From positions 1 to 64,000 of the forward strand of contig NZ_JADKYB010000013.1 of NCBI RefSeq assembly GCF_016918855.1: a stretch of DNA of 64,000 nt, read 5' to 3'. Every line of letters begins with the position of its first letter. Positions within the stretch are counted from its first letter, which is position 1. This document shows positions 1 to 64,000 of this stretch, piece by piece. The stretch comes from Actinacidiphila acididurans. GTDB lineage: Bacteria > Actinomycetota > Actinomycetes > Streptomycetales > Streptomycetaceae. The notes under the pieces were generated by a model that was given only the letters and a program-made list of their open reading frames with translations, had not been told where the DNA came from and searched no databases. The position numbers were made by a program, and so were the translations under genes.

Positions 1-121
1 CCCACCCTCCCCCGCCGCCCCACCACCCCCGCACCACCCTCAAGCTCCTACGCGCCCCCTATGCGCCCCCTGTCGGCACAGGGGCTCGACCGCATTTGCG
101 GTGCCCTTGGGAAAGGCGACG

Positions 122-769
122 TCAGGGGCGAGCCGAGTCCGTGGGGTCAAGACGGGAACTGCGGCGGGCGTGGTGGCGGGCGACGCGGGCGCGGTTGCCG
201 CAGGACGGCTTGCACCACTCCTGGCGGGGATGTTCCTTGACGAAGTAGCGGACGCAGCGCGGAGCGGGGCAGGCACGCAGGAGGGCACGGTCGGGACCGG
301 CCAGAAAGGCGACGGCGGCGCGGGCCAAGGCGGCGGCCAGAAGTCGGGCGGGCGGCAGGGCGCCGGGGGCCGGGGCGAGGAGGACGGTCGGCGCGGCGTC
401 GGGCGGCCAGTCCAGCAGAGGGGCCACCGGCACGAAGGCGGATGCCGCGTTGAGGCGTTCGAGAGCGAGGCCGGCCGGAGGCAGCCGCCCGGCGTCGGCG
501 GAGCTGGGCTCCCCGGGCAGCACGGCACGGGCGAACAGCGCGCGGACCGCCGTCCTGATCTCGACAACCGCGGCCAGCACGCCCCCGTCAGCGGTGAACC
601 CGCTCGGCACCGCGAACCCGGCCTCCGCCAACTCCCCCTCGTGCGCGCGCACCCACGCGTCCAGCCCGGCCGGCGAGGCGATCTCGTCGGTGATGCCGTC
701 CTGCCCGTCGTGCCGGATGGTCGTGGCGAGAGCGAGGGCGAGCGTGAGGGAAAAGTGATCAACGCGCAT
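122..769 (-). CDS. CGNR zinc-finger (ABATE-domain) putative transcriptional regulator
   Basis: A 215-residue protein with an N-terminal ABATE-like region and a C-terminal zinc finger. Cysteines at about 167, 172, 186 and 190 are arranged CPAPRC, then WC, then CGNR, which is the signature of CGNR-finger proteins, a family widely annotated as stress-induced transcriptional regulators. The start at 769 (reading MRVDHFSLTL) was preferred because the ABATE-type sequence begins there; the frame stays open upstream only as low-complexity sequence. The gene diverges from a mycothiol-dependent enzyme, and an inverted repeat lies just beyond its start (775-801), so autoregulation plus control of the divergent gene is a reasonable inference. 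Family assignment is firm; the regulated function is not known. Confidence 0.82.
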   Translation of the reverse strand: MRVDHFSLTLALALATTIRHDGQDGITDEIASPAGLDAWVRAHEGELAEAGFAVPSGFTADGGVLAAVVEIRTAVRALFARAVLPGEPSSADAGRLPPAGLALERLNAASAFVPVAPLLDWPPDAAPTVLLAPAPGALPPARLLAAALARAAVAFLAGPDRALLRACPAPRCVRYFVKEHPRQEWCKPSCGNRARVARHHARRSSRLDPTDSARP

Positions 770-774
770 ATGGC

Positions 775-801
775 TAATGGTATCGTCGGCCAAAACCATT
801 A
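775..801. promoter_or_regulatory. Inverted repeat in divergent promoter, candidate CGNR operator
   Basis: TAATGGT at 775-781 and its exact reverse complement ACCATTA at 795-801, separated by 13 nt. The repeat lies between the start of the CGNR protein (769) and the divergent transcription unit beginning near 814. It is AT-rich compared with the surroundings, as expected of a promoter/operator. That the CGNR protein binds it is inference. Confidence 0.45.
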
Positions 802-819
802 ACACCAAGGGGGATGCAC

Positions 820-936
820 GTGCCCGACCGCCCCGACGTACCGCACGCGTCAGACGACCCGCACGTAGAACGCGTGAAGCACGCACCGCACCTGACCCCC
901 GCATCGCCCCGCCTCCGCTCGCGGAGGCCGCGGTGA
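820..936 (+). CDS. Possible 38-aa upstream small ORF, overlapping the next start
   Basis: GTG at 820 is preceded at a normal distance by the purine-rich AAGGGGGA (807-814); an in-frame ATG at 814 is too close to that site. The frame runs 38 codons and ends in TGA at 934-936, which overlaps the proposed GTG start of the next gene (933-935) as GTGA. The peptide is rich in Pro, His, Arg and Asp and has no recognised domain. The good ribosome-binding site and the 4-nt overlap suggest a translated leader coupled to the downstream enzyme, but coding potential is not proven and it could be an untranslated leader. Confidence 0.35.
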   Translation: MPDRPDVPHASDDPHVERVKHAPHLTPASPRLRSRRPR

Positions 937-1628
937 CCGTGACGGCCCCCATCGACCTGCTCAACGTCTACGCCGAGGGCCAGACAAGGCTGCGCGGCCT
1001 GCTCACCGGCCTGACCGACGAAGCGCTTCGCGCCCCCAGCGCGCTGCCGGGCTGGACCCGCGGCCATGTCCTCACCCACATGGAGGGCGTGGGCCTCGCG
1101 CTGGCCCGCCAGGCGCGGTACGCCCTGCGCGGCCGGACCGTCGAGGTGTACGACGGCGGCCGCGCGAGCCGGGACGCCGCGATCGAGGCCGGGCACCGCC
1201 GCTCCGTCGAGGTGCTCACCGCCGCGCTGTCGGCCGCGCTGGACGAGACCGAGGCGTCGTGGGCCGCGGTCGGCCCCGAGGACTGGGGTCGCCCGGTGAG
1301 TTACCGCGACGGCGTCCTGCTGGACGCGGGCCTGGCCTGGTGGCGGGAACTGGAGATCCACTCCACCGACGCCCTGCTGGGCCGGTCCACCACCGACTGG
1401 TCCCCGGAATTCTGCGCGCACCTGGTGGACTACCTGGGCCGGCGCGTCCCGGCCGGCCTGCACGTCACCCTCACCGCGACCGACGGTCCCGCCACCTGGA
1501 CCTGGGGCTCGGGCACCCCGCTGCACGTCGAGGGGGCGACCACCGACCTCGCCGCCTGGCTGGCCGGCCGCCACCCGGTGGGCGCGCTCACCGGCGACCC
1601 CTTGCCGCCGCTGGGCAACTGGCCCTGA
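933..1628 (+). CDS. Maleylpyruvate isomerase-family mycothiol-dependent enzyme
   Basis: A 231-residue protein of the DinB-like four-helix fold used by mycothiol-dependent maleylpyruvate isomerases and related S-transferases. The segments GWTRGHVLTHMEG and WWRELEIHSTD carry the conserved histidines and acidic residues that bind the divalent metal in this family. The frame is open further upstream (to 777) but that part is Arg/Pro-rich and unlike the family, so GTG at 933 was chosen; GTG at 939 is an alternative. The substrate cannot be read from sequence: the family is used in aromatic breakdown and in many uncharacterised thiol-transfer steps. It diverges from the CGNR regulator and is followed by a bidirectional terminator. 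Confidence 0.8.
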   Translation: MTVTAPIDLLNVYAEGQTRLRGLLTGLTDEALRAPSALPGWTRGHVLTHMEGVGLALARQARYALRGRTVEVYDGGRASRDAAIEAGHRRSVEVLTAALSAALDETEASWAAVGPEDWGRPVSYRDGVLLDAGLAWWRELEIHSTDALLGRSTTDWSPEFCAHLVDYLGRRVPAGLHVTLTATDGPATWTWGSGTPLHVEGATTDLAAWLAGRHPVGALTGDPLPPLGNWP

Positions 1629-1707
1629 TCCGGCCGTTCACACCTGACCGGGCCGTACCCGGCCGGCCCGAACCCGGCCGGAGCGCATCGGCCCCGGACA
1701 CACGAAA

Positions 1708-1735
1708 GCCCCGGCTCCGCGGAAGGAGCCGGGGC
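1708..1735. terminator. Bidirectional hairpin terminator between convergent genes
   Basis: An 11-bp GC-rich stem (GCCCCGGCTCC at 1708-1718 pairing with GGAGCCGGGGC at 1725-1735) with a 6-nt loop. It lies between the convergent ends of the mycothiol-dependent enzyme (1628) and the DUF397 protein (1763). Confidence 0.7.
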
Positions 1736-1762
1736 CGGTGCGTACCGACGAAACCGGGCCGC

Positions 1763-2002
1763 TCAGGTCAGGTCGAACTCGCCGTCCCGCGCCCCGAGGA
1801 CGAATGCCCGCCACTCCGCCGGGGTGAAGATCAGCGCCGGGCCGTCCGGGTTGCGCCCGTCCCGCATGGCGATGTACCCCTCCACGAAGGCGATCTGCAC
1901 ATCGCCCGTGCCCTGGCTGCTGGACAGCCACTCCGCACCGGTGAGGTCGATCTGCGGCTTCTTCCCGTTGGCCAACGGCTGTCCGGCGGTGCTTTCGGCC
2001 AC
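1763..2002 (-). CDS. DUF397 domain-containing protein
   Basis: A 79-residue acidic protein. The core GAEWLSSS, a central strand pair containing VQIAFVEGYIAMRDG, and the C-terminal FTPAEWRAFV are typical of DUF397. Such proteins are abundant in Streptomyces, commonly sit beside Xre-family regulators, and are thought to act in small regulator/partner pairs. Here no Xre partner adjoins: it stands alone between the terminator at 1708-1735 and the isochorismatase-like gene. The N-terminal half of the usual DUF397 unit is short. Function unknown. Confidence 0.85.
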   Translation of the reverse strand: MAESTAGQPLANGKKPQIDLTGAEWLSSSQGTGDVQIAFVEGYIAMRDGRNPDGPALIFTPAEWRAFVLGARDGEFDLT

Positions 2003-2197
2003 GTCCGGTCTCCTCCCACGACTTGTCGTCCGCGCTCAGCCTAACGGCCGGGGCGCCACGTCGTACACGATGCGCCAAGGCGCCCCGCGGTGGGCCGCTT
2101 CACCCCTGCGGACACCCGCAGGAGTGACAACTTCCCCTGGGAATCGGCGTGTTGGATCACCGGGCGCGGGACCGGCCCGGCCGGTAGGGTCCCGATC

Positions 2198-2767
2198 ATG
2201 ACCGCACATGATCACTACGGGCGGTTCGGCGCCGGACGTGAGTCCCCGCTCGGCGCCGGCCTCGACCCCGCCCGCACCGCACTCGTGCTCGTCGACCTGA
2301 TGGACCGGCTGGTCGCCCTGCCGCTGGCTCCCCACCCGGGTACGGGTGTGGTCTCCGCCGCGCTGGGACTGGCCCGGGCCTTCCGGGCGGCCGGCGCGCC
2401 CGTGGCGGCCGTACGCGTCCGCAGACCCGGCGCGGCGGAACAGCCGCCCGGCAGCGACGTGGTCGCCGAAGTCGCCGAGACCGCCGACACGGTGGTCGTC
2501 AAGCAGGCCGTCGGCGCCTTCCACCGCACCGACCTGCACCAATGGCTCACCGACCGCGGCGTGGACACCCTGGTACTGGGCGGGATCGCCACCAACATGG
2601 CCGTCGAGTCCACTGCCCGCGCCGCCGCGGACCTCGGCTACCGCCTGGTGTTCGCCCACGACGCGATGTCCGGCCTGACGGCCGCCGAACACGAGGCGGC
2701 CGTGGCCCTGGACTTCCCCCGGTTCGGCACGGTGGTCGCGGCGGCGGACGTCCGGTTCGCCCGCTGA
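2198..2767 (+). CDS. Isochorismatase-family hydrolase lacking the nucleophilic Cys
   Basis: A 189-residue single-domain isochorismatase-fold protein. The catalytic Asp (LVLVDLMD, D33) and Lys (VVVKQAVG, K102) are present. The segment GGIATNMAVESTARAA matches the active-site loop, where cysteine hydrolases have Cys just before VESTAR; here the residue is Ala135. The protein therefore cannot work as a Cys-dependent amidase or nicotinamidase; family members without Cys include true isochorismatases that cleave vinyl ethers. Start ATG 2198 was chosen over an upstream extension because similarity begins at about residue 20 of this product. It is a single gene; the flanks give no pathway clue. Confidence 0.8.
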   Translation: MTAHDHYGRFGAGRESPLGAGLDPARTALVLVDLMDRLVALPLAPHPGTGVVSAALGLARAFRAAGAPVAAVRVRRPGAAEQPPGSDVVAEVAETADTVVVKQAVGAFHRTDLHQWLTDRGVDTLVLGGIATNMAVESTARAAADLGYRLVFAHDAMSGLTAAEHEAAVALDFPRFGTVVAAADVRFAR

Positions 2768-2970
2768 GCCGCGCCCCGCCCGCTCCTCGTCCGTTCCCGC
2801 ACCACCGCACCGAGCCGCACCCCCACCGCGCACGCAGCGCCCACAGCACCGCACCGCACGAACTCGGCACCGCGCCACCGCACAGCACGGCGACCCCTCG
2901 ACCCCGCCGGGCCGGCGGCAGGTGACCGGCGGCGGGCGGCGGAGACCGCCGCCCGCCCCTCCCCCGTTTC

Positions 2971-2990
2971 TGTACCTACTGGTATGTACA
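2971..2990. promoter_or_regulatory. TetR-type palindromic operator
   Basis: TGTACCTACTGGTATGTACA is a 20-bp imperfect dyad (8 of 10 positions symmetric) ending 9 nt before the ATG of the TetR gene. It likely overlaps the core promoter, so binding would repress. It stands out against a GC-rich flank. Autoregulation by the adjacent TetR is inferred from position and symmetry. Confidence 0.55.
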
Positions 2991-2999
2991 CTGAGCCGC

Positions 3000-3575
3000 A
3001 TGGACACGGTGGAACGCCTCATCGGCAGCGCCCAGGAACTGCTGTGGGAGCGCGGATACGTCGGGACCAGCCCGCGGGCCATCCAGGAGCGGGCGGGCGC
3101 GGGCCAGGGCAGCATGTACCACCACTTCAAGGGCAAGCCGGACCTCGCGCTGACCGCGATGCGCCGCAGCGCCGCCGAGCTGCGGGCCCAGGCCGACGCC
3201 CAACTGTCGGCCGGCACAACGGCGTTGGACCGCGCGACCGCGTATCTCCTGCGCGAGCGCGACGCGTTGCGCGGCTGCCGGGTGGGCCGGATGGCGATGG
3301 ACCCGGACGTGGTGGCCGACGAGGACCTGCGCGAGCCGGTCGCGGAGACCTTCGGCTGGCTGCGCGAGCGGCTGGCCGGGATCATCGCCGAGGGCGTCGC
3401 GGCCGGCGAACTGCGGCCGGGGCTGGACCCGGTGGAGACCGCCGCCGCGCTCGCCGCGGTGGTCCAGGGCGGGTACGTGCTCGCCCGAGCGGCCGGTTCC
3501 CAGGAGCCCTTCGACCAGGCCGTACGCGGCGCCGCGCACCTGCTCGCGGGCTGGGCGGCCCCGCCCGCCGCCTGA
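3000..3575 (+). CDS. TetR/AcrR-family transcriptional regulator
   Basis: A 191-residue regulator. The N-terminal helix-turn-helix is clear (AQELLWERGYVGTSPRAI, then GAGQGSMYHHFKGK, residues about 10-45); the C-terminal domain resembles the LmrA/YxaF-like subgroup, including a GCRVGRMAMD-type segment. The ATG at 3000 fits the domain start; no good ribosome-binding site precedes it, so translation may be leaderless or nearly so. It overlaps a palindromic operator upstream and lies directly before DUF4865 and a phosphotriesterase-like gene on the same strand, so these two are its likely targets. Confidence 0.88.
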   Translation: MDTVERLIGSAQELLWERGYVGTSPRAIQERAGAGQGSMYHHFKGKPDLALTAMRRSAAELRAQADAQLSAGTTALDRATAYLLRERDALRGCRVGRMAMDPDVVADEDLREPVAETFGWLRERLAGIIAEGVAAGELRPGLDPVETAAALAAVVQGGYVLARAAGSQEPFDQAVRGAAHLLAGWAAPPAA

Positions 3576-3727
3576 GCGTCGCGCGCCGGACCGTACCTCC
3601 GGCCCGCACGACGCCCGTACGGCACCCGCCGCCGTGCGCCCGTACGTGCCCACGGGCATCAGTACGGACCCCGCACCGCCCCGAAACGTGCGGCCGGTCC
3701 GCCGGCCCCGACCGAGGAAGCCACCCC

Positions 3728-4324
3728 GTGCTCGCGATGAACTACCGCATCACCCTGCCGGCCGACTACGACATGGGGATCATCCGCCACCGGGTGGCCA
3801 CCCGTGGTCACGCGCTGGACGACTTCCCGGGGCTGGGCCTGAAGGCGTACCTGATCAAGGAGCGCGGCGTGGCCGGCTCGGCGGTCAACCAGTACGCCCC
3901 CTTCTATCTGTGGCACACCGCGGAGGGCATGAACTCCTTCCTGTGGGGGCCCGGATTCCGCGGCCTGGTCGCGGACTTCGGGCGTCCCGTGGTGGAGCAC
4001 TGGACCGGGCTCGCCTTCCGGCCCGGGCCCGCGGTGGCGGCCGAACCGCTGGCCGCCGTGCGCCGGGCCGAGCGGCTGGCGCCCGGCGAGGACCCCGCGG
4101 ACGCGGTGGCCCGGGCGGTGGACGAACTGGCCGCGGAGGCCGGGCGCCCGGGCGTCCACTCGGCGGCGGTCGTGATCGACCCGCGCCACTGGGAGCTGGT
4201 GCGGTTCACGCTCTGGGAGCCGGAGCCGACGCAGGTGCCCGACGAGCCGGGGGCCGAGCGCTGTCGCGTCCTGCACCTGTCCCGGCCCGGCCTGGACGCG
4301 CTCGGGGCGGGACGGCAGTGGTGA
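3728..4324 (+). CDS. DUF4865 family protein
   Basis: A 198-residue protein. The opening MNYRITLPADYDMGII followed by HRVATRGHALDDFPGL is characteristic of DUF4865, an uncharacterised family with a dimeric alpha/beta barrel-like appearance. GTG at 3728 was chosen because GAGGAAG lies 7 nt upstream; the ATG at 3737 would be too far away. The stop overlaps the next start by 4 nt (GTGA), so it is translationally coupled to the phosphotriesterase-like gene. DUF4865 genes often accompany TetR regulators, as here. Function unknown; a role beside a metallohydrolase suggests handling of a small organic substrate, but that is inference. Confidence 0.82.
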   Translation: MLAMNYRITLPADYDMGIIRHRVATRGHALDDFPGLGLKAYLIKERGVAGSAVNQYAPFYLWHTAEGMNSFLWGPGFRGLVADFGRPVVEHWTGLAFRPGPAVAAEPLAAVRRAERLAPGEDPADAVARAVDELAAEAGRPGVHSAAVVIDPRHWELVRFTLWEPEPTQVPDEPGAERCRVLHLSRPGLDALGAGRQW

Positions 4325-5265
4325 CCGCGGTCCGTACTGTGCTGGGCGACATCGCGCCCGGCGACCTCGGCGTCACCGACGCCCACGACCACCTCTTCCT
4401 GGCCGTTCCGTCACTGGCCGGGCAGGAACTGGACGACCCGGCGGCGGCCGAGGCGGAAGTCGAGGTCTTCGCCGGGCTCGGCGGGGCGGCGGTCGCGCAG
4501 TGGACGCCTTTCGGGCTGGGCCGGGCCGCGGGCCGGCTGCCGGCCATCGCGCGGGCGACCGGGGTTCATGTGGTGGCGGCGACCGGGCTGCACCAGGCGC
4601 ACCATTACGATCCGGCGCTGCTGGACCGGCTGAGCCGCGACGGCCTGGCCGCCTTCTTCGTGGCCGAACTGACCGAGGGCATGCTCGACGGCGACACCCC
4701 GGACGCCCCGCGCGGCACCGCCCGGGCCGGGATGATCAAGGTGGCCGGCGGCTTCCACGGCCTGGACGACCACGCCCGGCGGATGCTGACCGCGGCCGCG
4801 GAGGCACACCACGCCACCGGGGCGCCCATCGGCGTCCACCACGAGATGGGCACCGCCGCCCCGGACGTGCTGGACCTGCTGCACGGCCGGCTGGGCGTGC
4901 CGCCCTCCGCCCTGCTCCTGGGCCACCTCAACCGCTTCCCCGACCCCGGCCTGCACCGCGAACTGGCCGCCTCCGGCGCCTTCCTGGCCTTCGACGGCCC
5001 CTCACGCGCCCACCACGCCACCGACTGGCGCCTGCTGGCCGGCCTCGTCGCCCTCGCCGAGGCCGGCCACCTCCACCAACTCCTCCTCGGCGGCGACACC
5101 GTCACCGCCACCGCCCGGGCCACCACCGGCGAGGGCCCCGGCATGCCCTACCTCCTCCGCACCCTGCGCCCCCGCCTGACCCGCGCCCTGGGCGAGGAAG
5201 CCGCCACCGCCGTCTTCCGTACCAACCCGGCCCGCGCCTTCTCGGCCCGCTGGACCACGCCCTAG
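4321..5265 (+). CDS. Phosphotriesterase-like (amidohydrolase superfamily) metallohydrolase
   Basis: A 314-residue TIM-barrel metallohydrolase of the phosphotriesterase-related type. The metal ligands are visible: DAHDH (H22, H24), GMIKVAGG (the Lys carboxylated in binuclear members), GVHHEMG, LLGHLNR and the late LLGGDT. All key residues are present. The family includes lactonases and phosphodiesterases; substrate is unknown. GTG 4321 overlaps the DUF4865 stop; GTG 4318 is equally possible. The TAG stop (5263-5265) lies inside CCTAGG, the target of the IS481 insertion, so the downstream end is exactly preserved although an insertion sequence begins immediately after it. Confidence 0.83.
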   Translation: MTAVRTVLGDIAPGDLGVTDAHDHLFLAVPSLAGQELDDPAAAEAEVEVFAGLGGAAVAQWTPFGLGRAAGRLPAIARATGVHVVAATGLHQAHHYDPALLDRLSRDGLAAFFVAELTEGMLDGDTPDAPRGTARAGMIKVAGGFHGLDDHARRMLTAAAEAHHATGAPIGVHHEMGTAAPDVLDLLHGRLGVPPSALLLGHLNRFPDPGLHRELAASGAFLAFDGPSRAHHATDWRLLAGLVALAEAGHLHQLLLGGDTVTATARATTGEGPGMPYLLRTLRPRLTRALGEEAATAVFRTNPARAFSARWTTP

Positions 5266-6215
5266 GTGTATTGCCTCGTGAGGTTGGGGACGCGGCTGGC
5301 GGGTGGTTGGCCCTTCAGGGCGGTGTGTCCGCGGTGGTGATTGTAGGTGTGCAGCCAGTGAGGGAACGCTTCGCGTCGTTCGGTCTCCGAGCGGTAGGGG
5401 CGGGCGTAGGCCCACTCGTCGAGCAGGGTGCGGTTGAAGCGTTCGACCTTGCCGTTGGTCTGCGGGCGGTAGGGCCGGGTTCGCTTGTGGGCGATCCCGG
5501 CTGCCGCCAGCAGGTCGCGCCACTCGCGTGAGCGGTAGCAGGCGCCGTTGTCGGTCAGCACCCGCTCGACGGTGATCCCGGCGTGGGTGAAGAACGCCTG
5601 GGCCCGGGTCCAAAAGCCGGTGGCGGTCTCCTTCTTTTCATCGGTGAGGATTTCGCTGTAGGCCAGGCGGGAGTGGTCGTCGACGGCGGTGTGCAGGTAG
5701 CTGTAGCCGACGTTTGCGCGGGTCTTTCGGCCTGCCTGCCGGCCCAGGGCCTTGTGTCCGCCGCCGTCGGGGATGTTGCCGAGCTTCTTGATGTCGACGT
5801 GCACCAACTCGCCGGGACGGTCGCGTTCGTAGCGGCGTATGACGCGGCCGGTGGCCCGGTCCAGGTGGGACAGGCGGGCCAGGCCGAACCGGGCCAGGAC
5901 GCGGTGCACGGTCGAGGGCACCAGGTGCAGCAGGTGTGCGATGCGGGCCGGTCCCCAGCGGCGCAGGACGCGGACCTTGATGATCCGGCGTTCGGTGCGG
6001 GTCGGGGTGCGGCGCGGGCTGGTGCGCGGGCGGGAGGAGCGGTCGCCCATCCCGGCCTCACCGAACTGCCGGTAGCGGTCGGCCCAGCGCTGGGCCGTGG
6101 TCGGCGAGACCTGGAAGCGTTCGGCGGCCCGGCGAAGAGGCCAGCCGTCCTCGACCACGCAACGGGCCAGGCGCAGCCGTCCGGTCTCGGTCAAAGGTGC
6201 ATTACGGTGGGGCAC
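5262..6215 (-). CDS. IS481-family transposase
   Basis: A 317-residue transposase. The N-terminal helix-turn-helix (LRRAAERFQVSPTTAQRW) is followed by a second HTH and an rve-type integrase core, with the DDE triad readable as HVDIKKLG, VLTDNGACY and GKVERFNR. GTG 6215 (reading VPHRNAPLTE) is preceded by GAAAGG at a good spacing and was chosen over an upstream codon at 6254. The TAG stop (complement of 5262-5264) is not in the element proper but in the CCTAGG target duplication, so insertion into a CTAG site supplies the end of the gene. The product seems full-length and possibly active. Confidence 0.9.
   Translation of the reverse strand: MPHRNAPLTETGRLRLARCVVEDGWPLRRAAERFQVSPTTAQRWADRYRQFGEAGMGDRSSRPRTSPRRTPTRTERRIIKVRVLRRWGPARIAHLLHLVPSTVHRVLARFGLARLSHLDRATGRVIRRYERDRPGELVHVDIKKLGNIPDGGGHKALGRQAGRKTRANVGYSYLHTAVDDHSRLAYSEILTDEKKETATGFWTRAQAFFTHAGITVERVLTDNGACYRSREWRDLLAAAGIAHKRTRPYRPQTNGKVERFNRTLLDEWAYARPYRSETERREAFPHWLHTYNHHRGHTALKGQPPASRVPNLTRQYT
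5267..5292 (+). repeat. IS481 left terminal inverted repeat
   Basis: Begins TGTATTGCCTCG and continues TGAGGTTGGGGACG. It matches the reverse complement of the right end at 21 of 26 positions. It lies downstream of the transposase gene, whose last codons it encodes. Confidence 0.85.
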
Positions 6216-6308
6216 GAGGGCCTTTCGGTCAGGTGTAGACGTCGCAATCCACACCGAACCGGAAGGCCCTCACCTATTCAAGATCCCTCAGCCGAGACCT
6301 GGCTCACC

Positions 6309-6334
6309 CGTCCACAACCTCCCGAGACAGAACA
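6309..6334 (-). repeat. IS481 right terminal inverted repeat
   Basis: On the minus strand it reads TGTTCTGTCTCG then GGAGGTTGTGGACG, matching the left end at 21 of 26 positions and starting with the TGT typical of the family. It lies upstream of the transposase start, so the transposase promoter is probably inside or next to it. Confidence 0.85.
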
Positions 6335-6335
6335 C

Positions 6336-7043
6336 CTAGGCCATTCGGGGCGGCTCACCCAGAAAAGCCCGCACCGCCGCCAGGAAATCCGCCGGGCGCT
6401 CATCGTGGATCATGTGGCCGGCGTCAATCGTGATCAGGCGGGCGTCGGGGATGCGGGCGGCGACGCGGGCGAGGTCGCGCTGGTCGAGGTGGCTGGTGGG
6501 GCCGCCGGCGACGATCAAGGTCGGGGCGGTGATCGCGGCCAGGCCGGTCCAGTGGCGGGACGGTGGGGCGTTGCGCTGGCGGGCGATCGCGGGGACGACG
6601 CGCCAGTCGTACGGGGTGGGGCCGTCGGGGGCGGTGGGCACCGGGCGTGGCGGGTCGGCGGGGAAGGGGAGCGGGCCCTCCTCCAGGACGAGGCGGCGTA
6701 CGGCGGCCGGCCGGTCCATGGCGACCAGGGACGCCACCACCGTGCCCATCGAGTGCGCCACCACGGTGACCTCGGCCAGGTCCAGGGCGTCGAGCAGCGC
6801 CAGCACGTCGTCCCGCATCTCCTCGAAGAGGTACGAACCGGGGTGGCCGCTCTCCCCGTGCCCGCGCAGGTCCACCGCGAGCGTGCGCCAGCCGTCGGCG
6901 GCCAGCCCCGCGGTGACGGCCCGCCACGAGGTGCGGTCCTCGCCGAGCGCGTGCAGGAGCAGCAGCGGCGGGCCGCCCGCGGGACCCTCGGCCTCGCAGG
7001 CCAGCGTGATGCCGTTCACCTGGTAGGTGGTCAAGTCGCCCAT
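6336..7043 (-). CDS. Alpha/beta-fold hydrolase
   Basis: A 235-residue alpha/beta hydrolase. The oxyanion segment LLLLHALGED, the nucleophile elbow AHSMGTVV (Ser) and the late DAGHMIHDE (catalytic His) are all present, with a canonical DLRGHGESGHPG segment. ATG 7043 is used because similarity starts at about residue 5 of this form. Its TAG stop (complement of 6336-6338) falls in the right-hand CCTAGG copy next to the IS481 element. Before the insertion, this gene and the phosphotriesterase-like gene would have been convergent with overlapping stops. Substrate unknown. Confidence 0.85.
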   Translation of the reverse strand: MGDLTTYQVNGITLACEAEGPAGGPPLLLLHALGEDRTSWRAVTAGLAADGWRTLAVDLRGHGESGHPGSYLFEEMRDDVLALLDALDLAEVTVVAHSMGTVVASLVAMDRPAAVRRLVLEEGPLPFPADPPRPVPTAPDGPTPYDWRVVPAIARQRNAPPSRHWTGLAAITAPTLIVAGGPTSHLDQRDLARVAARIPDARLITIDAGHMIHDERPADFLAAVRAFLGEPPRMA

Positions 7044-7145
7044 GGGGTGAGCGTAGGCGCGGTGCCACCGGCTCCCGGACGCTGTTCGCGCTCGGGGCAA
7101 TCCCGGCCCGCGGCGGCGCGCGGGAAGAGCCCGCCGGAAGCAGAC

Positions 7146-9380
7146 CTACCGCTCCTCCGCCGCCTCCTGCCGCAGTTCCGCCATGCGCCGGTGCAGCGCG
7201 CGGGCCTCGGCGGTGCGGCCGAGCTGTTCCAGGCAGTCGGCCTCGTCCTTGCGGCTGCTGATGCTGTCGGGGTGAGCGGGGCCGAGGACGCGCTCGCGGG
7301 CCTCGGCGACCTCGTGGTAGTGGCCGAGCGCCGCGGGCCAGCGGCCGAGCCAGCCGAGGGCCACCGCGACCTCGCGCCTGCTGACCAGGGTGTCGGGGTG
7401 GGCGGGGCCCAGGACGCGCTCGCGGACGGCGGCCACGTCGCGGGCCTCGACCAGGGCCCGGTCCCACTGGCCGAGGCGGCCGAGGTTGACGCCGAGGGCG
7501 TGCCGGGCCCGCAGGGTCTCCGGGTCGGCGGACCCCGCGGTGCGGGTGCGGGCTTCGGCCAGGTCCTCGAAGAGCGCCAGCGCCTCGGCGGTGCGGTCCA
7601 GCCGGCCCATGCAGATACCCGTCTCGTAGCGGGCGGCGAGCGTGTCGGGGTGGTCGGGGCCGAGACCGGCGGCCCGCGCCCGGGCGATCTCCTGGTACGT
7701 CTCCAGCGCCTGCTCCCACTGCCCGGCCCGGCCGAAGGCGTGCGCGACCTCGAACCGCGTGACCAGGGTGTCCGGGTCGTCCGCGCCGAGCACTCGCGCG
7801 CGGGCCTCGGCCACCTCGACGGCCATCGTGAACGCCTCCTGGGCGCGGCCGAGCTGCCCGAGATTGAAGGCCAGGTTGTGCTTGCAGTGCAGCGTGTCGG
7901 GGTGCTGCGGGCCCACCGTGCGCTCCCGCGCTTCGAGCACCTCGCGGTAGACCGTGTGCGCCTCCTCGTGGCGGCCCAGCCGCTCCATGGCGAAGGCCGC
8001 CTCGTGGCGGGCCGCGAGCGTGGCGGCGTCGTCGGGGCCGAGCACCCGGGCGCGTACGGCCGCGACGTACTCGTGCAGCGGCAGCGCCTCCTCGAGCCGC
8101 CCGAGCCGGGTCAGGCAGCAGGCCGCCTCGTAACGGCTGGTCAAGGTGTCGGGGTGGTCGGCGCCCAGGGCGCGGTCGCGGCCGGCGGCGACCTCGGTGT
8201 GCAGGTCGTACGCCTGCTGCCAGCGGCCGGCCGCGGCGAGCGTGGTGGCCTCGGTGTGGCGGGCGGCGAGCGCGGCCGACACGCCCGGGGCGGCCTGGGC
8301 GGGGACGGCGCGGGTGGACCAGGCCCCGGTGATGCCCGGGGTGGGCGGCACGGCGATGCGGTGGGCGCGGGTGGAGTGGGCGAGGGCGCCGGTGGTCAGG
8401 CCGCTGGCCCAGGCCGGCACCGGGGCGGGCGACTGATAAGGCGGCGTGCCGGCGGCGGCCCGCATCGCCTTGAGCCGGCCGCACACGTCGGCGGCGCTCT
8501 GCGGCCGGTCCTCGGGGTCCTTCGCGAGCAGGTCCAGGATCAGGCGCTCGAGGTCGGCGGGCAGATCGGGGCGCTTGCCGCGCGGCGGCTCGGGCGGGGT
8601 GTCGCGGTGGCCGACCAGGACGGCCCAGGCGTCGCCGAGGTCGAACGGCGCGGCGCCGGTGGCCAGTTCGTAGAGCACGCAGCCCAGCGAGTACAGGTCG
8701 CTGCGGTGGTCGACCCCCGAGCCGCCGATCTGCTCCGGCGACATGTAGTTGGGCGTGCCCATGGCGACGCCGGGACCGGTCAGCCGGGAGCTGAAGCCGA
8801 TGTCGTGACCGAGCCGGGCGATGCCGAAGTCGCAGATCTTCACCGAGCCGTCGGTGAGCCGGATGATGTTGGCCGGTTTCAGATCACGGTGCACGATGCC
8901 CTGGCCATGGGTGTACGCGAGCGCCGCCGCGACCTGTTCGGCGATGTCGGCGATGTCGGGGACGGGCAGCGGCTGGCGGCGGGCGTCGTCGAGCACCTGG
9001 AGCAGGTTGCGCCCGTCGAGCAGTTCCATCACCAGGAACAGCACTCCGTCGTGCTCGCCGAAGTCGTGCACCACCGTGATGCCGCGGTGCTGGAGGGAGG
9101 CGGCGACCCGGGCCTCACGGCGGAAGCGTTCCTGGACCATGCGGGTGAAGGTGGTGTCGTGGGCGCGCCCGGTGACCGGATTCAGGCACTTGACGGCGAC
9201 CCGGCGGCCCAGCGCCTCGTCCAGCGCGCGCCAGACCTCGCCCATCCCGCCCCGGCCGATCAGTTCCAGCAGCCGGTACCTGCCCTGGACGAGGGTGCCC
9301 CCGTCGCCCTCGTCACCTGCCGCGGACCCGGGCACTGCCGGGTCCGTACTGTGGTGTCCGCCGTTGTCTCCAGCCGCCAT
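7146..9380 (-). CDS. Ser/Thr protein kinase with C-terminal TPR repeats
   Basis: A 744-residue protein. The N-terminal kinase domain (about 34-300) has the glycine loop GRGGMGEV (42-49), VAVK (Lys64), HRDLKPAN (catalytic Asp166), DFG (Asp184) and a SPEQ version of the APE motif. A Pro/Ala-rich linker leads to eight or nine tetratricopeptide repeats of about 42 residues, each marked by a G-x-x-HPDTL segment (about 375-740). No transmembrane helix or PASTA domain is seen, so unlike PknB-type kinases it is likely cytosolic, with the TPR array selecting partners or substrates. ATG 9380 is the natural start. It stands alone between the hydrolase and the oxygenase gene. Confidence 0.92.
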   Translation of the reverse strand: MAAGDNGGHHSTDPAVPGSAAGDEGDGGTLVQGRYRLLELIGRGGMGEVWRALDEALGRRVAVKCLNPVTGRAHDTTFTRMVQERFRREARVAASLQHRGITVVHDFGEHDGVLFLVMELLDGRNLLQVLDDARRQPLPVPDIADIAEQVAAALAYTHGQGIVHRDLKPANIIRLTDGSVKICDFGIARLGHDIGFSSRLTGPGVAMGTPNYMSPEQIGGSGVDHRSDLYSLGCVLYELATGAAPFDLGDAWAVLVGHRDTPPEPPRGKRPDLPADLERLILDLLAKDPEDRPQSAADVCGRLKAMRAAAGTPPYQSPAPVPAWASGLTTGALAHSTRAHRIAVPPTPGITGAWSTRAVPAQAAPGVSAALAARHTEATTLAAAGRWQQAYDLHTEVAAGRDRALGADHPDTLTSRYEAACCLTRLGRLEEALPLHEYVAAVRARVLGPDDAATLAARHEAAFAMERLGRHEEAHTVYREVLEARERTVGPQHPDTLHCKHNLAFNLGQLGRAQEAFTMAVEVAEARARVLGADDPDTLVTRFEVAHAFGRAGQWEQALETYQEIARARAAGLGPDHPDTLAARYETGICMGRLDRTAEALALFEDLAEARTRTAGSADPETLRARHALGVNLGRLGQWDRALVEARDVAAVRERVLGPAHPDTLVSRREVAVALGWLGRWPAALGHYHEVAEARERVLGPAHPDSISSRKDEADCLEQLGRTAEARALHRRMAELRQEAAEER

Positions 9381-9583
9381 AAGGTGCCGTCGCCCCCGTG
9401 GTTACTCGGTGCTTCCCCGGTCCCAGTATGGCCGTGCCGGGCCGTGCGCGGGACCGCACATGAGGGCGTTTTCCCCCGCAATTCCCCTGCGCGTGCGCTC
9501 CTTTCACGCCCTTGCGGAAAGCCGTCGGGCCACTCCCGTCACGGAATGCCGCACGCGTCGCTGGACACACACGGCGGCCGGCG

Positions 9584-10438
9584 TCACGGCTTCGCGGGCA
9601 GCCGCCGCGCCGACGGGCGGGTGCCCGGGCCCAGCCGGCCGACCGCACCGAGGATGTGGCCGGGCGGGATCTGCCAGCGCAGGGTGGCCGGAACGGCCCG
9701 CAGGATCCGGCCGGTCGCGCGCAGCCTGCGGTCGGCGGACGCGGCCGACGGCGGGGTGCGGCCGTAGAGCTCGTGGGCGTACGGCGGCAGCGCCGCGAAG
9801 GCGGTGCCCGCGACGGCCGGCCACAGCGTGAACCGCATCGGCAGCAGCGGCCACGGCACCGGGGGCGCCTTGAGGAAGGCGACCACGTCGTGCGCCTCGG
9901 GAGTGGCGGCGAGCCGCGGGCGGATCGCCGCGAAGTAGTCGGCGAGCTGCGCGGTGCCGGCGGGCACGTCGGCCGGGTCGAGGCCGACCAGCCGGGCCGA
10001 CTCGCGCTGCTCGTCCACGTAGGCGTCGGCCTGCGCGTCGGTGAGCGGGTAGCCGGAGCGGCGGGCCACGCCGAGGTAGGAGTCGATCTCGGCGCAGTGC
10101 ACCCACAACAGCAGGTCCGGGTCGCCCACGCCGTACCGCTCGCCGGTCTCCGGGTCGATGGCGGTGAGCCGGCGGTGGATGCCGCGGACCCGGGCGCCGG
10201 CGCGCTCGGCGGCGGGCGCGGTGCCGTAGGTGGTCTCGCCGACGAAGGACGCGGTGCGCAGCAGCCGGCCCCAGGAGTCCCGGCGGTAGTCGGAGTTCTG
10301 CGTCACCCCGCGCACGGCCCGCGGCAGCAGCGCCTGGAGGTAGAGCGCCCGCACCCCGGCGACCCACATGATCGGGTCGCCGTGCATCTGCCAGGTCACC
10401 GAGCCGGGCCCGAACAGGCCGGGGTCCGCGTCACCCAT
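9584..10438 (-). CDS. MpaB-type oxygenase (DUF2236) family protein
   Basis: A 284-residue protein of the DUF2236 family, known as the ER-bound oxygenase MpaB/rubber oxygenase (Lcp)-like group of b-type heme enzymes. Recognisable features are the early GPGSVTWQMHGDPIMW, RLLRTASFVGETTYG, and DLLLWVHCAEIDSYL, the last matching the usual histidine-containing LLWVH segment. ATG 10438 follows AAGGAGG at an appropriate distance; the frame extends upstream without support. The gene is on the same strand as the crcB operon upstream, separated by 70 nt. The substrate is unknown; members act on alkenes, terpenoid side chains or polyisoprene. Confidence 0.82.
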   Translation of the reverse strand: MGDADPGLFGPGSVTWQMHGDPIMWVAGVRALYLQALLPRAVRGVTQNSDYRRDSWGRLLRTASFVGETTYGTAPAAERAGARVRGIHRRLTAIDPETGERYGVGDPDLLLWVHCAEIDSYLGVARRSGYPLTDAQADAYVDEQRESARLVGLDPADVPAGTAQLADYFAAIRPRLAATPEAHDVVAFLKAPPVPWPLLPMRFTLWPAVAGTAFAALPPYAHELYGRTPPSAASADRRLRATGRILRAVPATLRWQIPPGHILGAVGRLGPGTRPSARRLPAKP

Positions 10439-10510
10439 CACGCCCTCCTTCCGCCGCCCACGGTATCCGCCGCGGCGCGCCACCCGTACGGGAGTCCCGG
10501 GATCGCCCGT

Positions 10511-10888
10511 TCAGCCCCAGACGGCCTCGCCGATCGCGGCGCCGGTGAAGGCGGCGCCGAGCCCGGCGGCGACACTGCCGACGACGTTGACGACCGCGTA
10601 GAAACCGGCGCCGTCCTGGGCCAGCCGCAGCGTCTCGTAGGAGAAGGTCGAATACGTGGTCAGCGCCCCGCACAGGCCGGTGCCGATGAGGAGTTGCAGG
10701 TGCGGGGAGGCGGCGCCGGCGGTCGCGGCGCCACTGAGCACACCCAGGATCAGCGATCCGGTCACGTTGACGGCGAAGGTCCCCCACGGGAAGACGGTGT
10801 CGTGCCGGGACTGCACGGCGCGGTCGGTGAGGTAGCGCAGGGGCGCGCCGACCACCGCTCCGGCGATCACCAGCAGCCAGTTCGTCAC
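10511..10888 (-). CDS. crcB: Fluoride efflux channel CrcB/FluC, second subunit
   Basis: A 125-residue integral membrane protein with four hydrophobic segments. Conserved CrcB features include [10 protein letters not shown] near the N-terminus, [14 protein letters not shown] and [13 protein letters not shown], the last carrying the phenylalanine/threonine track of the fluoride pore. Start is GTG 10888, overlapping the DUF190 stop (GTGA). It is the second of two crcB copies in one operon; tandem crcB genes in actinobacteria and firmicutes often encode a heterodimeric Fluc channel. Function: passive export of fluoride across the cytoplasmic membrane. Confidence 0.93.
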
Positions 10889-11301
10889 GCCTGCTCCCCC
10901 GTTCCGGGCGCGCCGCCCCGGCCGTCCCCGGCGTCCGGGTCCGGTACGTCGGCGGGGGCCGGCCCCACGTCCCGGGCGGTGTACCGGATCACCTCGCAGG
11001 GGTCGAGGACCACCAGCCCCTCGGTGACGAGTTCGTCCAGTTCGGGGAGGAAGGCGCGCACGCGGTCCTCGGTGTCCACGATCACCACGGCGACCGGCAG
11101 GTCCTCGCTGAGCGAGAGCAGCCGGGCGGTGTGGACGACGCTGGAGGCGCCGAAGCCCTCGATGCCGCGGAACACCGACGCGCCGGCCAGGCCCGCGGCG
11201 CGGGCGCGGTGCACGATCTCGGCGAACAGCGGCTTGTGGTGCCAGCGGTCGTTCTCGCCAACCAGGACGGTCAGCCGCAGGGCGGGGCCGGTGAGTCTCA
11301 C
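10885..11301 (-). CDS. DUF190 domain-containing protein
   Basis: A 138-residue soluble protein resembling the PII-like DUF190 family: [19 protein letters not shown], then [21 protein letters not shown] and [14 protein letters not shown]. These proteins have a ferredoxin-like fold related to PII signalling proteins and are repeatedly found beside crcB. GTG 11301 overlaps the stop of the upstream crcB by 4 nt, and its own stop overlaps the second crcB by 4 nt. The last 25 residues are an acidic, Pro/Gly-rich tail. Probable role: regulator or sensor of the channel; the ligand is unknown. Confidence 0.88.
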
Positions 11302-11768
11302 TTCTGCCTCCGGGCGAAGATCCTGCGGGTGGCGGTGGCCGCGGCCCAGACCGCGAACAGGGCGGTGACCAGGGTCAGCGCGAGGTAGGCCAGGGCGATC
11401 CGGGGGTGACCGCCGTCGGTCAGCCGGCGGATGTCCACGGCGTACGTCGAGAAGGTGGTGAAGCCGCCGAGGATGCCGGTGCCGAAGAACGGCCGGACCA
11501 GGCGGTGCGCGGCCCACACGTCGGTGATCACCACCATGAAGGCACCGATGACCGCACACCCGACCGCGTTGATGATCAGGGTGGTCCAGGGGAAGGTGCC
11601 GGTGCCGGTCGGCCACAGCAGGCCGGCGCCGTAACGGGCACTGGCGCCGATCGCACCGCCGATCGCGACCACGGCGACCACCGGGCCCTGTCCGGACCGC
11701 GCGGCGGCGCGCTGGACGGGGACGCGGAACCGAGGCGCGGGGCGGCCGGCTGTCGGGGGGTTGGGCAC
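11298..11768 (-). CDS. crcB: Fluoride efflux channel CrcB/FluC, first subunit
   Basis: A 156-residue four-helix membrane protein with [25 protein letters not shown] and [15 protein letters not shown], all diagnostic of CrcB. It has an extra N-terminal stretch of about 28 residues rich in Pro, Ala and Arg. GTG 11768 follows GGAGAG at a good distance. The third residue of the pore track varies from the second copy, consistent with a heterodimer. It is the first gene of the crcB-DUF190-crcB operon and is preceded by a riboswitch-like leader at 11824-11880. Confidence 0.93.
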
Positions 11769-11823
11769 AGAACTCTCCTACTCGCAGGGCACGGCACAAA
11801 GTCGCACGACGTGCGTGTCGCAA

Positions 11824-11880
11824 GCAGGGACCGTTGGCGGCTCACCGAGCCGCGGTTCGGGTACGGCGGGCCCCACCGCC
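11824..11880 (-). ncRNA. Candidate fluoride (crcB-motif) riboswitch
   Basis: On the minus strand the leader contains GGCGGTGGGGCCCGCC (11880-11865), then AACCGCGGCTC, GAGCCGC and finally AACGGTCCCTGC. GGCG pairs with CGCC; GGGGCC in the loop can pair with the distal GGUCCC (11832-11827) using one G-U pair; between them lies a hairpin GCGGCTC/GAGCCGC. That order and topology (stem, loop pairing downstream, intervening hairpin) match the crcB motif. The usual GAUG is GGUG here, a deviation. The position, about 55 nt upstream of crcB on the right strand, strongly supports it. A covariance-model search would settle it. Confidence 0.65.
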
Positions 11881-11911
11881 GCGCGGAACCCGGGGGGCAC
11901 CGCTCGGGACG

Positions 11912-11917
11912 AGTCTA
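11912..11917 (-). promoter_or_regulatory. Possible -10 element for the crcB operon
   Basis: TAGACT on the minus strand at 11917-11912, about 30 nt before the riboswitch-like element. It overlaps the 3' end of the upstream TetR gene. No convincing -35 was found, so this is weak. Confidence 0.25.
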
Positions 11918-12667
11918 GCGAAGTCCCGGACCGGCCAGCCCGTCGACCACCAGGCGGATGGTCCGGTCGATCACGGCTTCCTGCGCCTTGGTGTCCAGGT
12001 GGCGCAGGGGACCGTCCAGCAGCAGGACCGAGACGCCGTGGACCGCGGCCCAGGCGGCGTACTCCGCGTCGGGCCGCGTCTCCTCGGGCATCCGCCCGGC
12101 CGCGACCAGCTCGTCCACGATCCCGCCGAGCAGGGAGAAGGCGGCGTCGTCCCGCACGCCGTCGCCGTCGTCGTCCAAGCCGTCGTCCTTGCCGGAGCTC
12201 GCTTCGGAGCTCCCGCCGGAACCGTCGCCGGAATTCGCGGCGGAGCCCTCCCCCGGACCGCCCGCCGGGTCCCCGCCCGCCCCTTCCAGCGGGCCGGCCG
12301 GCTCCGCGGTGGTCCGGCGGAAGGCGGTGGCGAAGCAGCCCGGCTCGGTGCGGGCGAAGTCGGTGTACGCCCAGCCGGCCGCGACCAGGCGGGCGACGGC
12401 GGTCTCGCCGGGGTCGGCGGCGGGCGGCACCGCGTCCAGCGCGGCGGTGATCCGCGCCGCGAGCATGGCCAGCGCCCGCTGCTTGACGTGTTCGAGCAGG
12501 TCCTGCTGGCCGCTGAAGTGCCGGTAGGCCGCCGTGGCCGACACCCCCGCCCGGCGGGCGGCCTCGCGCAGCACGACCGCCTCGGGACCGCCCGTCCGGG
12601 CCAGGCCGACACCGGCGTCCACCAGCGCGTTGGCCAGGTCTCCGTGGTGGTATGTGGTGCGGCTCAT
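11915..12667 (-). CDS. TetR-family regulator (WHG-domain type) with disordered insertion
   Basis: A 250-residue TetR regulator. The N-terminal HTH (VVLREAARRAGVSATAAYRHF, about 29-50) and a TetR C-terminal region with the WHG-type AVHGVSVLLLDGPL are clear. Between the two halves of the ligand domain, at about 120-165, is an unusual Gly/Ser/Asp-rich insertion that looks disordered. It diverges from an MMPL exporter, and two near-identical operator-like repeats lie in the shared promoter (12688-12749), so it most likely represses itself and the exporter. Confidence 0.88.
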   Translation of the reverse strand: MSRTTYHHGDLANALVDAGVGLARTGGPEAVVLREAARRAGVSATAAYRHFSGQQDLLEHVKQRALAMLAARITAALDAVPPAADPGETAVARLVAAGWAYTDFARTEPGCFATAFRRTTAEPAGPLEGAGGDPAGGPGEGSAANSGDGSGGSSEASSGKDDGLDDDGDGVRDDAAFSLLGGIVDELVAAGRMPEETRPDAEYAAWAAVHGVSVLLLDGPLRHLDTKAQEAVIDRTIRLVVDGLAGPGLR

Positions 12668-12687
12668 GTCAGCAATGATGCCCCAAA

Positions 12688-12749
12688 GTTGACGCCGTTA
12701 ACATCACCGTGCACACTGGAGGCGCTGAGAGTTAACACCGTTAACATCA
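12688..12749. promoter_or_regulatory. Paired operator repeats between TetR and MMPL genes
   Basis: Two copies of GTTRACRCCGTTAACATCA occur at 12688-12706 and 12731-12749, 43 bp apart (start to start, about four helical turns). They differ at two positions; both contain GTTAAC-type palindromic halves. Their location in the divergent promoter makes them the probable binding sites for the TetR protein. The first lies 21 nt from the TetR start and the second 15 nt from the MMPL start, so each could control one gene. Confidence 0.6.
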
Positions 12750-12763
12750 ACTGGGGGCACGTC

Positions 12764-14914
12764 ATGCTCGGCACATTCGGCTCGGCGGTTCACCGCAGGG
12801 CCAAGCTCGTCCTCGTCCTGACCGCACTGGCCGTGGCCGTCATGGGGGTCCTGGGCGCCGGCGCCTTCGGACAGCTCAAGAGCGGCGGCTTCGACGTGCC
12901 GGGAGCGCCCTCCACGCGTGCCGCGCACATCGTCGACACCACCTTCAACGGCGGATCCGACCTGGTGCTGGTCGTCAAGGCCAAGGCCGGCTCCATCGAC
13001 GGCGCGGCCCCGGCCGCCGCGGGCGCCGCGCTCACCCGCGCCCTGTCCGCCGACCCCGATGTGCGCGACGTCACCTCGTACTGGCCCGGCCACGACGCGG
13101 CGCTCAAGTCCCGCGACGGCGCCTCGGCGATGATCCTCGGCAACGTCGACAGCGACAACAAGGAGCTGGTCGGCCGGGTGCTCGGCACCTACGTGCACGA
13201 CAGCGGCGCGGTCACCGTACGGGCCGGCGGCAAGGCGGTGGTGAATCACGACGTCAGCTCACAGGTCGTCAAGGACCTGGGGCTCGCCGAGGGGATCGCG
13301 GTGCCGGTGACCCTGGTGCTGCTGGTGCTGGCCTTCGGCGGCCTGGTGGCCGCGATGCTGCCGCTTGCGGTCGGCCTGGTCGCGGCGCTGGGCACCTTCG
13401 CGGAACTGGCGGTGCTCGGCCGGCTCACCAATGTCTCGGTCTACGCCGTCAACCTGACCACCGCGCTCGGCCTCGCCCTCGGCGTGGACTACGCGCTGCT
13501 GATGGTGGCGCGCTACCGCGAACTGACCGCGCGCGGCGCGGATTCACGCACTGCGGTGGTCACCACCGTGCGCACCGCGGGCCGCACCATCCTGTTCTCC
13601 GCGGCGACCGTGGCCGCGGCCCTGGCCGCGATGCTCGTCTTCCCGCTGTTCTTCCTGCGCTCCTTCGCCTACGCGGGTATCGGCGTGGTGGCGGTGGCCG
13701 CGATCAGCGCGCTGGTGATCGTGCCCGCACTGCTCACCGTGCTCGGCAAGCGGGTCGAGGTCGGGCGGCTGCCCTGGTCCCGGCGCCGGCAGGGGCGCAG
13801 TGACGGCGAGGCACCGTTCTGGGGCCGGCTGGCCGGAGCGGTGATGCGCCGCCCGGTGCTGGCACTCGCGCCGCTGGCCCTGCTGCTGGCGATGGCGAGC
13901 CCGCTGCTGCACGCGGTGTTCGGCACCCCCGACGAGCAGGTGCTGCCCACCTCGGCGCCGGCCCGGCAGACCGCCGAGCAACTGCGCACCGACTTCCCCG
14001 GCGACCAGGCGACCTCGCTCCAGGTGGTCGTCAAGGGCGACCCGGCCGCGCTGCCCGGCCGGCTCACCGCGATGCCGCACGTGGTCCGGGTCCAGGACGC
14101 CGACGCGGCCGGCACCCACCTCTACACCGTCTACACCGACCTGGGCAGCCACTCGTCGGCCGCGCAGCACCTGGTCGGCGACATCAGGGCGCTGCCGGTG
14201 CCGCACGGGGACACCGTCCTGGTCGGCGGGGACGCGGCGGCGCTGGTCGACGCCAAGCAGACCATCGGCGACCGACTGCCGTACGCGGCCGGGCTGGTGG
14301 GCCTGACCACGCTGGTGGTGCTGTTCCTGTTCACCGGAAGCGTCGCCCAGCCGCTGCGGGCCCTGGTGCTCAACCTGCTCGGCATCAGCGCCTCGGCCGG
14401 GACCATGGTGTGGATCTTCCAGGACGGCCACCTGGCGTCCTGGCTGGGCTTCACCCCGCGCCCCATGGACACGGCAATGACGGTGCTGCTGTGCTGCATC
14501 ACCTTCGGCCTGTCCATGGACTACGAGATCTTCCTCACCAGCCGGATCAAGGAACTGCACGACGCCGGGGCCGACCGGACCGCGGCGGTGACCGAGGGGC
14601 TGGCCCGCACCGGCCGGATCGTGTCGACGGCGGCCGGCCTGCTGGCGGTCACCTTCTTCGCCTTCGGCACCGCCTCGGTCAGCTTCCTGCAGATGTTCGG
14701 CATCGGCTGCGGGCTGGCCATCCTGGTGGACGCCCTGCTGATCCGAGGCGTCCTGGTGCCGGCCTCGATGCGGCTGCTGGGCCGGCACGCCTGGACCGCC
14801 CCTCGCGTCCTGCGCCGGCTGCACGACCGGGTGGGCCTGAGCGAGTCGGGGTCGGACCCCGATCCGGAGCAGGAGGCCTCCGCCGAGCCGGTGGGCGCGG
14901 GAGCGGGCCGCTAG
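12764..14914 (+). CDS. MMPL-family (RND superfamily) exporter
   Basis: A 716-residue membrane protein made of two homologous halves, each with one N-terminal helix, an extracytoplasmic domain and a block of five helices (about 12 helices in all). The helical blocks contain the MMPL pattern GVDYALLMVARYREL in the first half and GLSMDYEIFLTSRIKEL in the second, with the proton-relay Asp-Tyr pair. Length is normal for actinobacterial MMPL proteins, which export lipids, siderophores or antibiotics. ATG 12764 was chosen since the first helix begins about 12 residues in and GGGGG precedes it. Regulated by the divergent TetR. Confidence 0.92.
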   Translation: MLGTFGSAVHRRAKLVLVLTALAVAVMGVLGAGAFGQLKSGGFDVPGAPSTRAAHIVDTTFNGGSDLVLVVKAKAGSIDGAAPAAAGAALTRALSADPDVRDVTSYWPGHDAALKSRDGASAMILGNVDSDNKELVGRVLGTYVHDSGAVTVRAGGKAVVNHDVSSQVVKDLGLAEGIAVPVTLVLLVLAFGGLVAAMLPLAVGLVAALGTFAELAVLGRLTNVSVYAVNLTTALGLALGVDYALLMVARYRELTARGADSRTAVVTTVRTAGRTILFSAATVAAALAAMLVFPLFFLRSFAYAGIGVVAVAAISALVIVPALLTVLGKRVEVGRLPWSRRRQGRSDGEAPFWGRLAGAVMRRPVLALAPLALLLAMASPLLHAVFGTPDEQVLPTSAPARQTAEQLRTDFPGDQATSLQVVVKGDPAALPGRLTAMPHVVRVQDADAAGTHLYTVYTDLGSHSSAAQHLVGDIRALPVPHGDTVLVGGDAAALVDAKQTIGDRLPYAAGLVGLTTLVVLFLFTGSVAQPLRALVLNLLGISASAGTMVWIFQDGHLASWLGFTPRPMDTAMTVLLCCITFGLSMDYEIFLTSRIKELHDAGADRTAAVTEGLARTGRIVSTAAGLLAVTFFAFGTASVSFLQMFGIGCGLAILVDALLIRGVLVPASMRLLGRHAWTAPRVLRRLHDRVGLSESGSDPDPEQEASAEPVGAGAGR

Positions 14915-15002
14915 ACCGGCCGGGCCGGGGGCCGGTCCGGAGCCGGGTCCGGGCCGGCCGGGATCCCGCCGGAGTACGGCCCGAATCCCGCCGGAGCACA
15001 GG

Positions 15003-15041
15003 CGACCGGCCGTCCGCTGCTCGGCAGCGGACGGCCGGTCG
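15003..15041. terminator. Bidirectional terminator after MMPL gene and UBP operon
   Basis: A perfect 18-bp GC-rich stem (15003-15020 with 15024-15041) around the three-base loop TCG. It separates the convergent MMPL exporter and the UBP zinc-finger gene. Confidence 0.75.
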
Positions 15042-15078
15042 TGGCGTTGCGGCGAGGGCCTGGTGTCCCCCGGGCGGC

Positions 15079-15432
15079 TCAGCGGTGCAGCTTGTCCCGC
15101 CAGTCCTCGGGGACCCGGCCGGCCGGGCCGGGCACGGGCTGGTCCTCCGGGTGGCTCAGCGGCGGGGCGAGTTCCGGACCGTCCTCCACGTACTCCTCGC
15201 TGGTGAAGTTCCAGAACCACTCCTCGCCGGGCTCGTAGGAGCGGATCACCGGGTGGCCGGTGGCCGCGGCGTGCGCGCTGGCGTGCTGGCCCGGCGAGGT
15301 GTCGCAGCAGCCGATCTGGCCGCACTCGGCGCACCGGCGCAGGTGGTACCACCAGCCGGACGTGTTGTCGCACTCCGCGCAGCCGGGGCCGCTGGGCGCG
15401 GCGGTCGGGTCGATCCCTGGAATGGCGGTCAT
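15079..15432 (-). CDS. UBP-type zinc-finger protein
   Basis: A 117-residue protein with a UBP-type zinc finger at residues 18-62: C18-x2-C21, C34-x2-C37, C42/C43, H50, H54 and H60. In eukaryotes this domain binds the C-terminus of ubiquitin; bacterial versions are small stand-alone proteins of unknown ligand. A GEEWFWNFTSEEYV segment follows, which is common in bacterial members. The start overlaps the stop of the histidine kinase by 4 nt (ATGA), making it the third gene of a redox-signalling operon. It may bind a C-terminal peptide of a partner, but this is inference. Confidence 0.87.
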   Translation of the reverse strand: MTAIPGIDPTAAPSGPGCAECDNTSGWWYHLRRCAECGQIGCCDTSPGQHASAHAAATGHPVIRSYEPGEEWFWNFTSEEYVEDGPELAPPLSHPEDQPVPGPAGRVPEDWRDKLHR

Positions 15433-16973
15433 GCCTGCTCCTCCTGATGCTGCTGGGTACGGGACTGCTGCGCGTCGGGCTGCTGCTGGTCGGACTGCTG
15501 CGCGCCCGGCTGCTGCCGCCCGTCGCCGGACTGCTGATCCGGCTCGGGGCGTGGCTGGGTGAGCGGCAGGCGGACCAGGAACCGGGTGTCGCCGGGCACG
15601 GACTCGGCCTGCAGGTCGCCGTGGTGCTTGTTGACCACGATCCGCCAGGAGATGTCCAGGCCGAGCCCGGTGCCCTGGCCCACCGGCTTGGTGGTGAAGA
15701 ACGGCTCGAAGATCCGGTCCCGGATCTCCGGGGCGATGCCCGGCCCGGTGTCGCGGAACTCGATGACCGCCTGTTCGTGGTCGCGGAAGGTCCGTACGGT
15801 GAGCGTGCCGGTGCCCTCCATGGCGGCGACCGCGTTGTCGATCAGGTTCGTCCAGACCTGGTTGAGCTCGCCGGGGTAGGCGGGCAGCCGCGGCAGTTCG
15901 CGGTCGAAGTCCTTGACCACCCGCACGTTGGCGCCCAGCTTGCCGCTGAGCATGTGCAGGGTGCTCTCCAGCAGCTCGTGCACGTCCACCACCTGGTACG
16001 GCGCCCGGTCCAGGTGGGAGTACTGCCGGGCCGCGCCGACCAGGCCGTCGATGCGGTTGACCGAGTCCTCGATCTCGTTCATCAGCAGCTCGGTCTCGAC
16101 CGTGTAGTTCAGCCAGCGCACCGCGCCGTCCAGCGTGCGGGCGCCCGCGGTGGCCTCGACCTCCTCCAGCCAGCCGGTGTCCAGGCCGGCCTGCACGAAG
16201 GTCGGTGCCAGGTCCCAGCCGGCGGCGATCCCGCGCTCCTCCAGCCAGTCGGCGACCTCGTCCTCGCGGTCGGAGGTCTCCAGCGGGCTGAGGTGCTCGG
16301 CGCCGCAGGTCTTCTCCACCGCCTTCTCCTGGAGCTTGATCAGGGCCTCCAGGGTGGCCCGGTCGAAGGGGTCGGAGGCGGCGATCAGGCCGAGCTTGTG
16401 CCGCATGCCCGCCACCCGTTCGCGCAGCGTGGCGGTGGCCCGCAGCGCTGCCGCCGCCGGGTTGCCGAGTTCGTGGGTGAGCCCGGCGGACAGCGAGCCG
16501 AGCGCCAGCAGGCGTTCGCGCTGGCCGATGGCCTGCTTGGTGGACCGGCTGCCGAAGAACAGGCCCTCCAGCAGGTGGACCGGCATCGGGAACCATTCGC
16601 TCATCAGCTCGGCGAAGTGCTCGGCGGACAGCACGAAGAAGCGGGACGGCTCGGTGACGCGCAGCGTGTTGTTGTAGATCTGCGGCACCCGGTCGCCGAG
16701 ATACGCCTGGAAGGCGCCGGCGTACACCCCGCGCTGGGAGGTCCGGTTGACCTCCACGTCGTCCGCGCCGACCCGGCGGGAGAGCACCAAAGAGCCGTCC
16801 AGCAGGACGTAGAAGCAGGTGGCGGGCTCGCCCTCGTGGTAGACGACGCCGGGCTCGGTGATCTCCACGCGGCCCTTGTCGCACAGCCACTGGAGCTGGT
16901 CGGGGGCGAGTTTTTCGAACAGGAACAGGGTGCGCAGCTCCTCGACGCTGCACACGATCCGGCTGACGGTCAT
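15429..16973 (-). CDS. Cyclic-nucleotide-binding-domain sensor histidine kinase
   Basis: A 514-residue soluble kinase. Residues about 10-125 are a CRP/FNR-like sensory beta-roll (VVYHEGEPATCFYVLLDGSL, QRGVYAGAF). The phosphoacceptor is in GLTHELGNP (His167), followed by about 170 helical residues and an HATPase domain with an N box (TNLIDNAVAAM), DTGPGI, FEPFFTTK and GQGTGLGLD. The C-terminus is Gln-rich and low in complexity. Its start overlaps the stop of the receiver/TrxR fusion and its stop overlaps the UBP finger start, so all three genes are coupled. No transmembrane helix is seen, so it senses an intracellular signal. Confidence 0.9.
   Translation of the reverse strand: MTVSRIVCSVEELRTLFLFEKLAPDQLQWLCDKGRVEITEPGVVYHEGEPATCFYVLLDGSLVLSRRVGADDVEVNRTSQRGVYAGAFQAYLGDRVPQIYNNTLRVTEPSRFFVLSAEHFAELMSEWFPMPVHLLEGLFFGSRSTKQAIGQRERLLALGSLSAGLTHELGNPAAAALRATATLRERVAGMRHKLGLIAASDPFDRATLEALIKLQEKAVEKTCGAEHLSPLETSDREDEVADWLEERGIAAGWDLAPTFVQAGLDTGWLEEVEATAGARTLDGAVRWLNYTVETELLMNEIEDSVNRIDGLVGAARQYSHLDRAPYQVVDVHELLESTLHMLSGKLGANVRVVKDFDRELPRLPAYPGELNQVWTNLIDNAVAAMEGTGTLTVRTFRDHEQAVIEFRDTGPGIAPEIRDRIFEPFFTTKPVGQGTGLGLDISWRIVVNKHHGDLQAESVPGDTRFLVRLPLTQPRPEPDQQSGDGRQQPGAQQSDQQQPDAQQSRTQQHQEEQA
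15435..15545. repeat. CAG/CTG-rich microsatellite-like tract coding for Gln-rich tail
   Basis: An irregular run of CTGCTG-type units on the plus strand, read as Gln-rich sequence (QQSGDG, QQPGAQQ, SDQQQ) at the C-terminus of the histidine kinase. It is a low-complexity tract prone to length variation and probably encodes a disordered tail. Confidence 0.55.
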
Positions 16974-18652
16974 AGCCGCTCCAGGTAACGGTGGACGAGC
17001 ATCACGGCCATGGCGCCCTCGCCGACCGCGGAGGCGACCCGTTTGGCCGACTCGGCGCGGGCGTCCCCGGCCACGAACACCCCGGGGACGTTGGTCTCCA
17101 GGTGGTAGGGCGCCCGGTCCAGCGGCCAGCCGGCCGGACGTTCCCCGGCGACGGCCAGGTCCGGCCCGGCCACCACGAAGCCCAGGTCGTCGCGCTGCAC
17201 CACACCGTCCAGCCAGTCGGTGCGGGGCGCGGCGCCGATGAACACGAACAGGAACTGCGCGTCCACCGTCTCGGTCTCGCCGGACTTGGTGTCGCGCAGG
17301 GTGATCCCCTCCAGCTGGCGGGTGCCGTGCGCGGCGGCCACCTCGGTACGGGTGCGCACCCTGATCTGCGGGGTCTCCTCTATCTGCTGGATCAGGTAGT
17401 GCGACATGGAGGCGGTCAGCGACTCGCCGCGCACCAGCAAAGTCACCGACCGGGCGCCGCGGGCCAGGTAGACCGCGGCCTGCCCGGCGGAGTTGGCGCC
17501 GCCGACGACGTAGACGTCCTGGTCCTTGCAGCCGGCCGCCTCGGTGAGCGCGGAGCCGTAGAAGACGCCCCGGCCGGTCAGCTCGTCCACGCCGGCCGCG
17601 TCGAGCTGCCGGTAGGAGACGCCGGTGGCCAGGATGACGGTGTGCGCGGCGACCGAGGTGCCGTCGCCGAGCAGGACGGTCCGCGAGGAGCCGCTGATCT
17701 CCAGGCCGGTGACCTCGCAGGCGGTCAGGATCTCGGCGCCGAACCGGGTGGCCTGGCGGTGCGCCCGGTCGGTGAGCTGGCCGCCGGAGACGCCGTCGGG
17801 GAAGCCGAGGTAGTTCTCGATCCGGGAGCTCTGACCGGCCTGGCCGCCGGTGGCCGTGCGCTCCACCAGGACCGTGCGCAGGCCCTCGGAGGCGCCGTAG
17901 ACGGCCGCGCCGAGGCCCGCCGGGCCGCCGCCGATCACGATCAGGTCGTAGAAGCGGGCGCTGGGCGTGGTGGCCAGGCCCACGCTCGCGGCCAGGTCCG
18001 GGTCCGTCGGCTCGACCAGGGCCCGGCCGTCCGGGGTGATCACCACCGGCAGGGACGTGCCGTCGGTCTCGGCGGCGGTCAGCAGGGCCTGGCCCTCGGG
18101 TTCGTCGCTGGAGTACCAGCGGTAGGGGACCTGGTTGCGGGCCAGGAACTCGCGGACCCCGGAGGAGCGGGCCGACCAGCGGTGCCCGACGACCTTGGTC
18201 TCCTTCACCGGCCGGTGGTCCTCGGTGCGCCAGGCGGCGAGCAGGTCGTCCACCACCGGGTACAGCTTCTCCTCCGGCGGGTCCCAGGGCTTGAGCAGAT
18301 AGTGGTCGAGGTCCACCACGTTGATGGCGTCGATGGCGGCGCCGGTGTCCGCGTACGCGGTCAGCAGCACCCGCCGGGCGCCGGGGTAGACGTCCATGGC
18401 CTGTTCGAGGAATTCGATGCCGTTCATCTCCGGCATCCGGTAGTCGGCGAGGATCACCGCCACCGAGTCGCCGCGCAGCCGCAGGTCGCGCAGCGCCTCG
18501 AGCGCCGACTCGCCGGAGTCGGCGCGCACGATCCGGTGCGACTCGCCGTAACGGCGCCGCAGGTCCCGGGCGACCGCACGGGACACCGCGGGGTCGTCGT
18601 CGACGGTCACGATCACGGTACGCGCCGCGCCGCCGGTCTGTGTCGCCGGCAT
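16970..18652 (-). CDS. Response-regulator receiver fused to thioredoxin reductase-like flavoprotein
   Basis: A 560-residue fusion. Residues about 12-125 form a receiver domain with acidic cluster VDDDP, phosphoacceptor Asp70 (ILADYRMPEMNG) and LLTAYAD. Residues about 150-220 look like a glutaredoxin-fold spacer, but its CxxC site is replaced by SARSSG. The rest is a thioredoxin reductase-like FAD/NAD(P)H protein (VIGGGPAGLGAAVYG, ENYLGFPDG, VVGGANSAGQAAVYLA, GVFVAGDAR). The CxxC usually before the NAD motif is replaced by YGSALTEAAGC, leaving one Cys. So it may transfer electrons to something other than thioredoxin. It is the first gene of the operon with the kinase and UBP finger. Confidence 0.9.
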   Translation of the reverse strand: MPATQTGGAARTVIVTVDDDPAVSRAVARDLRRRYGESHRIVRADSGESALEALRDLRLRGDSVAVILADYRMPEMNGIEFLEQAMDVYPGARRVLLTAYADTGAAIDAINVVDLDHYLLKPWDPPEEKLYPVVDDLLAAWRTEDHRPVKETKVVGHRWSARSSGVREFLARNQVPYRWYSSDEPEGQALLTAAETDGTSLPVVITPDGRALVEPTDPDLAASVGLATTPSARFYDLIVIGGGPAGLGAAVYGASEGLRTVLVERTATGGQAGQSSRIENYLGFPDGVSGGQLTDRAHRQATRFGAEILTACEVTGLEISGSSRTVLLGDGTSVAAHTVILATGVSYRQLDAAGVDELTGRGVFYGSALTEAAGCKDQDVYVVGGANSAGQAAVYLARGARSVTLLVRGESLTASMSHYLIQQIEETPQIRVRTRTEVAAAHGTRQLEGITLRDTKSGETETVDAQFLFVFIGAAPRTDWLDGVVQRDDLGFVVAGPDLAVAGERPAGWPLDRAPYHLETNVPGVFVAGDARAESAKRVASAVGEGAMAVMLVHRYLERL

Positions 18653-18959
18653 GCTGCCCCCATCCGTACGGCCGGCCGGACGGGCCCGTACCCGCCGATC
18701 CCGGCGCGCCGCCGCCACGCTGTCCGGCGTGCCGTACTCCTCGCTTCTGCATTGCTGCCCTCGGCCGCTCTCGCCGCCGCTGCACAGGTCGCCGATCAAC
18801 GGCAGTCCCATCGTATGCATGGCGTCGGCGCACCGCAGGCCCGCTTTCTCGATGGGCGGACACGCCGGCGCGGGCAGGGTGCGGGTCGCCCGCGGATCGC
18901 CGGTGAGGGCGGGGCGCATATGGCGATGGCACTGCGTTCCCCGGCGGGGCGGGGCCGGG
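18653..18959. other. Gene-free intergenic region between RR-TrxR operon and TetR
   Basis: 307 bp between two genes on the minus strand. It must contain the promoter for the RR-TrxR/kinase/UBP operon. I see no convincing coding frame, no clear hairpin terminator and no strong palindrome. Confidence 0.5.
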
Positions 18960-19670
18960 TCAGTCCCGGGCGGGGCCGGGACGGTCCTGGTCGGGGGCCC
19001 GCAGGGCGGTCTCGACCCGCTGGACGACCTGCCACAGCGGGGTGTCGGCACGGGTGATCAGCACCACCGTGTCCTCCGGGTCGCGCCAGGTGCGGCGGAC
19101 CAGGTCCAGGGCCGGGTCGACGCTGGCCGCCACCTCGCCGCTGCCGCCGGAGCGCAGCCAGGAGCGCAGCCCGTAGTTGTGCGCGGCCACCACGCCGGCG
19201 GCGACCGCGTGCGCCCGGGCGCCGCCGTCGGGCAGCGCGGCGAAGCGGCGCTCGAGATAACCGGCCAGCGCCCGCTCGTACCGCCACACCACCGAGATCT
19301 CGTACGCCTTCAGCGCCGGCACCTTGCGGGTCAGGGCGTAGCGGCGCACGGAGAAGGCGGGGTTCTCGGCGTACATGCGCATCACGACCCGGGCGGCGCC
19401 GCAGGCGACGGTGACCGCGTCCTGCCCGGGGTGGTCCTGGTCCAGGTAGCCGACCATGTCGGCCAGGGCCCGTTCGTGGTCGGGGAAGACCACGTCCTCC
19501 TTGCTCGGGAAATAGCGGAAGAAGGAGCGCCGTCCGACGCCGGCCAGCCGGACGATGTCGTCGATGGTGGTGTTCTCGTAGCCGTGCTCGGTGAACAGGT
19601 CGAACGCGGCGGCGACCAGCAGATCGCGCATGGGCGGCCGCTCGGCGCCGGGGTCCTTGGTCTGGCTCAT
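18960..19670 (-). CDS. TetR-family regulator of the acyl-CoA dehydrogenase gene
   Basis: A 236-residue regulator with a strong TetR HTH (FDLFTEHGYENTTIDDIVRL, then GVGRRSFFRYFPSKED, about 23-62) and a C-terminal domain of the type found in fatty-acid and branched-chain catabolism regulators. ATG 19670 fits the usual short N-terminus. It diverges from an acyl-CoA dehydrogenase; a perfect 19-bp palindrome lies in the shared promoter at 19721-19739. It very probably represses that gene and itself in response to an acyl-CoA or related ligand, which is inference. Confidence 0.88.
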   Translation of the reverse strand: MSQTKDPGAERPPMRDLLVAAAFDLFTEHGYENTTIDDIVRLAGVGRRSFFRYFPSKEDVVFPDHERALADMVGYLDQDHPGQDAVTVACGAARVVMRMYAENPAFSVRRYALTRKVPALKAYEISVVWRYERALAGYLERRFAALPDGGARAHAVAAGVVAAHNYGLRSWLRSGGSGEVAASVDPALDLVRRTWRDPEDTVVLITRADTPLWQVVQRVETALRAPDQDRPGPARD

Positions 19671-19714
19671 CGCCCCATTAGACCGCAGGTCCTCCGGCGG
19701 TGGCACTCGGTGTG

Positions 19715-19739
19715 CATAATGAGGGTACTGAGTACCCTC
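19715..19739 (+). promoter_or_regulatory. CATAAT promoter element and perfect 19-bp palindromic operator
   Basis: GAGGGTACTGAGTACCCTC (19721-19739) is a perfect palindrome with one central base, lying 13 nt before the acyl-CoA dehydrogenase start. CATAAT immediately upstream (19715-19720) resembles a -10 box, so a bound regulator would cover the transcription start. The adjacent divergent TetR is the obvious binder. Confidence 0.7.
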
Positions 19740-19752
19740 TAAAGGAGTCGGC

Positions 19753-20904
19753 ATGGCTGCGGAGTTCGACTTTTTCCGGACGTCGGAGGAGCACGAGATG
19801 CTCCGGGATGCGGTGCGGTCGCTGGCGGAGGCGAAGATCGCGCCGTACGCGGCGGAGGTCGACGAGGCCGGCCGGTTCCCGGCCGAGGCCCGCGAGGCGC
19901 TGGAGGCCAACGATCTGCACGCCGTGCACGTACCCGAGACGTACGGCGGCTCGGGCGCGGACGCGCTGTCGACCGTGATCGTGATCGAGGAGATCGCCCG
20001 GGTGTGCGCGTCCTCCTCACTGATCCCCGCGGTCAACAAGCTCGGCTCGCTGCCGGTGCAGCTGGCCGGCTCCGAGGAGCTCAAGACCCGGTACCTGGGC
20101 GCGCTGGCCCGCGGCGAGGGGATGTTCTCCTACTGCCTGTCCGAGCCGGACGCCGGTTCGGACGCGGTGAGCATGAAGACCCGTGCGGTCCGCGACGGCG
20201 ACTCCTGGGTGCTCAACGGGGTCAAGCGCTGGATCACCAATGCCGGCGTGTCGCAGTTCTACACGGTCATGGCGGTCACCGACCCGGACAAGCGCAGCCG
20301 CGGCATCTCGGCGTTCGTGGTGGAGAAGGACGACGAGGGCCTGTCGTTCGGGGCGCCGGAGAAGAAGCTGGGCATCAAGGGCTCGCCCACCCGGGAGGTG
20401 TACTTCGACAACGTCCGGATCCCCGCCGACCGGATGATCGGCGAGGAGGGCACCGGGTTCGCCACGGCGATGCGCACCCTGGACCACACCCGGGTCACCA
20501 TCGCGGCCCAGGCGCTGGGCATCGCCCAGGGCGCCCTGGACTACGCCAAGGGGTACGTCAAGGAGCGCAAGCAGTTCGGCAAGGCGATCGCCGACTTCCA
20601 GGGCATCCAGTTCATGCTGGCCGACATGGCGATGAAGCTGGAGGCGGCCCGCCAGCTCACCTACGCGGCCGCGGCCCGCTCCGAGCGCGCGGACTCCGAC
20701 CTGACCTTCTTCGGGGCCGCGGCCAAGTGCTACGCCTCCGACGCGGCCATGGAGATCACCACCGACGCGGTGCAGCTCCTGGGCGGTTACGGCTACACCC
20801 GTGACTACCCGCTGGAGCGGATGATGCGCGACGCGAAGATCACCCAGATCTACGAGGGCACCAACCAGATCCAGCGCGTCGTGATGGCCCGCAACCTGCC
20901 CTGA
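19753..20904 (+). CDS. Acyl-CoA dehydrogenase (AcdH/short-branched-chain type)
   Basis: A 383-residue flavoenzyme catalysing alpha,beta-dehydrogenation of acyl-CoA. N-terminal helical, central beta and C-terminal helical domains are complete. Signatures are CLSEPDAGSDAV (FAD/substrate loop), KRWITNAGVS, QLLGGYGYTRDYPLERMMRD and the catalytic base Glu368 in IYEGTNQIQR. It resembles the Streptomyces AcdH group that acts on short straight and branched acyl-CoAs, including those from valine and isoleucine; the exact substrate cannot be fixed by sight. AAAGGAG lies just upstream of ATG 19753. It is a single gene under a palindromic operator. Confidence 0.94.
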   Translation: MAAEFDFFRTSEEHEMLRDAVRSLAEAKIAPYAAEVDEAGRFPAEAREALEANDLHAVHVPETYGGSGADALSTVIVIEEIARVCASSSLIPAVNKLGSLPVQLAGSEELKTRYLGALARGEGMFSYCLSEPDAGSDAVSMKTRAVRDGDSWVLNGVKRWITNAGVSQFYTVMAVTDPDKRSRGISAFVVEKDDEGLSFGAPEKKLGIKGSPTREVYFDNVRIPADRMIGEEGTGFATAMRTLDHTRVTIAAQALGIAQGALDYAKGYVKERKQFGKAIADFQGIQFMLADMAMKLEAARQLTYAAAARSERADSDLTFFGAAAKCYASDAAMEITTDAVQLLGGYGYTRDYPLERMMRDAKITQIYEGTNQIQRVVMARNLP

Positions 20905-20931
20905 CCGTCCGGTTGTCGGGTCCCTCGCCCC

Positions 20932-21393
20932 TCAGGGCCGCGCCGAGACGTTCGCGGTCAGCCGGCGCAGCAGTTCGCGCAGCCGCGCGGTGTCCTCGGT
21001 GGACAGGTCCATCGCCGCGCCGATGGCCGGTGGTACGGCGGCCGCGCGCTCGCGCAGGGCGCTGCCCTGGGGGGTGAGGGTGACCTCGACCGAGCGCTCG
21101 TCGTCGGGGCGGCGCTCCCGGCGGACCAGGCCGTTCGCCTCCAGGCGCTTCACCAGCGGGGTGAGGGTGCCGTAGTCGAGCTGGAGGGCGGCGCCGAGTT
21201 CCTTGACGGAGACCGCCTCGTGCTCCCAGAGCACCAGCATCACCAGATACTGCGGATAGGTGAGTTCCAGGGCGTCGAGCAGCGGTCGGTAGCGCGCGGT
21301 CACCGCGCGCGAGGCGGCGTAGAGCTCGAAGCAGAGCTGGTCGTCGAGCAGCAGGGTGACGGTCCGGCTGTCCGGCTCGCTCGGTGTGCTCAT
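20932..21393 (-). CDS. MarR-family regulator, OhrR-like
   Basis: A 153-residue MarR-family protein. The N-terminal DDQLCFELYAASRAVT followed by YRPLLDALELTYPQYLVMLVLWE is typical of OhrR, where the Cys in LCF is oxidised by organic hydroperoxides and releases DNA. The winged helix follows (VSVKELGAALQLDYGTLTPLVKRL, then RRERRPDDERSVEVTLT). Start ATG 21393 matches the family N-terminus. No ohr peroxidase gene adjoins, which is unusual; the palindrome at 21474-21493 is its probable own operator. Regulation of a distant ohr is possible. Confidence 0.85.
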   Translation of the reverse strand: MSTPSEPDSRTVTLLLDDQLCFELYAASRAVTARYRPLLDALELTYPQYLVMLVLWEHEAVSVKELGAALQLDYGTLTPLVKRLEANGLVRRERRPDDERSVEVTLTPQGSALRERAAAVPPAIGAAMDLSTEDTARLRELLRRLTANVSARP

Positions 21394-21473
21394 CCCGTTT
21401 CTCCCTTCGTACGCCCCGATCGCAGATCCGTTCAGGGTAACGCTTTCCGGGTGCCCGAGGCGAAAGCCCGCGA

Positions 21474-21493
21474 TTGACTCGTGCACGATGCAA
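21474..21493. promoter_or_regulatory. Palindrome upstream of the OhrR-like gene
   Basis: TTGACTCGTGCACGATGCAA is a dyad symmetric at 8 of 10 positions, 80 bp upstream of the OhrR-like start. It contains the perfect core TCGTGCACGA. It lies between the two MarR genes, so either could bind; autoregulation by the OhrR-like protein is favoured by orientation. Confidence 0.45.
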
Positions 21494-21553
21494 CTATCCC
21501 GCGGGGGTGGGCGTCTGTCCGCAGGGGTGGGGCGTCGCGGGAACGCGCGGCGG

Positions 21554-22048
21554 TCAGTCGGCCGCCCGGGGCCAGGGGCGGTCCTCCAGCGCCTCGATCG
21601 CCTCGTTGAACCGGATCAGCGCGCGGGAGAAGTCCGCCACCTCTTCCGGGGTCCAGTCGGCGAGCAGGCCGTGCAGGCCGGTGGTGACCCAGGCGCGGTA
21701 GGCCTGCATCCGCCGTTCCCCCTCCTGGGTGATGCGCAGCTTACGGGCCATTCCCCCGTTCGGGTCAGGAATGCGCTCGGCGAGACCGGACCGGAGCATC
21801 GCTGCCGTCTGCCGGTTGACGGTGGAGGTGTCCAGGCCGAAGGCGTCCGCCAACTGGCCGATGGACAGCGGCCCGTCCAGCTCGATCCGGCTGAGCAGGA
21901 TGTACGCCGACCGCTCCAGCCGGGCATCGGGTTCGGGCTCGGCGCCGTACGGGCTGCGCAGCGCGCTGTGCCGGCCGAGCAGCATCAGCTCCCGCTCCAG
22001 GTCGGCGATGCCGGTCCGCCGGTCCCGCCGCTGCTCCGTCTCGCTCAT
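21554..22048 (-). CDS. MarR-family regulator of the adjacent MFS pump
   Basis: A 164-residue MarR protein with a clear winged helix: PLSIGQLADAFGLDTSTVNR, then GLAERIPDPNGGMARKLRIT. ATG 22048 is the natural start. The gene diverges from a DHA2-type efflux pump; the 157-bp intergenic region has an 11-bp perfect inverted repeat. It is most likely the local repressor of the pump, released by the pump's drug substrate, as in other MarR/MFS pairs. Confidence 0.85.
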   Translation of the reverse strand: MSETEQRRDRRTGIADLERELMLLGRHSALRSPYGAEPEPDARLERSAYILLSRIELDGPLSIGQLADAFGLDTSTVNRQTAAMLRSGLAERIPDPNGGMARKLRITQEGERRMQAYRAWVTTGLHGLLADWTPEEVADFSRALIRFNEAIEALEDRPWPRAAD

Positions 22049-22095
22049 CGGCTCCACCGTATCGCCCCTGCCTGGCACTCCCGGGACCTTGGATA

Positions 22096-22124
22096 TGCAC
22101 CATGCACATGATATGCATGGTGCA
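22096..22124. promoter_or_regulatory. 11-bp inverted repeat, candidate MarR operator
   Basis: TGCACCATGCA (22096-22106) and its exact reverse complement TGCATGGTGCA (22114-22124), separated by 7 nt. Each arm itself contains TGCA at both ends. It lies 48 bp from the MarR start and 81 bp from the MFS start, a good position for a shared operator. Confidence 0.6.
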
Positions 22125-22139
22125 CATCGCATCGCTGGC

Positions 22140-22177
22140 CCCTTGCCCTTGCCCTTGCCCTGCCCTGCCCTGCCCTG
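22140..22177 (+). repeat. CCCTTG/CCCTG short tandem repeat in MFS leader
   Basis: Three copies of CCCTTG (22140-22157) followed directly by four copies of CCCTG (22158-22177), in the untranslated region just before the MFS ribosome-binding site. Such tracts can change length by slippage; whether it affects expression is unknown. Confidence 0.8.
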
Positions 22178-22204
22178 AGTGCCCTCCCCCTTCTGGAGTC
22201 CACC

Positions 22205-23671
22205 GTGAGTACCGAGACACCCCCCGAGGCAGCCCTGCCGCGCACCGGCGCGGTCGTCGGCGTGCTGGCCGGCGCCGGGATCACGGTCTCGCTGATGCAG
22301 ACCCTGGTCGTCCCGCTGATCCCCGACCTGCCGCACCTGCTGCACACCAGCGCCGCGAACGCCTCCTGGGCGATCACCGCCACCCTGCTGGCCGGCGCGG
22401 TGGCCACCCCGGTCGCCGGACGGCTCGGTGACCTGTACGGCAAACGGCACGTCCTGGTGGCCAGCTCCCTGCTGCTGGTGCTCGGCTCCGTGGTGTGCGC
22501 GCTGACCAGCGCGCTGGGCCCGATGGTGGTCGGCCGGGCGCTCCAGGGCTTCGGCATGGGCGTCATCCCGCTCGGCATCAGCCTGATGCGCGACGTGCTG
22601 CCGCCGCGCAAGCTCGGCTCGGCGGTGGCGCTGATGAGCTCATCGCTCGGGGTCGGCGGCGCGCTCGGGCTGCCGCTGGCGGCGGTGATCGCCCAGCACG
22701 CCGACTGGCACGTGCTGTTCTGGGGCTCGGCCGGGGCGGGGCTGCTGGTGGCCGTCCTGCTGGTACTGCTGGTGCCCGCGCCGCGGCCCACCGCCACCGG
22801 GCGGTTCGACGCGGTGGGCGCACTGGGCCTGAGCGTGGGCCTGCTCTGCCTGCTGCTGCCGATCTCCAAGGGCGGCGACTGGGGTTGGGCCACCGGACGG
22901 ACGCTGGGGCTCTTCGGGGCATCCGCGGTCGTGCTGGTGGTGTGGGGGTGGTGGGAGCTGCGCGCCCCCGCGCCCCTGGTTGACCTGCGGACCACCGCCC
23001 GGCGCCAGGTGCTGATGACCAATCTGGCGTCCGTGGTCGTCGGATTCGCCATGTACGCCATGTCGCTGATCGCCCCGCAACTGCTGGAACTGTCCAGTGC
23101 CACCGGGTACGGCCTGGGCCAGTCCATGACGGCGGCGGGGGTGTGGCTGGTGCCGTCCGGCCTCGCCATGATGGCCGTCTCCCCGCTGGGCGCGCGGCTG
23201 TCGGCCGCCCGGGGCCCGCGGACGTCGCTGCTGGCCGGCTCCCTGGTGATCGCCGCCGGGTACGCGCTCGCGCTGCCGCTGATGGGCCATGCGTGGGGGG
23301 TGATGGTCTTCGCGGCCGTCATCAGCGCCGGCATCGGCTTCGCCTACGCGGCCATGCCGTCCCTCATCATGGGCGCCGTGCCGGTCGCCGAGACCGCGGC
23401 CGCCAACGGCCTGAACACCCTGATGCGCTCCATCGGCACCTCGTCCTCCAGCGCGGTGGTCGGGGTGGTGCTGTCTCACATGACCACCCGGGTCGGGCCG
23501 GCCACGATCCCCAGCGAGAACGCGTTCCGCACGGGCTTCGTCGTGGCCGGCGTCGGCGCCCTGGCGGCCGCGCTGGTGACCCTGGCGATACCCGGTCGGC
23601 GGACCCCGTCCGGGGGGCGCGTGACGGACCGTACCGGCGCGGGCGAAGCGGAGGCTACCCGCGCGCGCTGA
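22205..23671 (+). CDS. MFS transporter, DHA2 (14-helix) drug efflux family
   Basis: A 488-residue membrane protein with about 14 hydrophobic segments. The motif GRLGDLYGKRHVLV between helices 2 and 3 and the antiporter segment GVGGALGLPLAAVIAQH are those of DHA2 proton-coupled drug exporters. GTG 22205 follows GGAG at a good distance. The C-terminal tail is short and polar. It is controlled, by inference, by the divergent MarR through the inverted repeat at 22096-22124. Substrate unknown. Confidence 0.9.
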   Translation: MSTETPPEAALPRTGAVVGVLAGAGITVSLMQTLVVPLIPDLPHLLHTSAANASWAITATLLAGAVATPVAGRLGDLYGKRHVLVASSLLLVLGSVVCALTSALGPMVVGRALQGFGMGVIPLGISLMRDVLPPRKLGSAVALMSSSLGVGGALGLPLAAVIAQHADWHVLFWGSAGAGLLVAVLLVLLVPAPRPTATGRFDAVGALGLSVGLLCLLLPISKGGDWGWATGRTLGLFGASAVVLVVWGWWELRAPAPLVDLRTTARRQVLMTNLASVVVGFAMYAMSLIAPQLLELSSATGYGLGQSMTAAGVWLVPSGLAMMAVSPLGARLSAARGPRTSLLAGSLVIAAGYALALPLMGHAWGVMVFAAVISAGIGFAYAAMPSLIMGAVPVAETAAANGLNTLMRSIGTSSSSAVVGVVLSHMTTRVGPATIPSENAFRTGFVVAGVGALAAALVTLAIPGRRTPSGGRVTDRTGAGEAEATRAR

Positions 23672-23716
23672 CCGGGGGTTCGCGGATGCGCCGGCGTACC
23701 TCGTTCGTATGGCACG

Positions 23717-23746
23717 TTGTTCCGATCGGCATACCGTGGGTACTAG
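23717..23746 (+). promoter_or_regulatory. Putative promoter of dhaKLM
   Basis: TTGTTC (23717-23722) and TACTAG (23741-23746) are 18 bp apart, resembling -35 and -10 boxes of a housekeeping promoter, with dhaK starting 60 bp later. GTATG and CATAC half-sites at 23707-23711 and 23730-23734 form a small dyad over the -35 that could bind a regulator. Confidence 0.35.
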
Positions 23747-23806
23747 CGGATGGGCACTGCCACCGATGCATTCCGCCGCCGGGCCGCTTCGTACCAGGAG
23801 GAACCC

Positions 23807-24799
23807 ATGAGGATGCTGATCAACGTCCCCGAGACCGTGGTCGCGGACGCCCTGCGCGGGATGTCCGTGACCTACCCGGACCTGACGGTGGACGTCGAGC
23901 ACCGGGTGGTCATGCGCAAGGGCGTCCCCTACGAGGGGAAGGTCGCCCTGGTGTCCGGCGGCGGGTCGGGGCACGAGCCGCTGCACGGCGGCTTCGTGGG
24001 CCGGGGAATGCTCACGGCGGCCTGTCCCGGGGAGGTGTTCACCTCGCCGGTGCCGGACCAGATGCTGCGGGCGGCGGCCGCGGTGGACAGCGGCGCCGGG
24101 GTGCTGTTCGTCGTCAAGAACTACACCGGCGACGTGCTCAACTTCGACATGGCCGCCGAGCTCGCCGAGGACGAGGGCGTGCAGGTGGCGAAGGTGCTGG
24201 TCAACGACGACGTGGCGGTAACCGACAGCCTCTACACGGCGGGGCGGCGCGGGACCGGGGCCACGCTGTTCGTGGAGAAGATCGCCGGCGCCGCGGCCGA
24301 GGAGGGCGCGCCGCTGGACCGGGTGGCCGCGATAGCCCATCAGGTCAACGAGATGTCCCGGACCTTCGGCGTGGCGCTCAGCGCGGTCACCACTCCGGCC
24401 AAGGGCGGCCCGACCTTCGACCTGCCGGACGGCGAGCTGGAGCTGGGCATCGGCATCCACGGCGAGCCGGGCCGGGAGCGGCGCGGCATGATGACCTCGG
24501 GCGAGATCGCGGACTTCGCGGTGGACGCGGTGGTGGACGACCTGCGGCCGGACGGCCCGGTGCTGCTGCTGGTCAACGGGATGGGCGCGACCCCGCTGCT
24601 GGAGCTGTACGGTTTCGCCGCCGAGGTGCACCGGGTACTGGCCCAGCGTCAGGTGCCGGTGGCCCGTAGTCTCGTCGGCAACTATGTGACCTCACTGGAC
24701 ATGGCGGGCGCATCGGTGACGATCTGCCAGGTCGACGAGGAACTGCTGCGGTTGTGGGACGCGCCGGTCGCCACTCCGGCGCTGCGCTGGGGCTGCTGA
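23807..24799 (+). CDS. dhaK: Dihydroxyacetone kinase subunit DhaK (PTS-dependent)
   Basis: A 330-residue protein of normal DhaK length. It binds dihydroxyacetone covalently through a histidine hemiaminal; here that is His218 in GIGIHGEPG. GGGSGHEPLHGGFVG and FVVKNYTGDVLNF are the other substrate-binding loops. ATG 23807 follows AGGAGG at a good spacing and fits the family; the frame extends upstream without similarity. It is the first gene of dhaKLM and transfers phosphate from DhaL-bound ADP/ATP to dihydroxyacetone, giving DHAP for glycolysis. Confidence 0.95.
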   Translation: MRMLINVPETVVADALRGMSVTYPDLTVDVEHRVVMRKGVPYEGKVALVSGGGSGHEPLHGGFVGRGMLTAACPGEVFTSPVPDQMLRAAAAVDSGAGVLFVVKNYTGDVLNFDMAAELAEDEGVQVAKVLVNDDVAVTDSLYTAGRRGTGATLFVEKIAGAAAEEGAPLDRVAAIAHQVNEMSRTFGVALSAVTTPAKGGPTFDLPDGELELGIGIHGEPGRERRGMMTSGEIADFAVDAVVDDLRPDGPVLLLVNGMGATPLLELYGFAAEVHRVLAQRQVPVARSLVGNYVTSLDMAGASVTICQVDEELLRLWDAPVATPALRWGC

Positions 24800-24835
24800 G
24801 CCGACCTCCCCTTCCCCTTGCTGAAAGGCCACGGT

Positions 24836-25492
24836 ATGAACGCCCCCACCGGTTCCGCCGTCGATGCGGACTTCCTGCGGCGCTGGCTCGGCACGGCGAC
24901 CGAGTCGATAGAGCGCGAGGCCGACCACCTCACCGAGCTCGACTCCCCCATCGGCGACGCCGACCACGGCGGCAACATGCGGCGCGGCTTCCGGGCCGCG
25001 CGCACCGCCGTCGAGCAGGAGCCCCCGGACACCCCGGGGGCCGTCCTGGTCGCGGTGGGACGGCAACTGATCAGTACGGTCGGCGGCGCGTCCGGGCCGC
25101 TGTACGGGACGCTGCTGCGGCGCGCGGGCAAGTCGCTGGGCGACGAGCCGACGGTGACCGCCGCTCAGCTACGGGACGCGCTGCGGGCCGGCGTGGACGG
25201 GGTGGCGCAGCTCGGCGGCGCGGTGCCCGAGGACAAGACCATGCTGGACGCGCTGCTGCCGGCGATCGACGCGCTGTCCGGGGCGCTGGACGCCGGCGGC
25301 TCGCTGGCAGAGGTGCTGGCCGCGGCGGCGCAGGCGGCCGAGGACGGCGCGAAGGCGACGATCCCGCTGCGCGCCCGCAAGGGCCGGGCCAGCTATCTGG
25401 GTGACCGCAGCATCGGCCACCAGGACCCGGGGGCGACCTCGTCGGCGCTGCTGATCGCGGCGCTCGCGCAGACCGCACAGGAGGCGGCATGA
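24836..25492 (+). CDS. dhaL: Dihydroxyacetone kinase subunit DhaL (ADP-binding)
   Basis: A 218-residue all-helical subunit. PIGDADHGGNM carries the aspartates that bind two Mg ions and the nucleotide; STVGGASGPLYG, GDRSIGHQDPGATS and EDKTMLDALLPA are the other conserved loops. In PTS-type enzymes DhaL keeps its ADP permanently and is re-phosphorylated by DhaM. ATG 24836 fits the family start. It lies 36 nt after dhaK and overlaps dhaM by 4 nt (ATGA). Confidence 0.95.
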   Translation: MNAPTGSAVDADFLRRWLGTATESIEREADHLTELDSPIGDADHGGNMRRGFRAARTAVEQEPPDTPGAVLVAVGRQLISTVGGASGPLYGTLLRRAGKSLGDEPTVTAAQLRDALRAGVDGVAQLGGAVPEDKTMLDALLPAIDALSGALDAGGSLAEVLAAAAQAAEDGAKATIPLRARKGRASYLGDRSIGHQDPGATSSALLIAALAQTAQEAA

Positions 25493-25935
25493 CGTACCCC
25501 AGCGATCCGGCCGCTCCGGGACCCGCCTCAGGGCGGGCCCCGCTTGTCGGAGTGGTGCTGGTCTCGCACAGCGCGTCGGTGGCCGCCGCGGTCGCGGAGC
25601 TGTCCGCCGGGCTGACCGGCGGGGCGGCCGACGTGCCGGTGGCGCCCGCGGGCGGCGGGCCCGACGGGGGCCTGGGCACCAGTTCCGACCTGATCGCCGC
25701 CGCCGCCCGTTCGGTGGACCGCGGCGCGGGCGTGGCGGTGATCGCCGACCTGGGCAGTGCCGTCCTGACGGTCAAGGCGCTGCTCGCCGACGAGGAACTG
25801 CCGGCGAACTCGCGGCTGGTGGACGCCCCTTTCCTGGAGGGCGCGGTAGCGGCGGTGGTCTCCGCCTCCGCGGGCGCGGACCTCGACACGGTCGCGGCGG
25901 CGGCCGAGGAGGCGTACAGCTACCGCAAGACCTGA
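25489..25935 (+). CDS. dhaM: DhaM-type PTS EIIA phosphotransfer subunit
   Basis: A 148-residue protein of the mannose-type EIIA fold. The phosphorylated histidine is His27 in VVLVSHSASVA, and GLGTSSDLIAAA and DLGSAVLTVKALL are typical. It has only the EIIA domain; the HPr and EI-like domains fused in E. coli DhaM are absent, as usual in actinobacteria, so the phosphate must come from the general PTS HPr. Its presence shows that this operon is PTS-driven rather than ATP-driven. The last gene of the operon, followed by a strong terminator. Confidence 0.92.
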   Translation: MTYPSDPAAPGPASGRAPLVGVVLVSHSASVAAAVAELSAGLTGGAADVPVAPAGGGPDGGLGTSSDLIAAAARSVDRGAGVAVIADLGSAVLTVKALLADEELPANSRLVDAPFLEGAVAAVVSASAGADLDTVAAAAEEAYSYRKT

Positions 25936-25969
25936 TCCGCTCCCCCGGGCGTGCCCCCGGGTCGTGCTC

Positions 25970-26016
25970 GCCGATGTCGTGCCGGCCGTCGCCTCGGCGG
26001 CCGGCACGACATCGGC
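25970..26016. terminator. Strong bidirectional terminator after dhaM
   Basis: GCCGATGTCGTGCCGGCCG (25970-25988) pairs perfectly over 19 bp with 25998-26016, around a 9-nt loop. It separates dhaM from the convergent small hypothetical gene. It has no T-run, as is common for Streptomyces terminators. Confidence 0.85.
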
Positions 26017-26021
26017 ACGGC

Positions 26022-26321
26022 TCAGCGGCCGTACTGCAGCAGTGCCCTGACCATGCGGCAGGTGATGTCGGACGGCGGGTGGACACCGATACGGGCGGCG
26101 GTGGCGCGGATCACGGCGTTGCCGGCCCGGGCCGGCTCGTAGACGCCCGAGTCGAGCAGGGCGATGGTCAGCCGCATCGTCTTCAGCCGGCGGTTGTGCG
26201 CGATGTACCACTCGCGCGGCAGTCCGGCGGGAAGCGGCTTCTTGGGCATCGGGGCCGGCTGGACCGGCAGTGTCAACTGAGTCGGGCGGGTCTTCGGCAG
26301 GGGCAGTACGGCAGCGGCCAT
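26022..26321 (-). CDS. Conserved hypothetical protein (99 aa)
   Basis: A 99-residue basic protein with no domain I can name. The middle reads PREWYIAHNRRLKTMRLTIALLDSGVY and the end IGVHPPSDITCRMVRALLQYGR; the pattern looks like a conserved actinomycete protein rather than noise. ATG 26321 follows GAGGAAG at a good spacing. The first 30 residues are Pro-rich and probably flexible. It has no membrane segment. It stands alone, convergent with dhaM. Confidence 0.72.
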   Translation of the reverse strand: MAAAVLPLPKTRPTQLTLPVQPAPMPKKPLPAGLPREWYIAHNRRLKTMRLTIALLDSGVYEPARAGNAVIRATAARIGVHPPSDITCRMVRALLQYGR

Positions 26322-26463
26322 CGGCTTCCTCCACAGGCGTCGGCCAACCCTTTCGAACACTTCGATTTTACCGCCAAGCACTGACAAAGTCCCCTGGCCA
26401 GAGGCAGTATGACGGGTCTTCGGGGGGGTCCCGGGCCGGTACGCCGGCCGGTTCACGGGCCCC

Positions 26464-27507
26464 TCAGCCTGGCGGCGCGCCGAGCAGGTCGCAGGCGTGG
26501 TGGGCGGCCGCGAACAACCGCGGATCGGGGTGGTCGGCGTACTCCCGCCGGGCCGCCTCGGAGACCTTGATCGCGTGCTCGTCGCCCAGCTCCACCGCCC
26601 GCTCCAGAGTGCGCCGCCGCACCTGCGGGTCGTCCCCGTCCACCGCGGGAGTGGCCGGCTCACGCCGGTCGGAGGCGGTGAAGATGTTCAGCAGGGTGGC
26701 GCTGACGTCGCGGACCGCGTCGTAGGAGGGGCGGGCGTATTCGGCGGGCAGGTACGGCAGCACCATGCGCAGCGCCGCGGGCGCGGTCACGGTGTGGACG
26801 GCCGGCACCGGGTTGCCGCGGCCGATGGTCGTGTAGCGGCCGGCGCCGATGGCGGTGAGTTCGGCGAGCGCGGCGTCCACGGAGGTGTCCAGCGCGGCGT
26901 CGGCCGCGGCGAACAGCCTGCCGGGGGTCCGGCGGCCGAGGGTCCGTACCGCGCCGACCGCCTTGGCACCGCGGGAGGCGGCGCTCTGCGGCGACTGGTG
27001 GAGCCCGGCCCAGAATGCCAGGCCGTTGGCGAGCTCGTCGAGCTGGTACCGGCTCGGGGTGTCCGCGGCGGCGACGGACCGGACCGCGTGGGCGGTACGG
27101 ATCAGGCCGTGGGTGAGCCCGGCCAGCATCCCGGGGGTCAGCCGCGGCCACCAGGTGGCCAGCGTCTGCCGCCAGCCCAGGGCCTCGATCTCGCGGCGGA
27201 AGAGCGCCGCCCAGTCGGCCAGCCGCCGGGTCTCCCCCAGCGCCGCACGCCAGGCCGCCGGGTCCGCGGGATCGATCGGGGCGACCAGGTCCGGCAGCGC
27301 GCCCAGCCCGCGGGAGGCGGCGTACCGGTCCACCCAGCCGGGCACCAGGTCGCCGTGGCCGAGGGTGGCCAGGGCCTCGGCGCCCATCGGGGCGTGGAGG
27401 GCGAAGCCGCGCAACGTGTTGCCGTGGCCCAGGAAGAACCCGGCGTGGCCGCGGTCCAGCCGTTCGAGGGCTTCGTTGACGGCGATGTCGTACTGTGTTT
27501 CGGCCAT
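26464..27507 (-). CDS. Questin oxidase-family (DUF4243) protein
   Basis: A 347-residue protein matching the questin oxidase-like family, named after the fungal anthraquinone ring-opening enzyme GedK but of unknown role in most bacteria. Recognisable parts are AVNEALERLDRGHAGFFLGHGNTLRGFALHAP at the start, GFALHAPMGAEAL, LTHGLIRTAHAVR and the C-terminal RLFAAAHHACDLL. No cofactor motif is seen. ATG 27507 is the first start in frame and fits the family. It lies downstream of a DHA2 pump on the same strand with a 130-nt gap, so the two might be co-transcribed. Confidence 0.8.
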   Translation of the reverse strand: MAETQYDIAVNEALERLDRGHAGFFLGHGNTLRGFALHAPMGAEALATLGHGDLVPGWVDRYAASRGLGALPDLVAPIDPADPAAWRAALGETRRLADWAALFRREIEALGWRQTLATWWPRLTPGMLAGLTHGLIRTAHAVRSVAAADTPSRYQLDELANGLAFWAGLHQSPQSAASRGAKAVGAVRTLGRRTPGRLFAAADAALDTSVDAALAELTAIGAGRYTTIGRGNPVPAVHTVTAPAALRMVLPYLPAEYARPSYDAVRDVSATLLNIFTASDRREPATPAVDGDDPQVRRRTLERAVELGDEHAIKVSEAARREYADHPDPRLFAAAHHACDLLGAPPG

Positions 27508-27637
27508 GACGGACAGTCCCCTCGGGAATCCGCGCTCGCCACCACGGTAGGCGCGGCGGCGGGCACGCGCATCCCGCGGGGTACGGGGTACGGGTGCCCG
27601 CGCGGGCGGCGTGCTCGCCGTGGTGGGCGCCGGGTGG

Positions 27638-29275
27638 CTAGCCGTGCACGGGCGCCGCGCTGTCGTCGGCCACGGCGTGCTGGTCCGGCAGCGGCAGGCC
27701 GTGCGGGTTGGCGGAGGCGCCGTCGGACTTCGTCACGAACAGGCAGGACAGGGCGCCGACGGCGAGCACGGCCACGCCGACCAGCAGGGTGGGGTGCATG
27801 GCGTCGACGAAGGCGTGGCCGAAGACCGTACGGCCGGTGTCCTGCACGCGCTGGGCGACACCGGCCGGGACCCCGCGGGGCAGGGTGCTGCCGGAGGTGT
27901 TCCCGGCCACGGCCAAGTGCTTGCCGGCGTGGTCGAAACCGCGCAGGAAGCCGTCGCGGTACGGGGCCGGCACGTCGCCGGCGTACCGGGCGGCCTGGTC
28001 CTTCAGGGAGGCGGCCAGCCGGCCCTGGAGCACCGCGCCGATGACCGCGCCGGCCAGCACCGAACCGACCTGCCGCAGCGCGTTGTTGACGCCGGAGGCG
28101 GCGCCGGTGAGCCGGGGCGGCACGTTGCGCATGACCTCGCCGGCCATCGGCGAGAAGGTGCAGCCCGTACCCAGGCCCATGACGAACAGCGGCGCGATCA
28201 CTCCGGTCCAGCTCCCGCCCGCGTCGGCGATCGCCATGATCCAGGCCAGCCCGCCGCCGAACATCGCGAGTCCGGTGAACAGGACCCACCGGCCGCCGAC
28301 CCGGTCGGCCAGGACCGTGGCCGGGCCGGCGGTGACGAAGGAGCCGATGGACAGCGGCAGCAGGATCACCCCGGCCTTGACCGCGCTGTAGCCGAGCACC
28401 GACTGGAGGTAGACGGTGATCGGCAGGAACAGGCCCACCACGCCGAAGGTGATGGCGATGCCCACCGCGTTCATCAGCGTGAAGTTGCGGTCCCGGAACA
28501 GGGAGAACGGCACCAGCGGCTCCCCGTCCTGGCGGCGGCGCTGGTGGCCCAGGAAGACCGCGCCGACCACGGCGGCGGCGCCGATGGTGGCCCAGATCCC
28601 GGCGTCCCAGCTGTACTTCTGGCCCTCGATGAGCGCGAAGGACAGCAGGAAGAGCGCCACCGAGGACAGCGCGACGCCGGTCAGGTCGAACCGGTGCCGG
28701 ACCTGCCGGGTGGCCGGCGGGATCCAGAGCACCGCGCCGGCCACGGCGAGCACGCCGAGCGGCACATTGACGAAGAAGATCCAGCGCCAGCCCAGGTCGG
28801 AGACCAGGACGCCGCCGACGGTCGGGCCGGCCGCGCCGGACACCCCGGCGACGACGCCCCAGACGCCGAGCGCCGCCCCGCGCTTCTCGGCCGGGAAGAC
28901 GTCGACGATCATCGAGAGGGTCTGCGGCAGCAGCATCGCCGCGCCCACCCCCTGGACGGCCCGGAAGCCGATCAGCACGGCGGCATCGCCGGACAGCCCG
29001 CAGGCCAGGCTGGCCAGGGTGAACAGCGCCACGCCGTAGACGAACAGGTTCTTCTTGCCGATCAGGTCGCCGAGCCGGCCGAAGGTGATCATCAGCACGG
29101 CCAGCGCCAGGGTGTAGGCGTTGGTGATCCACAGGATCTCGTCGAGCGACGCGTCCAGGTGGTCGACCATGTCGGGGATGGCGATGTTGACGATCGTCAG
29201 GTCGAGAAGCGTCATGAAGAACCCGACGGACAGCACCGTCAGGATCGCCCACGGGTTGCCCCGCACCTTGTTCAC
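27638..29275 (-). CDS. MFS transporter, DHA2 (14-helix) efflux family
   Basis: A 545-residue protein with 14 predicted helices. LLDLTIVNIAIPDMVDHL in helix 1, GRLGDLIGKKNLFVYGV between helices 2 and 3, and GVVAGVSGAAGPTVGGVL in helix 5 are the DHA2/EmrB-QacA patterns. The C-terminal 130 residues include a large periplasmic loop (SLKDQAARY) before the last helix. GTG 29275 is used because AAGGAGG lies 7 nt upstream; the in-frame ATG at 29335 has no such site. Probable proton-driven drug export. No regulator gene adjoins; the 234 bp upstream should hold its promoter. Confidence 0.9.
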   Translation of the reverse strand: MNKVRGNPWAILTVLSVGFFMTLLDLTIVNIAIPDMVDHLDASLDEILWITNAYTLALAVLMITFGRLGDLIGKKNLFVYGVALFTLASLACGLSGDAAVLIGFRAVQGVGAAMLLPQTLSMIVDVFPAEKRGAALGVWGVVAGVSGAAGPTVGGVLVSDLGWRWIFFVNVPLGVLAVAGAVLWIPPATRQVRHRFDLTGVALSSVALFLLSFALIEGQKYSWDAGIWATIGAAAVVGAVFLGHQRRRQDGEPLVPFSLFRDRNFTLMNAVGIAITFGVVGLFLPITVYLQSVLGYSAVKAGVILLPLSIGSFVTAGPATVLADRVGGRWVLFTGLAMFGGGLAWIMAIADAGGSWTGVIAPLFVMGLGTGCTFSPMAGEVMRNVPPRLTGAASGVNNALRQVGSVLAGAVIGAVLQGRLAASLKDQAARYAGDVPAPYRDGFLRGFDHAGKHLAVAGNTSGSTLPRGVPAGVAQRVQDTGRTVFGHAFVDAMHPTLLVGVAVLAVGALSCLFVTKSDGASANPHGLPLPDQHAVADDSAAPVHG

Positions 29276-29509
29276 AGTTCCTCCTTGCGAGCTTGCGGGC
29301 TCGGTGCGCCGCAGCCCTGCGACGCCCGGCTCCATGCCCCCTGGAGGTGCGCGGCGGCCCGGGGTGTGACATCGGGTCCGTACGGTCCGCGCGGTGATCC
29401 GTACGGCCGCCCGCGGTGAGGGGTGCGTCGCAGGTGCTGCGGCTCGTGTCGAACCACGGTCCCCGGTGCCGCTCGGCGGCGACTCGACGCAGGCTCAGGG
29501 CGCGGGCGG

Positions 29510-30322
29510 TCAGGAGACGAGGGTGCGCTCCAGGCGGCGCAGCGCCAGGGCGGTGGAGAGCAGGCCGAAGGCCAGGAGGTACCCGGCGGCCACGGCGACC
29601 CGCACGTCCATCACGCCGAGCGAGGGCTCCCGGACGAGTTCGATGCTCTGGTAGAGCGGCAGGCACTCGACGCCGATCTGCACCGGCCGGGCGTACACGC
29701 CCAGCGGGTAGAAGGTGGTGGCGAACAGGAACATCGGCAGCATGACGAGCTGGATGAGCTGGAAGTCCTGCCAGTCGCGCAGGTACGTGACCACGGCCAG
29801 GCCCGCGGCGGCGAAGGCGAAGCCGATCAGCAGCGCGCCCGGCACGATCAGCGCGGCCCAGGCGGAGTGGACCAGCCCGGCGCAGGCGACGACGGCCGCG
29901 AACACGATGGCCACCACGGTGCCGCGCAGCAGCGCCCACAGCACCTCGCCGAGCGCCACGTCCCGCACCCCCAGCGGGGTGGCCAGGATCGAGTCGTACG
30001 TACGCAGCACCTTGAGCTTGGCGTACATGTTGAACGTGGTCTCGTTCATGGCGCCGTTCATCGCCGCGGTGGCCAGCAGCGCGGGCGCGACGTACTCCAC
30101 ATAGCCGACGGAGGGGTCGCCGAGGCCGGGCACGTGGCCGACCAGGGCGCCGATGCCGACGCCCATGGACAGCAGGTACAGCACCGGCTCGAAGATCTCG
30201 GCGAGCAGCAGGTACCAGGTGTGGCGGTAGATGGTGAGGTTGCGTTCGACCAGGGCGGCGGCGCCCGCGGCGCCGGTGGTGGCGTTCGGGGTACGCGGCC
30301 GGCGGAGCAGCACGGTGAGCAC
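29510..30322 (-). CDS. ABC-2 transporter permease (DrrB/NodJ-like), second subunit
   Basis: A 270-residue membrane protein with six predicted helices and the ABC2 signature (LATPLGVRDVALGEVLWALLR, then LPLYQSIELVREPSLG). GTG 30322 follows AAGGAG at a good spacing. It is the third gene of the ABC operon and is paralogous to the preceding permease: both show VAPALLATAAMN/LAPGLLAASAMQ and the LYQ-ELxR ending, so they probably form a heterodimer. With the upstream ATPase they would export a hydrophobic substrate. Confidence 0.88.
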   Translation of the reverse strand: MLTVLLRRPRTPNATTGAAGAAALVERNLTIYRHTWYLLLAEIFEPVLYLLSMGVGIGALVGHVPGLGDPSVGYVEYVAPALLATAAMNGAMNETTFNMYAKLKVLRTYDSILATPLGVRDVALGEVLWALLRGTVVAIVFAAVVACAGLVHSAWAALIVPGALLIGFAFAAAGLAVVTYLRDWQDFQLIQLVMLPMFLFATTFYPLGVYARPVQIGVECLPLYQSIELVREPSLGVMDVRVAVAAGYLLAFGLLSTALALRRLERTLVS

Positions 30323-30348
30323 GGCGGTCTCCTTCTGCTTCGGCTCGG

Positions 30349-31242
30349 TCAGCGGTGCAGCCGCCGGGTGTAGCCCCGGCGGGCGAGGACGATTCCGGTG
30401 AGGGTGAGGGTGAGCAGGTAGCCGGTGTGCACGGCACTGGCAGCGGTCCCGGCGGTGCCGAGCGCGGTGTGCCGGGTCAGCTCGACGCCCTGGTAGAGCG
30501 GGGTGCAGGCGGCCACCGTCCGCAGCGCTCCCGGCAGTTGGGAGGCGGGGAAGAAGGTGCCGGAGAACATGTAGAGCGGCATCAGCACGAAGCGGTAGAC
30601 ACCGTTGATCCGGCTGGGCCGCTCCACGGTGATCGACCATGCGACCAGCGGCATGGCGAACGCGGTTCCGGTGAGCAGCACCGGCCCCAGGGTGAGCAGC
30701 GCCCGGCCCGGCCCGGTCACGCCGAAGGCGACCGTCACCGCCAGGAAGAGGGCACCGCTGGTCAGGATCCGGAAGACGACGAAGAGCAGGTGCCCGGCGA
30801 GGATGTCGCCGGGGCGCATCGCGGTGGCCGCGGCGGCCGGGTAGTTGCCCTGCGCGCGGGCCGACTGGAAGACGGGGAACGCGCCTTCGACGAAGGCGTT
30901 CTGCATGGCGGAGGCGGCCAGCAGCCCGGGCGCGAGGAAGTCCAGGTACGGGGTGCCGGCCAGGTGGCCGCTGTGGTGGGCGTCGACCAGTTTGCCCAGT
31001 CCGCCGCCCAGCGCGGCCAGGAACAGCAGCGGGTTGACGACGCTGATCACCACCGAGCCGCGCCAGATCCTGCGGTAGCGGCGCATCCAGTAGCCGAATT
31101 CACGCAAGGCGGGGACGCGGGCGACCCAGGTGTCGAGCGGCGTCGGGCGGTCCGGTGCCGGATCGGGGGCGGGGGCCGTGGCGGGGGTGGTTCCGGGGGC
31201 GGCTTCGGGGGTGGTCCCGGGAGTCGGGAGCGCGGCGGTCAT
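30349..31242 (-). CDS. ABC-2 transporter permease (DrrB/NodJ-like), first subunit
   Basis: A 297-residue protein with a Pro/Ala/Thr-rich N-terminal tail of about 35 residues and six predicted helices. FGYWMRRYRRIWRGS, DFLAPGLLAASAMQNAFVEG, and TPLYQGVELTRHTALG match the ABC2_membrane/NodJ family. The start follows the ATPase stop by 1 nt, indicating tight coupling, and the second permease follows after 26 nt. Confidence 0.88.
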   Translation of the reverse strand: MTAALPTPGTTPEAAPGTTPATAPAPDPAPDRPTPLDTWVARVPALREFGYWMRRYRRIWRGSVVISVVNPLLFLAALGGGLGKLVDAHHSGHLAGTPYLDFLAPGLLAASAMQNAFVEGAFPVFQSARAQGNYPAAAATAMRPGDILAGHLLFVVFRILTSGALFLAVTVAFGVTGPGRALLTLGPVLLTGTAFAMPLVAWSITVERPSRINGVYRFVLMPLYMFSGTFFPASQLPGALRTVAACTPLYQGVELTRHTALGTAGTAASAVHTGYLLTLTLTGIVLARRGYTRRLHR

Positions 31243-31243
31243 G

Positions 31244-32464
<1,221 letters not shown>

Positions 32465-32597
32465 CGGAGTCCTCTCGACGGGGGCCGTGCCCCGGGCGCG
32501 GGCCGGGAGCGCCTGGGCAGCGGCATCCCATCAGAGAACTCACGTAAATTTCAAAGGGTTTAGCTGCAACAAGTGGACGAGGCCACGAAATTCAGGT
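32465..32597. promoter_or_regulatory. AT-rich promoter region of the ABC operon
   Basis: 133 bp between the Nudix gene and the ABC ATPase, both on the minus strand. It contains a conspicuously AT-rich run around 32535-32580 (GTAAATTTCAAAGGGTTT), out of character for the window, in which the ABC operon promoter probably lies. No clean -35/-10 pair or palindrome was found. Confidence 0.4.
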
Positions 32598-33104
32598 TCA
32601 CGGCACCGGGAAGCCGGGGTCCAGGCCGGGCGCCGGCGCGGGCGCGAACCAGGTGGGGTCCTCGCGCAGCGCCAGCTCGATCCGGCCGCGGGCGATCGGG
32701 CCCAGCGGCGGCAGCTCGTCCAGCGCGAACCACCGCACGTCCAGCGACTCGTCGTCGTTCACCCGGGCCTGGCCGCCGACCGCGCGGCAGCGCAGCACAA
32801 TGTCGATGTACTGGGCGTGGTCGCCGTTGGGGTACACCACCGGCTCGTTGGTGAAGACGCTCAGCACCCGCTCCACGACCGCGGACACGCCGGTCTCCTC
32901 CATGATCTCGCGCACCGCGGCCTCGGCCGGCTGCTCGCCGGGGTCCGGGATGCCGCTGACGAGTGCCCACCGCCCGGTGTCGGTGCGCTGGTTGAGCAGG
33001 ACCCGGCCGCGGCCGTCGAAGACCACCATCACGACACCCGGCAGGAAGAGCAGGGTGTCCCCCGCCTTGGCGCGGATGTCCTGGATGAACTTGGGGATCG
33101 CCAT
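32598..33104 (-). CDS. Nudix hydrolase
   Basis: A 168-residue single-domain Nudix protein. The Nudix box at residues 51-73 is intact: G51 and E57, then R65-E66, E69-E70 and G72, fitting Gx5Ex7REUxEExGU. The protein lacks specificity motifs I can read, so it may hydrolyse NTPs, ADP-ribose or a sugar nucleotide. ATG 33104 is the natural start. It is a single gene. Confidence 0.9.
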   Translation of the reverse strand: MAIPKFIQDIRAKAGDTLLFLPGVVMVVFDGRGRVLLNQRTDTGRWALVSGIPDPGEQPAEAAVREIMEETGVSAVVERVLSVFTNEPVVYPNGDHAQYIDIVLRCRAVGGQARVNDDESLDVRWFALDELPPLGPIARGRIELALREDPTWFAPAPAPGLDPGFPVP

Positions 33105-33394
33105 GACCAGAGCCTACGAGACGGCGCGTGAACGCCACATCCGCATCACGTTTCACAGCATGGACAAACCCCACGCACAACCTGTCCACAACCGGGCGAG
33201 TCACCCGTTACGGTGACCCGAAACACAGTGGCGCCCGCATGCCGTGGTCACGGCGGCGGGATTTCTGGCGGGAGTGGCGACGGCCCGGCCGCTGACGGAC
33301 GAGGGGGTACGGCCGGACGGGTGACACGAGGCGACGTACGGGGGCGGGTGAGGACCGCCGTCCATGGCGTACGGGTGTTACCGGGTGAAGGGTG
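33105..33394. other. Intergenic region with no recognised gene
   Basis: 290 bp between two minus-strand genes. It holds one DnaA-box-like CTGTCCACA near 33170 and a short imperfect repeat (GTGAAC near 33128, GTTTCAC near 33149) in the likely Nudix promoter. No coding frame with typical codon use was seen. Confidence 0.4.
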
Positions 33395-33940
33395 TCACGC
33401 CCGGCCGGAGGGGCGGGTACGGAGCCGGACGAGGGACCGGATGACCTGGGCCGCGCCTTCCGGATCGTCCACCGTGACGGTGAAGCGGTGGCCGCCGGGC
33501 AGGTCGATCACCAGGCCCGGGCCGCGGCGCACCACCACGGCGGTGCCCTTGTCGGGGCGCCAGCGGTAGCCCCAACCGCCCCAGGTGCGGGGGCTGACGA
33601 CCGGGGCGACCCGGCAGTCGCTCACCTGGTCGAGCGGGATACGGCGGCGCGGCAGTCCCATGTGCCCGCACCGCACGAGCACGGCTTCGTGGTCGACACG
33701 TACGTGCACATGGGTGAACGCGATGGTGCCGAACAGCACCAGCAGGCCCACCGCCAGGCAACCGACGACCGACATCACCAAGGGTGCCAGACCCGAGGTG
33801 TCCGGCCCGTTCACGGCCAGCAGGATGCCCAGGGCCAGGCAGGCCCCACCGGCTGCCGCGAGCAGCCACTGCACTCGGTTGCGGGCCCGGCCCGTCCACT
33901 CCTGTGGCGCGCGGGCCTCTGGCCGGGGAGGGTGCGTCAT
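33395..33940 (-). CDS. Conserved membrane protein, PH-like domain
   Basis: A 181-residue protein with two adjacent hydrophobic helices (WLLAAAGGACLALGILLAV and VMSVVGCLAVGLLVLFGTI), followed by a soluble beta-rich domain (VRVDHEAVLVRCGHMGLPRRRIPLDQV, GWGYRWRPDKGTAVVVRRGPGLVIDL) that resembles small bacterial PH-like domains facing the cytoplasm. ATG 33940 was preferred over an upstream codon at 33976. Function unknown; such proteins are common in actinomycetes. It lies 45 nt after the racemase-like gene and may be co-transcribed. Confidence 0.75.
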   Translation of the reverse strand: MTHPPRPEARAPQEWTGRARNRVQWLLAAAGGACLALGILLAVNGPDTSGLAPLVMSVVGCLAVGLLVLFGTIAFTHVHVRVDHEAVLVRCGHMGLPRRRIPLDQVSDCRVAPVVSPRTWGGWGYRWRPDKGTAVVVRRGPGLVIDLPGGHRFTVTVDDPEGAAQVIRSLVRLRTRPSGRA

Positions 33941-33985
33941 GGCACGAAGGGTACCGATCGGACGCCGCCACGGCACCGGTGCGGT

Positions 33986-34762
33986 TCAGGCCGTTCCGGA
34001 GGACGCCACCACAGCCGCACCTTCGGAGTACGTCAGCGCCGCCGCAGGAAGCTCCCCCTTGTGCCCGCTGAGGATCACCTCGAGGGCCCCTTTGCGGCCC
34101 TCCACCGCCGGGCCCGCCGCGATCCGGCGCAGCACCTGAGCGGCGACCGCATCCGCGGAGCCGTACAGGACCGCGCCCGGCACCGCGGCGCCGATCCGGT
34201 CGGCGACGAGTTCGTAGTGCGTGCAGCCGAGCACCACGGCGCCCACGTCACGCGGGGTCAGCGCCGCCGCGGCCTTCACCGCGGCCTCCACGGCCTCGGC
34301 GTCACCGCTCTGCACGGCGTCCGCCAGTCCAGGACACGGGACCTCCGTGACCGCGGCACCGTTCCCGAAGTCGGCGATCAGGCCCCGTTGGTAGCTGCTG
34401 CCCGTGGTCGCCGGCGTGGCCCAGATCGCCACCGCCCGGTGCGCGGCCGCCGCCGGCTTGATCGCCGGTACCGTCCCGATCACCGGCAGGTCCGGCTCGA
34501 ACCGGGCCCGCAGCACCGACAGCGCGTGCACCGACGCGGTGTTGCAGGCGACGATCAGCGCGTCCAGCCCGTGCGCCGCAGCGGCCTCCGCACACGCCAG
34601 CGCCCTGCGCGCCACGTCCGCCCCGCTCCTGGGCCCCCACGGCATCCCCTCCGGGTCCGCCGACAGCACCAGATCCGCGTCCCCGCGCGCCCTGCGCACC
34701 GCCGCCGCCGCGGGCAGCAGCCCGATCCCCGAGTCCACCAGCCCGATCTTCACCCGGCCCAC
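33986..34762 (-). CDS. Aspartate/glutamate racemase-family protein (MurI-like paralogue)
   Basis: A 258-residue protein of the Asp/Glu racemase superfamily. The two catalytic cysteines are present (LIVACNTAS and VLGCTHYELV), with LVDSGIGLLPAA in place of the MurI DSGVGGL motif, and a WGPRSGADVARRA segment instead of the usual PYG-type loop. It is likely a paralogue rather than the essential MurI, since the N-terminal loop differs. GTG 34762 and GTG 34753 both have plausible ribosome-binding sites; the upstream one is given. Substrate may be glutamate or another small acidic compound. Confidence 0.78.
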   Translation of the reverse strand: MGRVKIGLVDSGIGLLPAAAAVRRARGDADLVLSADPEGMPWGPRSGADVARRALACAEAAAAHGLDALIVACNTASVHALSVLRARFEPDLPVIGTVPAIKPAAAAHRAVAIWATPATTGSSYQRGLIADFGNGAAVTEVPCPGLADAVQSGDAEAVEAAVKAAAALTPRDVGAVVLGCTHYELVADRIGAAVPGAVLYGSADAVAAQVLRRIAAGPAVEGRKGALEVILSGHKGELPAAALTYSEGAAVVASSGTA

Positions 34763-35008
34763 CTTACGGCCCCCTCACCCCCGCCTCCGGACACAGCGTC
34801 CCCGGAGCGACCCGGACGCCGAAGGGACCGGGGGGGGAGGCCGCCTCCCCCCGTTCCGCCGCGACGGCGAGAAGCGGGACGGCGAAGACCGGCGGTGCCG
34901 AACCCACCGGACCCCCGGAACAAGTGCCCGAGCCGGAAAGAAGCCGCGGCAGCGGAAGACGCGGGTGGTGCGGCCCGCCACCCGCGCAGCGTGGTGCAGA
35001 CTGCGGGC

Positions 35009-36181
35009 GTGGACGTGATGACGGTGATCGCCGGGGTGGCCCTCGGTGCGTGGGTGTGGCTGGTGGCCGCCCAGGGGATGTTCTGGCGGACGGACGTACG
35101 GCTGCCGCGGCACGAGGGCGAGCCGGAGCGGTGGCCGGACGTGGCGGTGGTGGTGCCGGCCCGGGACGAGGCCGAGGTGATCGGCGTGAGTCTGCCGTCG
35201 CTGCTGGCCCAGGAGTATCCGGGGCAGGCCCATGTGTTCCTGGTGGACGACGGGAGCACGGACGGCACCGGTGAGCTCGCGAAGGAGCTCGCCGACCGGC
35301 TCGGCGGGCTGCCGCTGACCGTGACCTCGCCGGGCGAGCCGCCCGCGGGCTGGACGGGCAAGCTGTGGGCGGTCCGGCACGGCATCGAGCTGGCCCGGCA
35401 GACCACCGGCGCCGAGTTCCTGCTGCTCACCGACGCCGACATCGCGCACCGCCCGGACAGCCTGCGCGGCCTGACCGCCGCCGCGGCCGAGAACGGCCTG
35501 GACATGGTGTCCCAGATGGCCCGGCTGCGGGTGCAGACCGGCTGGGAGCGGCTGATCGTGCCGGCCTTCGTCTACTTCTTCGCCCAGCTCTACCCCTTCC
35601 GGTGGATCAACCGGCCCCGCTCCCGTACCGCCGCCGCGGCGGGCGGCTGCGTCCTGATCCGCTCCTCCGCGGTCACCGCGGCCGATGTGCCGGACGCGAT
35701 CCGCCAGTCCGTGATCGACGACGTGGCCCTGGCCAAGGCGGTGAAGCGCTCGGGCGGGCGGATCTGGCTGGGCCTGGCCGAGCGGGTGGACAGCGTCCGC
35801 CCCTACCCCGGGCTCGGCGAACTGTGGCGGATGGTGTCCCGCAGCGCCTACGCCCAACTGCGGCACAGCCCCACCCTGCTGGCCGGCACCGTGCTGGGCC
35901 TGGCGCTGGTGTACCTGGTGCCGCCGCTGGCCGCGATCGGCGGCGCCGCGGCCGGTGCGTGGCCGCTCGCCGCCCTGGGGCTGGCGGCCTGGGCGCTGAT
36001 GGCCGGCTCGTACCTGCCCATGCTGCGCTACTACGGGCAGCCGTGGTGGCTGGCGCCCGTTCTGCCGTACACGGCGGCGCTCTATCTCGGCATGACCGTC
36101 GATTCCGCGGTGCAGCACTACCGCGGCCGGGGAGCGGCCTGGAAGGGCCGCACCTATGCGCGCCCCGACCCCGGTTTGTGA
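35009..36181 (+). CDS. hpnB: Family 2 glycosyltransferase, HpnB-like
   Basis: A 390-residue membrane glycosyltransferase of GT-A type: VVVPARDEAEVIG, VFLVDDGSTDGT, FLLLTDADIAHRPD, RTAAAAGGC and RQSVIDDVAL form the nucleotide-sugar/metal site, preceded by one helix and followed by three to four helices. The sequence matches the hopanoid biosynthesis-associated HpnB family closely (FAQLYPFRWINRPRSRTAAAAGG). No other hopanoid gene is in the window, so it is an orphan copy, and the acceptor may not be a hopanoid. GTG 35009 is the likely start; ATG 35018 is close behind. Confidence 0.82.
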   Translation: MDVMTVIAGVALGAWVWLVAAQGMFWRTDVRLPRHEGEPERWPDVAVVVPARDEAEVIGVSLPSLLAQEYPGQAHVFLVDDGSTDGTGELAKELADRLGGLPLTVTSPGEPPAGWTGKLWAVRHGIELARQTTGAEFLLLTDADIAHRPDSLRGLTAAAAENGLDMVSQMARLRVQTGWERLIVPAFVYFFAQLYPFRWINRPRSRTAAAAGGCVLIRSSAVTAADVPDAIRQSVIDDVALAKAVKRSGGRIWLGLAERVDSVRPYPGLGELWRMVSRSAYAQLRHSPTLLAGTVLGLALVYLVPPLAAIGGAAAGAWPLAALGLAAWALMAGSYLPMLRYYGQPWWLAPVLPYTAALYLGMTVDSAVQHYRGRGAAWKGRTYARPDPGL

Positions 36182-36370
36182 CGAACCATCAGGCCATTGG
36201 CGACCGGGGCTTAACGCCTTCGAAGCACGCCTTTTACCTGATCACAGCACTGCACGGCGACCGGTTTCCGGGGATTCGACGGTATTGGCCACCTAGACCA
36301 CTCCCCGCACGCGAAACAACCTGCTGATCGGTCTCCCCAACGACCACATCGTGGGCTTAACTTATGGCTC

Positions 36371-36964
36371 ATGACCACCCCCCGCGCCTCGTATGGTGGC
36401 GGCTCCGGCAGCTACTACCCTTCTTCCTCGTCCTTTCCGGACACCCCGATCTACGACAGCCTCGTCGCCGAACGAGGTACGCCTCAGATCGCCCCCATCC
36501 GCGTGCCCGCGGCCTACACTCCGTACGATTCGGGGAGCTACACCTCGTACGGATCCGGCAGCAACCTCCCGGCCCTGCCCGCGCTTCCGGCGCTTCCTTC
36601 GGGGCCCTCCGCGCAGCAGCAGCCGCCCCAGTACCCGCAGCCACAGCAGCACCAGCAGCAGCCGGGCGGCGGCTACCCGAACGCGGGCGGCTACCCGCAG
36701 CCGCCGGCCCCGTACATCCCGCAGCAGCAGCCCCTGCCGCAGCGGCCGCCGGCCCCCGGCTACAACGGCTACCCCAACGCGGGCGGTTATCCGGGCCCCG
36801 GCCAGCAGCCGTCGCCCGCGGGGTACGAGGCCGCCCGTCCGGTCCCGCCGCGTCCGGTGCCGCCGCGCCAGGTGCCCGGCGGTCACCAGGAGGAGCCGTA
36901 CCAGCGGCGCAATCTGGGTCTGGGGGCGCAGCCGCCCCAGCAAGGGGGCTATTACCAGGGCTGA
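36371..36964 (+). CDS. DUF6643 family, Pro/Gln/Gly-rich protein
   Basis: A 197-residue Streptomyces-type protein. The first 50 residues are the conserved core (FPDTPIYDSLVAERGTPQIA, then IRVPAAY). The rest is low-complexity Pro, Gln, Gly and Tyr, including two copies of YPNAGGYP and a proline/arginine stretch RPVPPRPVPPRQVPGG, typical of a disordered tail. No membrane helix or signal peptide is seen. No good ribosome-binding site precedes ATG 36371. Function unknown; the family appears restricted to streptomycetes. Confidence 0.78.
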   Translation: MTTPRASYGGGSGSYYPSSSSFPDTPIYDSLVAERGTPQIAPIRVPAAYTPYDSGSYTSYGSGSNLPALPALPALPSGPSAQQQPPQYPQPQQHQQQPGGGYPNAGGYPQPPAPYIPQQQPLPQRPPAPGYNGYPNAGGYPGPGQQPSPAGYEAARPVPPRPVPPRQVPGGHQEEPYQRRNLGLGAQPPQQGGYYQG

Positions 36965-36994
36965 CGGCCGGGCAGCGGCTGCGAGGATGGTCGC

Positions 36995-37825
36995 ATGACC
37001 ATGCCCGAAGTGAGCGCGCTGCACGTGTACCCGGTCAAGTCGTTGCGCGGGATCAGTACGCCGGAAGCGGTCGTGGAGCCGTGGGGGCTCGCGGGGGACC
37101 GCCGCTGGGCGCTGGTCGACACGCGCACCATGCGGGTCGTCACTCAGCGGGACGAGCCGCGCCTCGCGCTGGTCACCGCGCTGGCCGGGGCCGACGGGAG
37201 CCTGCGGCTGTCCGCGCCCGGAATGCCGCCGGCCGAGGTGGCCGTGCCCGGCTGGGCGCCGCTGGAGACGGCGCGGATCTTCGCGGGCAAGGTGGACGTG
37301 CTGCCCGCCGACGACGCGGCCGGTGCCTGGTTCGCGGACTACCTGGGCGGGTTGCCGGTGCGCCTGGTCCACCTGGACGACCCGGCGGTGCGCCGGCCGA
37401 TCGATCCGGACTGGTCGCGGCCCGGCGACATGGTGAGCCTGGCCGACGGCTTCCCGCTGCTGCTCACCACCACCGCCTCGCTGGACCGCCTCAACGAGTG
37501 GATCGCCGAGGGCGACCGGCCGCACGAGGGGCCGCTGCCGATGAGCCGTTTCCGGCCGAATGTGGTGATCGACGGCACCGGCGCATGGGCCGAGGACGAC
37601 TGGCGGCAGGTGCGGATCGGCGAGGTCCTCTTCCGGGTGGCCAAGCCCTGCGCGCGCTGCGTGGTGACCACCAACGACCAGGACAGCGCGCGGCGCGGCG
37701 GCGAGCCGCTGCGGACGCTGGCCCGGCACCGTAATTTCGGCACGAAACTGCTTTTCGGCCAGAACCTGATTCCTGAGCATTCCGGAACCCTGCGCGTCGG
37801 CGATGCGTTGACCACGGTGGAGTAA
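36995..37825 (+). CDS. MOSC domain-containing protein
   Basis: A 276-residue protein with the N-terminal beta-barrel (VSALHVYPVKSLRGISTPEA) and a MOSC domain whose conserved cysteine sits in RVAKPCARCVVTT, with RFRPNVVIDG preceding it. MOSC proteins bind the sulfur-molybdenum cofactor and carry out sulfur transfer or N-hydroxylated compound reduction (YcbX/mARC-like). It has no fused ferredoxin domain. A single gene in this neighbourhood; the molybdenum oxidoreductase at 45.7 kb is not linked closely. Confidence 0.9.
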   Translation: MTMPEVSALHVYPVKSLRGISTPEAVVEPWGLAGDRRWALVDTRTMRVVTQRDEPRLALVTALAGADGSLRLSAPGMPPAEVAVPGWAPLETARIFAGKVDVLPADDAAGAWFADYLGGLPVRLVHLDDPAVRRPIDPDWSRPGDMVSLADGFPLLLTTTASLDRLNEWIAEGDRPHEGPLPMSRFRPNVVIDGTGAWAEDDWRQVRIGEVLFRVAKPCARCVVTTNDQDSARRGGEPLRTLARHRNFGTKLLFGQNLIPEHSGTLRVGDALTTVE

Positions 37826-37920
37826 CGGCGGCGACGTGTCACGCCCGCGGCCCGTGGGGCGCGGGCGTGCGGGATTCGCGCCGCCGACGGAAGGGCATCG
37901 CATGAAGGGGGTGGCCGTCG

Positions 37921-38520
37921 GTGGGTCGTCGCGAAGGGACCGGCAAGCTCGGATGGCGATGGCGGCGCAATCCGCTGCGCCGGCGCTCCGACCTGGTCGA
38001 GGCATGGCTGGGGCTGGTCACCGTGGTCGTGCTGTGCCTGCTGCCGCTGTTCGGCTGGTGGGCGGGCCAGGCGGTGGACCGGGCACTCCAGCGGGTGGTG
38101 CGCTCCCAGCGCTCCGAGCGCACGCTGGTGACCGCGCATCTGGTGCCGCCGCCCGGCGGGCACGGCTCGTCCTCGGGCGCCGACTCCGATCCGCGGCACC
38201 GGGAGCGGCTGCGCTGGACCGCGCCGGACCACTCGGTGCACACCGCCGCGGTCCCCGTGGATCTCGAAGTCTGGCAGTCCGACCGGATCATGCTGTGGAC
38301 CGACGACAAGGGCGCCCTGGTGCCGCCGCCGCTGGACGCGGCGACCGCGACCACCCATTCCGTGCTGGCCGGCACCGCCGCCGCGACCTCGGCGGCCGGG
38401 CTGGTGCTCATATCCCGCAGGGTCGTGCTGTGGCGCCTGATGCGCCGCCGGATGGCGTCCTGGGAGCGGGAATGGGCCCGGGTGGGCCAGGACTGGGGCC
38501 GGGCCGGCGCGGGCGGCTGA
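37921..38520 (+). CDS. Rv1733c-family transmembrane protein
   Basis: A 199-residue protein. The N-terminal NPLRRRSDLVEAWLGLVT, a hydrophobic helix, a polar extracytoplasmic domain (ERLRWTAPDHSVHTAAVPV) and a second helix before RLMRRRMASWEREWA are the arrangement of the Rv1733c family found across actinobacteria. GTG 37921 is the start. Function unknown, although the mycobacterial relative belongs to the DosR dormancy regulon. Confidence 0.82.
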   Translation: MGRREGTGKLGWRWRRNPLRRRSDLVEAWLGLVTVVVLCLLPLFGWWAGQAVDRALQRVVRSQRSERTLVTAHLVPPPGGHGSSSGADSDPRHRERLRWTAPDHSVHTAAVPVDLEVWQSDRIMLWTDDKGALVPPPLDAATATTHSVLAGTAAATSAAGLVLISRRVVLWRLMRRRMASWEREWARVGQDWGRAGAGG

Positions 38521-38813
38521 CCGGCAGCCCCGAGCAACAACCCCACAAGCAACGACCCCGGGAGCAACGACCCACCGCGCAGGGGATCGGCATGCCGACG
38601 CCCCGGAACAGAAGCGCGTAACAGTCGTGTTGCGCGCGGGCGTTCACCGGCCCGTGGCGGATCAGGGCAGGTGGGGGCGTACCGGACCGGACCGCGGCCG
38701 GGTTCGGCCGGTTGTCCGCGGACGACTGCCCGGAGGCGTCACGACCATGCCCGCGCTCGCGCTACCGTTGGTCCCCGGTCGGCCGATGCAAGAGGTGGGG
38801 GCAGAGCAGCCCG

Positions 38814-41213
38814 ATGGCACATGGCGTGGTGCAGGTCACGAACCCGAACGGCTCGCGGTGGCGCCGCCGCACCGGTGAGTACGACACTCTGGCCGCCGCG
38901 CTCGAAGCGGCGGTCGACGGCGACGTGCTGACGGTGAGCGCGGGCACGTACCGGGAGAATCTGGTGCTGGACCACGCGGTCACCCTGCGCTGCGCGGACG
39001 GTCCCGGCACCGTGCGGATCGCCCCGTCGGCCGGCGTCGCCCTGACGGTCCGGGCCGCCGCCGCGGTGCACGACCTGCTGGTGGAGGGCCAGGACATCAC
39101 GGCCGCCGCGCTCCTGGTGGAGGACAGCGCCCCGGAGCTGACCGGCCTGCGGATCAACACCCGTTCCGCGGTGGGCCTGGAGATACGGGACGGCGCCCGG
39201 CCCACCGTGCGGCGCACGTCGGTGGACAACCCCGGCGGGATCGGGATCAGCGTCCTGGACGGCGCCGGCGGGCTGTTCGAGGAGTGCGAGGTGGTGTCCG
39301 CGGGCCAGAGCGGGGTGAGCGTGCGGTCCGGCGCCGCGCCGCGGCTGGAGCGCTGCCGGGTCCACCACGCCTCCGGCACCGGCCTGTCGGTGACCGGCGA
39401 GGGCTCCACGCTGGAGGCCGTCGGCTGCGAGGTGTTCGAGATCCGCGGCGCCGGAGTGCAGCTGTCGGCCCGCGCCACCGGCCAGTTCACCGACTGCCAG
39501 GTGCACCGCACCACCGGCGACGGCATCTCCCTGGACACCGACGCGGTGCTGGCGCTGTCCGACTGCGACATCCACGACGTGCCCGAGAACGCGGTGGACC
39601 TGCGCGCGCGTTCGGTGCTCACCCTGACCCGCTGCACGGTGCGCGGGTTCGGCCGCAACGGACTGTCGGTGTGGGACCCGGGCACCCGGGTGGACGCCAA
39701 CGGCTGCGAGATCCACGACAGCACCGGGGACTACCCGGCGGTGTGGGTCAGCGACGGCGCGGTGGCGATCCTGGACACCTGCCGGGTGCACGACGTGCCC
39801 GACGCGCTGTTCGTGCTCGACCGCGGCTCCCGGGCCGACGTGGTGGACAGCGACTTCACGCAGATCCGCAACACCGCGGTGTCGGTGAGCGACGGCGCCG
39901 CGGTGCAACTGGACGACTGCCGGATCCGGGAGGCGGCCACCGGCGCCTGGTTCCGCGACCACGGCAGCGGCGGCACCCTGGCCCAGGTCACCATCGACGA
40001 CACCTCGACCGGGGTGATAGTCACCAAGGGCGCCGACCCCACCCTGGAGCGCTGCACGATCACCAACCCGGGCGAGGCGGGGGTGTACGTGTCCGCGGAG
40101 GGCCGCGGCACCTTCACCGCCTGCCGGGTCACCGGCAGCCGCGGCTTCGGCTTCCACATCATCGACGGCTGCCGGTCCACGCTGACCAAGTGCCGTACCG
40201 AACGGTGCGCGCGCGGTGGTTACGAGTTCGCCGAGCCGGGCCCGGTCACCGAGGACTGCACCAGCGACCGCGCCGCGACCGAGGAGACCCCGGCGCCGGT
40301 ACCGGCCACGACCCCGGCGCGGCAGCCGGCCGTCCAGTCGTACGGCCTGCTGGGCGCGGTGCCGGCGCCGCGGGCCGCCGAACCGGCCGTGCAGGTGGTG
40401 GAGCGCACCGGCGAGGAGCTGCTGAGCGACCTGGACGCGCTGGTCGGCCTGGACGGGGTCAAGCGCGAGGTACGCACCCTGATCGACATGATCTCGGTGG
40501 GGCGGCGGCGCGAGCAGGCCGGCCTGAAGGCCGCGTCCCCGCGCCGGCACCTGGTCTTCACCGGCTCCCCCGGCACCGGCAAGACCACGGTCGCGCGGCT
40601 GTACGGGGAGATCCTGGCGTCGCTGGGCGTGCTGAACCAGGGCCACCTGGTGGAGGTCGCCCGGGTGGACCTGGTGGGCGAGCACATCGGCTCCACCGCG
40701 ATCCGCACCCAGGAGGCGTTCGAACGGGCCCGAGGCGGCGTGCTGTTCATCGACGAGGCGTACGCGCTGGCGCCGGAGGACGCGGGCCGGGACTTCGGGC
40801 GCGAGGCGATCGACACCCTGGTGAAGCTGATGGAGGACCACCGCGAGGCGGTGGTGGTGATCGTGGCCGGCTACACCGCCGAGATGGAGCGGTTCCTGTC
40901 CGCCAACCCCGGTGTGGCGTCCCGTTTCTCCCGCACGATCACCTTCGGCGACTACACCGCCGACGAGCTGCTGTCGATCGTGGAGTCGCAGGCGCGCGAG
41001 CAGGAGTACCGGCTGGGCGACGACACCGGGGAGGCGCTGCTGAAGTACTTCACCGCGCTGCCCAAGGGCCCGGCCTTCGGCAACGGGCGCACCGCCCGGC
41101 AGACGTTCGAGGCGATGGTCGAGCGGCACGCGATGCGGCTGGCCCACGTCGCCGAACCCACGCACGACGAGCTGCAGTTGCTCTACCCGGAGGACTTGCC
41201 GGCGCTGCCCTGA
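38814..41213 (+). CDS. Right-handed beta-helix protein fused to CbbX/EccA-type AAA+ ATPase
   Basis: A 799-residue fusion. Residues about 25-490 form a right-handed parallel beta-helix of roughly 18-20 coils, seen as repeating C-x-V/I-H and G-x-G/S-V-x-V patterns every 22-24 residues. A Pro/Ala linker (about 490-545) leads to an AAA+ domain with LDALVGLDGVKREV, Walker A GSPGTGKTT (about 584-592), Walker B VLFIDEAYAL (about 642) and an arginine-rich sensor region. That module is of the CbbX/EccA family, which includes type VII secretion ATPases. No signal peptide is seen, so it should be cytosolic; its client is unknown. Confidence 0.9.
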   Translation: MAHGVVQVTNPNGSRWRRRTGEYDTLAAALEAAVDGDVLTVSAGTYRENLVLDHAVTLRCADGPGTVRIAPSAGVALTVRAAAAVHDLLVEGQDITAAALLVEDSAPELTGLRINTRSAVGLEIRDGARPTVRRTSVDNPGGIGISVLDGAGGLFEECEVVSAGQSGVSVRSGAAPRLERCRVHHASGTGLSVTGEGSTLEAVGCEVFEIRGAGVQLSARATGQFTDCQVHRTTGDGISLDTDAVLALSDCDIHDVPENAVDLRARSVLTLTRCTVRGFGRNGLSVWDPGTRVDANGCEIHDSTGDYPAVWVSDGAVAILDTCRVHDVPDALFVLDRGSRADVVDSDFTQIRNTAVSVSDGAAVQLDDCRIREAATGAWFRDHGSGGTLAQVTIDDTSTGVIVTKGADPTLERCTITNPGEAGVYVSAEGRGTFTACRVTGSRGFGFHIIDGCRSTLTKCRTERCARGGYEFAEPGPVTEDCTSDRAATEETPAPVPATTPARQPAVQSYGLLGAVPAPRAAEPAVQVVERTGEELLSDLDALVGLDGVKREVRTLIDMISVGRRREQAGLKAASPRRHLVFTGSPGTGKTTVARLYGEILASLGVLNQGHLVEVARVDLVGEHIGSTAIRTQEAFERARGGVLFIDEAYALAPEDAGRDFGREAIDTLVKLMEDHREAVVVIVAGYTAEMERFLSANPGVASRFSRTITFGDYTADELLSIVESQAREQEYRLGDDTGEALLKYFTALPKGPAFGNGRTARQTFEAMVERHAMRLAHVAEPTHDELQLLYPEDLPALP

Positions 41214-41768
41214 GCGGGCACCGGCCCGGTGGTCGAGGACAGCCGGGCCAGCAGCAGCGCCCGCTGCTCGGCGAAGGCCGGGTCGGCCCGGTAGTCGCAG
41301 TGCCCGAGGATCGGCTCGGGCAGCGGGTGGCGGGCGCTTCGCCCGTAGCCGGCCGGGTCCAGCAGCGGCCCGCAGTCCACCGGGTCCTGGCCGGTGCCGA
41401 CACGGACCGGGCCGCCGATGGGGTCGGTGCCGCGCCACAGATTCGACCAGGTGTGCATCTGCCGGTGCAGGTCGCGCAGCCGCGCGGGCCCGAAGCGGGC
41501 CGGGAACCAGCGGCCGTAGAGGCGGGCCAGCGGGCAGCCGTAGGGGCGGCCAGAAGGGGCCGACGTCCCACAGGATGGCGACGGTGCGCCGGGCCGCCGG
41601 GTCGCGGTAGGCGCGGCGATGGATTCCGGCCGTTTCGTCGCCGGCCACCCGGACCGTACGCGGGTCGTCGAGCATGCGCTCGGGGGTGGCGCCGCCGACG
41701 CTGTGCACGATCAACTCCAGGGCGAGCGGGCGGCGGTCGGCCGCCTCGGTTTGCATGTCCACGGCCAT
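41183..41768 (-). pseudogene. Remnant of a large membrane lipase-like gene with two internal deletions
   Basis: The minus strand begins with an intact N-terminus (LALELIVHSVGGATPERML, then DDPRTVRVAGDETAGIHRRA) that runs straight into AYRDPAARRTVAILWDVGPFWP, sequence that belongs several hundred residues further along in the roughly 700-800-residue actinomycete membrane protein I recognise. At about 41553 the frame shifts and continues with YGCPLARLYGRWFPARFGP and MHTWSNLWRGTDPIGGPV to a normal C-terminus near 41183. The membrane part and the GHSQG-type lipase motif are missing. The frameshift and lost domains mark it as non-functional. It overlaps the end of the upstream convergent AAA gene by 31 bp. 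Confidence 0.75.
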
Positions 41769-42073
41769 GGCAGCTCCGGTGCGCCGTGCTCCTCCCCGGT
41801 GGTGCCCGCCGCGCCGCGGCGGTCACCGTGCCGCGCGCCGGCCGTGCTGCAATCGTGATACGACCGGCCGGAGGCGGCCGAGGACGGGCCAGGGGACGGC
41901 CAGGAGCGATACGGAACGGTCATGCGCCGTACACCTGGCACCCCATGGCGTGGAAGGATGACCGCAGCGGACCGGCGTTCCCGTGACCGGGGGACGGAGC
42001 CCGGCCGCTGCGTCGCTCGACGATGCGCGACGTTGACACGACCGACGACGACACGAACGGGACGGGGTCACGG
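41769..42073. other. Intergenic region before the DeoR-family gene
   Basis: 305 bp with no gene I can support. It should hold the promoter of the DeoR/GlpR regulator. TTGACA near 42034 could be a -35, but no matching -10 follows at the right distance. The left part was presumably the promoter region of the now broken gene. Confidence 0.4.
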
Positions 42074-42916
42074 GTGAGCGACAACCAGAACCTCCTCGCG
42101 GAGCAGCGGCGAGCCCTGATCCTGGACGAGGTGCGGCGCCGGGGCGGCGTGCGGGTCAATGAGCTGACCCGGCGGCTGAACGTCTCGGACATGACCGTGC
42201 GCCGCGACCTGGACGCACTGGCCCGCCAGGGTGTGGTGGAGAAGGTGCACGGCGGCGCGGTGCCGGTGGTGGAGCCGAGCAGCCACGAGCCGGGTTTCGA
42301 GGCGAAGTCGGGGCTGGAGCTGGGCGCCAAGGAGGCCATCGGCCGGGCCGCGGCGGCGCTGGTCCCGCCGGGCAGCGCCATCGCGCTGGCGGGCGGCACC
42401 ACCGCATTCGCGCTGGCCCATCATCTGCTGGACGTGCCCGACCTGACCGTGGTCACCAACTCGGTACGGGTCGCCGACGTCTTCCAGTCCGGGCAGCGGC
42501 GCGGCCAGAACCACCGCGAGGCGGCGGCGACCGTGGTGATCACCGGCGGCGTGCGCACGCCCTCGGAGACCCTGGTGGGCCCGGTGGCCGACCGGGCCAT
42601 CCAGTCACTCCACTTCGACCTGCTCTTCCTCGGCGTGCACGGCATCTCGGTGGAGGCAGGGCTGTCCACGCCGAATCTGGCGGAGGCCGAGACCAACCGG
42701 CAGTTCGTCCGCTCGGCCCGGCGCGTCGTGGTGATCGCCGACCACACCAAGTGGGGCACGGTGGGCCTGAGTTCGTTCGCGTCACTGGAGGACGTGGACA
42801 CCCTGGTGACGGACGCCGGGATCCCGGAGGTGCTGCGCGAGGAGATCGCCGAGCACCTGTCCGACCTGATCGTGGCCGGTGAGCCGCCGGCCGACAACCG
42901 GGCGCCCGGGGCCTGA
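42074..42916 (+). CDS. DeoR/GlpR-family transcriptional regulator
   Basis: A 280-residue regulator. The N-terminal HTH (RRALILDEVRRRGGVRVNEL, then NVSDMTVRRDLDALARQGVVEKVHGGA) and the sugar-phosphate-sensing DeoR domain (IALAGGTTAFALAHHL, VVTNSVRVADVF, DLLFLGVHGISVEAGLSTPN, ADHTKWG) are complete. GTG 42074 was selected because the family starts just before LLAEQRRAL; an in-frame ATG at 42023 gives 17 extra residues. It controls sugar or polyol use in relatives. No transporter or kinase adjoins here, so its target is unknown. Confidence 0.9.
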   Translation: MSDNQNLLAEQRRALILDEVRRRGGVRVNELTRRLNVSDMTVRRDLDALARQGVVEKVHGGAVPVVEPSSHEPGFEAKSGLELGAKEAIGRAAAALVPPGSAIALAGGTTAFALAHHLLDVPDLTVVTNSVRVADVFQSGQRRGQNHREAAATVVITGGVRTPSETLVGPVADRAIQSLHFDLLFLGVHGISVEAGLSTPNLAEAETNRQFVRSARRVVVIADHTKWGTVGLSSFASLEDVDTLVTDAGIPEVLREEIAEHLSDLIVAGEPPADNRAPGA

Positions 42917-42963
42917 TCCCGGACCGCCTTTCGAGGCCGGCGCCGCGGCCGGGTCGGCGCCGG

Positions 42964-43350
42964 TCAGAACGTCCGGAGCGCGACCAGCACCAGGGCGACC
43001 ACCAGCACGATGCCGATTCCGGCGCGCAGGCGGCCGCGGCGGCGCAGCCTGCGCTCGGTGGCGTCCGTGCGGCCGGACCGCCAGGCACCGGCCTCCGGCG
43101 CCACGGCGGCCGAGCGCCGCCCGAACCGGCGGCGGCGCTTGCTCTCGGCGGCGGCCCGTTCCTCCTCCTCGCGCAGCCGCCGGGCGACCATCCGGGCCCG
43201 GGCCGAGGGTTCCTTGGGAGCGGTGGCGCGTATCGCGCTTTCGGAGTCGTGGACGAACCGCTCCCACACGTCGTCCGGCAGCGCCGGCTCGTCCTCGGGG
43301 GCGGGCGAAGAATCAGTGGTCACAGCGGCCTTCTCGTCTTGTCCGGACAC
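42964..43350 (-). CDS. Small conserved protein with C-terminal membrane helix
   Basis: A 128-residue protein. The first half has a conserved acidic/helical core (ALPDDVWERFVHDSESAI followed by APKEPSARARMVARRLREE), the middle is basic, and the end is a single hydrophobic helix (GIGIVLVVALVLVALRTF) that would anchor it to the membrane with the N-terminus in the cytoplasm. Similar small proteins are common in actinomycetes. ATG 43350 was taken. Function unknown. Confidence 0.75.
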   Translation of the reverse strand: MSGQDEKAAVTTDSSPAPEDEPALPDDVWERFVHDSESAIRATAPKEPSARARMVARRLREEEERAAAESKRRRRFGRRSAAVAPEAGAWRSGRTDATERRLRRRGRLRAGIGIVLVVALVLVALRTF

Positions 43351-43538
43351 GGCCGGGGAGACGGTCCGTCCTTCGGTGCCCCCCGCACGCGAATCAGCCT
43401 GCGGCCACTATGACGCCCGACCGGCCGGTGGACAAAATCGATTCCTGTTCGGTCGCCGGTTCCGGTACGGGGCCGGTGCCGGTTCACCGCGGGGAGCCCG
43501 GCGCCGGGTCACGGTACGGAGCCCGGCGCCGGGCCTCC

Positions 43539-44948
43539 TCAGCGGTATTCGGCGTAGCGGCGCTGGAGCCCGGCGAAGACCAGGCCGACCGCGACGCCGA
43601 GCGCTCCGGCGGGCAGCGCCGGCCACAGGTCCAGGGCGCCGTGGGCGTCGTCCACATGCGTGGTGAAGTCGTTCAACTGGCGCCCGGCCAGGCCGTCGAG
43701 GGTGGTGGCGAAGTCCCAGAAGTCGAAGGCGACGTCGCCGCGGGCCACTTCGGTGAGGGTCTGGGCGGCCTGGTCGATCCGGCCCGCCGCCCGCTGCTTG
43801 CGCAGGGTGCGGTCGTCGGTGCGGAAGTGCCCGAAGCGGGTGAGCACGTCCTGGTACGCGGGCCGCTCGGCGGCGGTGGCGTAGCCGTCCGGCGTGAGCA
43901 GCGTGTCGAGTTCCTCGATCATCGCGTCGAACCGGATCTGGTCCTGCACGGCGAATGCCGGGTCCTGCACGAACCACCGGCTCTCGGCGGCCGCCGCCTG
44001 CGCCGCGACCGCCCTGGCCTCAGCGAGCCGGTCCCAGGGCCGCAGTCCCTCGCGCTGCGCGGTGGACACCGAGCCGGCGACGGAACCGAGCACCACGGTG
44101 CCGGCCAGCGCCACGGCCAGCACCGCCGCGGTGACCACGGCCAGTGCCGGGTTCAGCCGCCGCCGGTAGTCACGGCTCAGCTCGCGCTGCCACCACAGCA
44201 GGTAGAGCAGGGTGACCGCGCCGAGCAGTCCGACCACCAGGGCCCAGCGCACGGCCGCGTCGTGGGCGCCGGCCCGCAGGTCGGCGGCCTGGGCCTGGTA
44301 GGCGCGGGAGAGCGCGTCGGCGTCCGGCAGCAGGGTGTCGGTCATCAGGAACCCGGCCTGGACGTTCATGGACACGGTGATCTGCGGCGGGCGGCCCGGC
44401 GGCCGGTCGGCGTGCTGGTCGTCCACGTAGGAGGCCCGGCCGCTCAGGTCGTCGTACTGGCCGAGCGCGTCGAGCATCGCGTGGATGCGGTCGGCGTGCT
44501 CGGTGTCCGCGCTGAGCTGCCGCATCAGGTCGCTGACCTGGGTACGGCGCTGCTGGGCGGTGATCAGCGCGTTGATCTGGTTGCCGACGACCACGCTCCG
44601 GGTGGGGCTGAGGACGATGGTGCCCGGCGCCAGGGTGTCGGCCCGCTGGGCGTCGAGGTCGGCCAGCGCGAACCGCAGCTGGTCGGCGACCGCGGCCCGT
44701 TCGGCGACCGAGGTACGCAGCCGGCTGATGTCGTGCCGGACGGACACGGTGCCGATCACGGCCATCGCGCACAGCACTCCGAGCAGGACCACGGCCACGC
44801 CGGCCCGAGCGCTCAGCCGGGCCGGGCCGGGCCGCCGGGTGCGCAATCGCCTCCCCGGACGCGGCTCGGCCCGTCCCCCACCGGATGTCGCGGCCCCCGC
44901 CGGGTGTTCGCTGTGCGTCACCGGCCCGCTCACCTGAGACGTCGTCAT
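43539..44948 (-). CDS. Conserved membrane protein with two extracytoplasmic helical domains
   Basis: A 469-residue protein with four predicted helices: VAVVLLGVLCAMAVIGTV near 50-70, one near 235 (VVGLLGAVTLLYLLWW), one near 270 (VVTAAVLAVALAGTVVLGSV) and a last one near 450. Between helices 1 and 2, and 3 and 4, lie predicted extracytoplasmic helical bundles like sensor four-helix modules (LRTSVAERAAVADQLRFAL; ESRWFVQDPAFAVQDQIRF). No kinase or methyl-accepting domain is attached, so a signalling partner may be needed. I do not recognise a named family. Confidence 0.7.
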   Translation of the reverse strand: MTTSQVSGPVTHSEHPAGAATSGGGRAEPRPGRRLRTRRPGPARLSARAGVAVVLLGVLCAMAVIGTVSVRHDISRLRTSVAERAAVADQLRFALADLDAQRADTLAPGTIVLSPTRSVVVGNQINALITAQQRRTQVSDLMRQLSADTEHADRIHAMLDALGQYDDLSGRASYVDDQHADRPPGRPPQITVSMNVQAGFLMTDTLLPDADALSRAYQAQAADLRAGAHDAAVRWALVVGLLGAVTLLYLLWWQRELSRDYRRRLNPALAVVTAAVLAVALAGTVVLGSVAGSVSTAQREGLRPWDRLAEARAVAAQAAAAESRWFVQDPAFAVQDQIRFDAMIEELDTLLTPDGYATAAERPAYQDVLTRFGHFRTDDRTLRKQRAAGRIDQAAQTLTEVARGDVAFDFWDFATTLDGLAGRQLNDFTTHVDDAHGALDLWPALPAGALGVAVGLVFAGLQRRYAEYR

Positions 44949-45066
44949 ACCGGGAACGTAAGGAAACCGGGCGACGCTCCGGTGGCCCCTGGGTGGCCGG
45001 GGGGTTTCCTGGCTGTAATGGAACCGACGCGAAGGGCGAACCGGGCGGAAACGATGTGACGCGTGG

Positions 45067-45732
45067 TCACTTCCGGTGCGGCGGAGGCCTGTCCGGTTTC
45101 CACAGCGGGTGCTCCTGGCGGATCCACCAGCGCGGTACGTGGCCGGTGCGCAGGCCCCGGCGTGCCTCGGGGTCCTTGGCGGCCAGCCAGACGTGACCGG
45201 CGATCACCACGCCGATCAGCAGTGCGAGCCAGTCGTGCACGAAGGTGGCGCCGGTCCGCCAGAACAGGGGCGAAAGCCGCGGGAACCACATCAGCACCCC
45301 GGTGCCGATCATGACCAGGACGGCGCCGACGCTGAAGGCCGCGTACAGCTTCTGCCCGGCGTTGAACTTGCCCGCCAGCGACGGCTCGCGCCTGCGGGTG
45401 CGCACCAGGGCACGCAGCCAGCGCCAGTCGTGCGGGAAGAACCGTCCGAGCCGGCCGGCGTCGGCCCGGAAGGCCCGCGAGACGAGGCCCGCGAGGACGG
45501 GGACCGGCAGCAGGATGCCGGACCACTCGTGGACGGTGACCACCAGCCGGCGCCGGCCGACGATCTCGGCGAGCTGGGGGACGTACAGGGCCGCGGCGGT
45601 GAACGCGCACACGCCCATCAGCCAGGCCAGCGAGCGGTGCACCCAGGTCTCGGCGCGGGTGAAGCGGCGCACCATGGCGGCGGCCCGGGAGTTCTCGGCC
45701 CCGGCCATGGCGTCATGAAGTCGGGTCATCAC
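45067..45732 (-). CDS. Cytochrome b561-type membrane subunit
   Basis: A 221-residue membrane protein with four to five helices and heme-ligand histidines in WVHRSLAWL, VVTVHEWSG, VHDWLALLIG and AGHVWLAAKD. This matches the cytochrome b/formate dehydrogenase gamma-like family. It starts inside the end of the molybdopterin oxidoreductase gene (overlap 20 nt; ATG 45729 is an alternative to GTG 45732), so the two are co-translated. It most likely passes electrons between the quinone pool and the extracytoplasmic molybdoenzyme. Confidence 0.85.
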   Translation of the reverse strand: MMTRLHDAMAGAENSRAAAMVRRFTRAETWVHRSLAWLMGVCAFTAAALYVPQLAEIVGRRRLVVTVHEWSGILLPVPVLAGLVSRAFRADAGRLGRFFPHDWRWLRALVRTRRREPSLAGKFNAGQKLYAAFSVGAVLVMIGTGVLMWFPRLSPLFWRTGATFVHDWLALLIGVVIAGHVWLAAKDPEARRGLRTGHVPRWWIRQEHPLWKPDRPPPHRK

Positions 45733-46477
45733 TGCGCCCGTTCGACTTGCCGACCCAGCCGTCGACGTCGTATCCGTAGTGCTCCCAGTAGCCGGGCTGG
45801 ACGTCCTTGGTGACGGTGATGCCCGACAGCCACTTCGCGGACTTGTAGAAGTACATGGGCGCGGCGTAGAGCCGGACCGGCCCGCCGTGGGCGGCGGTGA
45901 CCGGCTTGTCGTTCATGGTGAGCGCCACCAGCATGTCGGGGCGGCGGGCCTGGTCGAGGGTCAGGCTCTCGGTGTACACGCCGTCGAAGCAGGTGAAACG
46001 CAGGGCGGTGCCTTCGGAGCGGACTCCTGCGGCGTCCAGCAGGGTGGACAGCGTCACCCCGGAGAACACCGTCTTGGGCACCCGCCAGCCGGTGACGCAC
46101 TGCACGTCCCGGGTCAGCCGGGTCTGCGGCAGGGCGCGCAGGTCGGACAGCCGGTACGTGGCCGGCCGGTCGACCAGGCCGCCGACGGTCAGGCGGTAGT
46201 CGCTCTCACCGCGGTGCGGGATGGAGTTCGACACCGAGTAGAACCGGAATCCGCCGCCGCCGGGCAGCAGGTCGGTGACGCCGGTGGGGTCCTTGGCACT
46301 GACGGAGGCGAGCACGTTGTCCAATTTGTCCTGGATGCCGGCGCCGTACGCCACACCCGCCACACCCAGCCCCAGCATGCCGAGCACCAGCCGCCGGCCC
46401 ACCGGGCTGCCCCGGCCCTCCTCGGCGGATTCCTGGTCTCCTCCCCCGGCCACCGGGGGCGTCCCACTTTCATCCAT
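45713..46477 (-). CDS. Sulfite oxidase-family molybdopterin oxidoreductase (YedY/MsrP-like)
   Basis: A 254-residue protein. The molybdenum-coordinating cysteine is Cys127 in RDVQCVTGWRV; LRALPQTR and VYTESLTL, and the late GPVRLYAAPMYFYKSAKWL, are standard for the oxidoreductase molybdopterin-binding domain. The N-terminal GRRLVLGMLGLGVAGVAYG, with RR at 28-29, could be a Tat-type signal or anchor. ATG 46477 was chosen. It has no C-terminal dimerisation domain, as in the YedY group. It overlaps the cytochrome b gene, so the two form a membrane-bound oxidoreductase acting on an unknown sulfoxide or oxyanion. Confidence 0.87.
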   Translation of the reverse strand: MDESGTPPVAGGGDQESAEEGRGSPVGRRLVLGMLGLGVAGVAYGAGIQDKLDNVLASVSAKDPTGVTDLLPGGGGFRFYSVSNSIPHRGESDYRLTVGGLVDRPATYRLSDLRALPQTRLTRDVQCVTGWRVPKTVFSGVTLSTLLDAAGVRSEGTALRFTCFDGVYTESLTLDQARRPDMLVALTMNDKPVTAAHGGPVRLYAAPMYFYKSAKWLSGITVTKDVQPGYWEHYGYDVDGWVGKSNGRSDDPTS

Positions 46478-46647
46478 GCCCCGATTCGAACACGGTGCGA
46501 GGGCGGTGAACAATTCCGAAAGTGCGGACGTCAGCCTTTCGTAAACTTCTCTGCGTTCGCTGTGCGGCGGCATTCACGGCGTGTGGCGGCATTGACTCCG
46601 GAGGGTGCAGTGGTACGGCGCCGCGCCCGCGGTGGTGCGCGGTGGCC

Positions 46648-47475
46648 CTACGGCCCGACCCGCGCCGCCTCGCGGTCGTCCACCGCGGACAGCAACCCGG
46701 CGAACGCCGCGGTGAACTCCGCGGGCCGCTCCAGGTTGGGCAGATGGCCCGCGCCTTCGATCACGGCGAGCCGGGAGCCGGGGATGTGCTCGTGCAGGAA
46801 CCGCGCGTCCGCGACCGGGGTGAACACGTCCTCCCGGCCCACCACGACCAGCGCGGGCACCGCGATCGTACCGAGCAGGCCGGTGTAGTCCGGCCGCTCG
46901 GCCCGGCCGCGCAGCGCGGCGGCGGCGCCGGCCGGCGGGGCGGCCAGCATCATGTCCAGCACGTGCCGGGCGACCGCCGGGAGGGCGGTGACGTTGGCGG
47001 GGGCGATCATCGAGTCCAGCACCTCGTGGGCGTAGCCCACCATGCCCTCGCGTTCCAGGCGGTCGGCCCTGTCGTACCGCTCCTTCTTCCCCTCGGCGGT
47101 GTCCGCCCGCGCGAAGGTGTCGGCCAGGACGAGCCCCGCGACGCGCTCGGGGAACAGCCGCAGGAACTCCAGCGCGATCTGCCCGCCCATGCTCAGCCCG
47201 CACACCACCACCCGCCCGACGCCCACCAGGTCGAGCAGCCCGGCCACGTCCCGGGCGAAGGTCCCCAACGGCGTGGCGCCCGGCACCACCGCGCTCTCCC
47301 CGTACCCGCGCAGATCCGGCACCACCGCCCGGCGCCCACCGATCCCCGCCGCCACCTGCGGCCGCCACATGCTCCGGTCGAACGGGTGCCCGTGCACGAA
47401 CACCACCGGCACGCCGTCCCCCTCCCCCACCACGTCGTACCCGACCTCGATCCCGCCGACCACCGCCCTGCTCAC
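46648..47475 (-). CDS. Alpha/beta-fold hydrolase
   Basis: A 275-residue enzyme with VFVHGHPFDRSMW (oxyanion loop), PDLRGYGES, the nucleophile elbow VCGLSMGGQIALE and the late GAGHLPNLERP with catalytic His; the Asp is expected in VVGREDVF. GTG 47475 follows GGGGAGG at a good spacing; the frame is open for another 100 codons upstream, but that region is unlike the family and overlaps the AT-richer intergenic DNA. Substrate unknown; relatives hydrolyse 3-oxoadipate enol lactone and similar esters. Confidence 0.85.
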   Translation of the reverse strand: MSRAVVGGIEVGYDVVGEGDGVPVVFVHGHPFDRSMWRPQVAAGIGGRRAVVPDLRGYGESAVVPGATPLGTFARDVAGLLDLVGVGRVVVCGLSMGGQIALEFLRLFPERVAGLVLADTFARADTAEGKKERYDRADRLEREGMVGYAHEVLDSMIAPANVTALPAVARHVLDMMLAAPPAGAAAALRGRAERPDYTGLLGTIAVPALVVVGREDVFTPVADARFLHEHIPGSRLAVIEGAGHLPNLERPAEFTAAFAGLLSAVDDREAARVGP

Positions 47476-47795
47476 TGCCGCGCCCTCCCCTTTATCGCCC
47501 GGCGTCCGGGCTTTCCCCGAGCGCCGCTCGATGCTATTCAGCGATTGTTCGGCGGAGCAATCCCCTATTGATCTCGGTGCAATCGGCGGACCACGGGGGC
47601 GCGGGTGGCATGTGTCGTGAGCTGCGAACACAGGGACGAGGCCCTGCGATCGGCGCATCACCCGCCGGATGAAATGAACCTCCCAGTAGTACACGGCGCC
47701 GTTGATCAGTGTGTTTGAACGATCCACTTGATTGACAGCCCAGCCTGAAAACGTCCTGAAGTTGCACAAGGCAACCATGATCCGAAGGACGTTTT
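47476..47795. other. Intergenic region between hydrolase and phospholipase genes
   Basis: 320 bp between divergent genes, lower in GC than the neighbours. It contains a hairpin GATTGTTC/GAGCAATC with tetraloop GGCG (47543-47562) and, further right, the 10-bp inverted repeat described at 47748-47795. No coding frame with typical codon use was found in it. Confidence 0.5.
47732..47795 (+). promoter_or_regulatory. TTGACA element and 10-bp inverted repeat over the phospholipase start
   Basis: AAAACGTCCT (47748-47757) is repeated in exact reverse complement as AGGACGTTTT (47786-47795), ending right before ATG 47796. Within the spacer, GTTGC and GCAAC (47761-47765, 47771-47775) form a second small hairpin. 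The Shine-Dalgarno-like AAGGA (47785-47789) is part of the right arm. If transcribed, the structure would hide the ribosome-binding site; if not, it is an operator. A TTGACA (47732-47737) 10 bp upstream of the left arm could be a -35. Confidence 0.55.
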
Positions 47796-49289
47796 ATGAC
47801 AGGCAATACGGGTGCCCGGCCGGAATCCGCGGGCATGACCCGGCGTCGCATGCTCGGCGCCGCCGCCTCGGTGGCGGGCCTGGCCGCGGCCGTCGATGTA
47901 CTGCCCACCAATGTCCGCAAGGCGCTCGCCACCCCGCTGCCGACCACCCGCCGGCTGAGCGACATCAAGCACGTGGTGATGCTGCTCCAGGAGAATCGGA
48001 GCTTCGACCACTACTTCGGCACGCTGTCCGGTGTGCGCGGCTTCGACGACCCGCAGGCGGTCCGGCTGCCGGGCGGCCGGTCGGTGTTCCAGCAGCCCGA
48101 CCCGACCCACCCGGACGGATACCGGCTGCCGTACCGGCTGAACACCAGGATCAGTGCCGCGCAGGCCATTCCGTCGCTGGACCACACCTGGGGCGGCGAG
48201 CACGCGGTGCTGAACGGCGGCACCAACGACAACTGGATGCCGGCCCGGCGCGAGTCCGACGGCGCCAACGCCGATTACGTCATGGGGTACTTCACCCGCG
48301 AGGACATCCCGTTCCAGTACGCGCTGGCCGACGCCTTCACCATCTGCGACGCCTACCACTGCTCGGTGCTGGGCCCCACCTGGCCCAACCGCTACATGTG
48401 GATCGCCGGCACCCACGACGCGCAGGGGCAGTACGGCGGCCCGTCGCTGGAGACCGGCGGCGTGCCCAACGGGCACTTCACCTTCACCACCTACCCCGAG
48501 CGGCTCACCGAGGCCGGGGTGAGCTGGAAGATCTACCGCAACGCCAGCACCAACACGGGCGTTGCCCCGTTCAAGGCGCTCGCCGCCTACAACCAGGCCA
48601 AGGCCGGGGACCCGCTCTTCGACCAGGGCATGACGAACACGCCGGTCGGGCAGTTCGAGTACGACGCGATGAACGACCAGCTGCCGACGGTCAGCTGGAT
48701 CCTGCCGCCCGCGGCCAGTGACGAGCACCCGGCCCACCTGCCCGCCGCCGGTGCCCAGTTCATCGCCGGCAAGATCGACGCGATCGCGGCCAACCCCGAG
48801 GTCTGGGCCAAGACCGTCTTCATCGTGGCCTACGACGAGAACGACGGGCTGTTCGACCACGTCGTGCCCCCGACGCCCCCGGCGGGCACGCCCGGCGAAT
48901 TCGTCACCGGCACCTCGCCCAGCGGGGTCGACGGCGGCGGCCTGCCCAGCGGCCTCGGCTTCCGCGTGCCGTGCGTCATCGTCTCGCCCTGGACGGCCGG
49001 CGGCTGGGTCTGCTCGGAGACCTTCGACCACACCTCGCAGCTGCGGTTCCTGGAGAAGATCACCGGAGTCGCGGAGCCCAACATCTCCGCCTGGCGCCGG
49101 TCCACCACCGGCGACCTGACCTCGGCGTTCCGCTTCAACGAGGGCCAGACGCAGCCGCCGGTGCTGCCGGACACCGCCGGTGCCTACAACCTGGCCCAGT
49201 TCGAAACCACCCAACTGCCGATGCCCACCCCGCCCGGCAAGCAGGAAATGCCCCACCAGGAGCCCGGCAACCGCCCCCGCGTGCCGTAA
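47796..49289 (+). CDS. Tat-exported phospholipase C-like phosphoesterase, first copy
   Basis: A 497-residue secreted enzyme. The Tat signal is TRRRMLGAAASVAGLAAAV (about 15-34). The mature part is the phosphoesterase (PF04185-like) domain: HVVMLLQENRSFDHYFG carries the metal-ligand and nucleophile region, followed by the later FIVAYDENDGLFDHVVPP metal site. It lacks the C-terminal domains of the longer PlcN/PlcH enzymes, so it may be a phospholipase C or an acid phosphatase-like enzyme. ATG 47796 has AAGGA at 6 nt, part of a potential hairpin. Confidence 0.9.
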   Translation: MTGNTGARPESAGMTRRRMLGAAASVAGLAAAVDVLPTNVRKALATPLPTTRRLSDIKHVVMLLQENRSFDHYFGTLSGVRGFDDPQAVRLPGGRSVFQQPDPTHPDGYRLPYRLNTRISAAQAIPSLDHTWGGEHAVLNGGTNDNWMPARRESDGANADYVMGYFTREDIPFQYALADAFTICDAYHCSVLGPTWPNRYMWIAGTHDAQGQYGGPSLETGGVPNGHFTFTTYPERLTEAGVSWKIYRNASTNTGVAPFKALAAYNQAKAGDPLFDQGMTNTPVGQFEYDAMNDQLPTVSWILPPAASDEHPAHLPAAGAQFIAGKIDAIAANPEVWAKTVFIVAYDENDGLFDHVVPPTPPAGTPGEFVTGTSPSGVDGGGLPSGLGFRVPCVIVSPWTAGGWVCSETFDHTSQLRFLEKITGVAEPNISAWRRSTTGDLTSAFRFNEGQTQPPVLPDTAGAYNLAQFETTQLPMPTPPGKQEMPHQEPGNRPRVP

Positions 49290-49546
49290 GCCCCGAGGTA
49301 CCACCCGACGGGCTCGGCGCATCGACCCGCCGCCCGTCCCACTCGCCCGCCGGACCATCCCCGCGCACCAGGGAGCGGGCGACCGACCGTACGCCGGGGC
49401 CGCCCGCACCTGTCCGCCGGAGACCTTTCCCGGCGGCATCACCTCGTCGTGGCTCGGCGACACCACCGCCGAGCCGCGATGCCGCCCGCTCGAGCGAAGC
49501 CTTGCCCCGGACCCGCCGGTCCGGGGAGAGAAATGAGGAGATGTTG
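49290..49546. other. Intergenic region with hairpin before NHL-repeat gene
   Basis: 257 bp without a supported gene. CCCCGGACC at 49505-49513 pairs perfectly with GGTCCGGGG at 49518-49526 around a 4-nt loop. It stands 20 bp before the NHL gene start; it could be an attenuator or a terminator for the upstream phosphoesterase gene. Confidence 0.5.
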
Positions 49547-50248
49547 ATGCGTACACCGGACAATCCACGGGGATGGAGGTCGGTGCGGCGGCGCAACCCG
49601 GCCGTCGCCGCGGCGGTCCTCGCCCTCGGCGTGGCCGGAACGGGGGCGGCCGCGGCCACCGGCGTGCTCACGTCGTCGGACGGTCCCGCCGATCCGATCG
49701 CTGCTTCCGGTGCCACCCCGACCGCCGCTGCCACGGCCACCACCACTGCCGCTGCCGCCGATTCGCCGGCCGGCGACGCGTCCACCGCCCCGGCCGCGGG
49801 CACACCCACCACCCCGGCCGCGGCCCCGTCCGCTCCCGCCACCACCTCCGCCCCGGCCCGGGCCGCGGCGAGTCCCGCGGCCGCGCCCCGGCTGACCACC
49901 CTCGCCTACAACGCCCCGGGCGGCAGTGGCGGCGACCTGGTCCGGCCGATCGGCGTCTCGGCCTTCCAGGGCCATGTGTACGTCTCCAACACCCCTGACA
50001 ACGTGGTGACTCGGCTGGACGGGTCGGTGCCCACACCGATCGCCGGCACCCTGGAGGGCTCGGGTGAGAACGGCGACGGGGGGCCGGCGAGCCGGGCGAC
50101 GCTGAGCCAGCCGGTGGGCACCGCCGAGGACGCCGCGGGCGACGTCTACATCGCCGACACCAGCAACGACGAGGTCGCGGAGGTGACCGGGCTGGCCCGG
50201 TCCGGCTCGGCCCCCGGCCCGGTCGCCCCGGCAGGTCCCGCCTCCTGA
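49547..50248 (+). CDS. Secreted NHL-repeat protein, apparently truncated
   Basis: A 233-residue protein. An N-terminal hydrophobic segment (AAAVLALGVAGTGAAAATG) is a signal peptide or anchor, followed by about 80 residues of Ala/Thr/Pro-rich linker. Residues about 125-215 contain one to two NHL-type blades (LVRPIGVSAFQGHVYVSNT; GDGGPASRATLSQPVGTAED, then DVYIADTSNDEVAEV). Complete NHL propellers need five or six blades, so this one ends early with a Gly/Pro/Ser tail and likely cannot fold as a closed propeller. ATG 49547 is favoured by GAGGAG 6 nt upstream over ATG 49541. It lies between two phosphoesterase genes. Confidence 0.75.
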   Translation: MRTPDNPRGWRSVRRRNPAVAAAVLALGVAGTGAAAATGVLTSSDGPADPIAASGATPTAAATATTTAAAADSPAGDASTAPAAGTPTTPAAAPSAPATTSAPARAAASPAAAPRLTTLAYNAPGGSGGDLVRPIGVSAFQGHVYVSNTPDNVVTRLDGSVPTPIAGTLEGSGENGDGGPASRATLSQPVGTAEDAAGDVYIADTSNDEVAEVTGLARSGSAPGPVAPAGPAS

Positions 50249-50314
50249 GCGCAGCCGCTCATCCGCCCATGACGACGACTCCGCCCGTCACGACGACAAC
50301 GAAAAGGCCTTCTC

Positions 50315-51892
50315 GTGACCGACCGGAATGCTGAGCCGCTGCGCGCCAAGCCCTGGCAGGCCAAGATCTCCCGCCGCGGGTTCATCGGGACCGGGACCAG
50401 GCTGGCCACTGCCGCCGCGCTGGCCGGGTACCTGCCCGAAAGCGTGCTGAAGGCGCAGGCCGCGGCCGCCTCCTCCCGTTCCTCCTTCGACCTGAGTCAG
50501 GTCAAGCACCTGGTGTTCCTGATGCAGGAGAACCGCAGCTTCGACCACTGCTTCGGGACCTACCCCGGGGTCCGGGGCTTCTCCGACCCCCACGCCGTCA
50601 AGCTGCCGAACGGGCGGTCGGTGTTCCAGCAGCCCGACCCGGCCAACCGGGACGGCTACCTGGAGCCGTTCCACCTCGACACCATCAACGCCGGTGGCGC
50701 GGCCGTGCCGTCGCTCAGCCACAACTGGCAGCCCCAGCACGCGTCCTGGAACCGCGGGGCGATGGACGGCTGGGTGCGGAGCAAGATCGAGTACGGCGGC
50801 CCGGGCAAGGGCCAGTACACCATGGGCTACCTGAAGCGGGAGGACATCCCGTTCCACTGGGCGCTGGCCGACGCGTTCACGCTCCTCGACGGCCACCACT
50901 GCTCGGTGCTGGGCCCGACCGACTGCAACCGGCTGTTCTGGGAGAACGGCACCATCGACCCGCAGGGACTGGGCGGCGGCCCACTGCTGGAGACCGGCGG
51001 CGACCACACGTTCACCTTCGAGAGCGGGGCCGAGACCCTGTTCAAGGCCGGGATCAGCTTCAAGTGCTACGGGGCCCCGGGCACCTTCAAGTGGTTCCCC
51101 AAGCTCCAGAGCAGGACGGGCATCCCGATCGAGCTGTGGAACGCGGTCAACGCCAGCGGCGCCCTGTTCGGTGACGGAACCCCCGGTGGGATCGGCAACC
51201 CGGCCAACCCGACGCCGGCGACGCACTCGACCATGGCCTTCGAGGAGGACTGCGCCAACGGCGTCCTGCCCGACGTGTCCGTCATCGCGGCCAACAACTC
51301 CTCCGAGCACCCCCCGTCCCTCCCGGCGAAGGGCGCCGCCTTCCTCGCGGGCAAGCTCGACGCCCTGCTCAGCAACCAGGACCTGTGGAACACGACGGTG
51401 TTCGTGATCCAGTACGACGAGAACGACGGGTTCTTCGACCACGTGGTCCCGCCCACCCCGGACCCGGACGAGTTCCCCGAGGAGTTCGTGACCATGCCGT
51501 CCCCGCTCGGCACGCCGGGCGGCAACCTGCCGGTCGGCGCCGGGTTCCGCGTGCCGTGCTGGGTCGTCTCGCCCTGGTCGACCGGGGGGAAGATCTTCTC
51601 CGACGTGTCGGACCACGGTTCCTGCCTGCGGCTCGTCGAGTCCGTCGCCGCCGCCGGCGGGCTGTCGGGCCGGGGACCGGTCACCTACCCCAACCTCAGC
51701 CGCTGGCGCCGGCAGACCTTCAGCGACCTGACCGGCGCCCTGTCCGGCACCGCACAACCCGCGCCGACCAGCCCGGAGTTCGACCCCGCGGTCAGGGCGG
51801 CGAACGTCGCGGCGCAGACCGAGTCGGCGAACCTGCCGCTGCCGGCGTTCCCGGGCGCGGACCAGAGCGCGCCGTTCCAGGTGAAGAAGTGA
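50315..51892 (+). CDS. Tat-exported phospholipase C-like phosphoesterase, second copy
   Basis: A 525-residue paralogue of the upstream enzyme. The Tat signal is SRRGFIGTGTRLATAAALAG (about 19-38). Catalytic-region hallmarks are LVFLMQENRSFDHCFG and VIQYDENDGFFDHVVPP. The middle differs: it lacks several residues of the first copy and has a CYGAPGTFKWFPKLQ insertion. GTG 50315 is preceded by AAAAGG. The two copies lie on the same strand with the NHL-repeat gene between them, as if one unit was duplicated or co-acquired. Confidence 0.9.
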   Translation: MTDRNAEPLRAKPWQAKISRRGFIGTGTRLATAAALAGYLPESVLKAQAAAASSRSSFDLSQVKHLVFLMQENRSFDHCFGTYPGVRGFSDPHAVKLPNGRSVFQQPDPANRDGYLEPFHLDTINAGGAAVPSLSHNWQPQHASWNRGAMDGWVRSKIEYGGPGKGQYTMGYLKREDIPFHWALADAFTLLDGHHCSVLGPTDCNRLFWENGTIDPQGLGGGPLLETGGDHTFTFESGAETLFKAGISFKCYGAPGTFKWFPKLQSRTGIPIELWNAVNASGALFGDGTPGGIGNPANPTPATHSTMAFEEDCANGVLPDVSVIAANNSSEHPPSLPAKGAAFLAGKLDALLSNQDLWNTTVFVIQYDENDGFFDHVVPPTPDPDEFPEEFVTMPSPLGTPGGNLPVGAGFRVPCWVVSPWSTGGKIFSDVSDHGSCLRLVESVAAAGGLSGRGPVTYPNLSRWRRQTFSDLTGALSGTAQPAPTSPEFDPAVRAANVAAQTESANLPLPAFPGADQSAPFQVKK

Positions 51893-51936
51893 CCGAAGAA
51901 GTGACCGCCGCCTGAAACCCTGGGCGCCTGCCCGAT

Positions 51937-51981
51937 CCCGGCGTCCCGCCGGCCCGCCTCCCGGGTCGGCGGGACGCCGGG
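51937..51981. terminator. Terminator after second phosphoesterase gene
   Basis: CCCGGCGTCCCGCCG (51937-51951) pairs perfectly over 15 bp with 51967-51981, with a 15-nt loop. It follows the second phosphoesterase stop by 45 bp, on the plus strand before the MocR gene. Confidence 0.7.
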
Positions 51982-52046
51982 TTACGGGACGATGCCGGGC
52001 GACCGCACGGGTCGGGAAGACCTCACCGGTCGGAAGGAGAGGGAGC

Positions 52047-53387
52047 GTGCAGGACTTTCGGCGGGTGGCCGACATGGTGGCGCGGCAGATCGGGGAGGGG
52101 CGGTGGCGGGCGGGGGAACGGCTGCCGACGCAGCGGGCGTTCGCGAAGAGGTACGGGATCGCCGAGTCGACCGCGAGCCGGGTGTACGGCGAACTCACGC
52201 GGCGCGGGCTGGTGGTGGGGGAGGTCGGCCGGGGGACGTTCGTGCGGGCGGCGCAGGTCGTGCCGGGGCCGGCGCTGGCGGAGCCGGCTCAGGCACGGGT
52301 GGACCTGGAGCTGAACCACCCGGTGGCGGCCGGCCAGAGCGAGTTGCTGGCCGCGGGCCTGGAACCGCTGACCCGGCCGGACCAGTTGGCGGTCGCGCTG
52401 CGCCCGGTATCCGCGAGCGGCACGGCGGCGGCCCGGAGCGCGGCGGCCGCGTTGCTCGCGCGGAAGGACTGGACGCCGGCGGCGGACGCGGTGCTGTTCG
52501 CGGGCAGCGGCCGGCAGGCCGTCGCCGCGGCGCTCGGCGCGTTGGTCCCGGCGGGCGGCCGGCTGGGGGTGGAGGCGTTCACGTATCCCGTGCTGAAGGC
52601 GATCGCCGCCCGGCTGGGCATCGTCCTGGTCCCGCTCGCCTGCGACCGGCAGGGCCTGGACCCGGACGCGGTGCGGGCCGCGCACCGCGACGCGCCGCTG
52701 TCGGCGGTGTACGTGCAGCCGACCGTGCACAATCCGCTGACGGTGACCATGCCGGACCGGCGCCGCGCCGACCTCGCGACGGCCCTGCGCGCGACGGACC
52801 TGCCGGCCGTGGAGGACGCGGTCTGGTCGTTCCTGCGGCCCGACGCGCCGCCCCCGCTGGCCGCGTACGCCCCGGAGCGGGTGATCCTCGCCGACAGCAC
52901 GTCCAAGCGGCTGGCCCCGGGCCTCGCCCTGGGCTTCGCGGTGCCCCCGCCGGCCTTTGCCGACCGCTTGGCGGCCGCGCTGCGCTCGGGGGCGTGGACG
53001 GCGGGCGGCTACGCCCTCCAGGCCGTGACGGGCTGGATCACCGACGGCACGGCGGCCACTGTGGCCGCCGGCAAGCGGGCGGACGCGGCGGCCCGCCAGT
53101 CCGTGGCGGCGCAGGCGCTGGCCGGCTTCGCGGTACGCCGCGACCCGCACGCGTGTTTCTGCTGGTGGGAGTTGCCCGAGCGGTGGCGGGCGGACACCTT
53201 CACCGCCGCCGCGGCCCGCCGGGGCATCGCCGTGACCCCGGCCGCCGCCTTCGTGGTCGGTCCGCACCGTGCGCCGAACGCGGTCCGGATCGGCCTCGCC
53301 TCTCCCCCGCTGCCGGTGCTCCGCGAGGCGCTGACCGCCCTGGCGGCGCTGGCCCGTAGCGGCCCGGACGACGGCCTGGTGGAGTGA
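52047..53387 (+). CDS. MocR-family (GntR/aminotransferase fusion) regulator
   Basis: A 446-residue protein with an N-terminal GntR winged helix (RAGERLPTQRAFAKRYGIAE, then TASRVYGELTRRGLV, about 20-60) fused to a type I aminotransferase fold (about 110-440). The PLP-binding lysine is in ADSTSKRLAPGLALGF, with AVYVQPTVHNPLTVTM and VEDAVWSF before it. MocR proteins such as PdxR and GabR use PLP adducts as signals. GTG 52047 is preceded by GGAAGGAG. It diverges from nothing nearby and might control a distant locus; target unknown. Confidence 0.9.
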   Translation: MQDFRRVADMVARQIGEGRWRAGERLPTQRAFAKRYGIAESTASRVYGELTRRGLVVGEVGRGTFVRAAQVVPGPALAEPAQARVDLELNHPVAAGQSELLAAGLEPLTRPDQLAVALRPVSASGTAAARSAAAALLARKDWTPAADAVLFAGSGRQAVAAALGALVPAGGRLGVEAFTYPVLKAIAARLGIVLVPLACDRQGLDPDAVRAAHRDAPLSAVYVQPTVHNPLTVTMPDRRRADLATALRATDLPAVEDAVWSFLRPDAPPPLAAYAPERVILADSTSKRLAPGLALGFAVPPPAFADRLAAALRSGAWTAGGYALQAVTGWITDGTAATVAAGKRADAAARQSVAAQALAGFAVRRDPHACFCWWELPERWRADTFTAAAARRGIAVTPAAAFVVGPHRAPNAVRIGLASPPLPVLREALTALAALARSGPDDGLVE

Positions 53388-53576
53388 GCCGGTACGGGGG
53401 CAGGCCCGCTGCGGTTGCGGCCGGCCGGTGGACGGGTCACCCTGAAGACGCATCACGCATCACGGAGTACTGCAGCAGTCACTCTAAGCAATCCGCTCAG
53501 GTGTTCCCATCGGAGCGGCGCACGGCCAGGGCCGCGTCCAGCGCGGCCCGGCCCCGCCGCGGAGGGAGTCGCAGCC

Positions 53577-54113
53577 GTGATCATGCAAGCCGACCAAGCC
53601 GACCCGGCGGTCAGGGAGTGCGCGCTCGAGCTCGAGGCGCATCCGTACCGGATTCAGCAGATCCGCCGCATCGTGTCCGCCCAGCTCCGCTACTGGCGTC
53701 TCGACCCGCTCATCGACGCGGCGTCCTCGGGCATCAGCGAGCTGCTGGCCAACGTGCACCGGCACGCCCGGCCCGACAAGAAGTGCGCGGTCAAGCTGAC
53801 CCTGGACACCGGCCGTCTCACCGTGGCCGTCGCCGACCACGACACCCGCCTGCCGCACCTGCGGCCGGTGGAGCCCACCGCGACCACCGGCCGCGGCCTG
53901 ACCATGGTCGAGGCGGTGAGCGACGCCTGGGGCACCGACCTGCTGCCCGACGACGACGGCAAGGTGGTCTGGTTCGTCCTGCGCGCCCCGGCCCCCGCCC
54001 CGGCGCCGAAACTGGTCCCCCTGCGCTCGGCCGTCCCCCACGAGCCGCCCGCGATCGAACGGGTCCCCCAGGCGACCTCGCTCATCTCCACCCCCCTGCC
54101 CGCCGCCGCCTGA
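53577..54113 (+). CDS. RsbW/SpoIIAB-like ATP-binding protein (anti-sigma factor-type)
   Basis: A 178-residue protein with a histidine-kinase-like ATPase domain: ISELLANVHRHA (N box), VAVADHD, RGLTMVEAVSDAW and a final VVWFVLRAP strand. Such stand-alone ATPases in Streptomyces act as anti-sigma factors or anti-anti-sigma partner kinases, and many are paired with a sigma factor elsewhere. GTG 53577 has GGAGGGAG at about 8 nt; the frame upstream is Arg/Pro-rich and unlike the family. The C-terminal 40 residues are Pro/Ala-rich. A terminator follows. Confidence 0.87.
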   Translation: MIMQADQADPAVRECALELEAHPYRIQQIRRIVSAQLRYWRLDPLIDAASSGISELLANVHRHARPDKKCAVKLTLDTGRLTVAVADHDTRLPHLRPVEPTATTGRGLTMVEAVSDAWGTDLLPDDDGKVVWFVLRAPAPAPAPKLVPLRSAVPHEPPAIERVPQATSLISTPLPAAA

Positions 54114-54139
54114 CCCTCGCCGGCCGCCGACGACGCACA

Positions 54140-54181
54140 GGACCGGCCGCCGTCTCCCCCCAGGGAGCCGGCGGCCGGTCC
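54140..54181. terminator. Terminator after the RsbW-like gene
   Basis: GGACCGGCCGCCG (54140-54152) pairs perfectly with CGGCGGCCGGTCC (54169-54181), a 13-bp stem with a 16-nt loop. Confidence 0.7.
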
Positions 54182-54189
54182 TTGGTGAA

Positions 54190-54560
54190 CGGCCCAGGGG
54201 CGCGAGGAACTGCGCGACCAACCACCCACAACCGGCAACCCGGCCACAGCCGCAACCACCCCACCGGTGCGGCCCACGGCCGAAGCCGACCAAGCGCACC
54301 GCCGCACCACGGAAAACCCACGGCCAACGGTGCCTACGCGCACCGCGGCACCACGGGAAGCCCCAGGGGCGCGGGGAACTGCGCGACCAACCACCGACAA
54401 CCGGCAACCCGACCACAGCCGCAACCACCCCACCGGTGCGGCCCACGGCCAACGGCGACCAAGCGCACCGCGGCACCACCGGAGACCCCAGGGGCGCGGG
54501 GAACTGCGCGACCAACCACCGACAACCGGCAGCCCGACCACACCAGCAACAACCCCACCC
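54190..54560 (+). repeat. Triplicated Streptomyces-type interspersed repeat, non-coding region
   Basis: The unit CAGGGGCGCGGGGAACTGCG continuing CGACCAACCACC occurs at about 54195, 54364 and 54489, spaced 169 and 125 bp; the copies share an 80-plus-bp flank (ACAACCGGCA, CGCAACCACCCCACCGGTGC, GGCCCACGGCC). The whole 476-bp gap (54114-54589) has no supportable gene; it is filled by this tandem-like array and ends at the ABC permease stop. I recall this unit as scattered across Streptomyces genomes as an intergenic repeat. Confidence 0.7.
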
Positions 54561-54589
54561 CCGCGGCCCACCAATAAGCTGCGGCCACC

Positions 54590-57241
54590 TCAATCCGCGG
54601 CAATAGCCCTGAGCACATCGAGCCGAGCCGCACGCCGGGCCGGGCGCCAGCCCGCCAGCACCCCCGCAAGAACCCCGACCAACAGCACCACGCCCAGCGA
54701 CACCGGCGGCACAGCGAAGGCACCCGTGCCGGAGCTGTCCGTGGCGCGCACCAGCGCCCAGCCGAGGAACGCGCCGAGCCCGAGCCCGCCCGCCGTGCCG
54801 AAGGCGGCCACCACCACCGACTCCCACCGCACCATGGCCCGCAGTTGGGCCCGGGTCTGCCCGACCGCGCGCAACAAACCCAGTTCGCGGGTGCGTTCGT
54901 GCACCGCGAGGGTGAGAGTGTTGGCGATGCCCAGCAGGGCGATCAGCACGGCGAGCGCCAGCAACGCGTAGATCAACGTCAGGAATGTGTTGATGCCGGC
55001 CGCGGACGACGTGGCGTACTCGCTCTTGGTCTGCACGTCCGGACTGCCGAACGGCACCACCGCCTTCTCGACGGCCGCCTTTCCGGCGGCAATGGACACC
55101 CCGGGCCGGAACGAGATGGCGACCAGCGTGTCCTTGTCCTGGGTGCGGTGCGGGGCCCAGGCCGCGCGGGTCATCAGGTAGTCGCCGGCCAGGTCCGCCT
55201 GCCCGTAGACCGCGCCAATGGTGAAGGGCAGCCGCTGCCCGTCGGCGAAGGCGATGGTGACGCGACTGCCGGTGGTCCAGCCGTGCTTGTCCGCCTCGGG
55301 CCTGGCGACCGCGATCGAGCGGGTGCCGAGCCCGGCGAGCGAGCCGCGGACCGTGCCCAGGTCCAGCAGCCGGGACAGGGCCACCGGATCGGTGACGGTC
55401 AGTTGCCGCCCGGCACCGTCGATCTCGGCGATGCCGCGGCCGAGCCCGACCGCCTGCTGGACCTGCGGCAGCTTGGCGACAGCGGGCGCGAGCCGCGGGC
55501 TGATGCCGCTGCCGCCGGCGCCGTACACCGGCTCGTTCACGGCGACATCACCGGCGAAGGACCGGTTCACCGTCTGGTTGAGCGTGGCCTTCATGGACGC
55601 GCCGAGCACGGCGAACAGCGAGACCACCGCCACGCCGATCATGAGCGCGGTCGCGGTGGCGGCGGTGCGCCGCGGGCTGCGCAGCGCATTGCGCCGGGCG
55701 AGCCGTCCGGTGACCCCGCGCAGCCGGGCGACGGGCGCGCCGAGCACGCGGACCGCGACCGGCGCGGCGACCGGGCCGAGGACGACGAAGGCGGCCAGGG
55801 TGAGCACCGCGCCGACGGCGGCGGCCGGCACAGTGGTGCCCGCCGCCCCGATCACGGTCAGCGTCACCCCCGCGGCGCCGGCGACCGCGCCGGAAAGGGC
55901 CCGCCACCGGGAGACGCCGACGGACTCGGCCGCGCTGTCGCGCAGTGCGGCGATCGGGGCGGTACGGCCGGCGCGTACCGCGGGCAGCACCGCCGAACCG
56001 ACGCACACCAGCACTCCGACCGCGAGCGGCACCGCCATCGCCACGGCCTTGATCACCAGCCCGCTGTCCGGGAACGGGAAACCCGCCGCCGGGAAGAGCG
56101 CCTGCAGTCCGGCCGCGATCCCGATGCCGCCCAGCAGCCCGAGACCTGAGGCGGTGACCGCCACCGCCGCGGCCTCGGCGAGAGCCGAACCGAGCACCTG
56201 GCGGCGGGTTGCGCCCAGTGCCCTGAGCAGCGCATTTTCCCGGGTGCGCTGGGCGACGACGATCGCGAAGGTGTTGTGGATGCTGAAAGTCGCCACCAGG
56301 AGCGCGATTCCGGCGAACACCACGAGCAGGGTGGTGAAGGCGGTCAGGAAGGTGCCCGCGGTGGCCGACTCCGTCTCGGTACTGGCCTGCTGTCCGGTGA
56401 GCGCCTCGAAACGGGCGGGCAGCACCGCGGCGACCCGCCGGGTCAGCTCGGCCTGCCCGATCCCGGCGTCGGCCCGGACCTTGAGCGTGGTCGCCTCGCC
56501 GGGCCTGGGCATCAGGTAACGCTGCGCGTCGGCCGTGGTCAGCGCGGTGTACGTGGAGCCGCCCTGCTTGTCCTGCCCGCCGAAGGTGGCCAGGCCCACG
56601 ATCCTGATCCGTACCGGGTCGGGGGTACGCAGCAGCGTGGTGTCGCCGAGGTGCAGGCCGGCCTGCGTCGCGGTGTCCCGCAGCAGCACCGCGTCACCCG
56701 GACGGGTGGGGGCGCGGCCGTCGACGAGGTGGTACGGGTTCAGCCGCGGGTCGTCGATCCAGTTGGCGGCGACCGTGGGGCCCTTGGTGTCCAGCGAGGT
56801 GCCGTCGGGCTTGACCAACTGGCCGGCGCCCTCGATGTCGGGCGCCACCGCGGCGACACCCGGCACCTTGCGCACGGCGGCGATCAGGTCGGTGGGCACG
56901 GGCTCGCGAACGCCCGGGCCCCGGCCGGCCTTGATCTGGTCGGCGCCGCGCACCACCGTGTCGGTGCCGCTGTTGGCGTCGCCGAACAGCGCGCCGAAAC
57001 TCGCCCTCAGGGTGTCGCCCATCACCATGGTGCCGGCCAGGAACGCCACCCCCAGGAAAACGGCGACAAAGGTGCCGGCGAAGCGCCGCTTGTGGGCGCG
57101 CAGTCCGGCCAGGCCGATCCGGAGGGAGGCGGGCGCCGCGCCCGTACCCGGGGCCGTACCGGAACCGCGGCCGGGACCTGAACCATGGCCCGGACCGGCT
57201 CCCTGCCCGGGCCCGCGCGCGGATTCGGCTGCCGTGCTCAC
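54590..57241 (-). CDS. ABC transporter permease, MacB/FtsX type (883 aa)
   Basis: An 883-residue permease with two FtsX-type units: a four-helix block near residues 290-480 (VFAGIALLVATFSIHNTFAIVV, LRALGATRRQVLG) and another near 760-870 (LAVLIALLGIANTLTLAVHE, LGLLRAVGQTRAQLR, VLLVGVLAGVLAGWRPARRA), each preceded by a large extracytoplasmic MacB_PCD-like region. The start is GTG 57241, overlapping the ATPase stop by 4 nt (GTGA). The first 55 residues are Gly/Ala/Pro-rich. With the upstream ATPase it probably extrudes a peptide, lipid or lipoprotein. Confidence 0.92.
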   Translation of the reverse strand: MSTAAESARGPGQGAGPGHGSGPGRGSGTAPGTGAAPASLRIGLAGLRAHKRRFAGTFVAVFLGVAFLAGTMVMGDTLRASFGALFGDANSGTDTVVRGADQIKAGRGPGVREPVPTDLIAAVRKVPGVAAVAPDIEGAGQLVKPDGTSLDTKGPTVAANWIDDPRLNPYHLVDGRAPTRPGDAVLLRDTATQAGLHLGDTTLLRTPDPVRIRIVGLATFGGQDKQGGSTYTALTTADAQRYLMPRPGEATTLKVRADAGIGQAELTRRVAAVLPARFEALTGQQASTETESATAGTFLTAFTTLLVVFAGIALLVATFSIHNTFAIVVAQRTRENALLRALGATRRQVLGSALAEAAAVAVTASGLGLLGGIGIAAGLQALFPAAGFPFPDSGLVIKAVAMAVPLAVGVLVCVGSAVLPAVRAGRTAPIAALRDSAAESVGVSRWRALSGAVAGAAGVTLTVIGAAGTTVPAAAVGAVLTLAAFVVLGPVAAPVAVRVLGAPVARLRGVTGRLARRNALRSPRRTAATATALMIGVAVVSLFAVLGASMKATLNQTVNRSFAGDVAVNEPVYGAGGSGISPRLAPAVAKLPQVQQAVGLGRGIAEIDGAGRQLTVTDPVALSRLLDLGTVRGSLAGLGTRSIAVARPEADKHGWTTGSRVTIAFADGQRLPFTIGAVYGQADLAGDYLMTRAAWAPHRTQDKDTLVAISFRPGVSIAAGKAAVEKAVVPFGSPDVQTKSEYATSSAAGINTFLTLIYALLALAVLIALLGIANTLTLAVHERTRELGLLRAVGQTRAQLRAMVRWESVVVAAFGTAGGLGLGAFLGWALVRATDSSGTGAFAVPPVSLGVVLLVGVLAGVLAGWRPARRAARLDVLRAIAAD

Positions 57242-58041
57242 TGTGCCCCGCCTCCGCCCCGCCCGTCGAATGCCTTCATCCGGTCCAGTACGGCGCCGGC
57301 GGTGGGCCCGGTCATCCGGTCCACCAGGCGGCCGTCGGCGAGGAAGACCACCTCGTCGGCGTGGGCCGCCGCACTCGGATCGTGCGTGACCATGACCACG
57401 GTGCCGCCCATCTCGCGTACCGCGCGGCCGAGCAGGGCCAGCACCTCGCCGCCGGAGTGCGAGTCGAGGTTGCCGGTGGGCTCGTCGGCGAACACCACCT
57501 CGGGCCGGCCGGCCAGGGCGCGGGCCACCGCGACGCGCTGCTGCTGGCCGCCGGACAGTTCGCCCGGCCGGTGCCGCAGCCGCCCGCCGAGGCCGACCAC
57601 GTCGATCAGGCCGTCCACCCAGGCCGCGTCCGGGCTGCGCCCGGCCAGGTCGAGCGGCAGCGTGATGTTCTCGGCGACCGTGAGGGTCGGCACCAGGTTG
57701 AAGGACTGGAAGACGAAGCCGACGCGCTCGCGGCGCAGCAGGGTGAGCTGCCGGTCGCCCAGGGCGCCCAGTTCGGTCTCCCCGATGTACGCCGCGCCCG
57801 AGGTCAGCGAGTCCAGACCCGCCGCGCAGTGCATCAGCGTCGACTTTCCGGAGCCGGAAGGGCCCATGATCGCGGTGAACCGGCCGGCCGGGAAGCCGAC
57901 GGTCACCGCGTCCAGGGCGCGCACGGCCGCGTCCCCCGTGCCGTACACCTTGGACGCGGCCACCACCCGGGCGGCGGCCGTGATGTCCGCCGCGGCCCCC
58001 GTCCCGGCCGTCACCGCTCCTGCGGCCACTCCCCCGGTCAT
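57238..58041 (-). CDS. ABC transporter ATP-binding protein (MacB/LolD type)
   Basis: A 267-residue ATPase: Walker A GPSGSGKST, Q-loop VFQSFNLVP, signature LSGGQQQRV, Walker B VVFADEPTGNLD and switch His in VTHDPSAAAHA. LolD/MacB family patterns are clear. ATG 58041 is overlapped by the stop of the SHOCT protein (ATGA). The N-terminal 25 residues are Ala/Gly/Thr-rich. Second gene of the operon SHOCT-ATPase-permease. Confidence 0.93.
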   Translation of the reverse strand: MTGGVAAGAVTAGTGAAADITAAARVVAASKVYGTGDAAVRALDAVTVGFPAGRFTAIMGPSGSGKSTLMHCAAGLDSLTSGAAYIGETELGALGDRQLTLLRRERVGFVFQSFNLVPTLTVAENITLPLDLAGRSPDAAWVDGLIDVVGLGGRLRHRPGELSGGQQQRVAVARALAGRPEVVFADEPTGNLDSHSGGEVLALLGRAVREMGGTVVMVTHDPSAAAHADEVVFLADGRLVDRMTGPTAGAVLDRMKAFDGRGGGGAQ

Positions 58042-58331
58042 GCCGCACCACCCTTTCGGCCGCGCGGCGCCCGGGCGAAGTGCTCCTCCAGTACGGACAT
58101 CCGCCGCCAGTACTCCTCCTCGTCGATCTCCCCGGCGGCGAAGCGCCGGCCCAGCACCGCCATCGGCGAGTGCTCGCCGCCGTTCCCGGTCACCCGGTGC
58201 TGCCAGGGCCCGCCGCGCCAACCGGCCCGCCGTACCACCGTGACCACGGCGGCCACCACGGCCGCCCATACCAGCGGCACCAGCAGCACCCACGGCCCCG
58301 GTCCTCCGTCGTGGAACGCGAGCGACACCAT
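58038..58331 (-). CDS. Small SHOCT-domain membrane protein
   Basis: A 97-residue protein: one N-terminal helix (WVLLVPLVWAAVVAAVVTVV) and a C-terminal SHOCT domain (PMAVLGRRFAAGEIDEEEYWRRM). SHOCT motifs occur at the ends of many membrane or secretion-associated proteins and may mediate oligomerisation. It is the first gene of the ABC operon and could be an accessory protein of the transporter. Confidence 0.85.
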   Translation of the reverse strand: MVSLAFHDGGPGPWVLLVPLVWAAVVAAVVTVVRRAGWRGGPWQHRVTGNGGEHSPMAVLGRRFAAGEIDEEEYWRRMSVLEEHFARAPRGRKGGAA

Positions 58332-58509
58332 CGCCCACCACCTCCTGTGCGGTTCTTCTCAGACGCTCCGAGCCTGCCGCCGCCGACCCCGCCCGGTCGT
58401 CGTCCGGCCAGCGGCACCGGGGCTGCTCCGCGGGGAGTACGGCGCCGCGCCCGGGCTGCTCCGCCGGACGGCACCCGGACTGTCGGTGGGGGGACGTAAA
58501 GTCCGGGGT

Positions 58510-59400
58510 ATGTGGTGGTGCACGGGGGTGCGGTGGCAGGACGGTCGGCCCGGGTGGGGGTGGCGCGGGCCGCGCGGCGAGGGACGGGTGAGCCCGCTGG
58601 CGGTGGGCGGGCCGCTGCAATTCACCGTGCCGTCCGATGCCGGGCGCCGATGCGGCGGTGTGGTGCGCGGCGGCACCTGGACCGCGTGCCCGTACGGCGC
58701 CGAGCTCGCGCCGCAGGTCCGGGGCGGGCAGTGTCCGGCGTGCGCCGCGCTGGACCGCTCCTCCTCGGTGGCCGCGGACACCCGCGCCGACGACCCGCGC
58801 CCGTACCGGGTCTACCTGGCGTACTTCGGTCCCGGCCGGCACAAGGTCGGGATCACCGGGGCCGAGCGCGGCTCCGTACGCCTCCTGGAGCAGGCCGCCC
58901 TGTGCTTCACCTTCCTCGGCGAGGGCCCCCTGATGACGGCACGCCGCACCGAGGCGGTCCTCGGCAGCGCGCTGCGCGTTCCCGACCGCGTGCCCGGCAC
59001 CGCCAAGCGCGCGCCCCGTTTCCGCCTTCCCCCCGCCGCCGAGCGCGCCGCCGAACTCCGCCACCGCTACGAAGAAGTGACGGCGCGCCGCGACCTGCTG
59101 CCCGACTCGCTGCGCAGGCTGCCCTTCCGCGCGGTGGACCACGTCGCCCTCTTCGGCCTGGAGAACCCCGCACCGCCTCCGTCCGCCGAGGTCACCGCCC
59201 TGCCCCCGGGCACCGGCCTGACCGGCACGGTGACCGCAGTGGCCGGCCACGACGTCTACCTGACGTCCTCCGGCACCCGCCTCCTGCTGGACGCCCGCCT
59301 GACCATGGGCCTGCCCCTGACCCGGGAAGCCGGCACGCCCTCACCTGCGCCGACCGCCCCCTTGCGCATACCGACGGACGAGACGCAGCCGCTGTTCTGA
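58510..59400 (+). CDS. DUF2797 domain-containing protein
   Basis: A 296-residue protein that matches the DUF2797 family: the early GWGWRGPRGEGRVSPLAVGG, an N-terminal CPYG/CPAC cysteine pair possibly binding zinc (ACPYGAELAP, GGQCPACAALD), a PYRVYLAYFGPGRHKVGITG core and ARRTEAVLGSALR. A GIY-YIG-like or nuclease-like fold has been suggested for relatives; function is unknown. ATG 58510 was chosen; only weak GGGG precedes it. It diverges from the ABC operon. Confidence 0.82.
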   Translation: MWWCTGVRWQDGRPGWGWRGPRGEGRVSPLAVGGPLQFTVPSDAGRRCGGVVRGGTWTACPYGAELAPQVRGGQCPACAALDRSSSVAADTRADDPRPYRVYLAYFGPGRHKVGITGAERGSVRLLEQAALCFTFLGEGPLMTARRTEAVLGSALRVPDRVPGTAKRAPRFRLPPAAERAAELRHRYEEVTARRDLLPDSLRRLPFRAVDHVALFGLENPAPPPSAEVTALPPGTGLTGTVTAVAGHDVYLTSSGTRLLLDARLTMGLPLTREAGTPSPAPTAPLRIPTDETQPLF

Positions 59401-59495
59401 TCGGGCGAGCAGGTCGGCAACCGGGCAGGCAGCCCGGCCGGCTGAGTGACCGTCCACGGGCGGACTCGGGGGATGCCTGCGCCATGAGGTTGCCC

Positions 59496-59531
59496 GCGCC
59501 GAAGTGCGGCCGATCGGGTGGGCGACCAGCA
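59496..59531 (+). repeat. Dispersed repeat, copy A
   Basis: GCGCCGAAGTGCGGCCGATC followed by GGGTGGGCGACCAGCA. Copies B (59630-59666) and C (61547-61583, inverted) share most positions. Confidence 0.8.
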
Positions 59532-59629
59532 ACCGGAAACGGCTGAACAGCCGGGCTGACCGAGTGCCCGCTCGCGGGCGAGGGGCTGCGGGTCGGCAGG
59601 CACCTGCGCTGACGGGTCCGGTGCGGCCC

Positions 59630-59666
59630 GCGCCGAAGTGCGGCCGATCAGGTGAACGACCAGCAC
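59630..59666 (+). repeat. Dispersed repeat, copy B
   Basis: GCGCCGAAGTGCGGCCGATC followed by AGGTGAACGACCAGCAC; differs from copy A at three positions, all in the second half. Confidence 0.8.
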
Positions 59667-59687
59667 CCGCCCGACCGGCCCTACACC

Positions 59688-60908
59688 TCAGCCGAGGACC
59701 GCCAGAGGATCGTCGAGCACCGGCTGCCACGCCAGTTCAGCCGCTCCCACCAGGCTGTTGTGGTCCAGGGCGCAGGCCAGTAGGGGGACGCTGCCGCTGC
59801 GGCCCCAGAGGCTGTGGTCGGCGACCACGGCCCGCAGCGCTTCGGGGTCGGCCTCGAAGAGGTGGAGGTGGAGTCCGCCGAGCAGGATGCGGTCCGGGTT
59901 GAGGACGTTGACCAGGCCGGCCAGGCCGCGGCCGAGGCGGTCGATGAGGACGTGGGCGGCGGCGCGGACGGCCGGGTCGGCGTACTCCTCGCGGAGCAGG
60001 TCGCGGCTCTGCTGGAGCAGCGAGCCCTCGGGGCCGGGGGTGCGGCCGGCGGCTTCGAGGAAGGCCAGCGGGTCGGCCTCGACGTCCAGGCAGCCGCGGC
60101 TGCCGCAGTGGCAGGGCCGGCCGTCGGGCACCACGGTCAGGTGGCCGACCTCCAGGGCGAGGCCGGCGCTGCCGGTGTGCAGGCGTCCGCCGAGCACAAG
60201 TGCGCCGCCGACGCCGCGGTGCCCGGAGGCGACCACCAGCAGGTGCTCGGCGTCGCGGCCGGCGCCGTGGCGGTGTTCGGCGAGCGCCGCCACGTTGACG
60301 TCGTTGCCCACGAAGGAGGGCACGGGTTCGCCGTCGGGCCCGAGGATGCCGACCCGCAGGATCTGCTCGGCGAACACCTGGCGCACCGGCGCGCCCGCCG
60401 GCCAGGCCAGGTGCAGGGGGTTGAGCGCGGTCCCCTCGGGTTCGGCGACCGCGGAGGGCACGGCCAGGCCCGCGCCGATGCAGACCCGCCCGGACGCGCG
60501 CAGCAGCGCGGCGCCGGCCTCGACCACCGCGCCGAGCACATGCGCGGGGTCGGCGGGCACGGTCATGGACCCGGGCGCGGTCGCCACGATCTCCCCGCCG
60601 AGCCCGACGAGCGCGGCCCGGAAGCCGTCGGCGTGCACCTGGGCGGCCAGGGCCACCGGCCCGCCGGGCGCCACGTCGAGCCGGTGCGAGGGGCGCCCTT
60701 GCGCGCCGGACGGGCCCAGCGGTCTGGTGTCGACGCGGATCAGCCCGAGCGCCTCCAGTTCGGCGGCGACCGCGCCGGCCGTTGCCCGGGTCACCCCGAG
60801 TTCGGCGGTGAGCAGTGCGCGGGTCGCCGCGCGGCCGGTGTGCACGAGGGAAAGTGCCGGGCCGAGCGCCCCCCGGCCGCGCTCAAGCCTTGTCCGAATC
60901 TGCGTCAC
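59688..60908 (-). CDS. ROK-family transcriptional regulator
   Basis: A 406-residue regulator with an N-terminal winged helix (ALLTAELGVTRATAGAVAAELEALG, about 28-60) and a ROK sugar-kinase-like domain. FVGNDVNVAALAEHRHGAG, GGRLHTGSAGLALEVGHLTV and the zinc motif CHCGSRGCLD are present. ROK repressors (XylR, NagC) sense sugars or sugar phosphates. GTG 60908 is the start. It diverges from an MFS transporter and so likely controls it, with a sugar or sugar analogue as signal. Confidence 0.9.
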   Translation of the reverse strand: MTQIRTRLERGRGALGPALSLVHTGRAATRALLTAELGVTRATAGAVAAELEALGLIRVDTRPLGPSGAQGRPSHRLDVAPGGPVALAAQVHADGFRAALVGLGGEIVATAPGSMTVPADPAHVLGAVVEAGAALLRASGRVCIGAGLAVPSAVAEPEGTALNPLHLAWPAGAPVRQVFAEQILRVGILGPDGEPVPSFVGNDVNVAALAEHRHGAGRDAEHLLVVASGHRGVGGALVLGGRLHTGSAGLALEVGHLTVVPDGRPCHCGSRGCLDVEADPLAFLEAAGRTPGPEGSLLQQSRDLLREEYADPAVRAAAHVLIDRLGRGLAGLVNVLNPDRILLGGLHLHLFEADPEALRAVVADHSLWGRSGSVPLLACALDHNSLVGAAELAWQPVLDDPLAVLG

Positions 60909-60925
60909 CCCTCTATTCTCACTTT

Positions 60926-62242
60926 GTGCCGACGCTAAACAAAATAGGGACAGTGCTGTCCCGCTCCCATCGTGCCGCCTCCGCCGCCCGCACCGCCCCG
61001 ACCGCCGCCGTCGACCCCGCGCTGCGCACCCTGCGCACCGCGCTGACCGTGTTCTTCGCCGTCGACGGCTTCCTGTTCGCCGGCTGGGTGGTCCGCATCC
61101 CCGCGATCAAGGCCCAAGTGGGCGCGTCGGCGGGGCAGCTCGGGTTGGCGCTGCTCGGCGTGTCGGCCGGCGCGGTCGCCACGATGGTGCTCACCGGCCG
61201 GCTGTGCCGGGCCTTCGGCAGCGAACGGGTGACGGTGGCGACCGGCGTCATGCTCGCCTTCAGCATCGCGCTGCCGCCGCGCACCCACTCCGCCCTGGCC
61301 CTGGGCCTGGTGCTGCTGTGCTTCGGCGTCAGTTACGGCGGCCTGAACGTCGCGATGAACAGCGTCGCCGTGGACCTGGTGGCAGCCCTGCGCCGCCCGG
61401 TGATGTCCAGCTTCCACGCCGCCTACAGCCTGGGCGGCCTGCTCGGCGCGGGCCTCGGCGGCATCCTGGCGCCCCACCTGTCCCCCGCGACCCACCTGCT
61501 GCTGCTCACCCCGATCGGCCTGGCCGCGATCCTGCCGGCCGGCCGGGTGCTGGTCGCCCACCCCATCGGCCGCACCCCGGCGCAGACCAAGCCGGCACCG
61601 GCCGCGCAGACGCCGGCCACGCAGCCATCCACCTCACAAGCACCCGGCGCACAGGCACCCACCGCCCCACCGCGCCCGGCCGCCGGCGGCCACCCGGCCG
61701 TGCTGGTCGCCGTCTTCGGCCTGATCGCGGCGTGCACGGCGTACGGCGAGGGGGCGCTGGCCGAGTGGGGGCCGCTGCACCTCCAGCAGGACCTGCACAC
61801 CGGCCCGGGCCTGGCGGCGGCCGGGTACGCGTGCGTGGCGCTGGCCATGACGCTCGGACGGCTGTCCGGCACCACGCTGATCGAGCGGTTCGGCCGGACC
61901 CGGGCACTGGTCCTCGGCGGGCTGACCGCGTGCGGCGGCATGCTGATCGGCGCGCTCGCGCCGCTGGCACCGCTGGTGATGGTCGGCTTCGCGATCACCG
62001 GCCTGGGCCTGGCCAACCTCTTCCCGACCGCGATCGCCCGGGCCGGCGAGCTCACCGGCCCCAGTGGGGTCGCCGCCGCCTCCACCTTCGGCTACGGCGG
62101 GATGCTCCTGGGCCCGCCCTCGATCGGCTTCCTCACCGACGCCTTCGGCCTGCCGACCGCGCTGACCACGGTCGCCGCCCTGGCCGCGGTCGCCGCGGGC
62201 ATCGCCTGGTCGGTACGGCGCGAGGGCGCGGGCGCGCGCTGA
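60926..62242 (+). CDS. MFS transporter with repeat-containing central loop
   Basis: A 438-residue transporter with about 12 helices. It resembles the fucose/glucose-type or Bcr-type sugar/drug porters with an early DGFLFAGWVVRIPAIKAQVG helix pair. The central hydrophilic loop between helices 6 and 7 is long and rich in Pro/Ala/Gln/Thr, and it begins with VLVAHPIGRTPAQTK, encoded by an inverted copy of an intergenic repeat (61547-61583). GTG 60926 was chosen and might be leaderless given TATTCT just upstream; GTG 60953 is the alternative. It diverges from the ROK regulator, its likely controller. Confidence 0.88.
   Translation: MPTLNKIGTVLSRSHRAASAARTAPTAAVDPALRTLRTALTVFFAVDGFLFAGWVVRIPAIKAQVGASAGQLGLALLGVSAGAVATMVLTGRLCRAFGSERVTVATGVMLAFSIALPPRTHSALALGLVLLCFGVSYGGLNVAMNSVAVDLVAALRRPVMSSFHAAYSLGGLLGAGLGGILAPHLSPATHLLLLTPIGLAAILPAGRVLVAHPIGRTPAQTKPAPAAQTPATQPSTSQAPGAQAPTAPPRPAAGGHPAVLVAVFGLIAACTAYGEGALAEWGPLHLQQDLHTGPGLAAAGYACVALAMTLGRLSGTTLIERFGRTRALVLGGLTACGGMLIGALAPLAPLVMVGFAITGLGLANLFPTAIARAGELTGPSGVAAASTFGYGGMLLGPPSIGFLTDAFGLPTALTTVAALAAVAAGIAWSVRREGAGAR
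61547..61583 (-). repeat. Dispersed repeat, copy C, inside MFS coding sequence
   Basis: Inverted relative to copies A and B. Read on the minus strand it is GCGCCGGGGTGCGGCCGATG followed by GGGTGGGCGACCAGCAC, differing from copy A at three or four positions. It codes for the start of the central loop of the MFS transporter. Confidence 0.8.
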
Positions 62243-62417
62243 GCCGGGGCCGACCCGGGCCGGCGTACCGGGGAGCCGCAACGTACATCCACGGACGGAT
62301 TTGACGTACGCCACAGGCGCTCTTCCGGCCCCGCGGCGGCATATTGGTCGGCACGCGGGAGGTGTTACCGCGCGTAGCACCCGCCCGCTCCGTACCGAGG
62401 CGCCCGCAGGAGGAGCG

Positions 62418-62774
62418 ATGCGCATACCGACGTGGGCGGCGGCCGCCGCCCGGAGCCTGCTGCGGGAACGGGTCTCCCGCGGCTATCTGTGGACGGTCGC
62501 GATCGCGCTGGCCCTCGTGCTGGTCGACACCGCCGCGCGCTCGCACCTCCACCTGTCGCCCACCGAGGTGGTGCTGATGCTGCTGACCCTGCCCTGGACG
62601 CCGCTGCTGTGGTCGCTGTTCGCCACGCTGGGCGGGATGAACGGGGGCGCCACGGCGTACGGCTGGTGGGGCTGGTCGTTGACGGTGCTGGCCGCGGTGG
62701 TCTCGGCGGTGGTGAACGCGGGCCTGCTCGGCTGGCTGGCCCGGCTGCGCAGGCGCCGGATTCCGGCCGGCTGA
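62418..62774 (+). CDS. Small membrane protein (118 aa)
   Basis: A 118-residue protein with two to three helices (YLWTVAIALALVLVDTAARS, VVLMLLTLPWTPLLWSLFATL, WSLTVLAAVVSAVVNAGLLGW). It may belong to the SCO4225-like streptomycete membrane family, but that is uncertain. ATG 62418 follows AGGAGGAG. It lies 35 nt before the mycothiol-dependent enzyme gene, so they might be co-transcribed. Function unknown. Confidence 0.72.
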   Translation: MRIPTWAAAAARSLLRERVSRGYLWTVAIALALVLVDTAARSHLHLSPTEVVLMLLTLPWTPLLWSLFATLGGMNGGATAYGWWGWSLTVLAAVVSAVVNAGLLGWLARLRRRRIPAG

Positions 62775-62809
62775 CCCCGGGCGGAAGCCCCGTACTGCAC
62801 AATCCCGGT

Positions 62810-63544
62810 ATGGAGACCGCCGAGTTCATCGACACACTGCGCCGGGAAGGGCCGTTGCTGGCCGACGCGGCGGCCGGGGCCGGGCTGGACGCCGAGGTGC
62901 CGCCCTGTCCGGGCTGGCGGGTGCGCGATCTGGTGACGCACACCGCGTCGGTGCACCGCTGGGCGGCGGACTACGTGCTCACCGGCGCCATGGAACGCAA
63001 GGCCCTGGATCCGGCCGCACCGGACGACGGCGAACTCCTCGACTGGTACCTGCGGATGCACGGCCGGCTCACCGAGGCGCTGACCGCCGCCCCGGCGGAC
63101 CTGACCTGCTGGTTCTTCCTGACCGCACCCTCGGCGCTGGCCTTTTGGGCGCGCCGGCAGGCGCACGAGACCACCATGCACCGGATCGACGCCGAAAGGG
63201 CGCGTGGAATCGCGCTCTCCCCGGTGGACAGCGCCTTCGCGGCGGACGGGGTGGACGAGTTGCTCGCCGGCTTCCACGGCCGGCGGCGCAGCCAGGTCCG
63301 CACCGAGCAGCCGCGTACCCTGCGGATACGATCGACCGACACCGGGCACGACTGGCTGGTGCGTCTGTCCGCCGAGCAGCCGGTCACCGAGCGCGGAGCG
63401 GATGGGCCCGCGGACTGCACGATCAGCGGGCGGGCGAACGACCTCTACCGCGCGCTGTGGAACCGCGGCCCGTACGAAGCGCTGGCCGTCGAGGGCGACG
63501 GCTCGCTGGTGGAGCTGTGGCAGCGGACCGCCGCGATCGGCTGA
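62810..63544 (+). CDS. Maleylpyruvate isomerase-family mycothiol-dependent enzyme (second copy)
   Basis: A 244-residue protein of the DinB-like family. CPGWRVRDLVTHTASVHRW and the ARRQAHETTMHRIDAE segment carry the metal-binding histidines; the C-terminal CTISGRANDLYRALWNR is the SCP2-like extension (MDMPI_C) common in actinobacteria, which the first copy at 933 also has in shorter form. The ATG at 62810 has no strong ribosome-binding site and may rely on coupling to the upstream gene. Substrate unknown. Confidence 0.85.
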   Translation: METAEFIDTLRREGPLLADAAAGAGLDAEVPPCPGWRVRDLVTHTASVHRWAADYVLTGAMERKALDPAAPDDGELLDWYLRMHGRLTEALTAAPADLTCWFFLTAPSALAFWARRQAHETTMHRIDAERARGIALSPVDSAFAADGVDELLAGFHGRRRSQVRTEQPRTLRIRSTDTGHDWLVRLSAEQPVTERGADGPADCTISGRANDLYRALWNRGPYEALAVEGDGSLVELWQRTAAIG

Positions 63545-63587
63545 ACCCCGGCCGATCCAACCGCAGTGGCCCCGGGGCCCGCCTGCG

Positions 63588-63983
63588 TCAGGTGAGGCCG
63601 GTGCCGGTCAGCGGGTTCGCGCCCTTGGGCAGCATCCGCTCGAGTACGGCGAGGTGGCCAGGACGCGCCTTCTCGTAACGCTCCCAGCCCTCGGGGGTGA
63701 GGGCGACACGCACGCCGCGCCGGTCCTCGCTGCAGATGTCCCGGCCGACCAGGCCCTCCTTCTCCAGGCGGGCGACCAGGCGGGACAACGCGCTCTGGCT
63801 GAGGTGGACGCGGTCGGCGAGTTCCTGGACGCGGAAGGAGCATCCGCCGTCCTGGGGGTCGCCGTCGGCGAGTACGTCCAGCACCTCGAAGTCGCTGGCA
63901 CCCAGTCCGAACTGGTGCAGCTCACGGTCGATCTCACAGGCCGTGCGCGCGTGAACGGCGAGGATCTCTCGCCACTCCGTCAC
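63588..63983 (-). CDS. MarR-family regulator, near window edge
   Basis: A 131-residue regulator with a winged helix: VQELADRVHLSQSALSRLVARLEKEGLVG, then CSEDRRGVRVALTPEG. GTG 63983 gives a plausible full N-terminus (TEWREILAVHARTACEIDRE), but the frame remains open to the window edge, so the true start may lie outside. It is convergent with the mycothiol-dependent enzyme gene; its target is unknown and may be outside the window. Confidence 0.85.
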   Translation of the reverse strand: MTEWREILAVHARTACEIDRELHQFGLGASDFEVLDVLADGDPQDGGCSFRVQELADRVHLSQSALSRLVARLEKEGLVGRDICSEDRRGVRVALTPEGWERYEKARPGHLAVLERMLPKGANPLTGTGLT

Positions 63984-64000
63984 GAGCGCTCGCTCATTCC

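Follow-up and report, generated by a model that had tools for sequence, protein, structure and literature searches.

An IS481-family element at the overlapping stop codons of two convergent genes, and the frequency of stop-codon insertions among its relatives

The insertion sequence described here is best read as an ordinary IS481-family element that inserted into a palindromic, CTAG-centred target, takes the stop codon of its transposase from that target and leaves the stop codons of both neighbouring genes in place, while the frequent landing of its relatives on stop codons follows from the distribution of CTAG, a longer sequence motif and gene context; we assign this reading as a whole a probability of about 0.88. 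The element is located in a stretch of 64,000 nucleotides from Actinacidiphila acididurans (contig NZ_JADKYB010000013.1, positions 1 to 64,000), hereafter the window, and its locus is a clean new example in which three genes end on one palindrome. The features of the locus are the following:

4318 to 5265, forward strand: phosphotriesterase-family gene (Pfam PTE, E 1.4e-33), its TAG retained in the left duplication
5261 to 5266, no strand: left copy of the CCTAGG target duplication (6 bp), holding the TAG of the phosphotriesterase-like gene (forward, 5263-5265) and the TAG of the transposase (reverse, 5264-5262)
5262 to 6254, reverse strand: IS481 transposase, 330 aa plus stop, with the last codon and the stop completed by the target
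5267 to 6334, reverse strand: IS481-family insertion sequence, 1,068 bp, with terminal inverted repeats TGT...ACA
5267 to 5292, no strand: terminal inverted repeat at the 3' end of the transposase gene (arm without the duplication)
6216 to 6271, reverse strand: RNA hairpin, conserved in relatives, immediately upstream of the likelier transposase start
6309 to 6334, no strand: terminal inverted repeat at the 5' end of the transposase gene (arm without the duplication)
6335 to 6340, no strand: right copy of the CCTAGG target duplication (6 bp), holding the TAG of the alpha/beta hydrolase gene (reverse, 6338-6336)
6336 to 7043, reverse strand: alpha/beta hydrolase gene, its TAG retained in the right duplication

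Copy-and-paste transposition is a trait of the IS481 family that the element may share. Members of the family are typically about 1 kb long, with one open frame and inverted repeats starting with TGT, and the element agrees with this in its length of 1,068 bp, its single frame of 330 aa and its TGT...ACA repeats, which lie directly inside the duplication and form arms of 32 nt (the 6-bp duplication included) that are 84% complementary. IS481 of Bordetella pertussis was reportedly shown by Stibitz in 1998 to use an NCTAGN target with a 6-bp duplication. The same arrangement is found here, with CCTAGG flanking the element on both sides, and in the whole 64-kb window this hexamer occurs only at 5261-5266 and 6335-6340, the chance expectation being 6.6. 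The preliminary description of this DNA had placed the stop codons correctly but had drawn the element from 5261 to 6340, limits that span both copies of the duplication.

The transposase matches the NCBIfam model for IS481 transposases (NF033577; E 5e-112, 374 bits against a cutoff of 224) as well as the Pfam families rve (integrase core) and LZ_Tnp_IS481 (leucine zipper). Motifs point to a putative DDE triad of D154, D235 and E271 (VDIKK at 153, TDNG at 234 and KVERF at 269), in which 35 residues separate the second D from the E, the spacing typical of the family. Its start is more likely the GTG at 6215-6213, residue 14 of the frame. A scan of positions 4900-6700 found neither a sigma-70-like promoter nor a terminator, although Streptomyces promoters are poorly covered by such a scan, and no Rfam family was found at 4000-8000.

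Checked base by base, CCTAGG does serve the stops of three genes, as had been claimed. The phosphotriesterase-like gene ends with CCC TAG inside the left hexamer and the hydrolase with GCC TAG inside the right one, and reading past the TAG would add 24 codons to the former, 15 to the latter and 37 to the transposase. Because the duplicated piece holds the stop codons of both convergent genes, each neighbour retains a full copy of its stop. The view that the element entered a gene boundary without damage therefore holds as far as the sequence can tell, since both neighbouring frames are unchanged and each TAG is kept; the encoded sequence of neither protein is altered.

Two sets of related insertions were compared with this locus. 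The first set comprised 163 matches, reduced to 152 by dropping 11 that were partial or ran off the contig; L126, from a genome named Nocardia wallacei (an opportunistic pathogen), was left out of the joining. A perfect 6-bp duplication was required, leaving 102 insertions, or 97 once five duplicates were taken out and 94 after the exclusion of three with short flanks; these 94 comprise 92 insertions at CTAG and two at TTAG. The 97 insertions behind the gene-context counts had been located by means of the in-frame stop, which makes their 97/97 agreement on the stop circular, and sets assembled blind to the stop were therefore used for the claim about the transposase stop. The second set, of more distant copies (tblastn identity 59-71%), was drawn from 40 fetched loci: 27 passed the duplication rule, five copies of one genome were added late (one short on the inverted-repeat score and otherwise acceptable) and eight were left out. 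Thirty of its 32 insertions are at CTAG and were counted, the remaining two being at other tetramers, one at a stop and one not; the five late additions comprise three at stops, one inside a gene and one between genes. Genes were called with a simple custom gene finder, which recovered the expected genes around the element; its codon-training cut of 0.85 was relaxed to 0.78 for the second set. Three predictions were noted before the second set was retrieved, and they foresaw neither the five late copies nor the relaxed cut. As controls we used the other CTAGs in the same loci, leaving out sites fewer than 300 bases from a locus end.

The transposase frame lacks a stop of its own and continues through the terminal repeat into the duplication, where it is ended by TAG, rarely by TAA. 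In the first set, with element ends located blind to the stop, a TAG inside the duplicated target ends the transposase in 100/100 copies (95/95 after deduplication), and the targets of these 95 distinct copies, the window's included, are CTAG in 93 cases and TTAG in two. In the second set the stop is inside the duplicated target in 31 of 32 copies, in one of them as a TAA at a CTAA target, while the exception, L277, meets its first stop, also a TAA, 20 nt inside the element. These counts uphold the proposal that the element needs its target to finish the transposase gene; the stronger expectation, that every transposase stop lies in the duplication, was borne out in all 95 distinct copies of the first set and broken by this single copy among the 32 of the second. 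Among all 152 full-length copies of the first set, with or without a duplication, 143 stop at the element end (142 with TAG, one with TAA) and nine run on past it by 15 to 3,897 nt, a sequence other than CTAG following wherever the right end is readable. Of these run-on copies, L105 runs into an assembly gap and the match of L089 stops short of the end of the element. L246 and L111 represent a single locus, L187 and L188 apparently a single off-target insertion into a terminal repeat, and others look rearranged or mutated.

The borrowed stop has already been published. ISRe46/TnRErm46 of Rhodococcus equi is an IS481-family system that inserts at CTAG with an NCTAGN duplication whose TAG serves as the transposase stop, and some of its target genes, e.g., parB, retain their stop in the other copy of the duplication and are described as uninterrupted (PMC6794481, 2019). 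TnRErm46 at parB thus shares with the window element the preservation of a neighbour's stop in the duplicated target, but it is a 6.9-kb transposon with cargo genes, unlike the element of 1,068 bp studied here, and the passages of that paper on TnRErm46 describe no convergent pair sharing one CTAG and give no count relative to the CTAG background. ISLxc2 and ISLxx4 of Leifsonia xyli, also IS481 elements, duplicate NCTAGN and have the transposase stop inside the host site, an arrangement credited to earlier cases in the family (Tauch 1998; Chandler and Mahillon 2000) (PMC2516522, 2008); they resemble the window element in the borrowed stop, and the relevant passages make no statement on the stops of neighbouring genes. 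For ISRme5 of Cupriavidus metallidurans, no transposase stop is present inside the element, which is said to be common to other IS481 members with reference to Redenbach 1996 and Tauch 1998 (PMC4803752, 2016); unlike the 330-aa frame of the window, its four copies encode proteins of 321 to 463 aa, the length differing because of the insertion site. Since the portions of these three papers that concern us describe either a missing own stop or a stop supplied by CTAG, the core mechanism is to be regarded as known. Within the titles, abstract openings and passages covered by our literature search, no earlier comparison of the number of IS481 targets at stops with the background was found, and no published IS481 target longer than NCTAGN. 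Within that scope, what is new here is the family-wide excess at stop codons: about half of the examined insertions are on stop codons, a share much higher than in the local background, which gives a known trick a measured size.

CTAG is rare in the loci of the first set, with 501 occurrences in 1.78 Mb against 4,654 expected from base composition and 1,251 from a Markov model, and it is concentrated at predicted stops (73/392 control sites); the preliminary description was right on both points. The targets exceed this background, as 47/94 are at predicted stops (odds ratio 4.4, p 3e-9), and the odds ratio stays between 3.9 and 4.4 over five settings of the gene finder. When one CTAG was drawn at random per locus for 87 loci, none of 5,000 trials reached the observed 42 at stops (expected 24.4), and averages per genome over 55 hand-grouped genomes gave 55% at stops for targets against 21% for controls (Wilcoxon p 1.7e-5). 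In the second set 14/30 targets and 52/196 controls are at stops (p 0.03); without the five late additions the excess is weak (11/25 vs 42/175, p 0.05). Taking the CTAG targets of both sets together, 60/122 are at predicted stops compared with 125/588 other CTAGs. Insertions inside genes are few, 7/94 against 73/392 controls in the first set and 11/122 against 113/588 in both. The class "inside gene" is generous: of the seven first-set targets, two lie at most 6 codons from the stop of the gene and one at most 15 codons from its start.

The preferred target is longer than CTAG and is better written GNNCTAGNNC, a sequence that also extends beyond the NCTAGN given in the cited passages. In the first set a G is present three bases before CTAG, read on each strand, in 68% of target half-sites and 33% of control half-sites (p 3e-9). 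The second set alone gives 32/60 vs 132/392 (p 0.004), or 27/50 vs 115/350 (p 0.004) without the five late additions, and both sets together 158/244 vs 389/1,176; the p-values for this G are somewhat optimistic, because half-sites belonging to one target, and copies sharing a genome, are partly dependent on each other. On both sides the window site, GCCCTAGGCC, agrees with GNNCTAGNNC. For palindromic outer hexamers no preference was found (32/92 first-set targets vs 128/392 controls). The G-bearing motif is itself commoner at stops, being present in 65/146 control half-sites there and in 192/638 elsewhere.

On these statistical grounds, three things make stop landings common in the family: CTAG is scarce in these GC-rich genomes and clusters at stops, the preferred GNNCTAGNNC is enriched there as well, and fewer insertions are seen inside genes and in divergent promoter regions (between-gene targets are in divergent regions in 7/38 cases, controls in 90/245). 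Motif and gene context thus explain part of the stop excess. For the rest, an evolved targeting could be proposed, in which insertions are actively directed to gene ends more strongly than the DNA motif explains, either by the transposase itself or by a partner, for instance the machinery of terminating transcription or translation. The excess indeed persists after stratification by the G half-sites (Mantel-Haenszel odds ratio 2.8, both sets) and, in the first set, when gene context is also modelled (odds ratio 1.96, z 2.07); it is significant in tandem regions (21/43 vs 39/161, p 0.0025), and copies sharing 99.5% identity or more with another copy are already at stops in 18/43 cases, compared with the 73/392 controls (p 0.001). 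However, no significant excess is seen where both half-sites carry the G (24/50 vs 25/68) or within convergent regions (25/34 vs 34/59), and the genes whose stops are hit are not clearly biased towards either strand (18 on the transposase strand, 25 on the opposite one, 4 cases with both). Copies without a partner above 95% identity are at stops more often (26/44) than the near-identical ones, which is the direction expected of survival, although this difference is not significant (p 0.14). We consider targeting of this kind unlikely, although none of gene context, motif strata and copy age cleanly separates it from survival. Survival together with the sequence motif is favoured for the remaining excess, and the pattern agrees with a loss of harmful insertions on top of a motif that is itself biased towards stops. 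The "safe-haven strategy" put forward in the preliminary description is accordingly retained in one half: insertions do exceed the CTAG-at-stop background, but an evolved strategy does not follow, as the excess shrinks with motif and context and survival could give the same picture.

Landing at stops at the mere background rate of a CTAG-targeting element has very little in its favour: of the 392 first-set controls 73 are at predicted stops, three of these on overlapping convergent stops, but targets are at stops 2.3 times (both sets) to 2.7 times (first set) as often as controls, and on overlapping convergent stops in 8/122 cases against 6/588. For the three other first-set sites with overlapping convergent stops, five of the six genes have protein-family support; the site L118 is less sure, because its 117-aa frame has no such support. 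Four further convergent sites come from the second set.

The state of the locus before insertion can be approached by joining the flanks in silico, which yields a single CCTAGG with both overlapping stops; such an empty site is deduced from the duplication and not from a relative. The joined flanks were searched as an 894-base query against 35 genomes of the genus and as a 575-base query against 394 genomes of the family, partly the same as the 35; eight of the 394 matched at 1e-60. Among the matches listed for the 35 and in the 394, neither the exact empty site nor a near relative without the element was found, and only G024 is continuous across the junction, at 72-75% identity. In G024 the two genes are convergent and end with TGA and TAG 10 bp apart, the TAG lying inside a CTAG. 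The prediction that an empty site would show a single CCTAGG with overlapping stops thus failed in the one continuous relative, and a homologue of the empty site without overlapping stops, named beforehand as evidence against the shared-stop account, does exist in the literal sense; G024 is, however, too distant to show the state just before insertion. Both genes were present in the retrieved sequence of ten relatives. The gap between them is 10 bp (G024), 19 bp (G005) or 216 to 1,007 bp (the others), and overlapping stops are present in none. Close convergent neighbours therefore exist elsewhere in the genus, and the exact overlap is present only here among the loci examined. It is most improbable that the insertion or a later mutation made the shared stop from neighbours that once ended elsewhere, as in G024: the ten relatives without overlap would agree with it, but the two duplication copies do not differ, and both genes read directly into their stops across the joined flanks.

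Our main reading, an element that inserts at a CTAG-centred palindrome and duplicates NCTAGN there, can be carried one step further. Tentatively, the 10-bp palindrome GNNCTAGNNC and the borrowed stop could together direct insertions inherently to the ends of genes in GC-rich actinobacteria, a proposal that we find doubtful. About half of the surviving insertions examined are on stop codons and about 1/15 on two overlapping convergent stops, so that under this proposal the element would spread largely without breaking host genes. With the counts of the survey, the question whether mobile elements evolve gentle targets becomes testable for the IS481 family.

Annotators should note that the ends of these IS481 transposase genes lie beyond the element. 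Since the last codon consists of the final A of the element (of ...ACA) and the first two bases of the duplication, followed by TAG, the host DNA sets the last residue of the transposase, which among the 97 insertions is Thr in 50, Ser in 24, Ile in 12 and Asn in 11.

In the loci of the first set, which holds the closer relatives and covers 1.78 Mb, CTAG, the core of the element's NCTAGN target, occurs about nine-fold less often than base composition would predict and about 2.5-fold less often than a Markov estimate. Among the seven first-set targets scored as lying inside genes, three (L206, L242 and L240) are close to a gene end: the target is 6 codons from the gene stop in L206 and 2 codons in L242, while in L240 it is 15 codons from the start of the gene, which encodes an IS110-type transposase.

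Four surveyed copies are flanked by perfect duplications of off-consensus targets, namely ATTAGC (L249), GTTAGG (L120), GCTAAC (L268) and GTTAGC (L290). The target still provides the transposase stop at all four, as TAG in three cases and as TAA in one. One chromosome carries a copy near each end (L187 and L188) with an imperfect duplication; here CTAG is replaced by TCAG or CCAG, and the transposase frame continues for 36 codons further. In several other loci, L177, L178, L071, L073 and L217 among them, CTAG is present at both ends and the outer bases differ, a pattern that might reflect recombination between copies.

A hairpin was found ahead of the likelier transposase start, the GTG at 6215-6213, which lies directly 3' of it:

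6216-6271, minus strand: RNA hairpin, folding energy -40.5 kcal/mol, z -6.25

Across 32 sequences, including that of the window, 96.9% of its pairs are kept. Covariation backing is modest: nine cells have both sides changed, a count reached in none of 500 shuffles, and counted by pair only two pairs changed, which 88 of 500 shuffles match. Hairpins that hide the start from outside transcripts are known for other insertion sequences; this one would mask the start region in transcripts coming from outside the element.

Elsewhere in the source genome (G000), related pieces (L002-L005) were located, which are probably decayed relatives of the element:

Contig C11, 371864-372361 and 438608-438816: element-like pieces, DNA identity 76-86%

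At L213, two oppositely oriented copies in one genome, with matched stretches about 3.7 kb apart, possibly form a compound arrangement.
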